Shown here: positions 1 through 64,000 of the stretch, piece after piece
Layout: the number at the start of each line of letters is the position of its first letter
How positions within the stretch are numbered: the first letter of the stretch is position 1
Source of the DNA: Maribacter spongiicola
GTDB taxonomy: Bacteria > Bacteroidota > Bacteroidia > Flavobacteriales > Flavobacteriaceae
Length of the DNA: 64,000 nucleotides
Reading direction: 5' to 3'
Assembly: GCF_004364165.1 (NCBI RefSeq)
Contig: NZ_SOAY01000010.1
Coordinates: 895,098 to 959,097, forward strand
The notes under the pieces: model-generated
Databases searched by the model: none
What the model was told of the DNA's origin: nothing
What the model saw: the letters and a program-made list of their open reading frames with translations, nothing else
Position numbers and translations under genes: made by a program

Positions 1-1811
1 AGGCTATAGTTTCAGTTGAGAATGCGCCGATTGTTGCGGCTATAGATTTGGTGAATGTGATAGATGATAGAGTTCAGGTCGATTTGAACCCTGGGGCTTT
101 TGCCACATCTACTGTTATTTTCAGTATTCCGAAGACAGTGCCCGGAACCTATAGTTCTGATAATTACGGACAGTATATTCAAGATTTTAAGGCTCTTGAT
201 TATAACGGAAATCCACTACCGTTTACAAAAATTGATGAGAATTCTTGGAGTATTTCCAATGGTACTCAACTTAATAAAGTTCTATATTGGGTAAATGATA
301 CTTATGATACCGAGAATGAAATTGATGATGCAGTATTTTCTCCTGCAGGTACAAATATTGCTGCTGGTAGTAATTTCATGCTTAACCTACACGGTTTCGT
401 TGGTTATTTTGATGGATTTAAAGAAGTGCCTTATTCAATTCTGATAAAAAAACCTGCAGATCTAATTGCGACAACCACACTTTCTAAAGAACCAAATAGA
501 AAAGCAGATCCTCTATGGGATGGATTTGTAGCTAAACGTTATTTTGAGGTTATTGATAACCCTATTATGTATGCGAAGCCGAATACAGAGACTTTTGAGA
601 TTAATGGAATAACGGTTACGTTAAGTCTTTTTTCTCCGAATAATGTGTACAAGGCTGCTGATTTAAAGGAAAAAATGGTTTCTATGATGGGTGCGCAAAA
701 AAAGTTTTTGGGTGATGTTGATAGTACAAAAGAATACAACATATTATTGTATCTATCTGATGTTAATATACCAGATGCTCAGGGTTTCGGTGCATTAGAG
801 CACCATACTTCTACTGTTGTTGTGTTGCCGGAAGCAATGGATGTAGGTCGTCTTGAACAAGCTATGGTTGATGTGGTATCGCACGAATTTTTTCATATTG
901 TAACACCGCTTTCGGTGCATTCAAAAGAGATACAATATTTTGATTTTAACGATCCAAAAATGTCTGAACATTTATGGATGTATGAGGGAACTACAGAATA
1001 TTTCGCCAACCTATTCCAGATTCAGCAAGGTCTAATTTCTGAGAAAGATTTTTATGAGCGTATGCTGGGTAAAATCACTAATTCTAAGTTTTATGATGAT
1101 AGTATGTCTTTTACTGTAATGAGCAAAAATATATTAGAAGAGCCTTATGAGCCTAATTATGCCAATGTCTATGAGAAGGGCGCTTTGATTAATATGTGTC
1201 TTGATATCATTTTAAGAGAAAAAAGTAATGGTGAAAAAGGGATGCTTTGGTTAATGAAAGAATTGTCCAAAAAATACGGTACTGATATTCCTTTTGAAGA
1301 TGAAGCTTTGTTACCTGAAATCGTTTCTATGACCTATCCAGAAGTTGATGTGTTTTTTAAGGAACATGTAATTGGTACTACGCCTATTGATTATGATGCC
1401 TTTCTTGTTAAGGTGGGTTTAGTTATTAATGATGTTGAGGAGCCTACGGGTTACTTCTTTGATGGTCAAGTGCCATATATGGATGTTGATGTACAAAATG
1501 ATAGTGTCGTTTTTATTCGTGAGAATATTGAATTGAATTCTTTCTTTAATGATTTAAAATTAAAGAGAGGTGATATTTTTAGAACTATAAATGAACAACA
1601 AATTAATTTAGAAACACTTCGTCCAATAATAGGAGAGAGTTTTGGGTGGACTCCAGAAACTGTTATTAGTATGACTATTGAAAGAGATGGTGAAATGATC
1701 TCTGTTTCAGGACCTGTTGGTCAACCGGTAAAGCAGGTTAAGAAGATTGTAACTTTAGAAGGTGTTACTGAAGAAGCGGTAGCCTTGCGCAATGCCTGGT
1801 TGAAGAATTAG
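1..1811 (+). CDS. M61 family (glycyl aminopeptidase-like) metallopeptidase with PDZ domain, 5'-truncated by window edge
   Basis: The reading frame is open from base 3 through the window edge (AIVSVENAPIVAAIDLV...), so the true start lies outside; a TTG at 48 is only an internal codon. Zinc peptidase of the M61 family: HEFFH near codon 279 counted from base 48, followed by a downstream Glu in YEGTTEYFA, gives the gluzincin HExxH...E arrangement. The N-terminal part seen is beta-rich, as in the M61 N domain. The last ~130 residues (FFNDLKLKRGDIFRTING-like segment) resemble a PDZ domain, the usual M61 C-terminus. Family members are usually exported or periplasmic, but the signal peptide is out of view. 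It converges on tsf with a bidirectional terminator between them. Confidence 0.88.
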   Translation, partial: AIVSVENAPIVAAIDLVNVIDDRVQVDLNPGAFATSTVIFSIPKTVPGTYSSDNYGQYIQDFKALDYNGNPLPFTKIDENSWSISNGTQLNKVLYWVNDTYDTENEIDDAVFSPAGTNIAAGSNFMLNLHGFVGYFDGFKEVPYSILIKKPADLIATTTLSKEPNRKADPLWDGFVAKRYFEVIDNPIMYAKPNTETFEINGITVTLSLFSPNNVYKAADLKEKMVSMMGAQKKFLGDVDSTKEYNILLYLSDVNIPDAQGFGALEHHTSTVVVLPEAMDVGRLEQAMVDVVSHEFFHIVTPLSVHSKEIQYFDFNDPKMSEHLWMYEGTTEYFANLFQIQQGLISEKDFYERMLGKITNSKFYDDSMSFTVMSKNILEEPYEPNYANVYEKGALINMCLDIILREKSNGEKGMLWLMKELSKKYGTDIPFEDEALLPEIVSMTYPEVDVFFKEHVIGTTPIDYDAFLVKVGLVINDVEEPTGYFFDGQVPYMDVDVQNDSVVFIRENIELNSFFNDLKLKRGDIFRTINEQQINLETLRPIIGESFGWTPETVISMTIERDGEMISVSGPVGQPVKQVKKIVTLEGVTEEAVALRNAWLKN

Positions 1812-1834
1812 AGTTGTTCTTTAATTTATAACAA

Positions 1835-1873
1835 TAAAAAAACCGTCTACTTTTAACAGTAAGACGGTTTTTT
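1835..1873. terminator. Bidirectional intrinsic terminator between M61 peptidase and tsf
   Basis: An A-tract plus ACCGTCT pairs with AGACGGT plus a T-tract (one bulged A), loop about 10 nt. A-tract and T-tract on opposite sides let it end both the rightward peptidase transcript and the leftward tsf transcript. Confidence 0.85.
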
Positions 1874-1894
1874 ATTGAGTTAGTTGAATTGTAA

Positions 1895-2719
1895 TTAACC
1901 TAATGCAACTCTTTTGAAACCAACAACCTCTAAACTAGAGTCTACTGACTTTACGTATTGAGCAACACTTTGTTTGCTGTCTTTAATGAAATCTTGGTTA
2001 ACCAAGGTGTTATCTTTAAAGAAACGATTTAATTTACCTTTAGCAATATTATCAAGCATTGCTTCTGGCTTACCTTCTTGACGTAATACATCTTTTGCAA
2101 TTTCGATCTCTTTGTCAATAATTGATTGGTCTACACCAGCTTCGTTTAAAGCTACAGGGTTCATTGCGGCAGCTTGCATAGAAACATCTTTAGCAGCTTC
2201 ATCAGCACCGGCTACGGCAGCTGAAAGTCCTGTTAGAACAGCTATTTTATTTCCAGCGTGAATGTATGATCCAACGAAAGGAGCGCTTAATGTTTCATAA
2301 CCACCTATTTCGATTTTCTCGCCAATAACACCAGTTTGTTCAGTAAGTTTTTCTTGAACTGTCATTCCTTTGTATTCAGAAGCTAAGAATGCATCTTTAG
2401 AATCAAAGTTGATTGCTAGGTCGGCTAATTCTGTAGCTAGTGTTACAAAAGTTTCGTTTTTAGCAACGAAATCTGTTTCACAGTTCAAAGAAATAATAAC
2501 ACCTTTAGTGTTATCGCTATTTACTTTTGCGATTGCTGCACCTTCAGAAGAATCTCTGTCGGCTCTTTTTGCTGCAACTTTCTGACCTTTTTTACGAAGA
2601 ACTTCGATTGCGATTTCAAAATCGCCATCAGCCTCAACTAATGCGTTTTTGCAATCCATCATTCCTGCACCAGTAGTCTTTCTTAATCTGTTAACTTCTG
2701 CGGCTGTAATCTTTGCCAT
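1895..2719 (-). CDS. tsf: Translation elongation factor Ts (EF-Ts)
   Basis: Cytosolic nucleotide exchange factor that recycles EF-Tu-GDP to EF-Tu-GTP. The 274-residue protein opens with the N-terminal UBA-like module; TTGAGMMDCKNAL at about residues 15-27 is the family signature, followed by the core with CETDFVAKNETF at about 80-91. Length is typical of Bacteroidota EF-Ts. It is the last gene of the leftward rplM-rpsI-rpsB-tsf cluster, 67 bp after rpsB, which fits the near-universal rpsB-tsf pairing. The ATG at 2719 is the first in-frame start and gives the normal MAKITAAEV N-terminus. Confidence 0.98.
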   Translation of the reverse strand: MAKITAAEVNRLRKTTGAGMMDCKNALVEADGDFEIAIEVLRKKGQKVAAKRADRDSSEGAAIAKVNSDNTKGVIISLNCETDFVAKNETFVTLATELADLAINFDSKDAFLASEYKGMTVQEKLTEQTGVIGEKIEIGGYETLSAPFVGSYIHAGNKIAVLTGLSAAVAGADEAAKDVSMQAAAMNPVALNEAGVDQSIIDKEIEIAKDVLRQEGKPEAMLDNIAKGKLNRFFKDNTLVNQDFIKDSKQSVAQYVKSVDSSLEVVGFKRVALG

Positions 2720-2786
2720 TTTTTTTTACTTTTAGTATACCTGTTTTACGAGGTTGTTCTTAGATTTATTTTAAAACTGTAGTACC

Positions 2787-3917
2787 TTATTCTACACCAC
2801 CTTTGGTGTTGTCTTGCCACTCTTTAAGCTCGTCCCATTTACCATCTGCAGCCATTTTAGCTTGCTTTGGCCATGATGTTGGATCTAAATGTGACATTCT
2901 AGAACTTGCTTCAGTTAAGATTTCTTTAATCTTATCAGTATCTCCTTTAGAAAGGTCAGCGAATGTAGCAATACCTGCAGCAACTAATGCTTCAGCAGCT
3001 TTTGGACCAATACCCTCAACCTTAGTTAAATCGTCAGCTTTTGCATCTTTAGCAACAGCTTCTTTTGTAGCTTCAACATTTACCTCAACGTTTGGTACAT
3101 TAGCAACCATTGGTGCTGGTTTTGTATCAACCTTTGCTGGAGTAGGTTCTGGCTTATCAGCAGTAACTTTTTTCTTCGGAGCTTTGTCTTTTTTCTCAGA
3201 TTTACCTTCAGATGCATCTCCTTTTTCAGCCTTACGTTCAGCAAGACCTTCAGCAACTGCATTTGTAACTTCTGTCATAATGATGTCAATTGACTTAGAA
3301 GCATCATCGTTAGAAGGTATAAGGTAATCTACATCTCTAGGGTCACAGTTGGTATCAACCATTGCGAAAATAGGAATGTTTAATTTTTGAGCTTCTTTTA
3401 CTGCAATGTGCTCTCTCATTGTATCAACGATGAACAATGCACCTGGTAAACGAGTCATTTCAGAGATAGAACCTAAGTTCTTTTCTAATTTTGCACGTAA
3501 ACGGTCAACTTGCAATCTTTCTTTTTTAGATAGTGTAAGGAAAGTACCATCTTTCTTCATACGATCAATAGAAGCCATTTTCTTAACAGCTTTACGAATA
3601 GTAACGAAGTTTGTTAACATACCACCTGGCCATCTTTCTGTGATGTAAGGCATGTTTACTGCTGCCGCTTTTTCAGCAACGATATCTTTTGCTTGTTTTT
3701 TGGTAGCTACGAAAAGTATCTTTCTACCTGATGCTGCAATTTTGCTAAGAGCCTCATTGGTCTCGTCTAATTTTGCAACTGTTTTGTAAAGGTTGATTAC
3801 GTGAATACCATTACGCTCCATGTAGATGTAAGGAGCCATGTTCGGATTCCACTTTCTTGTTAGGTGACCAAAATGTACACCTGCTTCTAATAATTGTTTT
3901 ACTTCGACTCTCGCCAT
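2787..3917 (-). CDS. rpsB: 30S ribosomal protein S2 with C-terminal helix-hairpin-helix extension
   Basis: Small-subunit ribosomal protein S2. Residues 1-~232 are a complete S2 (LLEAGVHFGHLTRKWNP near the start, FVATKKQAKDIV, RWPGGMLTNF, the DTNCDPRDVDYLIPSNDDA segment). The total of 376 residues is well above the usual 230-260. After the core comes a Lys/Glu/Pro/Ala-rich linker (~233-290), then a compact domain at ~293-376 with KVEGIGPKAAEALVAAGI, a helix-hairpin-helix signature, and a Trp-rich end (SWPKQAKMAADGKWDELKEW). A related tail occurs on ActC in this window. Start ATG at 3917 gives the standard MARVEVKQLL. Transcribed leftward ahead of tsf. Confidence 0.97.
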   Translation of the reverse strand: MARVEVKQLLEAGVHFGHLTRKWNPNMAPYIYMERNGIHVINLYKTVAKLDETNEALSKIAASGRKILFVATKKQAKDIVAEKAAAVNMPYITERWPGGMLTNFVTIRKAVKKMASIDRMKKDGTFLTLSKKERLQVDRLRAKLEKNLGSISEMTRLPGALFIVDTMREHIAVKEAQKLNIPIFAMVDTNCDPRDVDYLIPSNDDASKSIDIIMTEVTNAVAEGLAERKAEKGDASEGKSEKKDKAPKKKVTADKPEPTPAKVDTKPAPMVANVPNVEVNVEATKEAVAKDAKADDLTKVEGIGPKAAEALVAAGIATFADLSKGDTDKIKEILTEASSRMSHLDPTSWPKQAKMAADGKWDELKEWQDNTKGGVE

Positions 3918-4112
3918 TTTAAATTTAGTTTACGTTCTTATGAATTAGCAATGATAAAGTGGTATTTGCATGTGCAAAAGCCTTCACCATTTAGATGCTA
4001 AACTAATCTTACCTTTAATTTTAAGGGATTAAAGGATTTTTAATTGTCCCCAAGAGGACTTTCAATGAACTTGTTAATACTCTGGATTTTCCAGTTTGAT
4101 AAAATATAAAAA

Positions 4113-4133
4113 TAGGCACCCAAAAAGGGTGCC
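4113..4133 (-). terminator. Hairpin terminator or attenuator between rpsI and rpsB
   Basis: AGGCACCC / GGGTGCCT is a perfect 8-bp stem with an AAAAA loop (plus strand), 20 bp past the rpsI stop. Read leftward it is followed by ATTTTTAT, so it can end or attenuate the rplM-rpsI transcript before rpsB. The 236-bp gap to rpsB is long for an operon and could hold a separate rpsB promoter, though I saw no clear TAnnTTTG box there. Confidence 0.75.
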
Positions 4134-4153
4134 TGATAATCTTGTAACTCGAA

Positions 4154-4540
4154 TTAACGTTTCGAGAATTGGAATTTTTTACGTGCTTTCTTCTGACCGA
4201 ATTTCTTACGTTCAACCATTCTTGGATCTCTAGTTAAAAGACCTTCTGGCTTCAAGATAATTCTGTTCTCAGCATCAATTTCACACATTGCTCTAGATAA
4301 AGCAAGACGAATAGCTTCTGCTTGACCAGTAATACCACCACCGTAAACATTTACTTTTACGTCATAAGTATCTAAGCTTTCAGTTAATGTGAAAGGTTGT
4401 TTTACTTTGTATTGAAGTGTTGCAGTTGGAAAGTATACACTTAAATCTTTATTGTTAATAGTGATGTCACCATTACCATCAGAAAGATAAACTCTCGCTA
4501 CAGCGGTCTTTCTACGACCAATTTTATGAATTACTTCCAT
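4154..4540 (-). CDS. rpsI: 30S ribosomal protein S9
   Basis: Small-subunit protein S9, whose C-terminal tail reaches the P-site tRNA. The 128-residue length is normal. Motifs: GRRKTAVARVYL at about residues 8-19, VYGGGITGQAEAIRLALSRA in the middle, and the basic tail RKKFGQKKARKKFQFSKR ending in the S9-typical KR. It starts one base after the rplM stop, the conserved rplM-rpsI pair, implying coupled translation. Confidence 0.98.
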   Translation of the reverse strand: MEVIHKIGRRKTAVARVYLSDGNGDITINNKDLSVYFPTATLQYKVKQPFTLTESLDTYDVKVNVYGGGITGQAEAIRLALSRAMCEIDAENRIILKPEGLLTRDPRMVERKKFGQKKARKKFQFSKR

Positions 4541-4541
4541 C

Positions 4542-4997
4542 TTATTTAATATCTTTTAAATTAACTACAGTAGGCTTTTGAGCTTCCTGACCGTGGGCTG
4601 TACCTGCGTAAACTTTTAGGTTTCTGAAAAGCTCGGCACCTAATCTGTTCTTAGGTAACATACCTTTGATTGCTTTTTCAAGAATTCCTTCTGGGTTTTT
4701 ATCTAATAATTGTTTTACGGTAGTATAACGTTGACCACCTGGGTAGCCAGTATATCTCAAGTAGGTTTTATCAGACCACTTGTTTCCTGAAAGAACAATT
4801 TTCTCTGCGTTGATAATAACAACATTATCACCACAATCTACGTGAGGGGTGAAACTTGGTTTGTGCTTTCCTCTTAACAAATAGGCGACTTTAGAAGCCA
4901 TGCGTCCTAATGTTTCTCCTTCGGCATCTACCAATAACCACTCTTTGTTGACAGTTGTTCTGTTGGCCGAAACGGTCTTATAACTTAATGTATCCAC
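4542..4997 (-). CDS. rplM: 50S ribosomal protein L13
   Basis: Large-subunit protein L13, an early 50S assembly protein. 151 residues, the usual Bacteroidota length. The sequence has [22 protein letters not shown] near residue 20, [20 protein letters not shown], and [21 protein letters not shown] near residue 113, all family hallmarks. First gene of the leftward ribosomal cluster and preceded by a well-matched promoter about 50 bp upstream. Confidence 0.98.
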
Positions 4998-5045
4998 TAC
5001 TGCTATTTTTAACTATTATTTTAATCAATCCCTAGAAAGGGGCTG

Positions 5046-5076
5046 CAAATCTACAATTATTAAGTTGAATTGCAAA
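5046..5076 (-). promoter_or_regulatory. Promoter of rplM-rpsI (Bacteroidota type)
   Basis: On the minus strand a TTTG (5073-5076) lies exactly 19 bp from TAGATTTG (5046-5053), matching the Bacteroidota sigma-ABfr consensus TTTG-N19-TAnnTTTG. The expected transcription start is near 5040. The short leader then contains a small CCCT/AGGGG hairpin at about 5030-5042, which could belong to a ribosomal-protein leader. Confidence 0.75.
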
Positions 5077-5243
5077 TACTTGTTTCTTATTTTTTCACAT
5101 TTTTTCAATAAATGCGAAATCTAACTACTTTACTGGTATTGAGATACTGTTAAACTTATCGGTTTTATTACTATTTCTGTAACATTTACAATTCTTTAGT
5201 GTCTCTTCTAATATCAAAACAATCAACCAAAGAACTTGCAATT

Positions 5244-7874
5244 ATGTGTAAATGCTTATTCAAGAGTATCTTATTTATTTTAATAACGACTGCAGTAGTT
5301 GCTCAAAACGATTCTGTAAAGGTACAAAGGGAATATAATACCGTGCAACTTCCGTTAGAGGAAGAAATTACCATTGATGGTCTTCTGTCCGAGATTAGTT
5401 GGGATAACGTGGCTTGGCAAGATGATTTTACGGTTTTTGAGCCAGATAATGGTAAAAAAGCAAGTCAACGAACAAAATTTAAAATCACCTATGACGCTAA
5501 GTTTCTTTATGTTGGTATTCGTTGTTATGATAGTATTCCTAATAAAATAGAAAAGAGACTTGCTCGTAGAGATAATTTTTCTGGTGATTGGATAGAGATT
5601 AATATTGATAGTTATAATGATAAACGGACGGCTTTTTCATTTAATGTTTCGGCAGCAGGGGTAAAGGGTGATGAGTTTGTTTCTCAAAATGGTGATTTTT
5701 GGGATGCCAGCTGGAACCCAATTTGGTATACCGCTTCAAATATTGATGAAGAAGGATGGACCGCGGAAATGAAAATTCCGTTTAGTCAACTGAAGTTTGG
5801 CGCTGCTAAAGAACAGGTATGGGGACTCCAAATTCACAGAAGATATTTTAGGGGAGAAGAACGCTCTATTTGGCAACCAATTTCTTTAGAAGCACCTGGT
5901 TGGGTTAGTGAATTTGGTAGGTTGAACGGTTTAAAGAATATTGAACCGCAAAAACAATTGGAGATTCAACCGTTTTTAGTGAATCAGTTCGATAAGTATC
6001 CTTCTGAAGATGGCAACCCTTTTAGAGATGGTAAAGATTATATTCTCAATGCAGGGTTAGATGCTAAAATAGGATTAACGAATGACTTGACCCTAGATTT
6101 AACGGTCAATCCAGATTTCGGACAAGTAGATGCTGATCCAGGTGCAATTGCATTAGACGGATTTCAAATATTTTTCGAAGAACGAAGACCTTTCTTTATT
6201 GAGAACAAAAATATATTCGACTATGAGTTTGCAGATGGTAACGACAATGTTTTTTATAGCAGAAGAATAGGTCGCAGTCCGCAAGGGTTTGCGGATGTTA
6301 CGCAAGACGAGTTTGTGGATCAACCTACCAATTCTACCATATTGGGTGCCGCAAAATTTTCTGGTAAGACAAAAAACGGCTGGTCTTTAGGTTTGTTAGA
6401 AAGTGTTACTGGTAAAATGTTTGCAGATATTGAAGATGTAACTGGTAATAAAAGATTAGAACTGGTTGAGCCTTTAACCAACTATATTGTGGGTAGAGTG
6501 CAAAAAGATTTCAATGAAAGAAATTCTTATTTAGGCGGAATATTCACAGCCACTAATAGAAATTTGCCTGATCACCTTGACTTTTTAAGAAGTGGGGCAT
6601 ATACTGGTGGTTTAGATTTTAAACATAATTGGAAGAATAGAAATTATTATGTTGAAGGTAATATAGTGGGTAGTCATGTTATGGGTAGCGAAGAAGCAAT
6701 AGCACGAACACAAAATAGTATTACTCACTTATTTCAAAGAGTAGATGCGGGTCATGTTTCTGTTGATGAAAGTAGAACATCACTTACGGGTACAGGCGGA
6801 AAGTTAGAAGTAGGTAAAGCTGGCGGTGGAAATTGGAGGTATGATGGTGGGGTCATTTGGCGCTCACCAGAATTGGAACTGAACGATATCGGATTTTTAA
6901 GACAGGCAGATGAAATCAAACAAACAGCATCTGTAAGTAGATTATTTATAAAACCTACTAATTTCTATAGAAGGGCTAATATGCAATTAAGTCAGTATTC
7001 TACATATGATTTTGAAGGTAATTACAATAGAATACAATATCAGTTTGAAGGCTTTATAAATTATAAAAATAATTGGTGGACAGAAGTTGGTGCAGCCCAC
7101 AAGCCTCGTATATTTTCTAATACCGTACTTCGTGGCGGACCACGATGGCGCTGGTCAGACGAGAATTTTGCATATATATTCTTCGGTTCTGATAGTAGAA
7201 AGAAATTGAGTTTTACCTTAGGTTATGTAAATAGCCAGGCAGCCGAAAGTAACTTCTCGTTAGCGCGTTATGTTTTTAGGCTGTACTATCAACCTTTCGA
7301 TGCTTTCAACTTGTCTATTTCGTCTGAATTTGAAGAGAATCCGAATAAGACGCAGTATGTTACCGAAACTAGTTTTAATGGCGATGCGAGATATATTACC
7401 GGTAATATTGATCAAAAGACGTTTAGTACTTCCATCCGTTTTAATTATAGTATAAACCCGAATTTATCTATTCAGTATTACGGTGAGCCATTTATTTCTA
7501 GAGGTACGTATACCGATTTTAATTTCGTGAATAATCCTATTGCTGAGCGTTTGGCTGATCGCGTAAGTATGTATTCAGAAAATCAAATTACAAAATCTAC
7601 GGTTGACGATAATTATTTAATAGATGAAGATTTTGACGGAACTACAGATTATCAGATTGAGAATCCAGATTTTTCATATGTTCAGTTTAGATCAAATTTG
7701 GTGCTTAGATGGGAATATGTGCCTGGTTCAGAAATCTTTTTGGTTTGGTCGCAAGGTGTAGTAGGGGCAGGGAACCCAAGTGAAACATTAGGTGGAAATT
7801 TAGATCAACAAATTTTAGGACAGAAGAAAGATAATACGTTTTTGCTGAAAGCAACCTATCGGTTTATACTTTAA
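5244..7874 (+). CDS. DUF5916 outer-membrane protein with CBM9-like N-terminal domain
   Basis: Chosen start is ATG 5244 rather than GTG 5199, because it opens a clean signal peptide (MCKCLFKSILFILITTAVVAQ). The mature protein begins with a carbohydrate-binding-module-9-like beta-sandwich (~residues 35-225: ITIDGLLSEISWDNVAW, DAKFLYVGIRCYDS, WTAEMKIPFSQLKF). The remaining ~650 residues are the DUF5916 region, full of alternating aromatic beta strands (DLTVNPDFGQVDADPG, FFEERRPFFIENKNIF, SRRIGRSPQG) that look like an outer-membrane barrel; it ends in LLKATYRFIL with an aromatic near the C-terminus. 876 residues. DUF5916 proteins are common in marine Flavobacteriia but their substrate is unknown. 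Appears monocistronic. Confidence 0.85.
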   Translation: MCKCLFKSILFILITTAVVAQNDSVKVQREYNTVQLPLEEEITIDGLLSEISWDNVAWQDDFTVFEPDNGKKASQRTKFKITYDAKFLYVGIRCYDSIPNKIEKRLARRDNFSGDWIEINIDSYNDKRTAFSFNVSAAGVKGDEFVSQNGDFWDASWNPIWYTASNIDEEGWTAEMKIPFSQLKFGAAKEQVWGLQIHRRYFRGEERSIWQPISLEAPGWVSEFGRLNGLKNIEPQKQLEIQPFLVNQFDKYPSEDGNPFRDGKDYILNAGLDAKIGLTNDLTLDLTVNPDFGQVDADPGAIALDGFQIFFEERRPFFIENKNIFDYEFADGNDNVFYSRRIGRSPQGFADVTQDEFVDQPTNSTILGAAKFSGKTKNGWSLGLLESVTGKMFADIEDVTGNKRLELVEPLTNYIVGRVQKDFNERNSYLGGIFTATNRNLPDHLDFLRSGAYTGGLDFKHNWKNRNYYVEGNIVGSHVMGSEEAIARTQNSITHLFQRVDAGHVSVDESRTSLTGTGGKLEVGKAGGGNWRYDGGVIWRSPELELNDIGFLRQADEIKQTASVSRLFIKPTNFYRRANMQLSQYSTYDFEGNYNRIQYQFEGFINYKNNWWTEVGAAHKPRIFSNTVLRGGPRWRWSDENFAYIFFGSDSRKKLSFTLGYVNSQAAESNFSLARYVFRLYYQPFDAFNLSISSEFEENPNKTQYVTETSFNGDARYITGNIDQKTFSTSIRFNYSINPNLSIQYYGEPFISRGTYTDFNFVNNPIAERLADRVSMYSENQITKSTVDDNYLIDEDFDGTTDYQIENPDFSYVQFRSNLVLRWEYVPGSEIFLVWSQGVVGAGNPSETLGGNLDQQILGQKKDNTFLLKATYRFIL

Positions 7875-7967
7875 GCACTTGTTTTTATTAGGTAGCTGTT
7901 TGTATTGGTATGAAATAATTAGTTGATTTTTTCGTTTTTATGGGTGTACAACCAAAAAACTAAAAAA

Positions 7968-8474
7968 ATGTATAAGCATATTTTACTTATTGCATGGGTA
8001 GTGTTAACACTTATGTCCTGTAGTTCTGACAAGGATGAAACCCAAGATGAAGCTGAAGTTAAAAGCACGGCAATTATTGGCACCTGGGATGCCACTGAAC
8101 TTATAATAGATAATGAAACAGCAAGTGACGATGCTAAATTTTTAAAACAGATTCTAGATTTTCTAACAGAAGAAAATTGCTTCATTATTACTTTACAGTT
8201 TAATGAAGACTTAACAGCTAGTGCTTCTAATTCTGCAAATTATATAGAGGTTAACGCAACTGCTACTGGATTGGATGTTCCTTGCCCAACAGAATTTGAT
8301 ACGAACGCTAGTGTCTATACTTTTGATGGTGAAACCGTAACAACCATAGATGAGGATGGTGAAGAGTTAGCTATTGGTGTCACTATAGAAGGTAATGTAA
8401 TGACAGTTGACGCAAGTGATCTTGATATTCCTAATTTTTCGGAAGACGGACAATTAATTTTTGTGAAGCGATAA
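7968..8474 (+). CDS. Lipocalin-like lipoprotein
   Basis: 168 residues from ATG 7968; a longer reading from 7923 adds 15 residues that do not suit a signal peptide. MYKHILLIAWVVLTLMSC is a lipoprotein signal with lipobox LMSC, followed by an acidic linker (SSDKDETQDEAE), as in surface-exposed lipoproteins of this phylum. The mature part opens with IIGTWDATELII, the GTW signature of small lipocalin-like domains, and closes with short beta strands (VTIEGNVMTVD, GQLIFVKR). Function unknown. Followed by its own terminator. Confidence 0.7.
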   Translation: MYKHILLIAWVVLTLMSCSSDKDETQDEAEVKSTAIIGTWDATELIIDNETASDDAKFLKQILDFLTEENCFIITLQFNEDLTASASNSANYIEVNATATGLDVPCPTEFDTNASVYTFDGETVTTIDEDGEELAIGVTIEGNVMTVDASDLDIPNFSEDGQLIFVKR

Positions 8475-8502
8475 AAGAGCTGAAATGATATTTAAAGAAT
8501 TG

Positions 8503-8533
8503 ACCCTTGCGTTTATTGTGAGGGTTTTTTATT
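8503..8533 (+). terminator. Intrinsic terminator after lipocalin-like gene
   Basis: ACCCTTGC (8503-8510) pairs with GTGAGGGT (8518-8525), with two G-T wobbles and a 7-nt loop, followed by TTTTTATT. It overlaps the end of the convergent small gene at 8529. Confidence 0.7.
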
Positions 8534-8840
8534 CCTTGATGAATTTAGCTTTTACATTTTGATGTTCAGATTGTATCGAAATCATGTATATACCCTTCTC
8601 AAGATTGAAAACGGGAATGTTAAGGGAGTTTCTTTTAATGTCCCATTGGTGAAAGATAATTTGGGTTCCGTAGCTATCTCTGATGCTTATAGCCGCATTC
8701 GAATCATTTTTGAGTCCTAAGACATTAATAACATTCGTTGCAGGGTTAGGAAACACTTTTATAGTACTTTCTGCATTTTGGGCGCACAAAGTTGTTGCGC
8801 TACAAATGATGAAAAGTAAGATGAGAAAAATGCGTTTCAT
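8529..8840 (-). CDS. Small secreted protein consisting of a signal peptide and a T9SS type A sorting domain
   Basis: 103 residues. MKRIFLILLFIICSATTLCAQ is a signal peptide. Nearly everything after it is a T9SS type A C-terminal domain: IKVFPNPATNVINV (the FPNP start motif), a central beta-strand region, LEKGIYMISIQS (the GIY motif) and a terminal VKAKFIKE with the basic end. Such domains normally sit at the end of large secreted proteins and are cleaved on surface attachment; here there is no passenger beyond about five residues. It could be a remnant of a larger gene or a real mini-protein. The frame is clean from an ATG with a good signal peptide, arguing against random debris. Confidence 0.75.
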   Translation of the reverse strand: MKRIFLILLFIICSATTLCAQNAESTIKVFPNPATNVINVLGLKNDSNAAISIRDSYGTQIIFHQWDIKRNSLNIPVFNLEKGIYMISIQSEHQNVKAKFIKE

Positions 8841-8929
8841 AAAATATAGTGTACCTCATAGTAGAAGTACGCTATATGCTAACGTTTATAAAATACCTTT
8901 TCGTCTTTCTTTAAATAAACTTTAACTTT

Positions 8930-9604
8930 CTAAAAAGAAAAAGATGTTTCGCTGGTAGATGAATTGTTATTACTGTCTTTTGAAATAACTTTAATTGCAT
9001 ACTGTTGACCAGCTGTAATATTATAGGTGGTGTTTAGCAATGTTGTATTTTCTAATATCAATTCTAAAGTTTCGCCCGATCCAATATATACATCATAATT
9101 TTCTAAATTGTCATCTAAATCTTCACCTATCCAAGAAACGCTTACGGTACCGTTACCATTATCTGAAACACTAATTTCTGCAGGGAAAGGGGCAAAGTTC
9201 TCTGTACTCGTACCTTCTGAATAAAAGTTCCAAGAATCACTCACCAGAGTTTTTGAACCCAAAATAGCGGTTACTACCCATGAAAACTGGGTGCCTTTAG
9301 GCAAACCTACGGCAAGGGATGTTGTGGTTACGGTTCTTGTGTCTGTAGAATTGGTTTCTTGATTGGTGATTTTTATTTCATATGATGTAGCATTCGTAGA
9401 CCCCGTCCATTGAAATTCTATACTTACCCCGTCGGTACCATTGTCTTCTCCTTCAGTGCATATTAAATTATTCTCAGGAAATTCAAGATTGAATGCGCCC
9501 AGTTCTTTTTCTGTTTCCTCTGGCGGATTATTATTGTTGTCATCCTTGCCGCCGCAAGCGGTAACAAGTAATCCCATTAAAATTAATCTTATAGCTAATC
9601 TCAT
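8930..9604 (-). CDS. FN3-domain lipoprotein downstream of the LRR surface protein
   Basis: 224 residues. MRLAIRLILMGLLVTAC is a lipoprotein signal (lipobox VTAC), followed by GGKDDNNNNPPEE, a surface-lipoprotein style linker. Two fibronectin type III-like modules follow (~40-130 with FQWTGSTNATSYEIKI; ~135-224 with VSVSWIGEDLDDNLENYDVYIG). Its start overlaps the stop of the 1794-residue gene by ATGA, so the two are translationally coupled and probably work together at the cell surface. No enzymatic motif seen. Confidence 0.75.
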   Translation of the reverse strand: MRLAIRLILMGLLVTACGGKDDNNNNPPEETEKELGAFNLEFPENNLICTEGEDNGTDGVSIEFQWTGSTNATSYEIKITNQETNSTDTRTVTTTSLAVGLPKGTQFSWVVTAILGSKTLVSDSWNFYSEGTSTENFAPFPAEISVSDNGNGTVSVSWIGEDLDDNLENYDVYIGSGETLELILENTTLLNTTYNITAGQQYAIKVISKDSNNNSSTSETSFSF

Positions 9605-12600
9605 TTTTTTACAAATTTTAAATTGATTTCTTTATCTCCACCTACAATTGTTAACATATAGATTCCAGGAGAAAGGTTAGAAATATTCATTTCTAACGTG
9701 CCGTTACTTATCTGTCGGCTCTCTTGTAATGTTGTTACTCCACTTACATTAGATATTATAATTTGAGCGCTAGTGATCATATTTAAACCTTCAACTTGTA
9801 ACATATCAGCCACTGGGTTTGGGGTTAAAATAGCATTACTGATAACCACATTATCAGTAAAAACACCTTGGCAAATTTTATCGGTTTCTATAGAAATAAC
9901 ATTAGCTCCTTTATCAAGCGGAAATGATAATTGCTGATTCGCTATATTGTCCACTTCAAAGGAATATACCTTATCATTCACTAAAACTTGATAATTCTTA
10001 CTTCCGGAAACCACAACACTTGCTTTTTTAGCGGTATAGTCTATTACTGTTTTACCAGAAATAAATTCTTCGGGTGTTTCTATTGTTACATTAAAGCATT
10101 GCTCATAACTTGGGTATTCAGGTATGGTTATGCATACCGTATACGAACCAGAAGAAAGATCAGATCTTACTATACCATTTGTAGCGTTAATATTATCAAA
10201 AGTATTGTCCAATAAGAGTCCTGTAATTTGAACTGTGTAGTTGTAATCTTCATTAAAGGAAACAGAGATTTCACCGTTTGCAGTTGCTGGACAACTGGTG
10301 CTTGTTACTTTTACTTTTATGCCGTCGTTTGAAATATCTGGGAGTGTATTTTCAAAAATCGTACATCCGTTAGTGCCTACCGTCTCACCTGCTGGGGTGT
10401 TAGGGCAATCATCATTTGTATCTGCTACTCCGTCGTTGTCTGAATCTGTTACTGTGGTTACTGTGCAGCCATTTGCGTCAACTGTATCTCCGTTTGGAGT
10501 GTTTGGGCAATCGTCATCTGCATCTGCTACACCGTCGTTGTCTGAATCTGATATTGTGGTTACTGTACAGCCATTTTCATCAACTATATCTCCTGTTGGA
10601 GTATTCGGGCAATCGTCATCAGCATCTGCAACACCATCATTGTCTGAATCTGTTACTGTGGTCACTGTACATCCATTTTCATCAACGGTGTCTCCTGCTG
10701 GAGTATTCGGACAATCGTCATTAGTGTTGGGTATTCCGTCATTATCATCATCTCCAACGGCAGTAACATTTGCTCTAATTACGGTATTGTCTAATAAAAT
10801 TCTGTCTCCGGTTTGACCAGATTCAACTCTAATACCTAAATCTAACATTTCGTTGGATGTTGGTGTAAAAGTTGTTGAAAACGTTTGCCAACCTGATTGA
10901 CTTGGTGTAGTAGTGAATTCTGCAACAATCTCACCAAATACACCGGCATCTGTCAACTCAAGTTGTAAAGTGGTGAAAGTGCCTTCTAGAACTTTATAGT
11001 CGATTGAAATTATATATTCTACACCTTTGTAGAATTGCAACTCGTTTTGGAATATTGAATTTGATGAAGTACCACCTGTAATTAACTCCACACTATATTG
11101 TAGATTGTCACTAATGTCTGTGTTTTTTACCCAGCTCCCTAATTGGATATAAATACCCCATTTTGCCAAATTAGCGCCGCCTCCATAAGACCAATCTTCA
11201 AAACTAGGGTCTTCTATTAGATTTGAACCATCTATTGTAACTTCACAGCCAGCTTCATCAACTACTAGTGCATTTGGTGAGGTGTTAGGGCATTGATCAT
11301 TACTATCTAGTACACCATCATTGTCAGCATCAGGTAATGCATCTCCTAAAACTCGCATGTTATCTATAGAGACAATACCAGTTATAGTGGTATTCGCTCT
11401 AAATAGTAATTTGAAAAAATGTTCTTCATCGATATCATTTGTTTCGAATTCGAATGACGCAGTATGCCAATTGCCATCATCATTAAATGGCACAAAATCT
11501 TGAGCTATTCGAGGACTAAAAGAACTACCATCTTTAGTCACTTCAATATTAGCGCTTACATTGGTTCCTCTTTCTACTTTATAATCAAAAGCATAAGTGT
11601 ATGTAGTGTTTGGAGCTAATTGAACTGTACTTTGATTAAGAAGTTCTGTCTTGAATTGTAATGAATTATTCAAATCTAATTCAAGTGAATAACTGCCATC
11701 AGTAGCTTCTGTATTTCTATTAATACTGTTCGCATTATTTATGGTCCAGTTATCTGGTGCTAGCGGATTATCTGACCAGTCTTCAAAACTGAAGTTTTGT
11801 AGAAAATTGATTTGTCCTGGAATTGTTATTGGGCAGCCTTGAGCATCCACATTGTTGCCGATTGGCGTGTTTGGGCATTGATCTATGTTATTGGATACTC
11901 CATCACTGTCATCATCCAATTGGCTAGCTGAACACCCTGATGAATTTACGGTTTCTCCATCAGGTGTATTTGAGCAGGTGTCGTTCAAATCATCAATACC
12001 GTCATTATCAGCATCATTGCCAGAAGTAGTCGCACAGCCATTTAAATCTACTGTTCCACCTGGTGGAGTATTTGGACATTTATCATCAATATTATTTACC
12101 CCATCATTATCGGAGTCTAATATTTGGTTATCCTTACTGATTGCCTTTATAGATGAATTGTCAAATATAATTTCCGCATCGGTTAAATCAGAATAAGCTT
12201 GTATGTACAGGGTTAAATCAAAAAAATCTTCTGGTGTATAATTGACTGTAAAAGTTGACCAGCCTGTTCCAACAGTTGTTGTAGATAAGGACTCGATAGT
12301 ATTAAATATACCATCTGTTAAATCAAACTCAATTTTATTGAATGTGCCTGAAATTACTTTGTAGTCTATGGAAAACTGATATGTTATACCTTCATATAAA
12401 GAAATTTCATCTTGAAAAACACCACAAATATTGTCTGAATTGCCAGTAGTAAGTTGAATACTATATTCAAGATCGTCACTTGAGTCTGCTTGTCGTCCGA
12501 AAGGTCCAGTTAGTATACGCCCCCAATCTATTATATTTCCAAATCCATTATCTGTCCAGAATTCAAAGCTTGGATTTTCTAAGAGGTTTGCAGCGGTAAT

Positions 12601-14985
12601 TACTGCTTCGCAGCCATTTTTATCTACTGCTATTGCGGTTGAAGATGTGTTAGGGCACAAATCATCGCTATCTGCAACTCCATCGTTATCAGCATCTGGG
12701 ACAGGGTCTGTAAGCACCTTGAAGTTGTCTATTTTTATAATATTAGTTGGCGAAGTATCTGCTCTAAAGGATAAGGAGATAAGGTATTCTACATCTTCAT
12801 TATTGGTTGTGAAATCAAACAAGGTAGTATGCCAATTTCCATCATTATTTAAATTGATAGCTTCTGAATCTACAAACACGTTGAAGTTTCCTAGGTAATC
12901 ACTATAAACATATAGGAAGCCAGTAATATTAGACCCCTGTTCTATTTTGTAGTCAAATGTAATTGTGGAATTGGTTTCTACCCGAAGTGTTGTATAAGCT
13001 TCTAATTCAGTAGCATCGAATGGTAAGAATTCATCATTTAAGTTTAGTTCAATGGAATAATCTCCCTCGGTAGCATCAGTTGACTTTGAAAAACTGTTGG
13101 CTCTAAGTACGTCCCAGCTATCTGGTGTTTCAGGATTTCCTGACCAGTCTTCAAAACTAAAATTATCAAGTGAATTAATTTGAGTTGTACTTATAATACA
13201 ACCTTGTGCATCAACTGTGCTTCCAGAAGGAGTGTTGGGGCAATTGTCATTGTTATTTGTTACGCCATCATTATCATCATCTAATTCGCTTTGTGAACAA
13301 CCATTGGTGTCAACGGTTTCGCCAGTTGGTGTGTTTGGGCAATTGTCATTAGTGTTGTTTACTCCGTCATTGTCGTCATCTAATTGATCTTGAGAGCAGC
13401 CATTTTCGTCTACAGTTTGACCTGTAGGGGTATTTGGGCAATTGTCGTTTTCATTTGTTATTCCGTCATCATCCGAATCATTATTTAGGGATGGGGTAAC
13501 TGTCAATGAAACAACATTTCTCTTTAATGTTAAATTAGGGACATTTGTATTTTCTATTAAACAATCATAGTATCCGCCATCTTCAGGTGTTATATTTGAT
13601 ATTGTAAGGGTTGAGTTGGTTTCGTTAATAATATTGTTTCCATTCTTACGCCATTGATACGTATTGTTTGAGCTATTTGTGGCTTGAATACTAGCTGTGA
13701 AAGTTGTGTTTTCGTTAAGTGTTACATTTTCACTTACTTCTATATCTTGTTGAGGATAATAGCGGAATTGTCCGATGTTTAAAACTAGATTCTCTAAATC
13801 CTCAAAAACAAAATTATTTTCTTGAATGTTAAAAGAAGACAATGTGGTTGAATTTTCTAAACTTTCTGGTAAAATCCCTGTAAGGTTATTTTTTTGTAAT
13901 TCTAATCTTTGTATAGAGCTGAAATTACCGTAACATTCAGGAATGCTCCCAGTGAAATCATTGTCGTTCAATAACAACATGCTTAAGTTAGCTAAGTTGC
14001 ATACCGAAGTTGGTAACGGTCCAGAAAATTGATTTGAATATAGTTGTAGTTGTAAAAGGTTTTCGAGATTTTCTATTTGGGTAGGTAATGTTCCTGTGAA
14101 TTGATTTGAGCTTAAATTTAACCTCTCAAGTAATTGTAATGTCGTTATTTCAATAGGGATAGTTCCTGTGAAATTGTTTTTACTTAGGTATAAGTTTTTT
14201 AGTTCAGTTAAGTTGCTAATATTCTGTGGAATAGGTCCTGAAAAAAAATTCGTTGACAAAGAGACAGTCTCGAGAGTCGTAAGTTGAGTAATAAAAGATG
14301 GGAAAGTCCCAGTAAATCCATTGGCGCTAATGTTTAAACTCTTTAGTAAAGGCAAATTAACCACCGTTGGATTTATCAATCCTGTTAAATCATTATTAAA
14401 TATCTCAAGTTCAATTAAATCTGAAAGATTTTCAAAAATTTCATTTGGTACACTTCCTGTTAGGTTATTACCGCCTAGATTTAATCTTTCGAGATTTGTT
14501 AGTGTCGCTAGTGAAATAGGAATCTCACCTGAAAATTCATTGTAGTCCAGGAAAAAATTTTTTAAAGAAGTAAGGTTTGATATGCTTTCTGGTATTGTTC
14601 CTTCTAAATTGTTAAAAGCAAAATCTAAATAACTTAGTTTAGTTAGACCTGTAACCTTGTCTAATACTGTTCCTGTAAGATTTTGTGCTCTCAGCGATAG
14701 TCCTGTTAGTTCTGTTAGATTGCTTATTTCTGGTGGTACAGTGCCTGTGAGATTATTTTGATACATGTTAATCGATATAACCCTTCCACTTCCGTTTACT
14801 GTAATACCGTACCATGTATTCATATCAGCACTAAGGTCCCATGAATTAGTCCAATTATCCCCATCAGTGGAATTGTACAAAGCGATTAAAGCTTCACGAT
14901 CAGAAGCTGCGCTTCCTTGAGAATAAAGTTGTATTGAAGACAAAAAGAAAACTGCCAATAGCAGCTTAGTGTAGTTTTTAATCAT
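9601..14985 (-). CDS. Giant T9SS-secreted surface protein: LRR, Ig-like, TSP3 repeats and four jelly-roll domains
   Basis: 1794 residues. Order: signal peptide (1-~22), an LRR N-cap-like segment (DREALIALYNSTDGDNW), about 14 plant-type leucine-rich repeats (~60-400, pattern LxxLxLxxNxxxGxIP), an Ig-like domain (~410-495), three TSP3-type calcium repeats (DxDNDGVxNxxDxCPNT), then four similar jelly-roll modules at about 600, 795, 1058 and 1245 (each starting like NFSFEDW), separated by one to three TSP3 repeats, a run of five TSP3 repeats (~1408-1545), beta domains and a T9SS type A sorting domain (~1715-1794: LTPNPVADMLQVEG, LSPGIYMLTI, LKFVKK). Likely a cell-surface adhesin or glycan-binding protein. 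The FN3 lipoprotein gene overlaps its stop. Confidence 0.9.
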   Translation of the reverse strand: MIKNYTKLLLAVFFLSSIQLYSQGSAASDREALIALYNSTDGDNWTNSWDLSADMNTWYGITVNGSGRVISINMYQNNLTGTVPPEISNLTELTGLSLRAQNLTGTVLDKVTGLTKLSYLDFAFNNLEGTIPESISNLTSLKNFFLDYNEFSGEIPISLATLTNLERLNLGGNNLTGSVPNEIFENLSDLIELEIFNNDLTGLINPTVVNLPLLKSLNISANGFTGTFPSFITQLTTLETVSLSTNFFSGPIPQNISNLTELKNLYLSKNNFTGTIPIEITTLQLLERLNLSSNQFTGTLPTQIENLENLLQLQLYSNQFSGPLPTSVCNLANLSMLLLNDNDFTGSIPECYGNFSSIQRLELQKNNLTGILPESLENSTTLSSFNIQENNFVFEDLENLVLNIGQFRYYPQQDIEVSENVTLNENTTFTASIQATNSSNNTYQWRKNGNNIINETNSTLTISNITPEDGGYYDCLIENTNVPNLTLKRNVVSLTVTPSLNNDSDDDGITNENDNCPNTPTGQTVDENGCSQDQLDDDNDGVNNTNDNCPNTPTGETVDTNGCSQSELDDDNDGVTNNNDNCPNTPSGSTVDAQGCIISTTQINSLDNFSFEDWSGNPETPDSWDVLRANSFSKSTDATEGDYSIELNLNDEFLPFDATELEAYTTLRVETNSTITFDYKIEQGSNITGFLYVYSDYLGNFNVFVDSEAINLNNDGNWHTTLFDFTTNNEDVEYLISLSFRADTSPTNIIKIDNFKVLTDPVPDADNDGVADSDDLCPNTSSTAIAVDKNGCEAVITAANLLENPSFEFWTDNGFGNIIDWGRILTGPFGRQADSSDDLEYSIQLTTGNSDNICGVFQDEISLYEGITYQFSIDYKVISGTFNKIEFDLTDGIFNTIESLSTTTVGTGWSTFTVNYTPEDFFDLTLYIQAYSDLTDAEIIFDNSSIKAISKDNQILDSDNDGVNNIDDKCPNTPPGGTVDLNGCATTSGNDADNDGIDDLNDTCSNTPDGETVNSSGCSASQLDDDSDGVSNNIDQCPNTPIGNNVDAQGCPITIPGQINFLQNFSFEDWSDNPLAPDNWTINNANSINRNTEATDGSYSLELDLNNSLQFKTELLNQSTVQLAPNTTYTYAFDYKVERGTNVSANIEVTKDGSSFSPRIAQDFVPFNDDGNWHTASFEFETNDIDEEHFFKLLFRANTTITGIVSIDNMRVLGDALPDADNDGVLDSNDQCPNTSPNALVVDEAGCEVTIDGSNLIEDPSFEDWSYGGGANLAKWGIYIQLGSWVKNTDISDNLQYSVELITGGTSSNSIFQNELQFYKGVEYIISIDYKVLEGTFTTLQLELTDAGVFGEIVAEFTTTPSQSGWQTFSTTFTPTSNEMLDLGIRVESGQTGDRILLDNTVIRANVTAVGDDDNDGIPNTNDDCPNTPAGDTVDENGCTVTTVTDSDNDGVADADDDCPNTPTGDIVDENGCTVTTISDSDNDGVADADDDCPNTPNGDTVDANGCTVTTVTDSDNDGVADTNDDCPNTPAGETVGTNGCTIFENTLPDISNDGIKVKVTSTSCPATANGEISVSFNEDYNYTVQITGLLLDNTFDNINATNGIVRSDLSSGSYTVCITIPEYPSYEQCFNVTIETPEEFISGKTVIDYTAKKASVVVSGSKNYQVLVNDKVYSFEVDNIANQQLSFPLDKGANVISIETDKICQGVFTDNVVISNAILTPNPVADMLQVEGLNMITSAQIIISNVSGVTTLQESRQISNGTLEMNISNLSPGIYMLTIVGGDKEINLKFVKK
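10380..10740 (-). repeat. Tandem TSP3 repeat array, about 102-bp unit
   Basis: Within the giant gene, TSP3 units recur with a period of 102 bp (34 codons): the same ten bases start at 10439, 10541 and 10643. The long segments between them are nearly identical at DNA level, with mostly synonymous differences, implying recent expansion or gene conversion. Encoded unit pattern: DSDNDGVADADDDCPNT followed by a GCTVTT turn. Confidence 0.85.
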
Positions 14986-15105
14986 AGTAAAATGTGGTTA
15001 GCAAAACACTAATATAAATATTAGCGTTTTGTTAACAGAATATTTTCGTCGAAATACTACAATTGTTTCTTACAAAGTGTGGTTTAAATAGTACAATAAT
15101 GAGAA

Positions 15106-17940
15106 TTAATGCGCAACCAGCCAATTCTCACCCAAGCCAACCTCAACATCTAAAGGAACTGCAATTTTATACGCATTTTCCATTTCAGATTTAATGAGGG
15201 TTTGTAATTCTTCTAATTCTGGCTTGTAAATATCGAATACCAATTCATCATGAACTTGTAATAACATTTTAGATTTGTAATTACCTTTTTCTAGTTTGTT
15301 GTGAATATTTATCATGGCGATTTTTATGATATCTGCAGCGCTACCTTGTATAGGTGCGTTTACGGCATTCCGCTCTGCAGCTCCACGAACTATGGCATTA
15401 CTACCGTTAATGTCTTTTAGATATCTTCTTCTTCCTAAAACGGTAGATACATAGCCATTGTCACGTGCAAAATCTACTTGCTCGCTCATGTAATTCCTTA
15501 GCTTCGGGTAGGTCTTGTAATAGGTGTCTATCAGTTCTTTTGCTTCTTTTCTTGATAAGTCCGTTTGGTTACTTAATCCAAATGCAGATACACCATAGAT
15601 GATACCGAAGTTTACAGTTTTCGCATTGCTACGCTGCTCTCTAGTTACTTCTTCCAAAGGCACATTAAATACTTTTGAAGCCGTAGAGGCGTGAATATCC
15701 TCACCATTTTTAAAAGCTTCTATCATGGTGGTTTCTTCACTTAACGCAGCAATAATACGTAGCTCTATTTGAGAGTAATCTGCTGCTAATAAAGTGTAGT
15801 TCTCATCTCTTGGTACAAACGCTTTTCTTACTTGTCTACCGCGTTCTGTTCTAATGGGTATGTTCTGTAAATTCGGATTATTACTACTTAACCGACCTGT
15901 TGCAGCTACAGTTTGCATATAATCTGTATGAACTCTGCCTGTAGATGGTTCTACCTGTTCAGGTAATGCATCTACATACGTGCTCTTTAATTTAGCAAGA
16001 CCTCTATAGTCTAATACATTCTGAATAATTTCATGGTCTTTTGCCAAATACGATAACACATCTTCTGCGGTGGAGTACTGACCTGTTTTTGTCTTTTTAG
16101 GCTTGTCAACTAATTTAAGTTTGTCAAATAGAATTTCGCCTAATTGTTTAGGGGAGCCTATATTAAATTCCTCACCGGCAACTTCGTATATTTTCTTTTC
16201 TAGATTGGCGATATCATTGTTTAAATCTTCTGAAAGTGAATTCAAGAATTCTTTGTCTAAATTGATACCTTCTAGCTCCATGTCTGCCAATACACGTAAT
16301 AATGGAATTTCAATTTCTTGAAATAATTTTTCTGTATTGGCTTCTTTTAATTCTGGTCTAAAATGTTGCGCAAGTTGATAGGTAATGTCAGCATCTTCAA
16401 CCGCATATTCCGTTTGTTTTTCTAACGGAACATCGCGCATGCTTAATTGATTCTTTCCTTTTTTACCAATAAGTTCTGTGATTGAAACGGGAGTGTAGTT
16501 TAAGTACGTCTCCGCTAATACATCCATATTATGACGCATATCCGGATTAATTAGATAATGTGCCAGCATGGTATCGAACAAAGGTCCTTTTACATCAATA
16601 TTGTACTTATCCAATACCTTAATATCGTACTTAAGGTTTTGACCTATTTTTTCGATTACTTCAGCTTCAAAGAAAGGGCGTAATTCTTCTAAAAGTGCCT
16701 GTACTTCTTCTTTATTGTCCGTAAAGGGAATGTAATATCCTTTTGTTGCTTCCCAAGAGAAAGCAATACCAACTAATTCTGCTGTTAATGGATCTAAACC
16801 TGTGGTTTCTGTATCAAAACAAACCGAAGTTTGCTGCATTAAACTTTTTAAGAATAACTTCATTGCCATACCAGGAGCAACACTTTGGTAGGAATGCGCA
16901 ACATCTGCAATCGTCTTTCTGCTTGAAAAATCTTTTACAGTTGCGCCAGAATCTGCGGGACTTCCAAATAATGAAAATTGCCCTGATCCTGCATCTTGAA
17001 TTTCTTTTTTTGCCACAGGTGCACTTTGGGTTTGTGCTGAGGATTCTTCAACTTCCGCAGAAAATAATTTTATAAACTGGTCTTTTAATCTTCTAAACTC
17101 AAGCTCTTCGAAAATTTTCTGAACCTCTTCTGCATTTGGTTCAGACATTTCATAATCGCTGGCATTAAAAGTAACGTCAACATCTAAACAAATTGTCGCT
17201 AATTTTTTAGAAAGTAAACCAAGTTCACCATTGGCTTCTACTTTCTCTTTCATTTTACCTTTTAGCTTATCGGTATTAGCCAAAAGTCCTTCCATAGAAT
17301 CAAACTGCTCAATGAATTTCTTAGCAGTTTTGTCACCAACGCCTGGCAAGCCAGGGATGTTATCACTGGCATCACCCATCATACCTAGGTAATCAATAAC
17401 CTGTTCTGGTCTTTGTACTCCAAAACGTTTTTGAATTTCAGGAATTCCCCATATTTCAATGCCGTTACCCATTCTTGCTGGGCGATACATAAATATGTTT
17501 TCAGAAACTAACTGTCCAAAATCCTTATCTGGCGTAACCATAAAGACTTTGTATTCTTCTTTTTCTGCTTGTTTAGCTAACGTACCAATGATATCATCTG
17601 CCTCCCACCCTTCTTTTACAACTACGGGAATATGCATCGCCTTAAGAATTTCTTGTATATAAGGTATCGCTATACGAATGGCATCGGGAGTTTCGGATCT
17701 GTTGGCTTTATATTCTGGGAAGAGATCAGTACGTTCTGCACTACCTCCTTTATCAAAACAAACGGCTAAATGGTCGGGTTTTTCACGACGAATAACATCG
17801 AATAAAGAATTCATGAACCCCATAATCGCTGAGGTATCCATGCCTTGAGAATTTATTCTAGGGTTTTTTATAAGTGCGTAGTAACCACGAAATATTAGTG
17901 CGTATGCATCTAGCAAAAAGAGTCTTTTTTGATCTGCCAT
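15106..17940 (-). CDS. polA: DNA polymerase I
   Basis: 944 residues. Start ATG 17940 (MADQKRLFLLDAYALIFRGY) is chosen over 17991, which would add 17 residues absent from the family. Domains: 5'-3' exonuclease (1-~290; GWEADDIIGTLA, PDKDFGQLV, GMMGDASDNIPGLPGVG), 3'-5' exonuclease (~360-540) with an intact CFDTETTGLD carboxylate motif near residue 376, so proofreading is probably retained, and family A polymerase (~550-944) with DYSQIELRIIAAL near 722, RSNAKTVNFGIIYG and QVHDELVFD. Acts in gap filling, Okazaki fragment maturation and excision repair. Single-gene unit as far as visible. Confidence 0.98.
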   Translation of the reverse strand: MADQKRLFLLDAYALIFRGYYALIKNPRINSQGMDTSAIMGFMNSLFDVIRREKPDHLAVCFDKGGSAERTDLFPEYKANRSETPDAIRIAIPYIQEILKAMHIPVVVKEGWEADDIIGTLAKQAEKEEYKVFMVTPDKDFGQLVSENIFMYRPARMGNGIEIWGIPEIQKRFGVQRPEQVIDYLGMMGDASDNIPGLPGVGDKTAKKFIEQFDSMEGLLANTDKLKGKMKEKVEANGELGLLSKKLATICLDVDVTFNASDYEMSEPNAEEVQKIFEELEFRRLKDQFIKLFSAEVEESSAQTQSAPVAKKEIQDAGSGQFSLFGSPADSGATVKDFSSRKTIADVAHSYQSVAPGMAMKLFLKSLMQQTSVCFDTETTGLDPLTAELVGIAFSWEATKGYYIPFTDNKEEVQALLEELRPFFEAEVIEKIGQNLKYDIKVLDKYNIDVKGPLFDTMLAHYLINPDMRHNMDVLAETYLNYTPVSITELIGKKGKNQLSMRDVPLEKQTEYAVEDADITYQLAQHFRPELKEANTEKLFQEIEIPLLRVLADMELEGINLDKEFLNSLSEDLNNDIANLEKKIYEVAGEEFNIGSPKQLGEILFDKLKLVDKPKKTKTGQYSTAEDVLSYLAKDHEIIQNVLDYRGLAKLKSTYVDALPEQVEPSTGRVHTDYMQTVAATGRLSSNNPNLQNIPIRTERGRQVRKAFVPRDENYTLLAADYSQIELRIIAALSEETTMIEAFKNGEDIHASTASKVFNVPLEEVTREQRSNAKTVNFGIIYGVSAFGLSNQTDLSRKEAKELIDTYYKTYPKLRNYMSEQVDFARDNGYVSTVLGRRRYLKDINGSNAIVRGAAERNAVNAPIQGSAADIIKIAMINIHNKLEKGNYKSKMLLQVHDELVFDIYKPELEELQTLIKSEMENAYKIAVPLDVEVGLGENWLVAH

Positions 17941-18042
17941 TTTTGAGTATTGATTGTAAAAGGTTAAAAGTACAAATTGATACGGAAACATTAAGGGAGA
18001 TTGCCCTATTGCTTCGTCAATTTATAGAGCTGTGTTGATAAG

Positions 18043-19029
18043 TTATTTGTTCAAATAACTATCTGAAGGATTGTTTACATGACCTTCTTTAGTATACGTT
18101 CTATAGGTAAAGCCTGGGTGAATACAGTAGCCGCCAGTTTCTCCTTTTTTATTAATAGCGATAAAACCGATTTGAAAATCTTGCTTATCCTTATTTTTTG
18201 CGATAATGCGTTTTACACCTTCTTCGCATGCCTCTTGTGGTGATTTTCCTTGGCGCATTAATTCTACGATCAAGAAACTACCAACGGTTCTGACCACTTC
18301 TTCTCCAACACCAGTTGCGGTAGCTCCGCCAACTTCGTTATCAACGAAAAGTCCGGCACCGATAATAGGCGAATCACCAACTCGACCTGCCATTTTATAA
18401 GCCATTCCGCTAGTAGTACATGCACCTGCAATATCGCCATCTGCATCAATTGCTAACATACCAATAGTATCATGATTTTCAATATTTATAATAGGCTTAT
18501 ACTGCGATGTTTTTTTCCACTCTTCCCAAGCTTGTTTCGATTCTTCAGTTGACAGATTTGTCTTTTCAAAACCTTGCTCATATGCAAATTGTTCTGCTCC
18601 TTTGCCAGCAAGCATTACATGGGGAGTCTCTTCCATCACTTTTCTGGCAACCGAAATTGGGTTTGCTATATTTTGCATGGCAAGTACAGCGCCACAATTG
18701 CCATCTTTGTCCATAATACAGGCGTCTAATGTGATATTTCCATCTCTGTCTGGTCTGCCTCCATTACCAACTGTGCTGTTGTTTAAGTCGTTTTCTTCGA
18801 CCATAACACCTTGGTGAACTGCATCTAGCGCATTGCCACCTTTTTCTAAAACTTCCCATGCTTTAGCCGTTGCATTTCCAAAATCCCATGTGCAAATTGC
18901 TATCGGTATAATTCCAGCTTTGTTGCTTACTTTATCTGTAGTTTCATTTTTAAATGAAGCTAATAATGTTGCCGATACTATTCCTGCAGCCGCAGTACTA
19001 GAATTTCTTAGAAACTTTCTTCTTTTCAT
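18043..19029 (-). CDS. Glycosylasparaginase (N4-(beta-N-acetylglucosaminyl)-L-asparaginase), Tat-exported
   Basis: Ntn hydrolase that cleaves the GlcNAc-Asn bond after protein digestion of N-glycoproteins. 328 residues, close to the characterised flavobacterial enzyme. The N-terminus MKRRKFLRNSSTAAAG plus hydrophobic stretch is a Tat-type signal. The autoprocessing site is HD-T188 in NHDTIGM; Thr188 becomes the N-terminal nucleophile of the beta subunit. RVGDSPIIGAGLF and GGATATGVGEEVVR are the substrate-pocket segments, and GGNALDAV and GNGGRPDRDGN lie in the alpha subunit. Divergent from cutC with only 41 bp between starts; these two genes are often neighbours in Bacteroidota. Confidence 0.92.
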   Translation of the reverse strand: MKRRKFLRNSSTAAAGIVSATLLASFKNETTDKVSNKAGIIPIAICTWDFGNATAKAWEVLEKGGNALDAVHQGVMVEENDLNNSTVGNGGRPDRDGNITLDACIMDKDGNCGAVLAMQNIANPISVARKVMEETPHVMLAGKGAEQFAYEQGFEKTNLSTEESKQAWEEWKKTSQYKPIINIENHDTIGMLAIDADGDIAGACTTSGMAYKMAGRVGDSPIIGAGLFVDNEVGGATATGVGEEVVRTVGSFLIVELMRQGKSPQEACEEGVKRIIAKNKDKQDFQIGFIAINKKGETGGYCIHPGFTYRTYTKEGHVNNPSDSYLNK

Positions 19030-19070
19030 GGGTTTGGTTCTTTACTTTTAATGACCTTAAATATAGGAAT

Positions 19071-19793
19071 ATGATAGTAGAAGTTTGTGCTAATTCTTTA
19101 GAATCTGCCTTGGTTGCGGAACTGGCTGGAGCAGACCGTATTGAGTTATGTTCAGAACTGGCAGTTGGGGGATTGACACCTTCTTACGGATTGTTAAAAG
19201 CTGTGAAAGAACAAGTAGCTATTCCGGTTCATGTGTTAATTAGACCACGTAGCGGAGATTTCACTTATACGGCTGATGAATTGAATATTATGCTTGCTGA
19301 TATTAAATTATGCGTCGAATTAGGTTTTGACGGAATTGTATCGGGAGTTCTTTTAAATGATTTTTCGTTGGATGTTGCACAGACACAAAAGCTGAAGACT
19401 GCGGCTGGCAATTTAAAATTCACTTTTCATAGAGCGTTTGATTGGATCAAAAATCCGTCGGAAGCATTAGATCAACTTGAAGCAATGCAAGTAGATTATA
19501 TATTATCATCTGGTCAACAGAAATCTGCTCCGCTAGGTATTGATTTTTTATCGGAATTAAAAAGTAAAACCAAGTCTATTCAAATTATGCCTGGGTCAGG
19601 TGTAAATGCCAGCAATGTTGCCAGTTTTAAAGAAATGGGTTTTAGTGCGGTTCATTTATCTGGCACAGCTATGATTCAAACGTTAACTCAAAAGCCTGGC
19701 ATCTCTATGAATTCAGAGAATTTTTTAAGTAATGATCATATTGCAGTCACGCAATTAGAAAATATTAAAGCGGTTGTTGCTAAGGTTAAATAA
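19071..19793 (+). CDS. cutC: CutC family protein
   Basis: 240-residue TIM-barrel protein of the CutC family: EVCANSLESALVAELAGADRIELCSEL at the start, then GLTPSYGLLK, VHVLIRPRSGDF and FHRAFDW, all conserved in CutC. The name comes from a proposed copper-homeostasis role, which is disputed. Its position next to a glycosylasparaginase hints at a role in glycan or glycoside metabolism; that is inference. Start ATG 19071 gives the normal MIVEVCANS N-terminus. No separate promoter is visible in the 41-bp divergent gap. Confidence 0.93.
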   Translation: MIVEVCANSLESALVAELAGADRIELCSELAVGGLTPSYGLLKAVKEQVAIPVHVLIRPRSGDFTYTADELNIMLADIKLCVELGFDGIVSGVLLNDFSLDVAQTQKLKTAAGNLKFTFHRAFDWIKNPSEALDQLEAMQVDYILSSGQQKSAPLGIDFLSELKSKTKSIQIMPGSGVNASNVASFKEMGFSAVHLSGTAMIQTLTQKPGISMNSENFLSNDHIAVTQLENIKAVVAKVK

Positions 19794-19828
19794 AATGCAA
19801 ATGAGCACGCATACCGCTGTTATACAGA

Positions 19829-19836
19829 TATCTTTG
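19829..19836 (+). promoter_or_regulatory. Possible -7 box for the membrane phosphoesterase gene
   Basis: TATCTTTG matches TAnnTTTG and sits 14 bp before the ATG at 19851. No good TTG at the -33 distance was found, so this is weak. Confidence 0.35.
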
Positions 19837-19850
19837 TAAAAAATTATTTC

Positions 19851-21080
19851 ATGATCCGTTGGTTTATTTTCGTTATAGCTTATGTTGCTTTAAGCTTTTA
19901 TGTGCTGCAAGCATTAAAAACAATTACCAAGCAACCGTGGTGGTCTTGGATCTATATTGCAATCTCTCTGGTTGTCATGATCAATTTTATATATCAATTC
20001 TCTATTGGTGAAGAAACAGGGCGTGTTTTAAGTATCTCTAAAAGTTATGCTTTCGGGTTTTTATTGACCATGCTGACTTTTAATATTATCACTATTATAT
20101 TCTTGTTTTCTGAAGATATGTATCGTCTTATCTCAGGGTTGTATCAGAAATTATATGGAGAACAAAAACAATTCGGATTACCTACGCGAAGACGATTTTT
20201 AAGCTTACTTGCCCTTGGTATTGCAGCTGTTCCTTTTTGTGCGTTGTTATATGGTATGTACAAAGGGAAATATAATTTTAAAGTATTACGCTATGATTTA
20301 GAGTTCGATGATTTGCCCGATGGTTTTGATGGATATCAGATTACACAAATATCTGACATACATAGTGGTAGTTTCGATGATCGAAAAAAGATAGAATACG
20401 CGGTAGATCTTATTAATAAGCAAGAAAGTGATGTGCTTTTGTTTACGGGTGATATGGTAAATAATATGACTTCTGAAATGGAACCGTGGGCAGACCTGTT
20501 TAGCACCCTTCACGCTAAAGATGGTAAATTTTCAGTTTTGGGTAATCATGATTACGGTGATTATATCCCTTGGGATACGGAAGAACTAAAACATCAGAAT
20601 TTAGAAGACTTAAAAACACTGCAAAAGAAAATGGGATTTGATCTTTTGCTCAATGAGCATAGATACCTTCAAAAAGGTGATGATAAAATTGCATTGGTAG
20701 GAGTGGAGAATTGGGGTAAAGGCGGATTCAAAAAAGCGGGTGATCTTAAAAAAGCAGCTTCTCAAATTAATGCCGATGATTTTAAAATATTAATGAGCCA
20801 TGATCCATCGCACTGGGAAATGGAGGTGATTCAAGATGCTTATCATTATCATTTAACCTTGAGCGGCCATACCCACGGTATGCAATTTGGTATTGAAATA
20901 CCTGGATGGATTAAATGGAGCCCTGTAAAATGGAGATATCCCTATTGGGCAGGTATCTATAAAGAGATGGGTCAATTCATTAATGTAAACAGAGGTTTCG
21001 GATTTTTAGGATACCCAGGTAGAGTAGGGATTTGGCCTGAAATCACCGTAATAACACTCAAGAAAAAGGGGTTAACATGA
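19851..21080 (+). CDS. Membrane-anchored calcineurin-like metallophosphoesterase
   Basis: 409 residues. The first ~150 hold about four hydrophobic segments (MIRWFIFVIAYVALSFYV; WSWIYIAISLVVMINFIY; a third near 70-90; FLSLLALGIAAVPFCALLYG). The catalytic domain (~155-400) has the complete metallophosphoesterase series: QISDIHSGSF near residue 168, FTGDMVNN, VLGNHDYGDY, an isolated His in MSHDPSHW, and LSGHTHGMQFG. This layout matches YkuE-like membrane phosphoesterases, which may act on lipid-linked substrates; the actual substrate cannot be read from sequence. A small AACCCT/AGGGTT hairpin follows the stop but lacks a T-tract. Confidence 0.88.
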   Translation: MIRWFIFVIAYVALSFYVLQALKTITKQPWWSWIYIAISLVVMINFIYQFSIGEETGRVLSISKSYAFGFLLTMLTFNIITIIFLFSEDMYRLISGLYQKLYGEQKQFGLPTRRRFLSLLALGIAAVPFCALLYGMYKGKYNFKVLRYDLEFDDLPDGFDGYQITQISDIHSGSFDDRKKIEYAVDLINKQESDVLLFTGDMVNNMTSEMEPWADLFSTLHAKDGKFSVLGNHDYGDYIPWDTEELKHQNLEDLKTLQKKMGFDLLLNEHRYLQKGDDKIALVGVENWGKGGFKKAGDLKKAASQINADDFKILMSHDPSHWEMEVIQDAYHYHLTLSGHTHGMQFGIEIPGWIKWSPVKWRYPYWAGIYKEMGQFINVNRGFGFLGYPGRVGIWPEITVITLKKKGLT

Positions 21081-21141
21081 TTTTAACCCTTTAAGAGGGT
21101 TACAATTGGAATGCTAAGACTAGTATTTTAACAATTTTTAT

Positions 21142-21149
21142 TACATTTG
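21142..21149 (+). promoter_or_regulatory. Possible -7 box of the thioredoxin-fold gene
   Basis: TACATTTG (TAnnTTTG) lies 24 bp before the ATG at 21173. No clear -33 TTG at the right distance. Confidence 0.4.
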
Positions 21150-21172
21150 GCTAACATAGAAAAGCATTTTAT

Positions 21173-21469
21173 ATGTCCAAATTTGGTGAGCTAATAGATT
21201 TAAAGGTACCCGTTCTTCTGGATTTTTATGCAGAGTGGAACGAACAGTCGACTGCAATGCATCCAGTACTAAGAGATGTGGCTGCAGCTTTGGGTGATAG
21301 AGGTAAGGTGATTAAGATTGATGTGGACAAGAATAAAGAGCTTTCTCAAGCTTTGAGAGTTAAAGGTCTGCCTACGCTTATAATTTACAAAAAAGGTGAA
21401 ATGGTATGGCGCCAAAGTGGCGAACAAGACGCCAATACACTTATTGGTATTCTTAAAGAATACATCTAA
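21173..21469 (+). CDS. Thioredoxin-fold protein lacking the CxxC active site
   Basis: 98 residues with the thioredoxin core order: VLLDFYAEW, then helix, KVIKIDVDKN, and VKGLPTLIIYKKGEMVWRQSG with the cis-Pro loop GLPT. Where thioredoxins have WCGPC this protein has WNEQS, and there is no cysteine anywhere in it. It cannot do dithiol exchange, so a binding, chaperone or scaffold role is more likely. No signal peptide, so cytosolic. Monocistronic, with a strong terminator behind it. Confidence 0.85.
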   Translation: MSKFGELIDLKVPVLLDFYAEWNEQSTAMHPVLRDVAAALGDRGKVIKIDVDKNKELSQALRVKGLPTLIIYKKGEMVWRQSGEQDANTLIGILKEYI

Positions 21470-21492
21470 ATTTCAGTTTTCATTTAAAATAA

Positions 21493-21524
21493 AAAAAGCT
21501 TTGAGTGCAAACTCAAAGCTTTTT
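21493..21524. terminator. Bidirectional intrinsic terminator
   Basis: Perfect 14-bp stem (AAAAAGCTTTGAGT / ACTCAAAGCTTTTT) closed by a GCAA (GNRA) tetraloop, between the convergent thioredoxin-fold gene and the DUF2723 gene. Confidence 0.93.
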
Positions 21525-21551
21525 CTTGTGCCTTATTTTAAATTACGACTT

Positions 21552-24500
21552 TTATTCTATGATGTCTGTTTTGGTATTATCAGGTAAAATAGAATCAGAT
21601 ATCGGCATAGTGTCCATCATGTCTGGATCAGCCTCTAATGCATCTTGTGGCAAACCCATATCATCTTCGTCTTTATAGAAGTGTTGAAATTTATCGATGT
21701 ACTCATTGAAAATCAAGGTTTCTTTCTCTGCCATATCTTCGCTATCATTTGTAATAATGATATCTATGTTACGTCTGTAAGCTTCCATGTCGGCAATAAT
21801 ATCATCAATATTGCTGTATTGTTCATCTAAACTTGTAGAAGCATAATATTCTAATCGTTCTTGATACTTCTCTTTAAGTTTTTCGAACAATGCACGTGCT
21901 TTTTGACTTTCACCAACCTTGTAATAACCATCTATAAATGGTTCTATTAAAGTGTAGTATCCGAATTTATCTACCGGCATATTGGTTAATGATATTTCAA
22001 TAATATCTTTAGCCTTGTCGATTTTATTTTCTTTGATTAATTGTTCTGTTAAACGAGCCAAGTTGCCTCTGAAAGACACGCTCTGTATACGTGTTTGTGT
22101 ATCGTGGTAAATATCGCCGCCAGCGTTACCCCAATCCCATCCTTTTACGATGTCGTACATTAAATCGGTATCTATACGGCCAAGTTCAAAAGCGTTTGGT
22201 CTTTCTGTACGAATAGGCACTAATTTATAGGCTAAACCATCTAGTTGAAGGTAATCTTTCATCCAAAGATATTCAGCATCATCAAAACTACCACCTGAGA
22301 AGTATAGAGGACGTTTCCAGTCGTTGTTCGCAAGAATGTCAAGCATCATCATACTCTTTTTCGTAATTGCGCCTGGTAGCTCAATATCTATGTACTCTAC
22401 TATTAGGTCGGCGTCTTTTTCTTTCACCAATCCGCTGCTTAAAACATTTTGTTTGTTTACAGGCACCCTAATTTTATTGGTAGGGTAGTAGACCATATTT
22501 TGAATCTCTTCTGGATACTGACTTAAATCGGCACCATTCTGCTCAAGCAGATATTTGTATTTTGTTCTAGGTTTGTCACTATCGATCCAGTTAATAAAAT
22601 CTTTAATTGGCCATCTGTTTTCAGTAATACCTTGGTGATACAGTACGTCTCTGGAACCCCATCTATATTTTACATGCGAAATTTGTGAAGGTATCGGCGC
22701 ACTTTCATATGCCGCAACCTTCATTTGATCTACATACCAATCTGTTTCAAAAAGACTGGTACATACTATTCTTACATCTGTTCTGTAGTTTTCAATTTCT
22801 TGTGCGTACCAAATAGGGAAAGTATCATTATCACCAATGGTAAATAAGATAGCGCCTGCATCTTCTTGGCAAGAGTCTAAATATGCTTTTGCAGATGAAT
22901 TTGCAGTGAATCTGCCAGATCGATCATGGTCGTCCCAGTTTTGAACCGCCATTACCGTGGGTACAGCTAATAGGGTAATAGCAACTACTGCCGGAGCCAA
23001 TATTTTAGGGGTAATCCAATCTTTAAAACTATCGTAAAGTCCGTAAACTCCTATACCTATCCAAAGAGCAAATATGTAGAACGATCCCACTAATGAATAA
23101 TCACGCTCGCGAGGTTGAAAAATACCCGGGTTGGTGTAAAACTGAATTGCAAGTCCTGTAAATAAGAAGAATATCAACAATACCCAAAATTGCTTTTTGT
23201 CTTTTGATATTTGAAAAACAATACCGATGACACCTAATATTAAGGGTAAGAAAAAATAGGTATTTCTGCCTGGGTTGTTTTGTATGTCGCTTGGTAAGTT
23301 GTCCTGGCTACCTAATCTCATACTGTCAATAGCATTTATGCCGCTTAGCCAGTTTCCATTTTTATTATAGCGACCTTGAACATCATTTTGCTTACCAACA
23401 AAATTCCACATAAAGTAACGCATGTACATATAGTTGAATTGAAACTCTACCATATATTTTACGTTGTCCCATAAAGTTGGTGGCTGTACTTCTATATATT
23501 CATCAAAACGTTTTAAAAAGCTTATGTATTGATCTGCACCTATTTCTCCATTTGCAAAACCTATTTTTACTTGTTCTGCAGCTTGTCTCAATTCTTGGTT
23601 AGGCTGGGTAATTTTAAAATCTAAAGCACCAAAATAGCGCATGTAGTTCTCCGCATTTTGCGAACTCCACATTCTAGGTAATAAACCTTGGTGTTTAGGG
23701 TTAGGTCCTTGAACGGCATCAACATATTTGTTTACAATAATATATTTGCCGAGTGTGTAATCTTTCTCATACTTTGGCTTACCGTCTTGATTTTCACCTG
23801 CTTCGGCAAACATGTCTGAATAATATGTGCCGTATACTGGGCTGTCAACACCCGGGTATTGCTCTCTATTATAATAAGCTAAAAGTGCACGTGCATCTTC
23901 TGGATTGTTCTCATTGATAACAACCTTGGCATTTGCCCTAATCGGTAGCATTAACCAAGACGAAAAACCTAAGAATAAAAACATCAAACATAAAACAATG
24001 GTATTACCGGTTCTGTAATCGTTTTTTCGTGTATAGTTTAAAGCGAAGTAAAAAGTAGCTATGAATAATAGTCCAATTATAATAGATCCAGAGTTAAATG
24101 GTAGTCCAATACTATTAATGAAGAATACCTCTCCCCAACCGAAAAGTTGAAGAATATAGGTAAGTGAGAATTTATAGACCAACATTAAAATTGCAATAAC
24201 AGTAATATTCGCTAGTAAAAAGTTCTTTACTGTTGTCTTTTTATAAGTTTTAAAGTAGTAAAGTAATCCGATTGATGGTATAGCCAAAAAGCCCATAAAT
24301 TGGATACCGAAAGTAAGACCTACAACAAAAGAGATTAATACAATCCATTTGTTACCTCGAGGATCATCTAGATTATCGGTCCATTTTAAGCCCATCCAAA
24401 GTAATAAAGCCATTATTAAACTTGCCGTGGCATATACTTCTGTCTCTACGGCATTGAACCAAAAACTATCTGAGAATGTAAAAGCTAATGATCCAACTAA

Positions 24501-24875
24501 TGCGCTACCAAATACGGCGATTGCCTTACTGTTGGTAAACGGACCATCTTTATCAATTAATTTTCTGGTGATGTTGGTAATCGTCCAGAACATAAATAAT
24601 ATTGTAAATGCACTTGAAACGCCAGACACAAGATTGACCATTTTGGCAACCTGACTAGGTTCTAAAGCGAACATTGCAAAGAATGCGCCTATCATTTGTA
24701 GTAAAGGTGCCCCTGGTGGGTGACCCACTTGAAGCTTGGCAGCTGTTGCTATATACTCGCCTGCATCCCAAAAACTATTGGTGGGTTCAACGGTAATATA
24801 ATATGTAATAAGTGCTATGAAAAATACGGACCATCCTAATATAGTGTCCCACTTGTGGTAGTTCTTTGAAAACAT
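21552..24875 (-). CDS. DUF2723 polytopic membrane protein (GT-C glycosyltransferase-like)
   Basis: 1107 residues. The N-terminal half carries about a dozen transmembrane segments; the first loop has EPTNSFWDAGEYIATAAKLQ and GHPPGAPLLQM. The acidic residue in this first loop and the HPPGAP motif are the DUF2723 signature and resemble GT-C enzymes that use lipid-phosphate sugar donors. The C-terminal half is a large soluble region with SCQEDAGAILFTIGDNDTFP and TDVRIVCTSLFETDWYVDQM, then helical tetratricopeptide-like stretches. A role in surface glycosylation is plausible; donor and acceptor are unknown. Convergent with the thioredoxin-fold gene. Confidence 0.85.
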   Translation of the reverse strand: MFSKNYHKWDTILGWSVFFIALITYYITVEPTNSFWDAGEYIATAAKLQVGHPPGAPLLQMIGAFFAMFALEPSQVAKMVNLVSGVSSAFTILFMFWTITNITRKLIDKDGPFTNSKAIAVFGSALVGSLAFTFSDSFWFNAVETEVYATASLIMALLLWMGLKWTDNLDDPRGNKWIVLISFVVGLTFGIQFMGFLAIPSIGLLYYFKTYKKTTVKNFLLANITVIAILMLVYKFSLTYILQLFGWGEVFFINSIGLPFNSGSIIIGLLFIATFYFALNYTRKNDYRTGNTIVLCLMFLFLGFSSWLMLPIRANAKVVINENNPEDARALLAYYNREQYPGVDSPVYGTYYSDMFAEAGENQDGKPKYEKDYTLGKYIIVNKYVDAVQGPNPKHQGLLPRMWSSQNAENYMRYFGALDFKITQPNQELRQAAEQVKIGFANGEIGADQYISFLKRFDEYIEVQPPTLWDNVKYMVEFQFNYMYMRYFMWNFVGKQNDVQGRYNKNGNWLSGINAIDSMRLGSQDNLPSDIQNNPGRNTYFFLPLILGVIGIVFQISKDKKQFWVLLIFFLFTGLAIQFYTNPGIFQPRERDYSLVGSFYIFALWIGIGVYGLYDSFKDWITPKILAPAVVAITLLAVPTVMAVQNWDDHDRSGRFTANSSAKAYLDSCQEDAGAILFTIGDNDTFPIWYAQEIENYRTDVRIVCTSLFETDWYVDQMKVAAYESAPIPSQISHVKYRWGSRDVLYHQGITENRWPIKDFINWIDSDKPRTKYKYLLEQNGADLSQYPEEIQNMVYYPTNKIRVPVNKQNVLSSGLVKEKDADLIVEYIDIELPGAITKKSMMMLDILANNDWKRPLYFSGGSFDDAEYLWMKDYLQLDGLAYKLVPIRTERPNAFELGRIDTDLMYDIVKGWDWGNAGGDIYHDTQTRIQSVSFRGNLARLTEQLIKENKIDKAKDIIEISLTNMPVDKFGYYTLIEPFIDGYYKVGESQKARALFEKLKEKYQERLEYYASTSLDEQYSNIDDIIADMEAYRRNIDIIITNDSEDMAEKETLIFNEYIDKFQHFYKDEDDMGLPQDALEADPDMMDTMPISDSILPDNTKTDIIE

Positions 24876-24992
24876 GAAGCTTGGGTTAAACCTAAGTGGC
24901 GAATTTACTAATTAATATAGAAAGGAATGAACTATTTTTATAAACCTTTAACATGGGTGAAGAAGATTTTTTTCATTTTACCTTAAAAAATG

Positions 24993-25023
24993 TTTGGTGA
25001 AACAAAACTTTGTTTTAAATTTG
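24993..25023 (+). promoter_or_regulatory. Promoter of tRNA-Gln
   Basis: TTTG (24993-24996), exactly 19 bp, then TAAATTTG (25016-25023): a full match to the Bacteroidota promoter consensus. The expected start is about 14 nt before the mature tRNA. Confidence 0.8.
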
Positions 25024-25042
25024 CAGCCTCTTAAAAAGGTAT

Positions 25043-25113
25043 TGGCCCATGGTGTAATGGTAACACTTCGGTTTTTGGTACCGTCATTCAAGGTTCGAGT
25101 CCTTGTGGGCCAA
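25043..25113 (+). tRNA. tRNA-Gln (anticodon TTG)
   Basis: 71-nt cloverleaf. Acceptor TGGCCCA pairs with TGGGCCA; D arm GTG..CAC; anticodon stem closed by CGGT/ACCG with loop TTTTGGT, whose positions 34-36 are TTG, reading CAA; T arm AAGG-TTCGAGT-CCTT. Discriminator A at 25113. CCA is not encoded. Transcribed alone from its own promoter and followed by a terminator. Confidence 0.95.
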
Positions 25114-25127
25114 CTAAGAGAACAAAG

Positions 25128-25165
25128 AAAATCCTGATATCATTTGATATCGGGATTTTTGTTTT
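25128..25165 (+). terminator. Terminator of tRNA-Gln
   Basis: AAAATCCTGATATC (25128-25141), ATTT loop, GATATCGGGATTTT (one T-G wobble), then a T-rich run. 15 bp after the tRNA. Confidence 0.85.
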
Positions 25166-25365
25166 TATGACCTATATCAATTTAAAAGACTTTTTAATGG
25201 TAGTTCTTTACCATTCGTACACACTCAAAGACTTAATGTGAAGAAATGGTTAATTGTGTGTAAGTATTTTTGTACATTTAAACCGATAACGTTACAAATT
25301 CATCGGAAAAGAAACCATTTCGATTATGTTATTATTTACTTTGGTACCCTAAATAACTTAACCCT

Positions 25366-25698
25366 ATGAAACTCTCTCCAAAAGTTTTAAAGATTTTATT
25401 AATCGTTGTTTTGCTTGGATTTGGAATCGGATTCTATATGCAGGATTTAAAACACGAAGAAAGTACTGCCCATGCCTATAAGGCAAATCGCTATAATTTA
25501 GATCGTTTTAATAAGATTATGGAGTACAATAACAAAATGAATTCTACTAACTGGAGAATACTAAAAGATAGTATTGATCAACAGTTAGATACTCTTATGA
25601 TACTTCGTTTTCGTAAAGAAGTAGATAGTTTAGGTGATTTAGAGCCACAGGCGTACAGCGAACAAGTTGAAGTGCATGCTTCATTTTTGCCTCAATAA
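25366..25698 (+). CDS. Small membrane-anchored protein of unknown function
   Basis: 110 residues. One N-terminal transmembrane segment (LKILLIVVLLGFGIGFYM at about 8-25), then a charged, mostly helical region rich in Asp, Lys and Asn (YNLDRFNKIMEYNNKMN, DSIDQQLDTLMILRFRKEVDSL). No recognised family motif. The hydrophobic segment without a cleavage site suggests a single-pass protein with the C-terminal part outside the cytoplasm. A TATTTTTG box at 25265 might be its promoter but lacks a -33 partner. Confidence 0.7.
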   Translation: MKLSPKVLKILLIVVLLGFGIGFYMQDLKHEESTAHAYKANRYNLDRFNKIMEYNNKMNSTNWRILKDSIDQQLDTLMILRFRKEVDSLGDLEPQAYSEQVEVHASFLPQ

Positions 25699-25741
25699 TC
25701 CTTTTTGTGTTACTGCGATTAAGTAAGATTTTTAATCCGAT

Positions 25742-27067
25742 TTAGTAAGTGTCTTCAGGGCTTATTTGCTCAGGTGCGTCATTTTTAGGTTCGATAAGTT
25801 CTTCGCTTTCCAAATGTCTAATTGCATCTTCAGCTAAATTTCTTTCTGCAATCTCTTCGTCAATTTCATCTAGCATAGTGCCCATTTTACCTTTATCGCG
25901 AATCATTGCCCATGTCATAACTAAGCTTGTGGCAATAATTACAAATAATAAAATGCCTGAGTCAAACCCTTTAATTTGTGCTTCCATTGGTATTGCGTAG
26001 AATAATAATACCGTTATTAATCCTCTTGGTGCTATAAATAATTGCGGAAGTATATCCTTGCCAACAAAAGCAATAAGTATTAAAAAGCGTATAATGTAGA
26101 TAGAGGCTATAATCAGTAGGCTGACAATTGCTACGTTTATGCTAAGTAATGATGACAATACTATAGTAATTCCAAAAATAACAAAGAAGAAAGTGCGTAC
26201 TACAAATGCTGTTTCTAGGGTAACAATATGTAGTTCATGATAGATTTGTTGCATCCGTTCTTTCTCTAAAAATATTTTAGTTTTTCCGGGGAAGAATAGA
26301 TTTACATTTTTTACAATTAAACCAAAAACTAGAATGATGATTAAAGAGGATAAGTGCATTTTCTTTCCAATTGCATAAAGAAGTAGTAATACAGAGATAA
26401 GTAAGAATAGCTTGGCTTGGCTTTTAATACGTTGAAAAACGAGTATGATAGCGTAACTGGCGACCAAGGCGATTACAATGGTTATAATTATATTGATTCC
26501 GAAACCAGCTGCACCAGTGTCTTCTGCAGGGTTCAATTTGCCTGTCAAAAAGTAAAACATCATTATGCCCATAATGTCAGAAAAGGTACTCTCGTAAATA
26601 TGGAATTCTTTTTTCTCTTCGCTTAGTCCGCCTACACTAGGTATAATTATAGCACTAGATAGAATAGAAAGCGGGGTGGCATATAGCCATGCAGATTGCA
26701 TGGTCATGTTGGGTATAAATTGATTTAGAATTAAAGCGGCGACATAAGCAGAGCCAACTAGACCAATTAGTGCAATTGCCATAGATTTTAAAATTGGCCA
26801 AAGTTTTTCTTTCTTCAATTCCAATTCTAATGCGGCTTCTAAAACAATCATTATTAAACCTACGGTGCCAAGAATTTCTAATGAACCTTTAAAATCTGGT
26901 ATGTCTGGGATAAAAAATTCAAGTCCTATTTTAATAAGAATACCCAAGACGATAAGCATGAGTACAGCTGGTATATTAGTTTTTTTAGAGATGCCGTTAA
27001 AGAAAAAAGAAAGTACAACAATTAAAGATGCTCCTATGATAAGGTTGTAAGGTGAAAGAATTTCCAT
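25742..27067 (-). CDS. Cation:proton (Na+/H+) antiporter, CPA family
   Basis: 441 residues with about 12 hydrophobic segments across residues 5-390. The first three helices with NIPAVLMLIVLGILIKIG, then GLIMIVLEAALELEL (position of the GxxxFxxGLE-type motif) and a later RFLILIAFVG/APRGLITVLLFYAIP segment are typical of CPA1-like Na+/H+ exchangers. The last ~50 residues are a short acidic cytosolic tail (DEIDEEIAERNLAED...), not a full TrkA or CNMP domain. Exports Na+ or K+ in exchange for H+, reasonable for a marine bacterium; ion choice is not determinable. Divergent from rimP. Confidence 0.88.
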   Translation of the reverse strand: MEILSPYNLIIGASLIVVLSFFFNGISKKTNIPAVLMLIVLGILIKIGLEFFIPDIPDFKGSLEILGTVGLIMIVLEAALELELKKEKLWPILKSMAIALIGLVGSAYVAALILNQFIPNMTMQSAWLYATPLSILSSAIIIPSVGGLSEEKKEFHIYESTFSDIMGIMMFYFLTGKLNPAEDTGAAGFGINIIITIVIALVASYAIILVFQRIKSQAKLFLLISVLLLLYAIGKKMHLSSLIIILVFGLIVKNVNLFFPGKTKIFLEKERMQQIYHELHIVTLETAFVVRTFFFVIFGITIVLSSLLSINVAIVSLLIIASIYIIRFLILIAFVGKDILPQLFIAPRGLITVLLFYAIPMEAQIKGFDSGILLFVIIATSLVMTWAMIRDKGKMGTMLDEIDEEIAERNLAEDAIRHLESEELIEPKNDAPEQISPEDTY

Positions 27068-27188
27068 TAATTTTTTTTGGTCGGTGTTTAGATAAAAATA
27101 AGATAATTTTTAAAAGAGGTAGATTTTTCTTTTACTGCTATTTTATTTGATTCTTTTAATAGTGAATGAATTAGGTGTAAATAGGCTA

Positions 27189-27218
27189 TTGTAGGAAATT
27201 AAAATTGTTGTATATTTG
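27189..27218 (+). promoter_or_regulatory. Promoter of rimP-nusA-infB
   Basis: TTG (27189-27191), 19 bp, TATATTTG (27211-27218): full consensus. The predicted start is near 27224, giving a leader of about 60 nt before rimP. Confidence 0.8.
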
Positions 27219-27247
27219 CAAAGCTGAAAGGATATAAAAGTATTCAT

Positions 27248-27275
27248 GAGGGGACAATTAGTCCCCTCTTTTATT
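27248..27275 (+). promoter_or_regulatory. Terminator-like hairpin in the rimP leader (candidate attenuator)
   Basis: GAGGGGAC (27248-27255), AATTA loop, GTCCCCTC (27261-27268), then TTTTATT. A perfect 8-bp GC-rich stem with a T-tract, lying between the promoter and the rimP ATG at 27287. It would end transcription before the operon unless bypassed; NusA, encoded downstream, is a factor that acts on such hairpins. Confidence 0.75.
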
Positions 27276-27286
27276 ACTTATTATTT

Positions 27287-27748
27287 ATGCTAAAGGAAAA
27301 AGTAAAAGAATTATTGGAACAAGGTCTTCAAGAAGATCCCTCCCTATTTTTAATCGAATTCACAATGGGTGCTGATAATAGCATTCATGTTGTTATAGAC
27401 GGTGACCAGGGGGTTACGGTTAACGATTGTATAAAAATAAGTAGGGCTATTGAAAATAATATAGATCGTGAAGAACACGATTTTTCTCTTGAGGTAGCCT
27501 CCGCTGGTGCAGCAGCACCATTGGTTATGCCGCGTCAATATTTAAAAAATATTGGCAGAAAGCTTGAAGTTCGTACGAACGATAATAAGTTTGAGGGAGT
27601 ATTGAAAGAAATAAAAGATAACTCTATTGTTTTAGAGTGGAAGGCTAGAGAGCCCAAACCTATAGGAAAAGGTAAGGTGACTGTTCAGAAAAAAGAAGAA
27701 GTAAATTTTTCAGATATTATTAAAGCGAAAGTTGTATTAAAATTTTAA
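27287..27748 (+). CDS. rimP: Ribosome maturation factor RimP
   Basis: 153-residue cytosolic factor for 30S assembly. FLIEFTMGADNSIHVVIDGDQGVTVNDCIKISRAIE in the N-terminal alpha/beta domain and FSLEVASAGAAAPLVMPRQYLKNIGRKLEV leading into the C-terminal Sm-like domain are family features (the second usually reads SPG; here SAG). First gene of rimP-nusA-infB, 12 bp before nusA. Start ATG 27287 is the first in frame. Confidence 0.95.
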   Translation: MLKEKVKELLEQGLQEDPSLFLIEFTMGADNSIHVVIDGDQGVTVNDCIKISRAIENNIDREEHDFSLEVASAGAAAPLVMPRQYLKNIGRKLEVRTNDNKFEGVLKEIKDNSIVLEWKAREPKPIGKGKVTVQKKEEVNFSDIIKAKVVLKF

Positions 27749-27760
27749 TTGTAATTACCA

Positions 27761-28993
27761 ATGGAGAATATTGCGTTAATTGAATCTTTCTCAGAGTTTA
27801 AGGACGATAAGTTCATAGACAGGGTAACATTGATGGCCATTTTAGAAGATGTTTTTAGAAATGCGCTGAAAAAGAAGTTTGGTTCAGATGATAACTTCGA
27901 TATAATTATCAACCCGGATAAAGGGGATTTAGAAATTTGGAGAAACCGAATTGTTGTTAACGATGGTGAGGTCGAAGAGCCAAATGAAGAAATTTCATTG
28001 TCTGCAGCTCGTAAAATTGAGCCAGATTTTGAAGTTGGTGAAGATGTGTCTGAAGAGGTTAAATTGATCGATCTTGGAAGAAGGGCTATTTTAGCTTTAC
28101 GTCAAAATCTTATTTCTAAGATTCATGAGCATGATAATACAACTATATATAAGCACTTTAAAGATTTAGAGGGCGAGATTTATACGGCAGAGGTGCATCA
28201 TATTCGTCATAAGGCGATTATTTTGTTAGATGACGAGGGTAATGAGATTATTTTACCAAAAGACAGACAAATACCTTCTGATTTTTTCAGAAAAGGAGAT
28301 AATGTAAGAGGTATTATTGAAAGTGTAGAATTGAAAGGTGCAAAACCTACCATTATAATGTCTAGAAGTTCACCTAAATTTTTGGAGCAATTATTCTTTC
28401 AAGAAATTCCAGAGGTGTTCGATGGTTTAATTACTGTTAAGAAAGTAGTAAGAATACCAGGTGAAAAGGCTAAGGTTGCTGTAGACTCTTATGATGATCG
28501 TATTGATCCTGTTGGTGCCTGTGTGGGTATGAAAGGTTCAAGAATTCACGGTATTGTTCGTGAATTAGGTAATGAAAATATCGATGTTATAAATTGGACT
28601 GCTAACCCACAATTGTTAGTGACCAGAGCATTGAGTCCGGCAAGAGTTTCTTCTGTTAAGTTAAACGAAGAGAAGAAAACGGCGCAAGTTTACTTAAAGC
28701 CTGAGGAGGTATCTAAGGCAATTGGTAGAGGTGGACATAATATTAGATTAGCCGGTCAATTGACTGGTTATGAGATAGATGTATTCCGCGAAGGAGTAGA
28801 GGAAGATGTTGAATTAACAGAATTCTCAGATGAAATCGATGCTTGGATTATTGAAGAATTTAAGAAGATCGGTTTTGATACCGCTCGTAGCGTCTTAGAA
28901 CAAGATGTTGCCGATTTGGTGAAACGTACAGATTTGGAAGAGGAAACAATTTTAGAAGTTGTGCGTATCCTAAAAGAAGAATTAGAAGATTAG
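27761..28993 (+). CDS. nusA: Transcription termination/antitermination factor NusA
   Basis: 410 residues. The N-terminal RNA-polymerase-binding domain (~1-130), S1 domain (~135-200; GEIYTAEVHHIRHKAIILL) and two KH domains (RIDPVGACVGMKGSRIHGIVRELGNENIDVI; EVSKAIGRGGHNIRLAGQLTGYEID) are complete. It ends at the acidic segment after KH2, without the AR repeats of E. coli NusA, as is usual in Bacteroidota. Modulates pausing, termination and antitermination, and may act on the hairpin in its own leader. Second gene of the operon. Confidence 0.98.
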   Translation: MENIALIESFSEFKDDKFIDRVTLMAILEDVFRNALKKKFGSDDNFDIIINPDKGDLEIWRNRIVVNDGEVEEPNEEISLSAARKIEPDFEVGEDVSEEVKLIDLGRRAILALRQNLISKIHEHDNTTIYKHFKDLEGEIYTAEVHHIRHKAIILLDDEGNEIILPKDRQIPSDFFRKGDNVRGIIESVELKGAKPTIIMSRSSPKFLEQLFFQEIPEVFDGLITVKKVVRIPGEKAKVAVDSYDDRIDPVGACVGMKGSRIHGIVRELGNENIDVINWTANPQLLVTRALSPARVSSVKLNEEKKTAQVYLKPEEVSKAIGRGGHNIRLAGQLTGYEIDVFREGVEEDVELTEFSDEIDAWIIEEFKKIGFDTARSVLEQDVADLVKRTDLEEETILEVVRILKEELED

Positions 28994-29035
28994 CTATATA
29001 TTAGCACTTAAATAAAAGAACGGGAATCAGTATTT

Positions 29036-31903
29036 ATGGCAGACAATGCGAAAATAAGGCTTAATAAAGTTCTTCGTGAACTTAATATTTCCTTGGATAG
29101 GGCAGTGGACTTTCTTAACGGAAAAGGACATGATGTGGAAGCGAGGCCTACCACAAAAATTTCCGATGATGTTTATCAGGTTTTGCTTGACGAATTCCAG
29201 ACGGATAAGAGTAAAAAAGTGGCATCAAAGGAAGTTGGTGAGGAGAAACGTAAGGAAAAAGAGGCAATTCGAGTTCGATTAGAAAAAGAACAAGAAGATC
29301 GTCGCTTGTCCCGTGAGCGAAGAAACCCTGAAACTGACGACAAAACTTTGGTAGGTAAAGTTGAACTTGCCGGTCCTAAAATGGTAGGTAAAATTGACCT
29401 GAATCCTAAGAAGAAGGTTGAAGAAGCTCCTGTTAAGGAAAATCCGAAAGTAGAGGTCAAGCCAACGCCTAAGGTTGAAGAAAAAACAGCTCCTACAGTA
29501 GAGATTAAGGAAACCCGAAAGGTTGTTTTGCCTGGTCCAAAAATAATATCTCAAGGGGTTAAGAAACCTGAGGTATCTAAAGAGCAACCAAAAGTTGAGA
29601 CTCCGAAAGTAGAGGCGCCAAAGGCAGAAGAGGTTAAAAAGGTAGAGGTTAATGCTGAAAAACCTAAGGAGCCTGTAGAAGAAGTTGCTCCTGAACCAGA
29701 AGCACCGAAAACTATAGAAACCCAATACCAGAAGTTGACTGGTCCTAAAATTGCTGGTGAGAAAATCGATCTTAGCAAGTTTGAGAAGCCTAAGAAAAAG
29801 AAAGAAGAGAAGAAACCGGCTGATAAAGCTGGTATTGATCGTAAAAAGAGACGTAGAAGAATTGTAACTAAGAATCCTTCAGGTCCTGGTCAAACTAGAG
29901 GTCCGGGTTCTGGTTCAGCTCCTCGTTCTGGAAATGCGGGAGATAGAAATAAAGGTAGAGGAAGATTTACGCCAGTTGCAAAGGTTGAGCCTACAGAAGA
30001 AGATGTACAAAAGCAGGTACGTGAAACCCTAGAGAAACTTCAAGGTAAGACTAAGAAGGGGAAGGGTGCTAAGTATAGAAGAAGCAAAAGAGATCAGCAC
30101 CGTGAGCAAACGGAAAAAGATCTTGAGCAACAGGAATTAGAGAACAAGGTTCTTAAAGTTACCGAGTTTGTTACTGCAACTGAAGTTGCAACTATGATGG
30201 GTGTTTCTACTACAGAGATTATTTCTGCATGTATGTCTTTAGGTATCATGGTAACTATGAATCAGCGTTTAGATGCAGAAACATTGTCAATCGTTGCTGA
30301 AGAATTTGGGTATGAGGTGGATTTTGTTAATGCAGATATCGAAGAAAGCATCGTTGAAGAGAAAGATGCTCCTGAAGATTTAAAACATAGAGCTCCTATT
30401 GTAACGGTAATGGGTCACGTGGATCACGGTAAAACATCTTTATTGGATTACATTCGTAAAGAAAACGTTATTGCCGGTGAAAGTGGTGGTATTACACAAC
30501 ACATTGGTGCATATGGGGTTACCTTAGAAAAAGGAGAGCGAATAGCTTTCTTAGATACACCAGGTCACGAGGCGTTTACCGCGATGCGTGCTAGGGGTGC
30601 TCAAGTTACCGATATTGCAATTATTGTAGTTGCTGCCGATGATGATATCATGCCGCAAACGAAAGAGGCAATTAGCCACGCACAAGCTGCTGGTGTGCCA
30701 ATTATATTTGCGATAAATAAAATTGATAAGTCTACTGCTAACCCTGATAAGATTAAAGAAGGTTTAGCTCAAATGAACTTGTTAGTAGAAGATTGGGGAG
30801 GTAAAATACAATCGCACGATATTTCTGCCAAAACTGGTTTGGGTGTAAAAGAGTTATTAGAAAAAGTATTGCTTGAAGCTGAATTGTTAGAGTTAAAAGC
30901 AAATCCTAATAAAAAAGCTACAGGTACTGTTGTAGAAGCTTTCTTAGATAAAGGTAAAGGATATGTTTCTACTGTTTTAGTACAGTCTGGAACACTTAAA
31001 ATTGGAGATTATGTATTGGCTGGTACCACTAGTGGTAAGATTAAGGCAATGCAAGATGAAAGAGGTAATATCGTAAAAGAAGCCGGGCCGTCTACACCGA
31101 TATCAATATTAGGTCTTGATGGTGCTTCTCAAGCAGGTGATAAGTTCTATGTATTAGAAGATGAACGTGAGGCAAAACAAATTGCTTCAAGAAGATCTCA
31201 ATTACAGCGTGAGCAATCTGTAAGAACACAACGTCATATTACACTTGATGAAATCGGACGTAGAATTGCCTTGGGTGATTTCAAAGAGCTTAACATTATT
31301 CTTAAAGGTGATGTTGATGGTTCGGTTGAAGCGCTTACAGATTCTTTCCAGAAATTATCTACCGATGAAATTCAGGTAAATATTATTCATAAAGCAGTTG
31401 GTCCTATTACAGAATCAGATGTGCTATTAGCTTCTGCTTCAGACGCAGTTATTATTGGTTTTAATGTAAGACCAATGGGTAATGCTAAAGCTATTGCTGA
31501 AAAAGAGGAAATTGATATCCGTATGTATTCTATTATATATGCTGCAATCAATGATCTTAAAGATGCGATGGAAGGAATGTTGTCTCCTGAAATGAAAGAA
31601 GAGATTTCTGGTACAGCTGAGATAAGAGAAACATTCAAGATTTCTAAAATTGGTACCATTGCAGGTTGTATGGTTACTAGTGGTAAAATCTTTAGAAATT
31701 CTAATATTCGATTAATACGTGATGGTGTAGTAATATACACTGGTACATTATCTTCGTTGAAACGATTCAAAGATGATGTTAGGGAAGTTGCAAAAGGATA
31801 TGACTGTGGACTTCAAATTAAGAATTACAATGATATCGTTGAAGGTGACATCGTAGAAGCTTTCCAAGAAGTTGCGGTAAAAAAGAAGTTGAAATCTAAA
31901 TAG
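29036..31903 (+). CDS. infB: Translation initiation factor IF-2
   Basis: 955-residue GTPase that brings initiator tRNA to the 30S subunit. A short N-terminal helical module ([21 protein letters not shown]) is followed by a long Lys/Glu/Pro-rich low-complexity linker (~80-330), a second IF2N module, then the G domain: [16 protein letters not shown] (G1) near residue 460, [15 protein letters not shown] (G3), NKIDK (G4). Domains II-IV follow to the C-terminus. Long charged linkers are usual in IF-2. Third gene of rimP-nusA-infB, 42 bp after nusA; the operon ends at the hairpin at 31947. Confidence 0.98.
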
Positions 31904-31946
31904 ATTCTAAAAAAGTTGATATTTTATATTACTTTGAAAATAAGCA

Positions 31947-31977
31947 AAAAAAATCGACCTATTTGGTCGATTTTTTT
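31947..31977. terminator. Bidirectional terminator between infB and SPOR gene
   Basis: AAAAAAATCGACC / GGTCGATTTTTTT, perfect 13-bp stem, TATTT loop. The stop codon of the leftward SPOR gene lies in the loop, so its last codons are encoded by one arm. Confidence 0.93.
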
Positions 31978-32330
31978 GGTTTTAATAACATAGCATCCGG
32001 GTACTTTATTCTTACTTCATTAAACTTTCGTTCGGCATCTAATTTCGAAGTAAATCTACCTACTCTAACTCGGTATGTTGGTGAGTCAAAATCTATTTTT
32101 GAAGACAAATCAGGAAAATCCTCTTCTACATTTGCTTTTATTGTTTGTGCTTTGGCGTAGTTTCCAAAACCAACCTGTATTCTATAATATTCATTATTGC
32201 TTAGAGAAGATTTATAGATTTCTAGCAATTGGTCAATTTTCGGGTTTTGTTCAATGTTAACATTTGCACCTTGCGCATAGCTAAAGTGAGCAAAACAAGC
32301 AAAAACTACGATGGTACTTAGAATTTTCAT
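31959..32330 (-). CDS. Exported SPOR-domain protein
   Basis: 123 residues. MKILSTIVVFACFAHFSYAQ is a signal peptide. After a ~25-residue helical segment comes a SPOR domain (YYRIQVGFGNYAKAQTIKANVE; TYRVRVGRFTSKLDAERKFNEVRIKYPDAMLL), the RNP-like fold that binds denuded peptidoglycan glycan strands at division sites. It has no enzymatic domain, so it may target or sense septal peptidoglycan in the periplasm. Monocistronic. Confidence 0.88.
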   Translation of the reverse strand: MKILSTIVVFACFAHFSYAQGANVNIEQNPKIDQLLEIYKSSLSNNEYYRIQVGFGNYAKAQTIKANVEEDFPDLSSKIDFDSPTYRVRVGRFTSKLDAERKFNEVRIKYPDAMLLKPKKSTK

Positions 32331-32361
32331 AACCTATTTTTAATTTTATTTCCGTTACTGA

Positions 32362-32390
32362 CAAAAGTAATTTATTAAGGATCAAACAAA
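32362..32390 (-). promoter_or_regulatory. Possible promoter of the SPOR gene
   Basis: Minus strand TTTG (32387-32390), 17 bp, TACTTTTG (32362-32369). The -7 box matches TAnnTTTG; spacing is two bases short of ideal. Confidence 0.45.
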
Positions 32391-32445
32391 TAAATCAGGA
32401 TCTATTTAGAATATTTCTAAATTGTAAATTATAGATACATTAACA

Positions 32446-32476
32446 TTTTGCGAATAAAGTCTATGTCGTATTTTTG
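32446..32476 (+). promoter_or_regulatory. Promoter of the act-cox respiratory operon
   Basis: TTTTG (32446-32450), 18 bp, TATTTTTG (32469-32476), followed by about 80 nt of leader before actA. Good match to the Bacteroidota consensus; no second promoter of similar quality was noticed in the short gaps of the operon. Confidence 0.65.
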
Positions 32477-32561
32477 TATTCGATTTAGGCATTTGGTGGA
32501 TTATAATTGGTTTCATCTATGACCAAAATCATGCCAAGATTCCGATAGAAATATTCGATAT

Positions 32562-33932
32562 ATGAAAAAGGTTCCAAACCGAAATCAGTTTTCTAAAATT
32601 TTAGGTTTATCCCTAATAGCATTTTTGCTTTTTGTAAGTCCGTTAATAGCGCAGGATGAACCTGCTTCCGAAGCTGCAACTACCGAGGTAGCGGCTGATG
32701 CGGGAGACGCTAAAAATGGTAAAGCTTTGTTCAATCAGAACTGTGCTGCCTGTCATGCGTTAAATCGTAAGATGACCGGGCCTGCATTGGAAAATGTAGA
32801 AAGTAGACTAAGTGAAGATGAAGGCTTAGGTAAAGAATGGTTGTATGCTTGGATTAAGAATAGTCCTGGTGTTATTAAATCAGGAGATGCTTATGCTAAC
32901 AAAATTTATGCAGAGTACAATCAGGCTGCAATGACAGCTTTTCCAACGTTAACTAATAGTGATATTGACGATATATTAGCGTATACCGCTGCTGCTCCAG
33001 CTGCTGCACCTGCCGCTGTTGCAGGTGATGTTCAGACTGCTGCTGCAACTGGTGGTTCTGCCGGTGTTTCTAACGAGATTATTTTAGGTGCTTTGGTGCT
33101 TGTATTTGGTTTGTTGGTAGTTATGTTGTTGTTGGTGAATAAAACTCTACAGCGTATAGCTCAGGCAAACGGTATTATTGTTGAGAAAGATAAAGCAGCG
33201 AAAAGAACTCCAATTTGGAAAGCTTTTGCGCAAAATCAATTTTTGGTTTTGGTTACCGCGATTGTTTTATTGCTGGGTAGTGCTTATTTTGCTTATGGTT
33301 GGATGATGCAAGTTGGTGTTGATCAAGGTTACGCGCCTATTCAGCCAATACATTACTCGCATAAAATTCATGCCGGTGATAATAAGATTGAGTGTAAGTA
33401 CTGTCACTCTTCGGCAAGAGTATCTAAGCATTCGGGTATTCCGTCTTTAAACGTATGTATGAATTGTCATAAATCAATTTATGAGTATACTGGTAATCCA
33501 GAAGGTCCTTCGCAAGAAGATTTAGAAAATGGTTATACAAATGAGTTCTACACTGGTGAGATTAAGAAATTATATAAAGCAGTTGGTTGGGATGAAGAAG
33601 GTCAGAAATATACTGGCGAAAGTCAGCCTGTAGAATGGGTTAGAATTCATAACCTACCTGATTTTGCTTATTTCAATCACTCTCAACACGTTTCTGTTGC
33701 GGGTGTTGAATGTCAAACTTGTCATGGTCCTGTTGAGGAAATGGAAATTATGTATCAGTACTCTCCATTAACAATGGGGTGGTGTATTGACTGTCATAGA
33801 GAAACAAACGTGAAAGTTGAGGGTAATGAGTATTACGAAAAAATTCATGCTGAGCTATCTAAGAAGTACGGTGTAGAGAATTTAACAGCTGCTCAATTGG
33901 GTGGACTGGAATGTGGTAAATGTCACTATTAA
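32562..33932 (+). CDS. actA: ActA, cytochrome c subunit of alternative complex III, with an extra N-terminal monoheme domain
   Basis: 456 residues. A signal/anchor segment (~12-30) is followed by a monoheme cytochrome c domain with CAACH at 61 and Met ligand candidates, a Pro/Ala linker, a TM segment (~170-192) and a second TM (~222-245). The pentaheme ActA domain then has CxxCH at 278, 299, 384, 408 and 451. Six heme sites in all, against five in the classical ActA. ActA takes electrons from the quinol-oxidising core (ActB/ActC) and passes them toward the oxidase; the fused monoheme domain may be the outgoing shuttle. First gene of the operon. Confidence 0.95.
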   Translation: MKKVPNRNQFSKILGLSLIAFLLFVSPLIAQDEPASEAATTEVAADAGDAKNGKALFNQNCAACHALNRKMTGPALENVESRLSEDEGLGKEWLYAWIKNSPGVIKSGDAYANKIYAEYNQAAMTAFPTLTNSDIDDILAYTAAAPAAAPAAVAGDVQTAAATGGSAGVSNEIILGALVLVFGLLVVMLLLVNKTLQRIAQANGIIVEKDKAAKRTPIWKAFAQNQFLVLVTAIVLLLGSAYFAYGWMMQVGVDQGYAPIQPIHYSHKIHAGDNKIECKYCHSSARVSKHSGIPSLNVCMNCHKSIYEYTGNPEGPSQEDLENGYTNEFYTGEIKKLYKAVGWDEEGQKYTGESQPVEWVRIHNLPDFAYFNHSQHVSVAGVECQTCHGPVEEMEIMYQYSPLTMGWCIDCHRETNVKVEGNEYYEKIHAELSKKYGVENLTAAQLGGLECGKCHY

Positions 33933-33967
33933 TAATAATTTAAAGAAGCTAATTACAGATAATACGT

Positions 33968-36900
33968 ATGGCATCAAACAAAAAATATTGGAAGAACGAG
34001 GCGGAGTTAAATCCTAACGATTCCATTGTTGAGACGCTAAAGCAGAACGAATTTGTAGAGCAGATTCCTGTGGATGATTTCTTGGGTGACAAGGAAACTT
34101 TGTCTAATACAAGTACAAATCGTAGAGATTTCTTGAAGTATGTAGGGTTTAGTACCGCAGCAGCTTCATTGGCAGCATGTGAAGGTCCGGTTGTAAAATC
34201 GATTCCTTATGTGGTATTGCCAGAAAATATAGTGCCTGGTGTTGCAAATTATTACGCAACAACTATTGCTAACGGATTTGATTTTGCAAGTATCTTGATC
34301 AAAACACGTGAAGGTCGTCCTATTAAAGTTGAGAATAATACCTTGGCTAAAACTGGTGGTTCGGCAAATGCAAGAGTGCAAGGTTCTGTTCTTTCGTTAT
34401 ATGATAGTACAAGATTGCAGGGACCATTGGCTAATGGTGAGCCTGTAGAGTGGGATGTGTTGAATGCAGCGGTAAAAGCTAAAATGGGCGCACTGAAGGG
34501 TTCGGCTAAAAAAATAGCTATTCTTACGCAAACATATGCTAGTCCGTCAACAGATCGTTTAATGGCTGACCTTGTTGCTGCCAACGAGAATGTCGTTCAT
34601 GTAACTTATGATGCTATTTCTGAAGATGCTGCTTTAACTGCATTTGAAAATAAATATGGTGAACGTGCTTTTGCTGATTACGATTTTGAGAAAGCAGGTC
34701 TGATAGTATCTTTTGGTGCTGATTTTATTGCCGACTGGCAAGGTGGTGGTTATGATGCAGGATATTCTAGAGGTCGTGTGCCTAAGAATGGTAAAATGTC
34801 TAGACACGTACAATTAGAGGCGAATATGTCTTTAACCGGTGCAAATGCAGATAAGCGTGTGGCTATGAAGCCAAGTGCTCAAAAGGTTGTTTTGGCTAAA
34901 TTATATGGAAAACTAAACGGTACTTCAGTAGGTGGTAACACTTCTGAGTATGATGCTTTGGTTGATGCCATAGCTACAGAAATAAAGAAGGCAGGTTCAA
35001 GTGCAGTCGTTGTGACTGGTTTGGACGATGTTAATGCTCAAACAGTTGTTTTGGCAATTAATGAAATGCTGTCTAGTAAGGCTTACGATGTTGCGGCTCC
35101 TAAGTATATTAGAAAAGGTAATGTAAAGGCGGTTAATGCTCTTATTGCCGATATGAAGGCTGGTAGAGTTGGTGCTTTGTTGATGGACGGTGTAAATCCT
35201 GTTTATTCTTTGCCGAATGCTGCGGACTTCAAAGAAGGTTTGGAAAAAGTTGACCTTTCGGTAGCTTTCTCTACAAACTGGAATGAAACTACCGAGGTTG
35301 TGCAGTATGTGGGTGCAACAAACCACTATTTGGAATCATGGGGAGATATTCATATTAAAAAGGGTCATTATAGTTTGATGCAACCTACTATTAAAGAATT
35401 ATTTGATACAAAGCAGTTTCAAACAGTAGTTTTGGAATTACTAGGAAGCGAGCAAACGTATTATGATTATATTAAAGATACTTGGTCAAACTCTGTTTTA
35501 AATGGAGCTAGTTGGAACCAAGCATTACAAGACGGTGTTTTCAGTGCTGACACTATGGTGGTTGACGCCGAGGGTGCTGCACAGAATATAGTGGCATCAG
35601 TAGTGGAGCCTACTGAAGTTGTATCAAATACTTCAATGGCTTCGGCTGTTCGTAGTTTGGCAAATACCACTAGTGATGGAATGGAACTTACTTTGTATTC
35701 AAAAGTTGGTATGGGTGATGGTCAGCAAGCAAGTAACCCTTGGTTGCAAGAATTCCCTGATCCAATTACAAGAGTATCTTGGGATAACTATGTTACTATT
35801 TCTAAGGCCGATGCTGTTGAGCTAGGTGTGGAAAATGTAAATGTCGCAAATGGCGGTATGGACGGTAACTATGTGAAGCTTACGGTAAATGGAGTAAGTA
35901 TTGAGCAAGTTCCGGTTGTTGTTCAGCCAGGTCAGGCAAAAGGTACTGTAGGTCTTTCTTTTGGTTACGGTAAGAAAGTTGGATTGAAAGAAGATATGCA
36001 AACTGGGGTTAACGCCTTTACGTTGTATGATGGTTTTAATGCTAATCAATCTGTAAGTATAGAAAAAGTTGCAGGTAACCATGAGTTTGCTTGTATTCAA
36101 TTACATAAAACCCTAATGGGTAGAGGAGATATCATTAAGGAAACTACCTTAGAGATATTCAATACTAAAAATCATGCTGAGTGGAACGAGGTTCCTGTGG
36201 TTTCTTTAGATCACCAAGAGGTTCCTGCAACATCCGTTGATTTATGGGATAGCTTTGATCGTACCATTGGGCATCACTTTAATATGTCAATCGACTTAAA
36301 TGCTTGTACCGGTTGTGGTTCATGTGTTATCGCTTGTCATGCTGAAAATAACGTACCAGTTGTTGGTAAGGCCGAAGTAAGAAAATCAAGAGATATGCAT
36401 TGGTTGCGTATCGATAGATACTATTCTTCGGAAGAAACTTTTGAAGGTGACAACGAGAAGAAAGATGGTTTTGATGGCTTATTTGGTGATGCTGGTTCAC
36501 TAGGCGGTTTTGGGGAGTTAGAAGATCCTTCAGCAAATCCTCAAGTTGCTTTTCAACCTGTAATGTGTCAACACTGTAACCATGCACCATGTGAAACTGT
36601 TTGTCCTGTAGCGGCAACATCACACGGTAGACAAGGTCAGAATCAAATGGCTTACAACAGATGTGTAGGTACAAGATATTGTGCAAACAACTGTCCGTAT
36701 AAAGTACGTAGATTTAACTGGTTCTTGTATAATAACAATGATGAGTTCGATTTCCATATGAATAACGATTTGGGTAAAATGGTATTGAACCCAGATGTAA
36801 ATGTTCGTTCTAGAGGTGTTATCGAGAAATGTTCTATGTGTATTCAAAAAACACAAAAAACTATTCTTGATGCTAAAAGAGATGGGCGTGTTATTGTTGA

Positions 36901-37090
36901 TGGAGAATTCCAAACAGCTTGTTCTTCTGCATGTAGTAATGGAGCCATTGTATTTGGGGATATTAATGATGAGAAGAGTAAAGTAGCAGAATTAAAATCG
37001 AGTGACCGTATGTACCATTTATTGGAGCATGTAGGTACTCAACCAAATGTTTTCTATCACGTTAAGGTTAGAAACACCAACGAAGCATAA
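33968..37090 (+). CDS. actB: ActB, iron-sulfur/molybdopterin-oxidoreductase-like subunit of alternative complex III
   Basis: 1040 residues. Unlike most Tat proteins, the twin-arginine motif is internal: NRRDFLKYVGFSTAAASLAAC at about 52-72, ending in a lipobox-like Cys, as known for ActB. The first ~700 residues form a molybdopterin-oxidoreductase-like domain; in characterised complexes it carries no molybdenum cofactor. The C-terminal ferredoxin part has four Cys clusters: CTGCGSC at 780, CQHCNHAPC at 867, CVGTRYCANNCP at about 899, and CSMC at 955 with a later CSSAC. These fit three [4Fe-4S] and one [3Fe-4S] centre that receive electrons from quinol at ActC. Confidence 0.96.
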   Translation: MASNKKYWKNEAELNPNDSIVETLKQNEFVEQIPVDDFLGDKETLSNTSTNRRDFLKYVGFSTAAASLAACEGPVVKSIPYVVLPENIVPGVANYYATTIANGFDFASILIKTREGRPIKVENNTLAKTGGSANARVQGSVLSLYDSTRLQGPLANGEPVEWDVLNAAVKAKMGALKGSAKKIAILTQTYASPSTDRLMADLVAANENVVHVTYDAISEDAALTAFENKYGERAFADYDFEKAGLIVSFGADFIADWQGGGYDAGYSRGRVPKNGKMSRHVQLEANMSLTGANADKRVAMKPSAQKVVLAKLYGKLNGTSVGGNTSEYDALVDAIATEIKKAGSSAVVVTGLDDVNAQTVVLAINEMLSSKAYDVAAPKYIRKGNVKAVNALIADMKAGRVGALLMDGVNPVYSLPNAADFKEGLEKVDLSVAFSTNWNETTEVVQYVGATNHYLESWGDIHIKKGHYSLMQPTIKELFDTKQFQTVVLELLGSEQTYYDYIKDTWSNSVLNGASWNQALQDGVFSADTMVVDAEGAAQNIVASVVEPTEVVSNTSMASAVRSLANTTSDGMELTLYSKVGMGDGQQASNPWLQEFPDPITRVSWDNYVTISKADAVELGVENVNVANGGMDGNYVKLTVNGVSIEQVPVVVQPGQAKGTVGLSFGYGKKVGLKEDMQTGVNAFTLYDGFNANQSVSIEKVAGNHEFACIQLHKTLMGRGDIIKETTLEIFNTKNHAEWNEVPVVSLDHQEVPATSVDLWDSFDRTIGHHFNMSIDLNACTGCGSCVIACHAENNVPVVGKAEVRKSRDMHWLRIDRYYSSEETFEGDNEKKDGFDGLFGDAGSLGGFGELEDPSANPQVAFQPVMCQHCNHAPCETVCPVAATSHGRQGQNQMAYNRCVGTRYCANNCPYKVRRFNWFLYNNNDEFDFHMNNDLGKMVLNPDVNVRSRGVIEKCSMCIQKTQKTILDAKRDGRVIVDGEFQTACSSACSNGAIVFGDINDEKSKVAELKSSDRMYHLLEHVGTQPNVFYHVKVRNTNEA

Positions 37091-37122
37091 ACAATAGAAG
37101 AAAGTAATTATAACAAAAGTCT

Positions 37123-38868
37123 ATGGCGTCGCATTACGAAGCACCTATACGTAAACCCCTAGTTATTGGAAATAAAGGCTACCACGATGTAACTGTGGAT
37201 ATTGCCGCTCCAGTAGAAGGCAGAGCAAACAAGCACTGGTGGATAGTTTTTTCCATTGCCTTAGTGGCATTTCTTTGGGGAGTAGGTTGTATTATTTATA
37301 CGGTCTCAACCGGTATCGGTACTTGGGGTCTTAACAAAACTGTTAACTGGGCTTGGGATATTACCAACTTTGTTTGGTGGGTAGGTATCGGTCACGCCGG
37401 TACATTGATTTCGGCGGTATTATTATTGTTCCGTCAAAAATGGAGAATGGCAATTAACCGTTCTGCAGAGGCAATGACAATTTTCTCTGTAGTTCAAGCA
37501 GGTTTGTTCCCGATTATTCACATGGGTCGTCCTTGGCTAGCCTACTGGGTACTTCCAATTCCAAATCAATTCGGTTCTTTGTGGGTAAATTTTAACTCTC
37601 CGCTTCTATGGGATGTATTTGCGATATCAACATATTTATCCGTTTCATTAGTATTCTGGTGGACAGGTTTGCTTCCCGATTTTGCAATGATTCGTGATAG
37701 AGCTGTGTTGCCTTTTCAAAAGAAAATATATAGTTTATTAAGTTTTGGTTGGAGTGGTCGTGCTAAAGATTGGCAACGATTTGAAGAGGTGTCTTTGGTA
37801 CTTGCAGGTCTTGCAACACCATTGGTATTATCTGTACACACCATTGTATCTTTTGACTTTGCTACTTCCGTAATTCCAGGTTGGCATACAACTATCTTTC
37901 CACCTTATTTCGTAGCAGGGGCTATCTTCTCTGGTTTCGCGATGGTGAACACATTATTGATTATAATGAGAAAGGTGTGTCATTTAGAGAACTATATCAC
38001 TGTACAGCATATTGAGTTAATGAACATCGTAATCATGCTTACAGGTTCTATTGTAGGTTGTGCTTATATAACAGAATTGTTCATGGCTTGGTATTCTGGT
38101 GTTGAATATGAGCAATATGCATTCTTGAACAGAGCAACTGGACCTTACTGGTGGGCATATTGGTCAATGATGACTTGTAATGTATTCTCTCCACAGTTTA
38201 TGTGGTTTAAAAAATTAAGAACTAGTATCATGTTCTCTTTCTTTATTTCTATCGTTGTAAACATAGGAATGTGGTTCGAAAGATTCGTGATTATCGTAAC
38301 CTCTTTACATAGAGATTACCTTCCATCATCTTGGACAATGTTCTCGCCAACATTTGTAGATATCGGTATCTTTATTGGTACTATAGGTTTCTTCTTTGTG
38401 TTGTTCTTACTATATGCTAGAACATTTCCTGTAATTGCTCAGGCAGAAGTAAAGTCTATCTTGAAGTCCTCAGGTGAGAAGTATAAGACATTAAGAGATT
38501 CTGGTAAACCTATGTATCAAATAACAAAGCTAAAGGCAGAAGTTAGAGAACCGATTACCGATGATGTTTTAATGGGTGAAGTAGTTCCTACAGTAGGAGA
38601 TAAAGTAGGAGTGTCAGATTTGTTAAGTGCAGTGGGTACTTTTGATTCAACTACACAAGCAGCAGATAATTTGAAGAAAGTAAAAGGTATCGGTCCTCAG
38701 ATGGAAGCTACTTTAAATGAAATAGGGATTTACACTTTTGCTCAAGTTGCTAGAATGACGGAGAGTGAATACAACTTGTTAGATTCTATTACCGGTTCTT
38801 TTCCAGGAAGAGCACAACGTGATGACTGGGCAGGACAAGCAGCAATTTTATTAAATAACAAAAGATAA
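37123..38868 (+). CDS. actC: ActC, NrfD-like quinol-binding membrane subunit with C-terminal helix-hairpin-helix tail
   Basis: 581 residues. The N-terminal ~445 form the NrfD/PsrC-type membrane domain with about ten TM helices (WWVGIGHAGTLISAVLLLF, HMGRPWLAYWVLPIPN, SVHTIVSFDFATSVIPGWH), the proposed quinol oxidation and proton-pathway subunit. After a linker, residues ~514-581 form a soluble domain with NLKKVKGIGPQMEATLNEIG and GIYTFAQVARM, a helix-hairpin-helix signature, ending DDWAGQAAILLNNKR. This tail is extra to the usual ~450-480 residue ActC and is related to the tail of S2 (rpsB) here. actD starts 2 bp after its stop. Confidence 0.96.
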   Translation: MASHYEAPIRKPLVIGNKGYHDVTVDIAAPVEGRANKHWWIVFSIALVAFLWGVGCIIYTVSTGIGTWGLNKTVNWAWDITNFVWWVGIGHAGTLISAVLLLFRQKWRMAINRSAEAMTIFSVVQAGLFPIIHMGRPWLAYWVLPIPNQFGSLWVNFNSPLLWDVFAISTYLSVSLVFWWTGLLPDFAMIRDRAVLPFQKKIYSLLSFGWSGRAKDWQRFEEVSLVLAGLATPLVLSVHTIVSFDFATSVIPGWHTTIFPPYFVAGAIFSGFAMVNTLLIIMRKVCHLENYITVQHIELMNIVIMLTGSIVGCAYITELFMAWYSGVEYEQYAFLNRATGPYWWAYWSMMTCNVFSPQFMWFKKLRTSIMFSFFISIVVNIGMWFERFVIIVTSLHRDYLPSSWTMFSPTFVDIGIFIGTIGFFFVLFLLYARTFPVIAQAEVKSILKSSGEKYKTLRDSGKPMYQITKLKAEVREPITDDVLMGEVVPTVGDKVGVSDLLSAVGTFDSTTQAADNLKKVKGIGPQMEATLNEIGIYTFAQVARMTESEYNLLDSITGSFPGRAQRDDWAGQAAILLNNKR

Positions 38869-38870
38869 AT

Positions 38871-39401
38871 ATGGCATCTAAAGTTATACACGCTTTTTAC
38901 GATGATGATGATGTGCTAATGCTTGCCGTTAAAAGGGTCAGAGCAGCAAAGTTTCATATTGAAGAGGTATTTTGTCCTTTTCCTGTACACGGGTTAGACA
39001 AAGCAATGGGGTTAGCTCCAACAAGATTAGCTATAACAGCATTTTTATATGGTTGTGTAGGTATTACTGTGGCAACTCTTATGATGAATTATATCATGAT
39101 AGAAGATTGGCCGCAAGATATTGGTGGTAAGCCAAGCTTTAGTTACCTAGAGAACATGCCTGCATTTGTGCCAATTATGTTCGAATTAACGGTTTTCTTC
39201 GCAGCTCACTTAATGGTTATTACTTTTTACCTTAGAAGTAGATTGTGGCCATTTAAAGAAGCAGAGAATCCAGATGTAAGAACCACGGATGATCATTTTT
39301 TAATGGAGATCGAAATCCATGACAACGAGCAAGAATTAAGAGATTTATTAATCGATACTGGTGCAGTGGAAATTAATGTTTCAGAAAAAAACAGTCATTA
39401 A
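38871..39401 (+). CDS. actD: ActD, DUF3341 membrane subunit of alternative complex III
   Basis: 176 residues. A soluble N-terminal part (HAFYDDDDVLMLAVKRVRAAKFHIEEVFCPFPVHGLDKAMG) is followed by two TM helices (about 60-82 and 100-122) and a short acidic C-terminal tail. This is the DUF3341 layout of ActD, which packs against ActF and ActC. Genes actC-actD-actE are separated by only 2 bp each, so translation is probably coupled. Confidence 0.95.
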   Translation: MASKVIHAFYDDDDVLMLAVKRVRAAKFHIEEVFCPFPVHGLDKAMGLAPTRLAITAFLYGCVGITVATLMMNYIMIEDWPQDIGGKPSFSYLENMPAFVPIMFELTVFFAAHLMVITFYLRSRLWPFKEAENPDVRTTDDHFLMEIEIHDNEQELRDLLIDTGAVEINVSEKNSH

Positions 39402-39403
39402 AT

Positions 39404-39964
39404 ATGAACAGTTTTAAGAAATTAGCAATACTATTCGGTTTAGCAATCGTAGTGACTTCATGTCAGAGTAAAGGTTCTCGTAACTATCAGTACATGCCTA
39501 ATATGTATGAGTCTGTTGGTTATGAAACTTATGGTGAGGCAGACTTTTTGCCAAATCAATCAGAGGCTATGTTACCACCAGCGAATACTATTAATAGAGG
39601 ATGGTTACCTTATGAAATCGAGAATTCACCAGAGGGTAAAGAATTGTCAAGATTACAATTCAGTCCTTTAGATTCAATTAATGTTGAAAAGAACATGGCA
39701 CAAGGTGGACAGTTATATACTATCTATTGTGCAATCTGTCACGGTGATAAAGGTGATGGTCAGGGTACACTTGTAAAAAGGGAAAAGATATTAGGAGTTC
39801 CTAGTTACGCTGACCCAGTAAGAAACGTGACTGTAGGCTCTACATATTATACTATCCATTACGGCTTGAATTCCATGGGGTCTTATGCATCTCAAATGAA
39901 TACAGAAGAGATGTGGCAAGTATCTGAATATGTAATGAAACTGAAACAAGATTTAACCAAATAA
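39404..39964 (+). CDS. actE: ActE, monoheme cytochrome c lipoprotein subunit
   Basis: 186 residues. MNSFKKLAILFGLAIVVTSC is a lipoprotein signal (lipobox VTSC), so the protein is anchored on the periplasmic face. A single cytochrome c domain has CAICHGDKGDGQG at about residue 107, and Met candidates near YGLNSMGSYASQM for the sixth ligand. It passes electrons from ActA toward the oxidase or a soluble carrier. Third of the tightly spaced actC-D-E genes. Confidence 0.95.
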   Translation: MNSFKKLAILFGLAIVVTSCQSKGSRNYQYMPNMYESVGYETYGEADFLPNQSEAMLPPANTINRGWLPYEIENSPEGKELSRLQFSPLDSINVEKNMAQGGQLYTIYCAICHGDKGDGQGTLVKREKILGVPSYADPVRNVTVGSTYYTIHYGLNSMGSYASQMNTEEMWQVSEYVMKLKQDLTK

Positions 39965-39979
39965 TAGGTAAACAATACT

Positions 39980-41314
39980 ATGTATACGTTTTCAAATAGA
40001 CTTAAAATAGCTTCCATTGTTCTAATGATTGTTGGATTATTAGGAATTATTGGTGGATTTGTTATGGCTCCTGGAACTATAGCAGAGGCAAAAGAAATGG
40101 TAGCAAGTCATGACGGAGGTCATGGTGATGCCCATGCAGCTGAAGCTGAACATGCAACTAAAGAAAATAATCATGCTGTTGCTGAAGCACATGGAGAAGA
40201 ACACGATTCTTCTCATGATCAGCATTTGTTAGATCAATTAAAGAATAGACCTTGGGCGGCATTGTACGTTGCGGCCTTCTTCTTTTTTATGATATCATTA
40301 GGGGTATTAGCGTTTTACGCTATACAACGTGCTGCACAGGCAGGTTGGTCTCCATTGTTGTTCAGAGTAATGGAGGGGATTACGGCTTACTTGGTTCCTG
40401 GTGGAATTATAGTATTTGTAATATTACTTCTTTCGGTACTTCATATGAATCACTTGTTCATTTGGATGGATGAAACAGTGGTGGCACATGATGCATTACT
40501 TCAAGGTAAAGCGGGATATTTAAACCCTACGTTCTTTTTAATAAGAGCGGCTATATTTTTAGCAGGATGGATTGGATATAGAGAGTATTCTAGAAAATTA
40601 TCCATAGCTCAAGATGCTTCTGATGATGACTCTAATTTTAAACTTAACTTTAGAGTTTCTGCAGGCTTCTTAGTATTCTATTTGATTTCTGAATCTATCA
40701 TGTCTTGGGATTGGATTATGAGTGTAGAGCCACACTGGTTTAGTACATTGTTTGGATGGTATATTTTTGCTAGTATGTTCGTTTCGGGTATTACTGTTAT
40801 TGCAATGGTAACTATCTATTTGAAATCTAAAGGTCATTTGCCAGATGTTAACAATAGCCATATTCATGATTTAGCTAAATTCATGTTCGGTATCAGTATC
40901 TTTTGGACATACCTATGGTTCTCTCAGTTTATGTTAATTTGGTATTCTAATATACCAGAAGAGGTAACGTATTACGTAACTAGAATTGCAGATTATAGAT
41001 TGCCTTTCTTTGGTATGGTGGCTATGAACTTCTTGTTTCCAGTTCTATTATTAATGAATAGTGACTACAAGAGAATCAACTGGTTCGTAATTTTAACAGG
41101 TATTGTAATTCTTGCAGGTCACTATATGGATATCTTTAATGCAATTATGCCTTCTACGGTTGGTGAGAATTGGTTTATTGGTATTCCTGAAATAGGTGCT
41201 GTATTGTTTTTTGCAGGCTTATTTATATTTTGGATTTTCAGAGCGATTTCAACACAACCGCTACAACCAAAAAGAAATCCTTTTATTGAAGAAAGTAGAC
41301 ACTTTCATTACTAG
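39980..41314 (+). CDS. actF: ActF, NrfD-like membrane subunit with His-rich loop
   Basis: 444 residues with ten hydrophobic helices from about residue 8 to 430. Family motifs include LLSVLHMNHLFIWMDE, SIMSWDWIMSVEPHWFSTLFGWY and HDLAKFMFGISIFWTYLWFSQFMLIWYSNIPEE. Between helix 1 and helix 2 (~38-85) is a loop with many His and acidic residues (GGHGDAHAAEAEHA, HGEEHDSSHDQH). ActF is the second quinol/proton-channel-like subunit. The His-rich loop is not part of the catalytic core and could bind metal ions. Confidence 0.95.
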   Translation: MYTFSNRLKIASIVLMIVGLLGIIGGFVMAPGTIAEAKEMVASHDGGHGDAHAAEAEHATKENNHAVAEAHGEEHDSSHDQHLLDQLKNRPWAALYVAAFFFFMISLGVLAFYAIQRAAQAGWSPLLFRVMEGITAYLVPGGIIVFVILLLSVLHMNHLFIWMDETVVAHDALLQGKAGYLNPTFFLIRAAIFLAGWIGYREYSRKLSIAQDASDDDSNFKLNFRVSAGFLVFYLISESIMSWDWIMSVEPHWFSTLFGWYIFASMFVSGITVIAMVTIYLKSKGHLPDVNNSHIHDLAKFMFGISIFWTYLWFSQFMLIWYSNIPEEVTYYVTRIADYRLPFFGMVAMNFLFPVLLLMNSDYKRINWFVILTGIVILAGHYMDIFNAIMPSTVGENWFIGIPEIGAVLFFAGLFIFWIFRAISTQPLQPKRNPFIEESRHFHY

Positions 41315-41346
41315 TAATTAAGTAAAGTATAACATTTATATATACA

Positions 41347-42450
41347 ATGACGACATTATTAACTTTAGCTGTACTTGTTCTTGTAGCCATTGCCATTTGG
41401 CAATTGACTAAAATATTTGAATTATCTCAGCTTAAAACTGAACAGCACCAAATAGCATCGGATAGCGATAATAAGAATAACGGATACATGTTATTCGCTT
41501 TCTTGGTATTCATATACGCAATTACAATTTTCAGTTTCTGGAAGTACGGTAAATTTTTATTACCTGAAGCTGGATCTGCACATGGTGAGGAGTATGATAG
41601 TTTGATGTTGGTATCAATGGTTATCATATTTATTGTACAGACCTTGACACAGGCTTTATTACACTACTTTGGTTATAAGTATTCCGGTAAAAAAGGTCAG
41701 AAAGCTTTGTTTTATGCTGATAATGACCGTTTAGAGTTTATTTGGACTATCATTCCTGTAATTGTTTTAGCTGGATTAATTTTATGGGGCTTATATACAT
41801 GGACAACAATTATGGATGTCAATGATGAAGATGATCCTTTAATTGTAGAACTTTATGCACAACAATTTAACTGGACTGCTAGATACGGTGGTGGAGATAA
41901 TGTTTTAGGAGGTGCTAACGTTAGAATGATTGATATTGATAAAGCAAATGTATTAGGTTTAGACGAAGCTGATACATATGCACATGATGATGTTATTGTT
42001 AAAGAATTACATTTGCCGGTTGGTAGAAAAGTAAACTTTAAAATGCGTTCTCAAGATGTATTGCACTCGGCTTATATGCCACACTTTAGAGCACAGATGA
42101 ACTGTGTGCCAGGTATGATTACTGAGTTTTCATTTACTCCTATATACACAACTGAGGAAATGAGAATGAATGAAGATGTAGTAGACAAGGTAAAAAGAAC
42201 GAATAAGATACGAGCAGAAAAAGCTGTACGTACTGGAGAGGCTATTGACCCTTGGGAATTTGATTATGTCTTACTTTGCAATAAGATTTGTGGTAAATCT
42301 CATTACAATATGCAAATGAAGATTATTGTTGAAACTGAAGAAGAGTATAATGAATGGATGAAAGGCCAATCTACATTTGCCGAAACGGTAATGAAAGATG
42401 AGACTAGCCCTGCATTTAATACTGTAGATGCGGTTTCGATAGGAGAATAA
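41347..42450 (+). CDS. coxB: Cytochrome c oxidase subunit II
   Basis: 367 residues. It has about four N-terminal hydrophobic helices instead of the canonical two (the extra ones precede LMLVSMVIIFIVQTLTQALLHYFGY and LEFIWTIIPVIVLAGLILWGLYTW). The periplasmic cupredoxin domain holds a complete CuA site: His in DVLHSAYMPHFRAQM, then C311, C315, H319 and M322 in CNKICGKSHYNM. It takes electrons from the ACIII cytochromes and hands them to heme a in CoxA. Part of the same operon as actABCDEF, matching the known ACIII-oxidase supercomplex. Confidence 0.96.
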   Translation: MTTLLTLAVLVLVAIAIWQLTKIFELSQLKTEQHQIASDSDNKNNGYMLFAFLVFIYAITIFSFWKYGKFLLPEAGSAHGEEYDSLMLVSMVIIFIVQTLTQALLHYFGYKYSGKKGQKALFYADNDRLEFIWTIIPVIVLAGLILWGLYTWTTIMDVNDEDDPLIVELYAQQFNWTARYGGGDNVLGGANVRMIDIDKANVLGLDEADTYAHDDVIVKELHLPVGRKVNFKMRSQDVLHSAYMPHFRAQMNCVPGMITEFSFTPIYTTEEMRMNEDVVDKVKRTNKIRAEKAVRTGEAIDPWEFDYVLLCNKICGKSHYNMQMKIIVETEEEYNEWMKGQSTFAETVMKDETSPAFNTVDAVSIGE

Positions 42451-42509
42451 TTTTTATTCTCAATTAGACAAAGCTATAATAGGAAAATTAATAAAAACAG
42501 ATTACGATT

Positions 42510-44339
42510 ATGTCAGCAACAGCACATGCACATGTAGATGATCATGCACACGACGATCATGGACATCATCATAAAGAAACTTTTGTAACGAAGTACATCT
42601 TTAGCCAAGATCATAAAATGATCGGAAAACAATACTTTATTTTAGGTGTTTTGGTTATGGGATTCATCGGTATTGCAATGTCTTTATTGTTTAGAATGCA
42701 ATTGGCTTGGCCAGGTGAGGCTTTTCCAATATTTGAAACTCTTTTGGGAAAATGGGCACCAGGTGGGGTTATGGATGCCGATGTTTATTTGGCATTAGTA
42801 ACTATGCACGGTACCATTATGGTATTCTTTGTTCTTACTGCTGGTTTAAGTGGTACGTTTAGTAATTTATTGATTCCATTACAGATTGGTGCTCGTGATA
42901 TGGCATCAGGATTCTTGAACATGGTTTCCTTTTGGTTATTTGCGTTAGCTTCTTTAATTATGATTACATCATTATTCGTAGAAGCAGGTCCGGCAGCAGC
43001 TGGTTGGACGATTTATCCTCCATTAAGTGCACTTCCAATGGCACAACCAGGTTCTGGTTTAGGTATGACTTTATGGTTAAGTTCAATGGCAATATTTATT
43101 GCTTCATCTCTTTTGGGGTCTCTGAACTATATCGTAACTGTTATTAACTTAAGAACTAAAGGAATGTCTATGACAAGATTGCCATTAACAATATGGGCTT
43201 TCTTTGTAACGGCTATCATTGGTGTTATATCGTTCCCGGTTTTATTATCTGCAGCATTATTATTGATCATGGATAGAAGTTTTGGTACTTCTTTCTTCCT
43301 TTCTGATATATTTATTCAAGGTGAGGTATTACATTATCAAGGTGGTTCTCCGGTTTTATATGAACATTTGTTTTGGTTCTTAGGACATCCTGAAGTTTAT
43401 ATCGTGATTTTACCAGCCATGGGATTAGTATCTGAGATTATGGCTACTAGTGCACGTAAACCAATTTTTGGTTACCGTGCTATGATTGCTTCCATACTCG
43501 CAATTGCTTTTCTTTCAACGATTGTTTGGGGTCACCACATGTTTATTTCAGGGATGAATCCATTTTTAGGTTCTGTATTTACATTTACAACCTTGTTAAT
43601 TGCGATACCTTCAGCGGTAAAGGCTTTTAACTGGATAACAACCCTCTGGAAAGGTAATCTTCAGTTAAATCCTGCGATGCTTTTTTCTATTGGTTTTGTT
43701 TCCACTTTTATTACAGGTGGTTTAACAGGAATTATATTAGGTGATAGTACTTTAGATATAAACGTGCATGATACCTATTTTGTAATTGCTCACTTCCATT
43801 TAGTAATGGGTATCTCGGCATTATATGGTTTATTTGCAGGTGTCTATCACTGGTTTCCTGTAATGTTCGAAGGAAAGTTATTGAATAAGAACTTAGGTTA
43901 TGTCCACTTTTGGGTAACTGCGGTTTGTGCTTATGGTGTATTCTTCCCTATGCATTTTGTTGGTATGGCAGGTGTACCAAGAAGATATTATGAAAATACT
44001 GCTTTTCCAATGTTTGACGAGCTTACCGATATACAAGTATTAATGACCGTATTTGCAATTATAGCAGGTGCTGCGCAATTAATCTTCGTTGCAAACTTTA
44101 TCTATAGTGTATTCTATGGTAAGGTAGGTCCTGTTAACCCTTGGAAATCTAATACCTTAGAATGGACAGCTGAACAAAAGCATATACATGGTAACTGGGC
44201 AGGTGCTATTCCTGAAGTTCATAGATGGTCTTATGACTATAGTAAAGTTGATGAGAATGGAGAGTATTACATTCCAGGTCAAGATTATATTCCTCAACAT
44301 ATACCCTTACAGGAAAATGAAGAAGAAATGAGCCATTAA
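42510..44339 (+). CDS. coxA: Cytochrome c oxidase subunit I
   Basis: 609-residue heme-copper oxidase core with 12 helices. Ligands: H100 (MHGTIMVFF) and H430 for low-spin heme a, H428 (AHFHLV) for the high-spin heme, and H293 with Tyr297 in GHPEVYIVILP, the cross-linked CuB pair of A-type oxidases, plus the His pair in WGHHMF for CuB. The first ~25 residues are very His-rich (AHAHVDDHAHDDHGHHHK), which is outside the core fold. No subunit III gene follows, so coxC must be elsewhere. Last gene of the operon. Confidence 0.97.
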   Translation: MSATAHAHVDDHAHDDHGHHHKETFVTKYIFSQDHKMIGKQYFILGVLVMGFIGIAMSLLFRMQLAWPGEAFPIFETLLGKWAPGGVMDADVYLALVTMHGTIMVFFVLTAGLSGTFSNLLIPLQIGARDMASGFLNMVSFWLFALASLIMITSLFVEAGPAAAGWTIYPPLSALPMAQPGSGLGMTLWLSSMAIFIASSLLGSLNYIVTVINLRTKGMSMTRLPLTIWAFFVTAIIGVISFPVLLSAALLLIMDRSFGTSFFLSDIFIQGEVLHYQGGSPVLYEHLFWFLGHPEVYIVILPAMGLVSEIMATSARKPIFGYRAMIASILAIAFLSTIVWGHHMFISGMNPFLGSVFTFTTLLIAIPSAVKAFNWITTLWKGNLQLNPAMLFSIGFVSTFITGGLTGIILGDSTLDINVHDTYFVIAHFHLVMGISALYGLFAGVYHWFPVMFEGKLLNKNLGYVHFWVTAVCAYGVFFPMHFVGMAGVPRRYYENTAFPMFDELTDIQVLMTVFAIIAGAAQLIFVANFIYSVFYGKVGPVNPWKSNTLEWTAEQKHIHGNWAGAIPEVHRWSYDYSKVDENGEYYIPGQDYIPQHIPLQENEEEMSH

Positions 44340-44359
44340 GAGGTCAAATCTTATATAAC

Positions 44360-44390
44360 AGCCCAACTAGTAATAGTTGGGCTTTTCTTT
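44360..44390 (+). terminator. Terminator of the act-cox operon
   Basis: AGCCCAACTA / TAGTTGGGCT, perfect 10-bp stem, GTAA loop, followed by TTTCTTTT; 20 bp after coxA. Confidence 0.92.
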
Positions 44391-44472
44391 TGTAATCTTC
44401 TTAAGATATTGCTAAGTTTTTTTATTATTACATAAATTTAAATACCTTCAATTTTAAATAGAAGTTTAGATT

Positions 44473-45300
44473 ATGAAAAAGTTCGTCCTACTCATTATTG
44501 TACTAACCATATCATCTAGTGCATATTCTCAACGTAAACCCAAAATTAAGGGTAATAAAAACGTAGTTGAAGTGCGCGAAGATTTAGAGCCTTTTAGTGC
44601 AATTGAACTGGTTGATGACCTAGATATTATAATTCAAAAATCAACTACCGATGGCTATGCCTTAGAGTTGGATGATAATCTAATAGATGTTCTAAAATTT
44701 AAAGTTGATGATGGTGTTTTAAAAATTTCTTCATTTTATAATATCACATCGAAGAAAAAACTAGAAATCACCATTTTCTTTCAAGAACTAAGTAGTATTA
44801 AAATGCTTAATGGTAAAATTAGTATGAAAGACGTCATTTCTACTGATCGGCTAAGTGTGCAAACTTTAGGTACATCTAGATTAGAATTAAACGCTACTGC
44901 TGACATTATGGATATTACTATGGAAGAAATAAGTTCAGGTGATTTCAATTTAGCGAGTGACTCTTTAAATATTACGTTGAAAGATAGAATAGATGTAAAA
45001 TTATATTCCACGGGAGCTAGCAATAGTATTTATATGTATAAAAATGCATCTGCTAAAATGGAAGGTACAGCCGATTTTTTAATGGCAAAACTATATGGTA
45101 ATAGTTCTCTAAAGGCATCTGATCTTCAAGCTAACGATGTTTTGTTAGTTACCGAAGATACGCCAGATGTAGAAGTTAGAGCGTTAAATACATTACAACT
45201 AAGTTCTAAGGGTGGTACCAGAACTAAGCTATATGGTGAGCCACAGATTACAATTCTAGATTTTCTAGATACTTCGCGATTAGATAAAGAACGTAACTAA
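44473..45300 (+). CDS. DUF2807 (head GIN domain) exported protein
   Basis: 275 residues. MKKFVLLIIVLTISSSAYSQ is a signal peptide. The rest is a right-handed beta-type repeat domain as in DUF2807 (EPFSAIELVDDLDIIIQKST; LKISSFYNITSKKKLEITIFF; KASDLQANDVLLVTEDTPDVEV). These proteins are periplasmic or surface exposed and of unknown function. Its stop overlaps the stop of the convergent acyl-CoA oxidase gene by a few bases, and no terminator fits between them. Confidence 0.83.
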   Translation: MKKFVLLIIVLTISSSAYSQRKPKIKGNKNVVEVREDLEPFSAIELVDDLDIIIQKSTTDGYALELDDNLIDVLKFKVDDGVLKISSFYNITSKKKLEITIFFQELSSIKMLNGKISMKDVISTDRLSVQTLGTSRLELNATADIMDITMEEISSGDFNLASDSLNITLKDRIDVKLYSTGASNSIYMYKNASAKMEGTADFLMAKLYGNSSLKASDLQANDVLLVTEDTPDVEVRALNTLQLSSKGGTRTKLYGEPQITILDFLDTSRLDKERN

Positions 45301-47561
45301 TTTGCTATAGGTGCTGTCAATAAGTGGTCGGGTATACCGAAGCCATCGACTAGGCTATCTAAATGTGGTCTTAGTTCTGTGCATAGTCGCTCTACTCGTT
45401 GTCGTATCGCTTTTGACTTTGTTCCATTAATGTAGCCCTGCTCTAAATACCAGGAAGCATCTTTTCTTATTTCTTGAAGTGCATATAAAGTACCGAGTTT
45501 TTCAAATAATGCTTTATACCTGGGGTCTGTAATTGTGTTTGTATGGTCTATAAAAGACTTATAGGCTAACTCTGCGCTGTAAGACTTGCCAAGTGTCATT
45601 AAATGAGTCTGCACCTTTAAAAATGCTTGATAAGACGGAATTCCCTTTTTAATATACCCTCTAATTCGCATAGCGATGGTATAGGTAAGTCTTCTCGTTC
45701 TGTGCTCAAAAGCATGAACGTGAAACTTGGGGTTATATAAATGGTCTTTATCTGTTTTATTCGTGTATAATGGATTTATGGCAGAAAGCTTATCGCTTAA
45801 TTGAGAGCTTAACAGTTTTAGTACGGTGGAAAAGCCTGCACTATTGAATTCAGCTTTAAAATCTGACAGTACGCCTTTAGCGGCAAGTTGTAATAATACA
45901 TTGTTGTCACCTTCAAATGTGGTGAATATATCTACATCACCTTTTAGGTCTGCTATTCTGTTTTCTAACAGGTAACCTTTCCCACCACAGGCTTCACGGC
46001 ATTCTTGAATAGTATCGTTGGCATACCATGTAATAATAGATTTTAAACCGGCAACTTGTGTTTCTATCTGTCTTTTGTCTGGTTGAGATTCCTCGCAATA
46101 AAGCGCCATCATTTTATCTAATGTTACATGATAAACGTATGCACTTGCAACCAGCGGAGTTAAACGTAATTGATGTGACGGATAATCCATTAACAGGTCT
46201 TCCTGTATTTTAATACTATCATTGAATTGTCTTCTTTTTAAAGCATGTTTGATAGCTACTGCTAAGGCAAATTTCGCCCCGCCTAAACCTGCTCTCGCAA
46301 CACATATTCTACCACCTACTAGAGTACCCAGCATGGTAAAGAATCGTTTATTTGGATTTTTAATTTCTGAATAGTATTCTCCGTTACCTAAAATAGTACC
46401 ATATTTATTCAGTAAATTTTCTTTAGGCACCTCAACTTGATTAAACCATATCTTGCCATTATCAACTCCGTTCAGTCCGAGTTTATAACCGTTATCTTCA
46501 ACAGTTATACCCGGTAATAGTTCGTGTTGTTCATTTCTAAGTGGCACAAGAATTGCATGAACTCCTTCGTTTTTTCCATTAATAATAAGCTGTGCAAAAA
46601 CAGACGCCATTTTAGAATGTATAGCATTACCAATATATTCTTTATTGTCATTTTTTCCTGGGGTATGTATGACAATAGTTTCAGTTTGCTTGTTGTAGGT
46701 TGCTGTAGTTTTTATTCCGCGAACATTAGAACCATGTCCGGTTTCTGTCATGGCAAAGCATCCTAATAGTTCTGCTTTTCCTGTGGCGGATAAATAGTGG
46801 TCATGGTGTTTTTTTGTACCTAGTTTTTGAATACTTCCTCCGAACAACCCAAATTGCACACCAAATTTTATAGCTAAACTCCCGTCTGCCCACATCATAT
46901 TTTCGAAAATTGTTGCATAACCCTCCATGTCATTAGTACCGCCATAGTCGTTTGGGTAAGCCATTGCGCCGTAACCTTTATCCGCTAGATATTCTACTTG
47001 TTTTAAAACATGATTGCGAAATTCTTCTTTATTACGCCTAACTTCCCATGAAAAAATTGGGTCGTTTAAAACTGCCCTGAAAGAATCTATAACTTTAGCA
47101 TGTTCACCTTTTAAAATAGAGTCTATAGCTTGTGGCGAATATTGTGAAATTTTTTTTTCTAAATCGATATGAACCTCAAATAAATGATTGTAATGATTGG
47201 GTTGAATACCTAAGTTTATTTCAACCTTTTTAATTTGATCATTAAATAGGATATCATTGTGATAAAACGATGCTACTTTTTGACTGAATGCCGTAAGCGG
47301 ATATGTTTCATGCTCTACCAACTTTACATTGCTATTAATGATCAATTGTTTCCAAGACTTAAACAACTCGTTCTTTGGCGGATTTTTGACATTCATCCAC
47401 CCTTTAAGTTGTTTTTTATCATCATTCGATAAGGTGGTATCGTCAGAAACGGCATTCTCAACAACATTTATTTCTGATGCCGACAGTAGATCATCTGACC
47501 ATATAATATAAAAGACCGGAATATATTGTAGAACCTGTGCAGTGTAATTTTCTTTTGCCAT
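45297..47561 (-). CDS. Acyl-CoA oxidase / acyl-CoA dehydrogenase family protein
   Basis: 754 residues, the long form of the family related to peroxisomal acyl-CoA oxidases. FAD and substrate binding motifs CFAMTETGHGSNVRGIKTTATY and WFNQVEVPKENLLNKYG are present, and REACGGKGYLLENRIADLKGD near residue 520 is the C-terminal signature with the catalytic-Glu neighbourhood. It oxidises acyl-CoA to trans-2-enoyl-CoA; whether the electron acceptor is O2 (H2O2 product) or ETF cannot be settled by eye. No signal peptide, so cytosolic. Monocistronic and divergent from ruvB. Confidence 0.9.
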   Translation of the reverse strand: MAKENYTAQVLQYIPVFYIIWSDDLLSASEINVVENAVSDDTTLSNDDKKQLKGWMNVKNPPKNELFKSWKQLIINSNVKLVEHETYPLTAFSQKVASFYHNDILFNDQIKKVEINLGIQPNHYNHLFEVHIDLEKKISQYSPQAIDSILKGEHAKVIDSFRAVLNDPIFSWEVRRNKEEFRNHVLKQVEYLADKGYGAMAYPNDYGGTNDMEGYATIFENMMWADGSLAIKFGVQFGLFGGSIQKLGTKKHHDHYLSATGKAELLGCFAMTETGHGSNVRGIKTTATYNKQTETIVIHTPGKNDNKEYIGNAIHSKMASVFAQLIINGKNEGVHAILVPLRNEQHELLPGITVEDNGYKLGLNGVDNGKIWFNQVEVPKENLLNKYGTILGNGEYYSEIKNPNKRFFTMLGTLVGGRICVARAGLGGAKFALAVAIKHALKRRQFNDSIKIQEDLLMDYPSHQLRLTPLVASAYVYHVTLDKMMALYCEESQPDKRQIETQVAGLKSIITWYANDTIQECREACGGKGYLLENRIADLKGDVDIFTTFEGDNNVLLQLAAKGVLSDFKAEFNSAGFSTVLKLLSSQLSDKLSAINPLYTNKTDKDHLYNPKFHVHAFEHRTRRLTYTIAMRIRGYIKKGIPSYQAFLKVQTHLMTLGKSYSAELAYKSFIDHTNTITDPRYKALFEKLGTLYALQEIRKDASWYLEQGYINGTKSKAIRQRVERLCTELRPHLDSLVDGFGIPDHLLTAPIAN

Positions 47562-47676
47562 GCTATGAAATTACAAATTTTAGTTATAATACTCATGAGA
47601 TTTTAATGCTTCATTTTAGTAGGTAGATAAATTTAATTACCTAATATGTTAGCTGTCAAGTTATCTTGTGTTTGTC

Positions 47677-47684
47677 TATCTTTG
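47677..47684 (+). promoter_or_regulatory. -7 box of ruvB, very close to the start codon
   Basis: TATCTTTG ends 7 bp before the ATG at 47692. If used, transcription would start at or within a few bases of the ATG, giving a leaderless or nearly leaderless mRNA. No clear -33 TTG. Confidence 0.45.
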
Positions 47685-47691
47685 TTAGTGT

Positions 47692-48714
47692 ATGAACGAG
47701 TATTTAGACCCATCAGCTGATGGTTTCTCTAATGAGGAACTAGACATTGAAAGAGCATTAAGACCCATAAATTTTGACGATTTTACGGGTCAAGAACAGG
47801 TGCTTGAAAACCTTAAGGTTTTTGTAGAAGCTGCAAATAGAAGAGGCGAGGCATTGGATCATACATTGTTTCATGGCCCGCCAGGTTTGGGTAAGACCAC
47901 GTTGGCAAACATTCTTGCGAATGAGTTGGGTGTAGGGATTAAGATTACTTCTGGACCTGTTTTGGATAAACCTGGCGATTTAGCTGGGCTCTTAACCAAC
48001 TTAGACGAGCGTGATGTTTTGTTTATAGATGAAATTCACCGATTAAGCCCAATTGTAGAAGAATACTTGTATTCTGCGATGGAAGATTATAAGATTGATA
48101 TTATGATAGAATCTGGACCAAATGCCAGATCTGTGCAGATTAATTTGAATCCGTTTACTTTGATTGGTGCCACCACCCGTTCTGGATTATTGACTGCGCC
48201 TATGCGTGCTCGATTTGGTATTCAAAGTAGGTTGCAATATTATTCTACAGAATTACTTTCGACTATTGTTGAACGTAGTGCAGAAATTTTACGTGTACCT
48301 ATTTCTCAAGATGCAGCCATAGAAATTGCCGGTAGAAGTAGAGGTACACCTAGAATATGTAATGCGTTGTTGAGAAGAGTACGTGATTTCGCAGAAATAA
48401 AAGGCAATGGGTCAATTGATATGGAAATTTCAAAATTCAGCTTAAAGGCATTAAACGTAGATGCACATGGGCTAGATGAAATGGATAACAAAATTCTGAC
48501 TACTATAATCGATAAGTTTAAAGGCGGACCTGTGGGTATTACCACTTTGGCAACGGCTGTATCTGAAAGTGCAGAAACTATTGAAGAAGTGTATGAACCC
48601 TTTTTAATTCAGCAAGGGTTTATTATGAGAACTCCTCGTGGTCGTGAAGTAACCGAATTGGCGTATAAACACCTTGGCAGGATAAAAGGAGGAATTCAAC
48701 CTGGCTTATTTTGA
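47692..48714 (+). CDS. ruvB: Holliday junction branch migration ATPase RuvB
   Basis: 340 residues. An AAA+ motor that forms hexamers on both sides of the RuvA-bound junction. Motifs: [18 protein letters not shown] at the start, Walker [13 protein letters not shown] near residue 63, Walker B LFIDEIHR, sensor 1 [18 protein letters not shown], and the C-terminal winged helix with [20 protein letters not shown]. Complete. The stop TGA overlaps a TTG that once started queG (see the remnant). ruvA lies 13 kb downstream. Confidence 0.98.
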
Positions 48715-48840
48715 GTATTGATATAAAACATAATTGGACAAATAGTATTAAAACCGAAGCCAAACGCCTCGGTTTTTTATCATGTGGTATATCTAAAGCG
48801 GATATTTAAAGAGGTAAGAGCCTTGTATAGGAAAATGACT
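48711..48840 (+). pseudogene. queG: Decayed 5' fragment of queG behind ruvB
   Basis: From a TTG overlapping the ruvB stop, the frame reads [16 protein letters not shown] then [16 protein letters not shown] and hits TAA at 48807. The intact queG at 56567 starts, also from [19 protein letters not shown] followed by the same [15 protein letters not shown]. The two align with no gap from the start codon. Past the stop, weak DNA similarity (gaggtaagagcc versus gaggtagaagctcc) continues with small indels to about 48838, so this is a decaying gene remnant rather than chance. Confidence 0.88.
48750..48784 (+). repeat. 35-bp direct repeat, copy 1 (in queG remnant)
   Basis: Identical over 35 bp to 56606-56640 in the intact queG. 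Within it ACCGA pairs with TCGGT and GC with GC around a short loop, followed by a T-run, so it can also fold as a terminator-like hairpin behind ruvB. Confidence 0.9.
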
Positions 48841-49075
48841 TAATATGAATTTTTAATGTTAAATTGAGTACTTGAAACTATTAAATATTAATGGTTCTGC
48901 TTACAATTTATAAAAGAGTTTTCAAAGTTTGGGTTTCTATAAATACATTTTATAAAAATATCCTCCTAAATTGTTAATAGTTTAATTTTTATAATAAGTT
49001 TTCTTCGCTAGTTATCTTTTAGTAAATTGTTCTATGCATTTGCGAAGTTTATTGCGCATATTCTAGCAAACCCCG
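48841..49075. other. AT-rich spacer upstream of the HTCS gene
   Basis: No coding potential, tRNA or strong hairpin seen. It is very AT-rich and holds the left boundary of the proposed insertion plus, presumably, the HTCS promoter, which I could not place; TATGCATTTG near 49034 is two bases too long for the consensus -7 box. Confidence 0.5.
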
Positions 49076-52000
49076 ATGCTTTTTCTTCATTATTTTAAAG
49101 AAGCAATTATGGGTTGGAGTGTTGAATTTAAAATTCTCGATTTTTTCTTTTATCCATTATCGGTAAGGTGTATTTCTTTAATAAGTACGCTTTTATTTCA
49201 ACTTTCTTTTCTTTTTGGACAAGATGATGTACGTATAAAATATTATTCCTTAAAAGAAGGTATTTCACAAGTCACGATAAACGAATTGTTAAAAGATAGT
49301 TTGGGATTTGTATGGATTGGAACTCAAGATGGACTCAATAGATTTGATGGAAAGAAGTTTAAAACTTATAAATACGACGAATCTGACGATGCTTCCATTT
49401 CTGGAAATCATGTAACTAGTTTGCTGGACGATAAATCTGGTAATATTTGGGTGGGGACACTTGGTAATGGATTGAATCTTTATGACTATGAATTAGATGT
49501 TTTTCGTTCAATAGACTTAGAGAACCTTGTGCCTAACGAGACAATTCTGGATATGGTTGTAGACCATAAAAGTAATGTTTGGATAACTACTCGTAAATCA
49601 GGACTATATAAAATTACTTCTGATGGTGAGAATTTTATCCAAGAGAATTTTCTCAAGAATACATCTTTAAGTGGACTCTATTTCGATAACAGACATAATT
49701 TATGGGTGGGAGGGTATAATGGGACTGTTTATAAATTTGATTTAAACACCGGTGCTTCATCAGCTATTTCATCTGATATAAGTGTGGAAGGTGATGTACA
49801 AGCATTTTTTAGAAGTAACGAAAAATTATTTATTGGTACTGAAATCGGTATGTTCTTGTACGATACTAATTCAAAACAGCTCCAAAAGATCAATTTGAAT
49901 AAATATGGTGGAAGCCCTACTAGACATGTTGTAACTTTTTTGAAAGCTGACGATTCTACTGTTTGGGTTGGTACTGGGTCAGGTTTATTTTTGTTTGATG
50001 TATATGCACTTGAAGTAGTTCAAAACATTCAATATTCAGAAAATGAAACTGACGGATTAAGTAATAATACTGTTCAGTCATTGCTGAAAAATTCAGAAAA
50101 TCAAATACTAGTAGGTACAGCAAACAATTTGAATCTCCTAGATTTTAAAAGTCCTTATTTTAAAAACATTTCCAAAAATAAGAGGGGCTCACAAGTATTA
50201 AATGATAATGTGATATTTTCAATTTTAAAGGATGGAAAAGACCTGTGGGTTGGTACTTCTGATGGGGGATTGAACCTTATTCGGGAAGATAATGTATATT
50301 ATTTTCAAGAAAATCAAAACGACCCTTTCAGTATTTCGGGTAATGTAATTCGAGAAATTTGTAAGGATGAGGCGAATCAGCGAATCTGGATAGCCACAAC
50401 TCGAGGGCTTAGTATGATAGATTTAAAGACTTTTGACATTGAAAATCCTAAGTTTAAAATATTTAGACATGTAAAGAGAAACTCCAACACTATTAGTAAT
50501 GATTTTCTTAAAGGAATCGCACTCGATTCATCTGGTATAGTTTGGGGAGCTACATTTGGTCATGGAATTTTTAGTTTGAAGATGGATTCAAATGGAAATG
50601 AAAAGATTTATAGATACAAGAATGAGAAAGGTAATTCAAATTCTCTCATTAATGATTTTGCACAATGTATTACCATTGATAAAATAGGGAACATTTGGAT
50701 AGGTTCTCAGGGTGGTCTTACTAAATTGAGTTTAAAAAACTATTCTAACCCCGTTTTTACAAATTATGCACGAAATGATGATTTAGAGAATTCGTTATCC
50801 CATAATTCTGTTTACGATATTTTGGTAGATGACGAAGACAATAAATGGGTAGCAACACGTTATGGTTTAAATTTGTGGCAACAAGATGGTAAATTTAAAT
50901 CGTGGACAGAGCAAAATCAATTTACAAGTGCCATAATCTATGGAGTACAAGATGACCTTGATGGAAATCTTTGGCTGGGTACTACTGCTGGCATTGTTAA
51001 TTTTAACCCAAGAAGCAACCAGTTTAAACAATATGGGGTTCAAGACGGTATTCAGAGTAACGAGTTTGATATTCATGCTAGATTTAGGGATGATCAGGGA
51101 TTTATTTATTTGGGCGGTATTGATGGTCTCACCTATTTTCATCCTCGAGATTTAACCAGTATTGATGCACCACAACCACTTTATTTTTCTGAATTTCGGA
51201 TTAAGGATCAAGTAATAAAAGCAAACAGCTCACCGAATAGTGCCCTAAAGGAATCATTGTTAAAGACTAAAGAGTTAAAATTCAATAATAATCAATTCCC
51301 ATTTTATCTTCAGTTTTCTTCTGTTGATTTCCGTTTAAACAAACAGATTGAATATGGGTATAAGTTATTGCCCAATAATAAAGAATGGAATATGCTTAAA
51401 GATCCGGAGATTCAATTTTTGAATCTTCCATCGGGTAATCATACGTTGCTGGTAAATGGTTTTTCAAGGGGTGTAGAATGGGATCAAGAGCCTCTTAAAA
51501 TGAAGTTGCATGTAATTCCTCCATGGTGGTCAACCTGGTGGGCTTACATGCTATACGTCATTTTAGTGGTAGTATTAGCATATTTTTTCTATAAGTTTCA
51601 GGTTTCAAGAAAGTTGGCATTTGCTGAAAGTAACAGGCTTAAAGAAATAGACCAACTAAAGAATAGTCTTTATACGAATATAACGCATGAGTTTAGAACT
51701 CCTTTGACAGTAATATTGGGTATGGCCGAAACTATAAAGGAAAATCTTGGTGAAAAAGAATTTGTAAGGATAAATAAACCTCTTGAGATAATTGCGCGTA
51801 ATGGCAAAAGCCTATTGCATTTAGTTAATGAAATGCTAGAGCTTGCTAAGTTGGAAAGCGGAAATATAGAATTGCAACTCGTGAAAACCGATGTAATCTC
51901 ATTTATTAAATACATCTGTGAAAGTTTTCAATCGTATGCCTATGAAAAAAAAGTCAATTTAGTAGTATACTCAGAAGTAGACAGCTTAATAATGGATGTA

Positions 52001-53200
52001 GATGAAAACAAATTACAGACCATTATTTATAATCTGTTATCAAATGCAATCAAATTTTTAGGTGACGGGGATAAAATAATTGTACATCTTAACAGTACTG
52101 CGAAAAATGGCTCTAGTCAATTTCTGATAAAAGTTAAAGATAATGGTATGGGTATTTCAAAAGATGACCTACCTCATATTTTTAATAGATTTTATCAAGC
52201 AGATGCATCCATTATTAGGTCGAGTGAAGGCACTGGTATAGGGCTGTCGTTAACCAAAAATTTTATAGAGTTGATGGGTGGAAACATTACAGTGAAAAGT
52301 GAATTGGGTAAAGGAACGGAATTTACTGTTTATTTGCCCATATTCACCACAGCTAAAAGACAGGACTTAGCATTTAAAGATATTGAAATGCCGGTATTTG
52401 AAATCGATGGGTTAAAAGAAGATGCAAAGCCACAATATCTTAAAGAAAGTAATTTGCCAATTGCATTGATTATAGAAGATAATGTAGATGTAGTTTATTT
52501 TTTGAAGAATTCGCTTGAAACCAAATATCAAACAGTTTGTGCAGATAATGGTAAGATTGGTGTTGAGAAAGCTCTAAGTGAAATTCCAGACATAATAATT
52601 TGCGATGTCATGATGCCGGTAATGGATGGTTATGAAGTTTGTAAAACTTTAAAATCAGATAAGCGTACAGATCATATACCAATTATAATGTTAACGGCGA
52701 AGTCTACTCAAAAAGACCGTATTGTAGGTCTATCACATGGTGCTGATGCATATTTGGTAAAGCCTTTTGAAAAAGCTGAGTTGTTTATAAGGTTAGATCA
52801 ACTTATTGCACAACGTAAGAAAATGGTCAATAAGTTTGAAAGCGATGGTTTAGCTGTTTTTTTAAAAACTCAAACTAAGAACCCAAGAGTTCAATTCCTT
52901 CAAAAAGTTATTGAAATTATACAACAAGAGATGGCTAATTCTAACTTCGGTCCAAAACAATTGGCATTTAAATTGGAATTGAGCGAATCTCAAACGTATA
53001 GAAAACTAAAAACTATCACTGATAAATCTACTGCGGTCTTTATACGCTCGGTCCGTTTGAATAGAGCAAAGGAAATGCTTTACGATTCTGATATGACTGT
53101 TTCGGAAATTGCATATAGCGTAGGTTTCAATGATCCTTCTTGGTTTAGCCGCGCTTTTAAGAATGAATTTGGTTATGCACCAAGCGCAATTAATAAATAA
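49076..53200 (+). CDS. HTCS hybrid two-component sensor/regulator
   Basis: 1374 residues in one chain. Order: N-terminal signal/anchor (~25-50), two seven-bladed beta-propellers made of Reg_prop repeats (~55-690; blades like GFVWIGTQDGLNRFDG and GNIWVGTLGNGLNLYD), Y_Y_Y domain (~715-800), one TM helix (~822-842), HisKA with H871 in THEFRTPLTVILG, HATPase (DNGMGISKDD near 1021, GTGIGLSLTKNF), receiver with D1177 in ICDVMMPVMDGYEV, and an AraC-type HTH (~1275-1374; MTVSEIAYSVGFNDPSWFSRAF). All catalytic residues are present. HTCS proteins normally sense oligosaccharides and switch on glycan-use genes; here the next genes concern sulfur chemistry. ATG 49109 is an alternative start. Confidence 0.93.
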   Translation: MLFLHYFKEAIMGWSVEFKILDFFFYPLSVRCISLISTLLFQLSFLFGQDDVRIKYYSLKEGISQVTINELLKDSLGFVWIGTQDGLNRFDGKKFKTYKYDESDDASISGNHVTSLLDDKSGNIWVGTLGNGLNLYDYELDVFRSIDLENLVPNETILDMVVDHKSNVWITTRKSGLYKITSDGENFIQENFLKNTSLSGLYFDNRHNLWVGGYNGTVYKFDLNTGASSAISSDISVEGDVQAFFRSNEKLFIGTEIGMFLYDTNSKQLQKINLNKYGGSPTRHVVTFLKADDSTVWVGTGSGLFLFDVYALEVVQNIQYSENETDGLSNNTVQSLLKNSENQILVGTANNLNLLDFKSPYFKNISKNKRGSQVLNDNVIFSILKDGKDLWVGTSDGGLNLIREDNVYYFQENQNDPFSISGNVIREICKDEANQRIWIATTRGLSMIDLKTFDIENPKFKIFRHVKRNSNTISNDFLKGIALDSSGIVWGATFGHGIFSLKMDSNGNEKIYRYKNEKGNSNSLINDFAQCITIDKIGNIWIGSQGGLTKLSLKNYSNPVFTNYARNDDLENSLSHNSVYDILVDDEDNKWVATRYGLNLWQQDGKFKSWTEQNQFTSAIIYGVQDDLDGNLWLGTTAGIVNFNPRSNQFKQYGVQDGIQSNEFDIHARFRDDQGFIYLGGIDGLTYFHPRDLTSIDAPQPLYFSEFRIKDQVIKANSSPNSALKESLLKTKELKFNNNQFPFYLQFSSVDFRLNKQIEYGYKLLPNNKEWNMLKDPEIQFLNLPSGNHTLLVNGFSRGVEWDQEPLKMKLHVIPPWWSTWWAYMLYVILVVVLAYFFYKFQVSRKLAFAESNRLKEIDQLKNSLYTNITHEFRTPLTVILGMAETIKENLGEKEFVRINKPLEIIARNGKSLLHLVNEMLELAKLESGNIELQLVKTDVISFIKYICESFQSYAYEKKVNLVVYSEVDSLIMDVDENKLQTIIYNLLSNAIKFLGDGDKIIVHLNSTAKNGSSQFLIKVKDNGMGISKDDLPHIFNRFYQADASIIRSSEGTGIGLSLTKNFIELMGGNITVKSELGKGTEFTVYLPIFTTAKRQDLAFKDIEMPVFEIDGLKEDAKPQYLKESNLPIALIIEDNVDVVYFLKNSLETKYQTVCADNGKIGVEKALSEIPDIIICDVMMPVMDGYEVCKTLKSDKRTDHIPIIMLTAKSTQKDRIVGLSHGADAYLVKPFEKAELFIRLDQLIAQRKKMVNKFESDGLAVFLKTQTKNPRVQFLQKVIEIIQQEMANSNFGPKQLAFKLELSESQTYRKLKTITDKSTAVFIRSVRLNRAKEMLYDSDMTVSEIAYSVGFNDPSWFSRAFKNEFGYAPSAINK

Positions 53201-53281
53201 TTGATAATAAGTGCTTTACGTTTAGTTTAAACTTTTCTTATGCACAAATAGTGCTATACTAAATTCTCTTTTCATAAATAC

Positions 53282-53299
53282 TACCAGACTTTGCTGGTA
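53282..53299. promoter_or_regulatory. Inverted repeat upstream of the TsdA-like gene
   Basis: TACCAG-ACTTTG-CTGGTA, a perfect 6+6 dyad about 95 bp before the cytochrome start and 82 bp after the HTCS stop. No T-tract, so not a typical terminator; a possible operator for the neighbouring regulator. Confidence 0.4.
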
Positions 53300-53394
53300 T
53301 ACTGAAAGCCCTTCACTACTTCATGTTTTAAAATTGCATGTATCCAGAAGTAATTATTATCCCTTAGGGCAATATGGCAGTTAAATAAAACTAG

Positions 53395-54228
53395 ATGATA
53401 GATATTGTTAATTCTAAACTTAGCGGTTCGGCACAAGTACAGACTCCATTCTATTTGAAGCTTTTTTTCAGTCTGAGCTTCATTTCTATTTTTCTTCTCT
53501 GTAGTTGTTTAGATAAGCCAACAATTGAAAAAAGAGTTGAAAATTCATTGAGCAAAGATTACGATATGAGTTATGATATTTCTCAATTGGATGATTCAAA
53601 AGATAATGACTTGATACGATTTGGTTATGATTTTTTTCAAAACACATCCAAGTATATCGGAAATGGTAGCAAAGGTAAAGGCAGTGTGTATGCAGGAAAT
53701 AAATTGTCTTGTAATAATTGTCATCTCTGGTCGGGTACAAAATCATACGCCGCTCCACTAGTTGGAATAATAAATCGTTTTCCTCAATATAGGGGAAGGG
53801 AGAATAAAATAGGTACAATAGAAGAGCGTATAAATGGATGCATGGAGCGCAGTTTGAACGGAAAACCTATGCCTAAAGAAAGTAAAGAAATGAAGGGGTT
53901 ATTGGCTTATATGAGTTGGCTTAGCAGGTATGCCCCTGTAGATGGAAAAATTTCAGGACAAGGATTTGTGAAAATAGATATTCCCGACAGGGCGGTTGAT
54001 ATTAAACAAGGTAAAGCGGTTTTTAAGGTAAAATGTGTTTTATGTCATGCTGAAAATGGTCAAGGCTTAAAAGCGAAAGTTGGGTATGGATATCAATACC
54101 CACCGCTTTGGGGTAAGGATTCTTATAATAATGGAGCAGGTATGACCAGAGTAATTACGGCAGCAAGATTTATTAAAGCAAACATGCCATATGGCGCTAC
54201 CTACGAGAATCCAATTTTGACCGATTAA
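53395..54228 (+). CDS. TsdA-like diheme cytochrome c lipoprotein, prematurely stopped
   Basis: 277 residues to an in-frame TAA. A long N-terminus leads to a hydrophobic stretch ending FLLCSC, a lipobox-like site. Two class I heme sites: CNNCH at 106-110 and CVLCH at 214-218. The segments KSYAAPLVGIINRFPQYRG, RINGCMERSLNGKPMP (Cys149) and YPPLWGKDSYNNGAGM are characteristic of the thiosulfate dehydrogenase (TsdA) type; TsdA uses an unusual Cys axial heme ligand, for which Cys149 is the natural candidate. Likely oxidises thiosulfate to tetrathionate or a related reaction in the periplasm. The family's C-terminal ~70 residues follow in the same frame after the stop, so the gene is mutated, recoded, or misread here. 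Confidence 0.82.
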   Translation: MIDIVNSKLSGSAQVQTPFYLKLFFSLSFISIFLLCSCLDKPTIEKRVENSLSKDYDMSYDISQLDDSKDNDLIRFGYDFFQNTSKYIGNGSKGKGSVYAGNKLSCNNCHLWSGTKSYAAPLVGIINRFPQYRGRENKIGTIEERINGCMERSLNGKPMPKESKEMKGLLAYMSWLSRYAPVDGKISGQGFVKIDIPDRAVDIKQGKAVFKVKCVLCHAENGQGLKAKVGYGYQYPPLWGKDSYNNGAGMTRVITAARFIKANMPYGATYENPILTD

Positions 54229-54441
54229 GAGGCTTATGACGTTGCCGGATATATCAATGTGCAAGATAGACCATCCAAAAAAAATCGCGAAAGAGATTTT
54301 CCCGATCTCAAAAAAAAGCCGGTATCAACTCCATACCCCCCGTATGCCGATACATTTTCAATACGGCAGCATCAAATAGGACCTTTTTTACCGATAATGG
54401 AATATTACAAAAGTGAATACAATATAGTTAAATCTAAATAA
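54229..54441 (+). pseudogene. In-frame C-terminal tail of the TsdA-like gene, separated by TAA 54226-54228
   Basis: Directly after the stop the same frame continues EAYDVAGYINVQDRPSKKN, then DFPDLKKKPVSTPYPPYAD, SIRQHQIGPFLPI and ends at TAA 54439. This is the normal C-terminus of TsdA-type cytochromes, where LTDEEAYDVA is the usual join; one G-to-T change (GAA to TAA) explains the break. The tail shows no further frameshift or stop, so the damage is recent or not fatal. The next gene starts 6 bp later. Confidence 0.82.
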
Positions 54442-54447
54442 GTAAGT

Positions 54448-55128
54448 ATGAAAACACAAAACGAGAGTTCTAGAAGAAAGTTTATGGGTGCGGTGCTAAT
54501 GGGGACCACTGCAAGTACCTTGTCATTAATTACCGGACCAGTATATGCAGCAATGCCAAATTACGATGATAAAAAAATGGCGGAAGCGGATGATTGGTTC
54601 AATAAGATTAAGGGTACCCATCGCATTGTTTATGATGGGTCTACGCCTCATGACGGATTTCCAATTATTTGGAATTGGGCTTTTTATCTAAGTAATAATG
54701 AAACGGGATCAAAAGATGATGATATAACGGCCATGACAGTATTGCGCCATAATGCTATTCCTTTTGCATTGAAATCAGAAGTGTGGAAAAAATATAAGTT
54801 AGGTGAAGTATTCGGGGTAAATGATAATACTACCAATGCTGCTGCTTTGCGTAATCCTTATTATGAGCCTCAAAACGGTGATTTTCCAATGCCAGTAATT
54901 CAAGGTATTAAAGAAATGCAAGAGCGTGGTGCCATGTTCTGTGTCTGTAATTTGGCACTATCAGTTTACAGTGGTGCTGTCGCAGAAAAAATGGGTTTGG
55001 ATGCTAAGAAGGTATATCAAGAATGGGTAGATGCGGTTCACGCAGAAATACAGATTGTTCCATCTGGTGTCTGGGCTTTGGGTAGAGCGCAGCAGAACGG
55101 ATGTGGCTATATTTTTGCCGGAAATTAA
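54448..55128 (+). CDS. Tat-exported DsrE-like protein
   Basis: 226 residues. SSRRKFMGAVLMGTTASTLSLITG is a twin-arginine signal (shown here in part by SRRKFM at about 8-13), so a folded protein or cofactor is exported. The mature part ends in a DsrE-like fold: DDITAMTVLRHNAIPFAL, then GAMFCVCNLALSVYSGAV with two Cys in CVC, and VPSGVWALGRAQQNGCGYIF. Proteins of this kind are found beside TsdA-type cytochromes and sulfur genes. Sulfur-atom handling through the Cys residues is plausible but not shown. Same direction and tight spacing with its neighbours suggest one operon. Confidence 0.75.
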   Translation: MKTQNESSRRKFMGAVLMGTTASTLSLITGPVYAAMPNYDDKKMAEADDWFNKIKGTHRIVYDGSTPHDGFPIIWNWAFYLSNNETGSKDDDITAMTVLRHNAIPFALKSEVWKKYKLGEVFGVNDNTTNAAALRNPYYEPQNGDFPMPVIQGIKEMQERGAMFCVCNLALSVYSGAVAEKMGLDAKKVYQEWVDAVHAEIQIVPSGVWALGRAQQNGCGYIFAGN

Positions 55129-55150
55129 TTAATAAAAAAAATATAATAAC

Positions 55151-55564
55151 ATGAGAAATATAATAATAATTATAGCATTTTTTTTCCTGTCTTTAAGCTT
55201 ATTTTCCCAAAAGGAACCTATTAAAGCTGTGTTTGACCTTACTAGTGGAAGTCCCGATGTACAACGCTCTACAGCGCGGCATTTAAGATTGATGTCTGAA
55301 TCATATCCAACTTCAGAATTTGAGTTGGTTGTTTATAGTAGTGCTTATTCAATGGTGGATAAAAATTCGTCAGTTGCAGGTGAAACTCTTCGCGAAATCA
55401 TTAACAACGATAATGTGTCTATCGTGGTTTGTCAAAACACGATGAAGCGAAATAAAAAAACGGAGAAAGATTTAATACCGGGCGTAGGAACAGTTCCTGA
55501 TGGTATATATGAAATTATTTCTAAGCAAAAGCAAGGCTGGGGCTATATAAAAGAAGGTAAGTAA
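55151..55564 (+). CDS. Small exported DsrE-family protein
   Basis: 137 residues. MRNIIIIIAFFFLSLSLFSQ is a signal peptide. The rest fits a DsrE/DsrF-like alpha/beta fold: PIKAVFDLTSGSPDVQRSTARHL, FELVVYSSAYSMV, VSIVVCQNTMKRN with a single Cys in the usual fourth-strand position, and VPDGIYEIISKQKQGWGYIKEG. Likely a periplasmic sulfur-carrier-like protein. 22 bp after the Tat DsrE-like gene and 21 bp before the permease. Confidence 0.78.
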   Translation: MRNIIIIIAFFFLSLSLFSQKEPIKAVFDLTSGSPDVQRSTARHLRLMSESYPTSEFELVVYSSAYSMVDKNSSVAGETLREIINNDNVSIVVCQNTMKRNKKTEKDLIPGVGTVPDGIYEIISKQKQGWGYIKEGK

Positions 55565-55585
55565 AAAACAAAATCATTAACAGAA

Positions 55586-56404
55586 GTGGAAATTACCCAA
55601 ATATTAGGATATTTTGGTGCGTTGGCTATAGGGGTAGTTTTGGGACTGATTGGTAGTGGAGGTTCATTAATGGCAATTCCCATATTTACTTATTTTTTCC
55701 ACATTGGTCCGGTAACGACCACAGCTTACTCTTTGTTTGTTGTTGGCACTTCGGCTACAATAGGGGCTTTAGGTAATTTAAAGAAGAAACTTGTAAATTT
55801 TAGGATTGTTATATTTTTTGGTATTCCAACTTTTATTTCAGTGTTTCTGGTTCGTAAATTTCTCATTCCTATTATTCCAGAGGAACTATTTAGTCTTTTC
55901 GGTTATGTTGTAACACAACATTTTGCGATACTATTTTTACTGGCTATTTTGATGTTGGTATCTGGTTATTCTATGATACATAATAATAAGGTCTATCATA
56001 ACCCTTTTGATCAGTTGTATTATAACTATCCAATAATGATAATAGCAGGGGTGCTGATAGGTGTTTTAACAGGTGTTATCGGTATAGGTGGTGGTTTTCT
56101 TATAGTTCCATCACTTGTAATCTGTTTGCGACTACCAATGAAAAATGCAGTGGTCACTTCAATGTTCATTATAGCTTTAAAGTCCCTCATTGGTTTCTTG
56201 GGTGATATTCTCAATGTTGAAATTAACTGGTCTTTTCTATTTGGCTTTACGTTGGTTTCTGTTTTAGGTATTCTCTTAGGAAGCTATTTCTCAACATTTG
56301 TAAAGGGCGAAAAGTTGAAGAAATATTTTGGTTGGTTCTTAATATGTATTGTTTTATGTATAATGGTTAAAGAATTATTTTTTGGCGAAACAGAGTTTAT
56401 TTGA
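55586..56404 (+). CDS. TauE/SafE family permease
   Basis: 272 residues from GTG 55586, the only start that keeps the first helix. Eight or so TM helices in two related halves, each opening with a glycine-rich stretch: GVVLGLIGSGGSLMAIPIF and GVLTGVIGIGGGFLIVPSLV, the internal repeat of TauE/SafE. Members move sulfite, sulfoacetate, thiosulfate-type anions or similar across the inner membrane. With the TsdA-like cytochrome and two DsrE-like proteins upstream, a sulfur oxyanion is the likely substrate. Last gene of the cassette; about 160 bp of AT-rich spacer follow before queG. Confidence 0.88.
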   Translation: MEITQILGYFGALAIGVVLGLIGSGGSLMAIPIFTYFFHIGPVTTTAYSLFVVGTSATIGALGNLKKKLVNFRIVIFFGIPTFISVFLVRKFLIPIIPEELFSLFGYVVTQHFAILFLLAILMLVSGYSMIHNNKVYHNPFDQLYYNYPIMIIAGVLIGVLTGVIGIGGGFLIVPSLVICLRLPMKNAVVTSMFIIALKSLIGFLGDILNVEINWSFLFGFTLVSVLGILLGSYFSTFVKGEKLKKYFGWFLICIVLCIMVKELFFGETEFI

Positions 56405-56566
56405 AATCAATTATGATTTATTTAAGTTTGATGAAAGATGAAATAATTGTAAACTGTGTAAAAGGATGTTTTTCTCCGTATTTATGTAGGTATAGTGGGT
56501 TACTATAATTAATATAACAATGATAAATTGAATTAGAATGATAATCGTAATTTAGTTTTAAATTAT

Positions 56567-57493
56567 TTGACCCTGAACTTAAAACAAAAGAATAGCGACC
56601 TTATAAAAACCGAAGCCAAACGCCTCGGTTTTTTATCATGCGGTATATCCAAAGCAGATTTTTTAGAGGTAGAAGCTCCTCGTTTAGAAAAGTGGTTGAA
56701 TAATAATATGAATGGCGAAATGAGCTATATGGCGAATCATTTCGATAAAAGATTAGACCCGAGATTATTGGTCGAAGGTTCAAAATCGGTAATTTCTCTG
56801 CTATTAAATTATTATCCGGAGGAAACTCAAACAGATGATTCTTACAAGATTTCTAAATACGCCTACGGACAAGATTATCATCATATCATTAAAGCAAAAC
56901 TAAGACAGTTACAAGAATTTATTACCGAAGAAATTGGCGAAGTCGATGGTCGTGCTTTTGTAGATTCTGCCCCGGTTTTAGATAAGGCATGGGCTGCAAA
57001 AAGTGGCTTAGGATGGATTGGTAAAAACAGTAATCTACTGACACAACAAGTGGGCTCTTTTTACTTTATAGCTGAGTTAATAGTTGATTTAGAACTTGAA
57101 TATGACCATGCAGTAACTGATCATTGTGGTACTTGTACCGCTTGTATAGATGCCTGCCCAACTCAGGCAATTGTTGATCCGTACGTGGTTGATGGTAGTA
57201 AATGCATTTCTTATTTTACAATTGAGTTGAAAAATGAACTCCCCAATGAGTTGAAAGGTTCTTTTGATGATTGGATGTTCGGCTGTGATGTTTGCCAAGA
57301 TGTGTGCCCTTGGAATCGCTTTTCGAAACCTCATAATGAACCCTTGTTCAATCCAGACCCAGACTTGCTCAGCATGACCAAAAAAGACTGGGAAGAAATA
57401 ACGGTAGATGTCTTTCAAAAAGTGTTCAAGAAATCTGCTGTAAAGCGTACTAAGTTCGACGGACTAGTAAGAAATATTAAATTTCTGAAATAA
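56567..57493 (+). CDS. queG: Epoxyqueuosine reductase QueG
   Basis: 308 residues from TTG 56567; the start is supported by alignment with the TTG of the remnant behind ruvB. Last step of queuosine synthesis in tRNA: reduces epoxyqueuosine, using cobalamin and two [4Fe-4S] clusters. Motifs: [38 protein letters not shown] near residue 187 and [11 protein letters not shown] near 243. Complete, without the C-terminal HEAT repeats of longer homologues. It lies right after the sulfur cassette, about 7.8 kb from its broken copy. Confidence 0.96.
56606..56640 (+). repeat. 35-bp direct repeat, copy 2 (5' end of queG)
   Basis: Identical to 48750-48784. It encodes the [11 protein letters not shown] part of QueG and can fold as a hairpin with a T-run. 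Confidence 0.9.
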
Positions 57494-57662
57494 TTGAATC
57501 TTCTCAATCGTTTTCGTTTACTTTTTCTGAATGGTATTGTCTTAGAACAGCCTTAAATATATTATATTGGTAGTCGCTCAATATTATGTTTTTCGAAATA
57601 ATAACATGTGTTTTGTGAGAATGTATTAAAGTGTATCACCAATTAAATAACAGATCTCGTAC

Positions 57663-58982
57663 ATGAAGTTCAATAAACCTAATCTTAGTTTCTGGCAGAT
57701 ATTTAATATGAATGTTGGTTTTTTAGGAATCCAATATAGTTTTGGATTGCAGCAAACCGCTATTAACCCAATTTTTTTGTATCTAGGTGCACCTGAAGAT
57801 ATGCTTCCTATTTTAAATATCGCTGGGCCTATAACTGGGTTAATTGTTCAGCCAATAATTGGAGCTATTTCAGATAAAACATGGTCAGAACGTTGGGGTA
57901 GAAGAAAACCTTTTTTCTTAATTGGGGCGATTTTGGGCAGTTTATGTCTGTTCGCTTTCCCAACCAGTCCGTTTTTATGGTTTGCAGTTGGTTTACTTTG
58001 GATTCTTGATGTGGGTAATAACATGGCAATGGAGCCTTATAGGGCATTTGTTGGTGATAAGCTTCCAGAGAAACAATTGAGTTTAGGTTACCAAATGCAA
58101 AGCTTGTTCGTAGGTGCAGGTATACTTTTAGCGAATGGTTCAATAGTATTATTTCAATATTTATTTGGAGGAGAATCGGTAGAAGTTGCAGGTACTATAC
58201 CTACTTGGTTGTACTATTCATTTTATATTGGTGCAATTCTTTCGATAACTACCATCCTATGGTCTGTATTAAAAACACCAGAAATACCACCTAGTTCTCA
58301 AGAGCTTGTTGGTATTAATGCAGCTAAGGCCAAACCACTAGCAGAACGTATTGCTTTACCATTTAAAGAAATAGCAGAAGCGATAAGTAAAATGCCCAAA
58401 TTTTTATGGAAGCTGGGTGCGGTTTACTTGTTTCAATGGTATGCATTATTTATCTATTGGCAGTATACGACGCCTTTGTTTAAATTGACAATGGGTTATT
58501 CAACCGGCGAGGCAGCTTCACAATCTGCTCAAATGAGTTTGACCTATAATATTGTTACTATGGTGGTAGCTTTGGCATTGGTGCCACTATCACTAAAGTA
58601 TGGTGGTAAAAAAATATATGCGCTAAGTTTGCTGGGTACTGCAGTATCACTGTTTGTTATACCTTTTATTTCTGATCCTATAATGGTTTTAATACCTATG
58701 GTTCTCTTTGGTATTGGGTGGGCTGCAATGATGGGTATTCCATACACAATGGTGTCTAAAGTAGTGCCGCAAGATAGACGTGGTGTATATATGGGTATTT
58801 TGAATATGATGATTGTGATTCCAATGGGTATCGAAACACTAACATTTGGACCTATCTATAAATATCTGCTTGGCGGTAACGCCATTAATGCAATGTTATT
58901 TGCTGGTGCATTCTTTGCTATCGCCGCATTTTTTGCGATGCGCTTGAATGTTTCTAATAACGATGATGTAGCTGATTTATAA
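57663..58982 (+). CDS. MFS transporter, SLC45-like (sugar)
   Basis: 439 residues, 12 TM helices. The loop 2-3 motif is GAISDKTWSERWGRRKPFF, where RWGRRKPFF is typical of the SLC45/sucrose-maltose type of the major facilitator family, and GNNMAMEPYRAFVGD is also conserved there. Probably a proton-coupled disaccharide importer in the inner membrane. Stands alone between queG and maeB with no glycoside hydrolase next to it. Confidence 0.87.
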   Translation: MKFNKPNLSFWQIFNMNVGFLGIQYSFGLQQTAINPIFLYLGAPEDMLPILNIAGPITGLIVQPIIGAISDKTWSERWGRRKPFFLIGAILGSLCLFAFPTSPFLWFAVGLLWILDVGNNMAMEPYRAFVGDKLPEKQLSLGYQMQSLFVGAGILLANGSIVLFQYLFGGESVEVAGTIPTWLYYSFYIGAILSITTILWSVLKTPEIPPSSQELVGINAAKAKPLAERIALPFKEIAEAISKMPKFLWKLGAVYLFQWYALFIYWQYTTPLFKLTMGYSTGEAASQSAQMSLTYNIVTMVVALALVPLSLKYGGKKIYALSLLGTAVSLFVIPFISDPIMVLIPMVLFGIGWAAMMGIPYTMVSKVVPQDRRGVYMGILNMMIVIPMGIETLTFGPIYKYLLGGNAINAMLFAGAFFAIAAFFAMRLNVSNNDDVADL

Positions 58983-59074
58983 GGGCATAAGCTTCTTTGA
59001 GCTGGTTGTAACAGAGGAATTTTTTTTATTTATATAAATAGTGTTCCTCTTAACGCTTTCTTATAGATTACCTT

Positions 59075-59082
59075 TAAATTTG
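59075..59082 (+). promoter_or_regulatory. Possible -7 box of maeB
   Basis: TAAATTTG (TAnnTTTG) 20 bp before the ATG at 59102; no good -33 TTG at 19 bp. Confidence 0.4.
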
Positions 59083-59101
59083 TTTTTTAAAATAGAACAG
59101 T

Positions 59102-61396
59102 ATGAGCAATGAAAAGCTAAGAAGAGAAGCACTTATTTATCATGCAAAACCACAGCCTGGTAAGATAAAAATTGTACCCACTAAACCATATAGTACACAA
59201 CGTGATCTTGCTTTGGCTTACTCGCCTGGTGTAGCAGAGCCATGTTTAGAAATAGCGAAGGATAAAGAAAACGTATACAAATACACCTCTAAAGGTAATT
59301 TAGTGGCCATTATTTCCAATGGTACGGCAGTATTAGGCTTGGGAAACATCGGTCCGGAAGCATCAAAACCTGTTATGGAAGGTAAAGGCCTTCTTTTTAA
59401 GATTTTTGCCGATATTGATGGTATTGATATTGAAATCGATACGGAAGATGTAGATAAGTTTGTTGAAACTGTAAAGATGATTGCGCCAACATTTGGCGGT
59501 ATTAATCTTGAAGATATAAAGGCTCCTGAAGCTTTTGAGATCGAGCGTAGATTAAAAGAGGAATTAGACATTCCTGTAATGCATGATGATCAACACGGTA
59601 CGGCGATAATTTCTGCCGCTGCTTTGTTAAATGCATTAGAGATTTCTAACAAAAAAATGGAAGATGTACGTATCGTTATTAGTGGTGCGGGCGCTGCAGC
59701 GGTTTCATGTACTAAATTGTATAAAGCATTTGGGGCAAAGGCAGAAAATATAGTCATGCTCGATAGTAAAGGTGTTATTAGAAAAGATGCCGATAACTTA
59801 TCGTCTTCCAAAATAGAATTTGCTACAGATAGAAAAATCGATACGCTAGATGAAGCTATGGTCGATGCCGATGTATTCGTTGGTTTATCTATCGCAAATG
59901 TGGTAACTCCGAGTATGTTACTTTCAATGGCTGAAAATCCTATTGTTTTTGCAATGGCAAATCCTGATCCAGAGATAGCATACGATTTAGCGGTAGCTAC
60001 CAGAAAAGATATTATAATGGCAACGGGAAGATCTGATCATCCTAACCAAGTAAATAATGTACTTGGTTTTCCATTTATATTTAGAGGTGCTTTAGATGTT
60101 AGGGCTACAGCAATTAATGAGCCTATGAAAATGGCAGCTGTAAAAGCTTTGGCAGATTTAACAAGACAGCCTGTACCTGAGCAAGTGAATATTGCTTATG
60201 GCGAAACAAGATTGACTTTTGGTAAAGATTATATTATACCAAAACCTTTTGATCAGCGATTAATATACGAAATACCACCTGCTGTGGCTAAAGCTGCAAT
60301 GGATAGTGGTGTTGCGAAGATGCCAATTGAAGATTGGGATAAATATAGAGAAGAGCTTATGCTTCGTTCAGGTAACGATAACAAAGTTGTTCGATTATTA
60401 CATAGTAGAGCACGAAGTAATGCAAAGAGAATAGTATTTGCCGAGGCCGATCATTTAGATGTTTTAAAAGCGGCACAAATAGTTCATGAAGAAGGTATTG
60501 CGATTCCTATTCTTTTGGGTAGAAAAGATATTATTCTTGAATTAAAAAAAGAACTGGAATTCGATGCTGATCTTGTTATCATCGATCCTATATCTGAGGA
60601 GTTCGATGAACGCCATATTCGTTACGCTACTAAATATTGGGAAAGTCGTAAGAGAAGCGGCGTAACTTTTTACAGTTCAAAAATAAAAATGCGCGAGCGT
60701 AATTATTTTGGTGCCATGATGGTTCTTGAAGGTGATGCAGACGGAATGATCTCTGGTTACTCAAGAGCTTACCCAACTGTCGTAAAACCAATTTTAGAAG
60801 TTATTGGTAGAGCGTCAGGCGTGAAAAAAGTAGCAACCGTAAATATTATGATTACCGATAGAGGTCCTTTGTTTTTAGCGGATACTTCAATAAACATTGA
60901 GCCAAATGCAGAAGAGTTGGCGGATATTGCCCAAATGACTGCAAATGTTGCTTCGAACTTTGGGTTTAATCCAGTATTAGCGATGTTGAGCTATGCAAAC
61001 TTTGGTTCATCAACGCATCCTAATGCAAGAAAGGTAAGAGAAGCTGTTCGTATTTTGCATGAAACAAAGCCCGATTTAGTGGTCGATGGTGAAATACAAA
61101 CAGATTTTGCTTTGAACAAAGAATTGCATCAGAGTAAATTCCCGTTTTCAAAACTTGCAGGAAAAACGGTAAACACATTGATTTTCCCTAATTTAGAATC
61201 TGCCAACATTACCTATAAATTGCTTAAAGAACTGAACAAAGCAGATTCTATAGGTCCTATTATGGTAGGGTTAAGAAAGGCTGTTCATATTATGCAATTG
61301 GGTGCTAGTGTTGACGAAATAGTAAACATGGCAGCTGTAGCTGTAATTGATGCCCAAGAGCGTGAAAAACGTAAAAAGGCAAAAGGTTCGATATAA
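59102..61396 (+). CDS. maeB: NADP-dependent malic enzyme with C-terminal phosphotransacetylase-like domain
   Basis: 764 residues. Oxidative decarboxylation of malate to pyruvate with NADPH. Malic enzyme part (1-~425): RDLALAYSPGVAEPC, VMHDDQHGTAIISAAALLNALEI, nucleotide-binding IVISGAGAAAVSCTKLY, IVFAMANPDPEI. The C-terminal half (~440-764) resembles phosphate acetyltransferase (RIVFAEADHLDVLKAAQIV, AMLSYANFGSSTHPNARKV, DGEIQTDFALN) and is thought to be regulatory in MaeB. Monocistronic, with a hairpin before ruvA. Confidence 0.97.
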   Translation: MSNEKLRREALIYHAKPQPGKIKIVPTKPYSTQRDLALAYSPGVAEPCLEIAKDKENVYKYTSKGNLVAIISNGTAVLGLGNIGPEASKPVMEGKGLLFKIFADIDGIDIEIDTEDVDKFVETVKMIAPTFGGINLEDIKAPEAFEIERRLKEELDIPVMHDDQHGTAIISAAALLNALEISNKKMEDVRIVISGAGAAAVSCTKLYKAFGAKAENIVMLDSKGVIRKDADNLSSSKIEFATDRKIDTLDEAMVDADVFVGLSIANVVTPSMLLSMAENPIVFAMANPDPEIAYDLAVATRKDIIMATGRSDHPNQVNNVLGFPFIFRGALDVRATAINEPMKMAAVKALADLTRQPVPEQVNIAYGETRLTFGKDYIIPKPFDQRLIYEIPPAVAKAAMDSGVAKMPIEDWDKYREELMLRSGNDNKVVRLLHSRARSNAKRIVFAEADHLDVLKAAQIVHEEGIAIPILLGRKDIILELKKELEFDADLVIIDPISEEFDERHIRYATKYWESRKRSGVTFYSSKIKMRERNYFGAMMVLEGDADGMISGYSRAYPTVVKPILEVIGRASGVKKVATVNIMITDRGPLFLADTSINIEPNAEELADIAQMTANVASNFGFNPVLAMLSYANFGSSTHPNARKVREAVRILHETKPDLVVDGEIQTDFALNKELHQSKFPFSKLAGKTVNTLIFPNLESANITYKLLKELNKADSIGPIMVGLRKAVHIMQLGASVDEIVNMAAVAVIDAQEREKRKKAKGSI

Positions 61397-61421
61397 AATT
61401 TAATTAAATAATAACTCAATT

Positions 61422-61458
61422 AGGGAAATTGGTAGACATACTTCTTTCCCTTTTTAAT
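61422..61458 (+). terminator. Terminator of maeB
   Basis: AGGGAAA (61422-61428) pairs with TTTCCCT (61445-61451), 16-nt loop, followed by TTTTAATTTT; lies 26 bp after maeB and 12 bp before ruvA. Confidence 0.65.
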
Positions 61459-61469
61459 TTTAAAAAATC

Positions 61470-62051
61470 ATGATACATCACTTAAGAGGCAAACTAGTAG
61501 AGAAAAACCCAACTCATGTTATTATCGAATGTGGTGGTGTGGGCTATTTTGTAAATATTTCTTTGAATACTTTTTCGAAGCTGCCAGAACAAGAAAATAT
61601 TTCTGTTTTTACGCACCTACAAGTGAAAGAAGATTCGCACACATTGTTCGGTTTTGTTGAAAAATCTGAACGTGAAATATTCCGATTATTGCTATCTGTT
61701 TCGGGCATTGGTTCAAGTATAGCCAGAACCATGCTTTCTTCCATGTCTCCGTCTCAAGTAAGAGATGCTATTGCTAACGGAGATGTGGCAACAATACAAG
61801 CCGTAAAAGGTATCGGGGCGAAAACAGCACAACGTGTAATTTTGGATCTTAGAGACAAGGTCTTAAAAGTTTACGATATAGACGAACTTTCACTAAGTAT
61901 AAACAATACAAATAAAGATGAAGCGTTATCTGCTTTAGAAGTTCTAGGCTTCGCACGTAAACAATCAGAGAGGGTTGTCGATAAAGTGCTTAGTCAAGAG
62001 GCTTCCTTAAGTGTCGAGAATATAATTAAACTCGCGCTCAAAAATTTGTAA
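61470..62051 (+). CDS. ruvA: Holliday junction DNA-binding protein RuvA
   Basis: 193 residues. Binds the four-way junction as a tetramer and positions RuvB. OB-fold domain (1-~65: IHHLRGKLVEKNPTHVIIECGGVGYFV), HhH domain (~70-140: LLLSVSGIGSSIARTML; IQAVKGIGAKTAQRVILDL) and a C-terminal UBA-like domain III (~150-193: NKDEALSALEVLGFARKQSERVV) that contacts RuvB. Complete; sprA follows 5 bp later, implying co-transcription. Confidence 0.97.
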   Translation: MIHHLRGKLVEKNPTHVIIECGGVGYFVNISLNTFSKLPEQENISVFTHLQVKEDSHTLFGFVEKSEREIFRLLLSVSGIGSSIARTMLSSMSPSQVRDAIANGDVATIQAVKGIGAKTAQRVILDLRDKVLKVYDIDELSLSINNTNKDEALSALEVLGFARKQSERVVDKVLSQEASLSVENIIKLALKNL

Positions 62052-62056
62052 TAAGT

Positions 62057-64000
62057 TTGAAAAACGGGGCAACTAAATTTCTTAATTTTTTTTTAAAGCA
62101 CATACTTCTATTCTGTATGTTTTTTGGTTCCATAACTTTTGTTGTGGCACAAGACACAGAAGAGCAGGAAATTGATTCTGTAAAAACAGGTTTCGATCTG
62201 GGAAGGATTCTAATTAAGAATCCGGAAAGTATTGTTTCAAAGTACATTTACGACCCTAAACTTGATCGTTATATCTATAATGAGAGTGTGGGCGATTTTA
62301 ATATCGGTTATCCTGTAATTCTTACACCAGACCAATATTTTAAATTGGTTAGGGAAGAAGGTATAAAATCTTATTTCAAAGAAAAATCTGATGCTTATTC
62401 GGGTAAAAAAGAAGGTAGTGAAGAAGCTCGTAAAAACTTACTTCCAAATTTCTATGTCAATAATGATTTCTTTTCTACCATTTTTGGTGGTAATACTATT
62501 GAGATAATTCCGCAAGGATCTGTTGCAATGGATCTTGGTGTTATTTGGCAGAAGAATGATAACCCATCTTTATCACCAAGAAACAGAACCAATCTTTCTT
62601 TTGATTTTGATCAACGTATTAGTCTTAGTATGTTAGGTCAAATAGGGGAGCGTTTGCAGGTAACTGCCAATTATGATACCGAAGCAACTTTCGATTTTCA
62701 GAATATTGTTAAGTTAGATTACACACCTACCGAAGATGATATTATTCAATCTATTGAAGTAGGTAATGTAAATATGCCTCTTAATAGTTCTTTGATTCAA
62801 GGTGCACAGAGCTTATTCGGTGTTAAAACGAAATTACAATTTGGTAAAACTTCTGTAACGGCTGTTTTTTCTGAGCAACGCTCGCAAAATAATACAGTAG
62901 TTGCACAGGGTGGTGGCACGTTAAATGAGTTCTCGTTAACTGCTTTGGATTATGATGAAAATAGACACTTTTTCTTAGCACAATATTTTAGGGATAACTA
63001 CGACGCAGCACTTTCTTCTTATCCTTATATACAGAGTCAGGTACAAATTACACGTATAGAAGTTTGGATTACGAACAGATCGCAACAAACATTGAATGTA
63101 CGTAACGTTGTGGCTATTCAAGATTTAGGTGAATCAGATATCACGAAGACTAGGGTTGGTCAAAATAATGGTAGCGGTGGCGGATTCTTTAATGGTCCTG
63201 CAGATGTAAGACCTAGAAACAATGCCAATGATTATGACCCGGCATTAATACTGACCAATAATGGTGCGTTAAATGACAATATTAGAGAAATCGCCACTGT
63301 AGAAAGCGGATTCAATGCTGGTAGTTTCGCAGGTGGGTATTCTCCTAATCAAGGTTTTGATTATGCCTATTTAGAAAATGCAAGAAAATTAGAGCAGGGT
63401 AGAGATTTCGATTTCAATACACAATTAGGGTATATCTCTTTAAACCAACGTTTAAGTAATGATGAGGTTTTAGGTGTTGCTTACCAGTATACATTTCAAG
63501 GTCAGGTATACCAAGTTGGTGAATTTGCCAATGGCGGTATAGAGGCTACCACGGTTACGCAGACTGCAAATACCGTAATCGAAAATAACACCCTTATTCT
63601 TAAACTTCTTAAAAGTAATATTACCAATATTACGGATCCTATTTGGGATCTGATGATGAAGAATATTTATGCAACGGGTGCCTATAGTTTAAGTCAAGAG
63701 GATTTTAAAATGAATATTCTATATTCTGATCCTACACCTAGAAACTATATTACACCTATAGTTGAAGGTCCTGGGTCTGGTTGGCCCGAAGGTTTAGAAG
63801 AAAGTATTCTTCTGAATGTCTTTAATCTCGATAGATTAAATGTCTATAATGATATACAACCTGGTGGTGACGGCTTTTTTGATTTTATTAGTGGTCAAAC
63901 AATAGATGTACAGAATGGGCGTATCATCTTTACCAAAGTAGAGCCTTTTGGTGAGTTTTTATATGAAAAACTACAAAATGGTAACAGCGGTCAGTATAAT
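62057..64000 (+). CDS. sprA: SprA, T9SS outer-membrane translocon subunit (3' end beyond window)
   Basis: Open frame from TTG 62057 to the window edge (648 codons seen of a protein usually ~2400). No ATG precedes the signal peptide: from TTG it reads MKNGATKFLNFFLKHILL then a hydrophobic stretch and VVAQ cleavage. Family segments: FDLGRILIKNPESIVSKYIYD, NPSLSPRNRTNLSFDFDQRI, GQIGERLQVTANYDTEATFDF, SIEVGNVNMPLNSSLIQGAQSLFG. SprA is the giant barrel through which T9SS cargo, such as the sorting-domain proteins at 8.5-15 kb, leaves the cell, and is also needed for gliding. 5 bp after ruvA, a common pair in Flavobacteriia. Confidence 0.93.
   Translation, partial: MKNGATKFLNFFLKHILLFCMFFGSITFVVAQDTEEQEIDSVKTGFDLGRILIKNPESIVSKYIYDPKLDRYIYNESVGDFNIGYPVILTPDQYFKLVREEGIKSYFKEKSDAYSGKKEGSEEARKNLLPNFYVNNDFFSTIFGGNTIEIIPQGSVAMDLGVIWQKNDNPSLSPRNRTNLSFDFDQRISLSMLGQIGERLQVTANYDTEATFDFQNIVKLDYTPTEDDIIQSIEVGNVNMPLNSSLIQGAQSLFGVKTKLQFGKTSVTAVFSEQRSQNNTVVAQGGGTLNEFSLTALDYDENRHFFLAQYFRDNYDAALSSYPYIQSQVQITRIEVWITNRSQQTLNVRNVVAIQDLGESDITKTRVGQNNGSGGGFFNGPADVRPRNNANDYDPALILTNNGALNDNIREIATVESGFNAGSFAGGYSPNQGFDYAYLENARKLEQGRDFDFNTQLGYISLNQRLSNDEVLGVAYQYTFQGQVYQVGEFANGGIEATTVTQTANTVIENNTLILKLLKSNITNITDPIWDLMMKNIYATGAYSLSQEDFKMNILYSDPTPRNYITPIVEGPGSGWPEGLEESILLNVFNLDRLNVYNDIQPGGDGFFDFISGQTIDVQNGRIIFTKVEPFGEFLYEKLQNGNSGQYN

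Follow-up and report, generated by a model that had tools for sequence, protein, structure and literature searches.

In operon prediction and genome annotation, terminators are mostly sought between genes. The leader peptide of the BmrC/BmrD attenuator of B. subtilis is reportedly translated. The terminator hairpin of this attenuator overlaps translated sequence (PMC4191407), as does the hairpin described below; in the present case, however, the translated part is a working enzyme gene, queG, instead of a leader peptide. Transcript 3' ends inside open reading frames, some with intrinsic-terminator scores, are known in E. coli. They too place a transcript end within coding sequence, whereas the sections of that study used here relate them to regulatory RNAs or processing and not to a neighbour's terminator conserved in the start of the downstream gene (PMC7815308). 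Among the papers listed by a search of the open literature with a limited set of terms, none dealt with a terminator within queG, and the main text of a transcriptome paper on F. psychrophilum makes no mention of ruvB or queG (PMC9723704). According to the comparisons presented here, codons 14-23 of queG probably act in many Flavobacteriaceae as an intrinsic terminator for the upstream gene, usually ruvB, and a queG remnant in Maribacter spongiicola probably still serves ruvB in this way.

The window is a stretch of 64,000 nt from the Maribacter spongiicola genome (G000). The features at its ruvB-queG junction are as follows.

47692-48714, plus strand: ruvB, Holliday junction helicase (Pfam RuvB_N, AAA_lid_4, RuvB_C) and proposed user of the terminator; its stop, TGA, ends at 48714
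48711-48809, plus strand: queG 5' remnant, opening with a TTG that overlaps the ruvB stop and running for 32 codons to a TAA at 48807-48809
48750-48778, plus strand: terminator-like stem-loop and six T, remnant copy, beginning 36 nt past the ruvB stop
49076-53200, plus strand: HTCS, a hybrid two-component regulator (Pfam Reg_prop, Y_Y_Y, HisKA, HATPase, response regulator, AraC-type HTH)
53395-54228, plus strand: SoxA/TsdA-type c-type cytochrome (Pfam)
54448-55128, plus strand: DsrE-like protein 1 (label from the first sequence reading; no Pfam match)
55151-55564, plus strand: DsrE-family protein 2 (Pfam DsrE)
55586-56404, plus strand: TauE/SafE-family transporter (Pfam TauE)
56567-57493, plus strand: intact queG, epoxyqueuosine reductase, with a TTG start at 56567 (Pfam QueG_DUF1730, Fer4_16)
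56606-56634, plus strand: second stem-loop and T run, coding, at codons 14-23 of the intact queG

The decayed queG 5' end that the original prediction had placed behind ruvB was confirmed as real. Its match to queG is better than chance, both in blastn against the whole genome (82% identity across 101 nt, E 2.8e-21) and in tblastn (61% across 33 aa, E 3.8e-6), and its homology fades out at about 48870, past its own TAA. The gapless alignment from the start codon stood at the protein level (66% over 32 aa against the intact queG start), but in the nucleotide alignment the program placed two compensating gaps within the first 12 codons. It is these 12 codons that differ between the two N-termini, as had been noticed, yet positions 48750-48784 are identical in both copies.

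Of the 34 Maribacter genomes that bear queG, 24 have a direct overlap of ruvB and queG, and so does G036. Since the overlap prevails among relatives as the common state, the sulfur-related block is an insertion into the ruvB-queG junction, as originally proposed. Both the block and the queG remnant are present at this locus in G000 and in two other Maribacter genomes, G028 and G008, and a genome-wide search for the remnant returned the same three Maribacter genomes. Neither the nearest relatives of G000 (G025, G016, G033 and G017) nor that of G028 (G010) carry remnant or block here. The finding that the original prediction had named as its refutation, the HTCS-TauE genes lying between ruvB and queG in every close relative, is thus not what is seen. 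It is highly improbable, in light of this distribution, that the remnant stems from a local duplication of queG with the block genes arriving later. Such an event would fit two similar copies within 8 kb, but the genomes with the remnant are exactly those with the block, and the N-terminus of the intact queG of G000 is unlike the native type.

Between G000 and G028, the block is 93-100% identical, whereas the sequence outside it is mostly 71-89% identical. This pattern is as expected of the homologous recombination at conserved flanks that had been suggested. On the right, it takes no more than tens of bases past the queG hairpin for identity to drop from 97% to 86%. Moreover, the queG body of G000 clusters in both trees with that of its ruvB neighbours G025, G016, G033 and G017, although some branches are weak. 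Therefore, the intact queG did not come with the block as a whole, as the original prediction had considered possible; only its N-terminal codons did, and the body is native.

The stem-loop AAAACCGAAGCCAAACGCCTCGGTTTTTT at 48750-48778, which recurs at 56606-56634 in the intact queG, consists of an eight-pair outer stem and two inner pairs followed by six T, and has a free energy of -10.1 kcal/mol. Like intrinsic (Rho-independent) terminators, it has an A-tract and a stem with G-C pairs directly before the U-tract, lies 36 nt past a stop codon and, as seen below, is under selection with compensatory change. Unlike them, it lies entirely within conserved opening codons of the gene that follows, its paired codon positions covary and it is retained in much of the family.

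A survey of 238 queG genes, nearly all from Flavobacteriaceae, comprised a discovery sample of 118 and a second sample of 120. The strict eight-pair stem was found in 97 of the 238, while synonymous shuffles expect 0.99; the discovery sample had 49 against 0.59 expected and the second sample 48 against 0.42. None was found at 140 other codon positions. With G-U pairs allowed, 138 of 238 genes have the eight-pair stem, arms slid by 1 to 3 positions give 0 of 238, and codon 141 gives 55 stems against 36 expected. The 13-residue core peptide is itself highly conserved, and constraint on protein and codons could in principle explain the core. This reading is very improbable: the synonymous shuffles of the same peptides speak against it, and first-base and synonymous third-base positions covary. 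In the second sample, base 1 of codon 15 and base 3 of Gly-21 form a Watson-Crick pair in 72 of 120 genes (permuted mean 51.3; 0 of 20,000 permutations as high). In 41 sequences picked because seven or eight of the pairs form, double-change cells numbered 12 against 3.2, and the covariation score was matched by 0 of 500 shuffles; the count of pairs with double changes (2) was matched by 146 of 500.

The stem codons, some of them rare, are nearly fixed in 34 Maribacter queG genes plus that of G036: ACC in 31/31 Thr, GCC in 33/35, CGC in 33/35 and CTC in 32/35. The mean folding z at the codon-14 stretch is modest (-1.1), albeit the lowest along the scanned part. Between the remnants of G000 and G028, none of the 22 stem and U positions changed against 21 of 155 outside, a borderline difference (p 0.051). 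It can be seen that the hairpin is maintained by selection across much of Flavobacteriaceae.

The stem is linked to the presence of ruvB. It was found in its strict form in 59 of 89 queG genes with ruvB directly upstream and in 33 of 138 others (p 2.5e-10), a difference that the second sample shows by itself (27/38 against 21/82, p 3e-6). In path-disjoint pairs the stem follows ruvB 19 to 2 (p 2e-4); a stricter pair test, confined to supported branches of the discovery tree, has only 6 pairs. A co-directional upstream gene of any kind within 130 nt does not separate genes with the stem from those without, whereas a ruvB neighbour does. The link is not absolute: with G-U pairs allowed, 18 of the 89 genes adjoining ruvB are without the eight-pair stem, 61 of the 138 not adjoining it retain one, and in two genomes of another family (L048/L050) ruvB adjoins a queG in which the stem is absent. 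Those 61 genes would suit an RNA element that regulates or stabilises queG itself, such as an attenuator, a protein site or an RNase block, as would a second hairpin (CTTCGG/CCGAAG) at the queG start of G011, G004, G009 and G030, which is suggestive of an attenuator. We regard such an element as unlikely to replace the end of the ruvB transcript as the explanation, given that the strict form is almost three times commoner beside ruvB and follows it in the path-disjoint pairs, that the second hairpin was not seen in the window and that, in the second sample, the U-tract codon accompanies the stem. In that sample Leu-23 begins with TT in 63 of 66 stem genes against 39 of 54 stemless ones (p 5e-4); the p value in the discovery sample without Maribacter is 0.07.

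Elements that insert at the start of a gene are flanked by direct repeats of its 5' end, and the gene start is replaced. The junction resembles them in both respects, the core at 48750-48784 being directly repeated from 56606, at the other end of the block. The hairpin core might then be an att-like DNA recombination site used by the block, which replaced the queG 5' end on entry. High identity between G000 and G028 does stop just beyond the right core, the remnant looks native to each clade upstream of the core and shared downstream of it (at few sites), and G186, from another genus, has a hairpin-bearing queG fragment near its block. On the left, however, high identity starts near 49000, away from the core; no recombinase domain was found by Pfam in the five block proteins, in line with the earlier remark that no transposase or integrase is visible, although a recombinase could act from elsewhere. 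Additionally, many genomes that have no block at this place conserve the hairpin, and a recombination repeat needs no covarying arms. An att-like site is thus distinctly improbable.

The terminator reading also draws on hairpins elsewhere. Covariance model R1, built on the queG hairpin, gave 8 extra weak matches that were examined, with 16 further weak ones outside this count. They had been candidates for further queG remnants, but 6 of the 8 (L338, L340, L341, L342, L344 and L345) are intergenic terminator-type hairpins of related genomes, 4 of which lie about 10-30 nt past a same-strand stop codon. Of the other two, L339 (G186) resembles a queG piece, and so, by eye, does L343 (G163). The AAAA-stem-TTTT form is also shared by several hairpins that lie between genes in the window. 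The queG stem is weaker than the strongest intergenic hairpins there (to -18.0 kcal/mol) and than three folded R1-match hairpins (-14.1 to -19.3). Rfam gave nothing on the hairpin at gathering score within 47400-58200, and one sub-threshold match elsewhere. A promoter and terminator scan gave promoters at chance level and flagged the remnant copy of the hairpin, on the minus strand, and not the intact-queG copy.

Under the terminator reading, RNA polymerase coming out of ruvB would run into the hairpin about 35-65 nt past the stop where the genes overlap, and would mostly stop there; queG may be expressed from readthrough or from its own promoter. The block (HTCS, cytochrome c, two DsrE-like proteins and TauE) most likely entered the junction through homologous recombination in the region of the conserved 5' end of queG. 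This would have left the former 5' end next to ruvB and brought a new queG start. The remnant, no longer a gene, would keep its hairpin intact because it still carries the ruvB terminator. In G008, the remnant is no longer directly behind ruvB and its hairpin is lost.

At queG, a terminator-like element lies within the conserved beginning of an enzyme gene in much of a bacterial family. Amino-acid choice and synonymous choice in the queG start are coupled through base pairing. If the proposal is true, codon-level selection in such starts may be misread as protein constraint, other gene pairs may conceal terminators likewise, and a dead gene fragment may persist since its RNA role outlasts its coding role. 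Less probably, the element could be a translation-gated switch. A ribosome restarting at the overlapping TTG would cover the stem and let polymerase enter queG, and with no restart transcription would stop, giving a ruvB message; the first codons of queG would set how much ruvB mRNA and how much queG mRNA is made, and queuosine-dependent decoding may tune this. The duplicated core might also let cassettes enter the junction, and leave it without a scar because recombination between the two cores rebuilds queG and terminator.

As for the block genes, the labels HTCS, TsdA-like, DsrE and TauE were upheld by Pfam, with the exception of DsrE-like protein 1, for which 39 of the 299 family genomes have a match. 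The cytochrome c frame is broken by an early TAA and its homology runs on to about 54441, as seen when frames were compared with G028 and G008. This early stop had escaped the earlier sequence-only reading, as had the same arrangement in G028 and G008 and the terminator-like hairpin in the identical core. The block has 34.1% G+C against 35.8% for the window and 35.0 and 36.3% for neighbouring stretches, no strong mark of foreign origin. The HTCS shares 96.7% amino acid identity with its G028 counterpart.

The stop codon of ruvB ends at 48714 and is overlapped by a TTG at 48711, from which 32 codons run to a TAA at 48807-48809. This remnant can be aligned to the 5' end of the intact queG (56567). 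As a 171-nt query over it matched only itself and queG in the whole genome (82% over 101 nt, E 2.8e-21), and the queG protein matched it at E 3.8e-6, the decayed queG 5' end that the original prediction placed after ruvB was borne out. The hairpin core AAAACCGAAGCCAAACGCCTCGGTTTTTT, whose stem has eight outer and two inner pairs and is followed by six T, is present twice, at 48750-48778 and 56606-56634, within queG codons 14-23. It is a terminator-like element coded in queG and is predicted to end transcription.

Most hairpin codons, some of them rare, are almost fixed in 35 queG genes (34 from Maribacter and one from G036, another genus), despite synonymous options. Among 83 queG of other lineages (80 named loci and three from other families), the stem is altered and pairing often retained (ACC/GGT, GCC/GGC, TCC/GGA); in the three from other families the stem is absent, with 2 to 5 of 8 pairs. 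Expected counts come from synonymous shuffles that leave the peptides unchanged. In the discovery set, the eight outer pairs with G-U allowed occurred in 72/118 genes versus 4.2 expected, and the strict stem, with all eight Watson-Crick, in 49/118 versus 0.59. The second sample (126 loci of family genomes, from 26 + 100 stretches, of which 6 identical to earlier ones were dropped), drawn from the better-matching part of 275 matching genomes with the most distant family members under-sampled, gave 66/120 versus 3.6 and 48/120 versus 0.42, respectively. Across all 238 genes, 97 strict stems were found (0.99 expected), with 0 at 140 other codon positions and 0 when one arm was slid by 1 to 3 bases; codon 141 gave 55 stems versus 36 expected once G-U pairs were allowed. 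Base 1 of codon 15 forms a pair with base 3 of Gly-21 in 72/120 genes of the second sample versus 51.3 permuted, a count as high appearing in 0/20,000 permutations, which ignore relatedness. In a biased set, 41 sequences selected because they form seven or eight pairs, double-change cells numbered 12 versus 3.2 shuffled, but double changes affected 2 pairs, a number that 146/500 shuffles reached.

The strict stem was present in 59/89 queG next to ruvB (ruvB match ending <=160 nt from codon 14) versus 33/138 others, a count that omits 11 discovery genes whose stretch gave no ruvB match; L215, a second-sample locus ending at a contig edge, was counted as non-adjacent, and without it the totals are 59/89 versus 32/137. 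The second sample alone gave 27/38 versus 21/82. Path-disjoint pairs linked strict stem with ruvB adjacency by 19 to 2 in a FastTree tree of part of one gene, branch support unused; supported branches of an earlier tree made only 6 pairs available. Leu-23, just outside the stem, begins TT in 63/66 second-sample genes with the stem versus 39/54 without (p 5e-4), and in 28/38 versus 24/45 of the discovery set without Maribacter (p 0.07). A covariance model of the hairpin matched at E 0.001 in 214/249 family genomes, twice in 23 of them, the second matches being mostly weak. Six of the eight extra matches examined are intergenic terminator-type hairpins; in 4 cases a mechanically called ORF on the same strand stops about 10-30 nt before the hairpin, and the stem of one (L341) is almost that of queG. 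The remaining two resemble queG pieces, L339 (G186) and, by eye, L343 (G163). The ruvB adjacency of the stem, its link with Leu-23 TT and the covariance-model matches point to termination of ruvB transcription.

Alternatively, the hairpin is possibly an attenuator of queG, or attenuator and ruvB terminator together, since many queG away from ruvB retain the stem, including the window's intact copy, which follows tauE. Also in favor is a second hairpin, CTTCGG...CCGAAG, where queG begins (L035 about 9610-9660; just upstream in L039, L040 and L041); one of its arms is similar to the terminator arm, and it is possibly an antiterminator.

The strongest intergenic hairpins are more stable than the queG stem. 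Other window hairpins of the form AAAA-stem-TTTT look like terminators whichever strand is read; those at 1839-1871 and 21494-21523 are intergenic, and the one at 31950-31974 overlaps in part with a mechanically called ORF. The L343 piece (about 1328-1386), by eye another queG-like 5' fragment that includes the hairpin region, lies on another contig than the best match of its genome.

The Maribacter set comprised 36 genomes including the window's own (G000), and queG was present in 34, with no match in G020 (68% complete) and G024 (64% complete). The proposed splitting of a ruvB-queG pair by the block agrees with the spacing across Maribacter: in 24/34 genomes with queG, and in G036, the two genes are direct neighbours and overlap, queG starting before ruvB ends, indicating insertion. 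The other 10/34 are arranged as follows, the P450 label and the cytochromes c of the last two rows being read from translations.

Genes between ruvB and queG in Maribacter
G000, G028, G008: HTCS-cytochrome c-DsrE-DsrE-TauE block and queG remnant
G005, G032, G031, G011: P450-like gene; in G011 additionally cytochrome c
G004, G030, G009: another HTCS-like regulator and cytochrome c

The G009 ruvB match (L041 1225-2247) is broken into four pieces that overlap or are shifted, so that the gene looks frameshifted in the record. G008 carries, in this order, ruvB, a P450-like gene, an opposite-strand gene pair, the remnant, the block and queG; the remnant is no longer directly behind ruvB, and its hairpin has decayed. 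The G000 and G028 remnants differ at 0/22 stem and U positions versus 21/155 elsewhere (p 0.051). G186, of another genus, carries a decayed piece of the queG 5' end whose stem pairs (L163 11160-11232) downstream of a DsrE/TauE block, on a different contig from its queG. These observations, small in number, agree with a hairpin that would outlive the gene where useful.

Compared in 200-base steps, G000 and G028 share 93-100% identity between 49000 and 56600; beyond these limits the values are 71-89%, except for 59% and 61% in two gappy steps. High identity ends on the right within tens of bases past the hairpin inside queG and begins on the left only near 49000, so the block history may include more than one event. 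In the ruvB tree (some branches weak), the neighbours are G025, G016, G033 and G017 for G000 and G010 for G028; all five lack the block at this locus. Before the hairpin each remnant resembles its clade's native queG, and after it the sequence is common to both remnants; over these few sites, such a switch at the hairpin is suggestive. The queG body clusters with G000's ruvB neighbours (some branches weak), so the block brought the N-terminal queG codons only. The original prediction, right as an observation, is thus partly right as an interpretation: arrival of intact queG with the block holds for these codons and not for the body.

Pfam identified HTCS, SoxA/TsdA-type cytochrome c, DsrE and TauE among the block proteins, with no match for the first DsrE-like protein. 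A relative of the latter occurs in 39/299 family genomes; in 16 of these examined, tblastn found no queG within the stretch around the block, and ruvB was within it in one (L164, G241), where the block is flanked by ruvB and by a queG about 15 kb off. In Allomuricauda sediminis, [Muricauda] yonaguniensis and [Muricauda] okinawensis, queG is immediately preceded by cytochrome c and both DsrE genes, and ruvB lies about 2.4 kb upstream. Because block genes lie between ruvB and queG in further genomes, this junction is a repeated home of the module. As in Maribacter, the ruvB-queG interval of Allomuricauda-group genomes (L101, L108 and L137) holds cytochrome c, DsrE-like and DsrE genes. The window's cytochrome c frame has an early TAA at 54226-54228, and the G028 and G008 frames are open past the same place.
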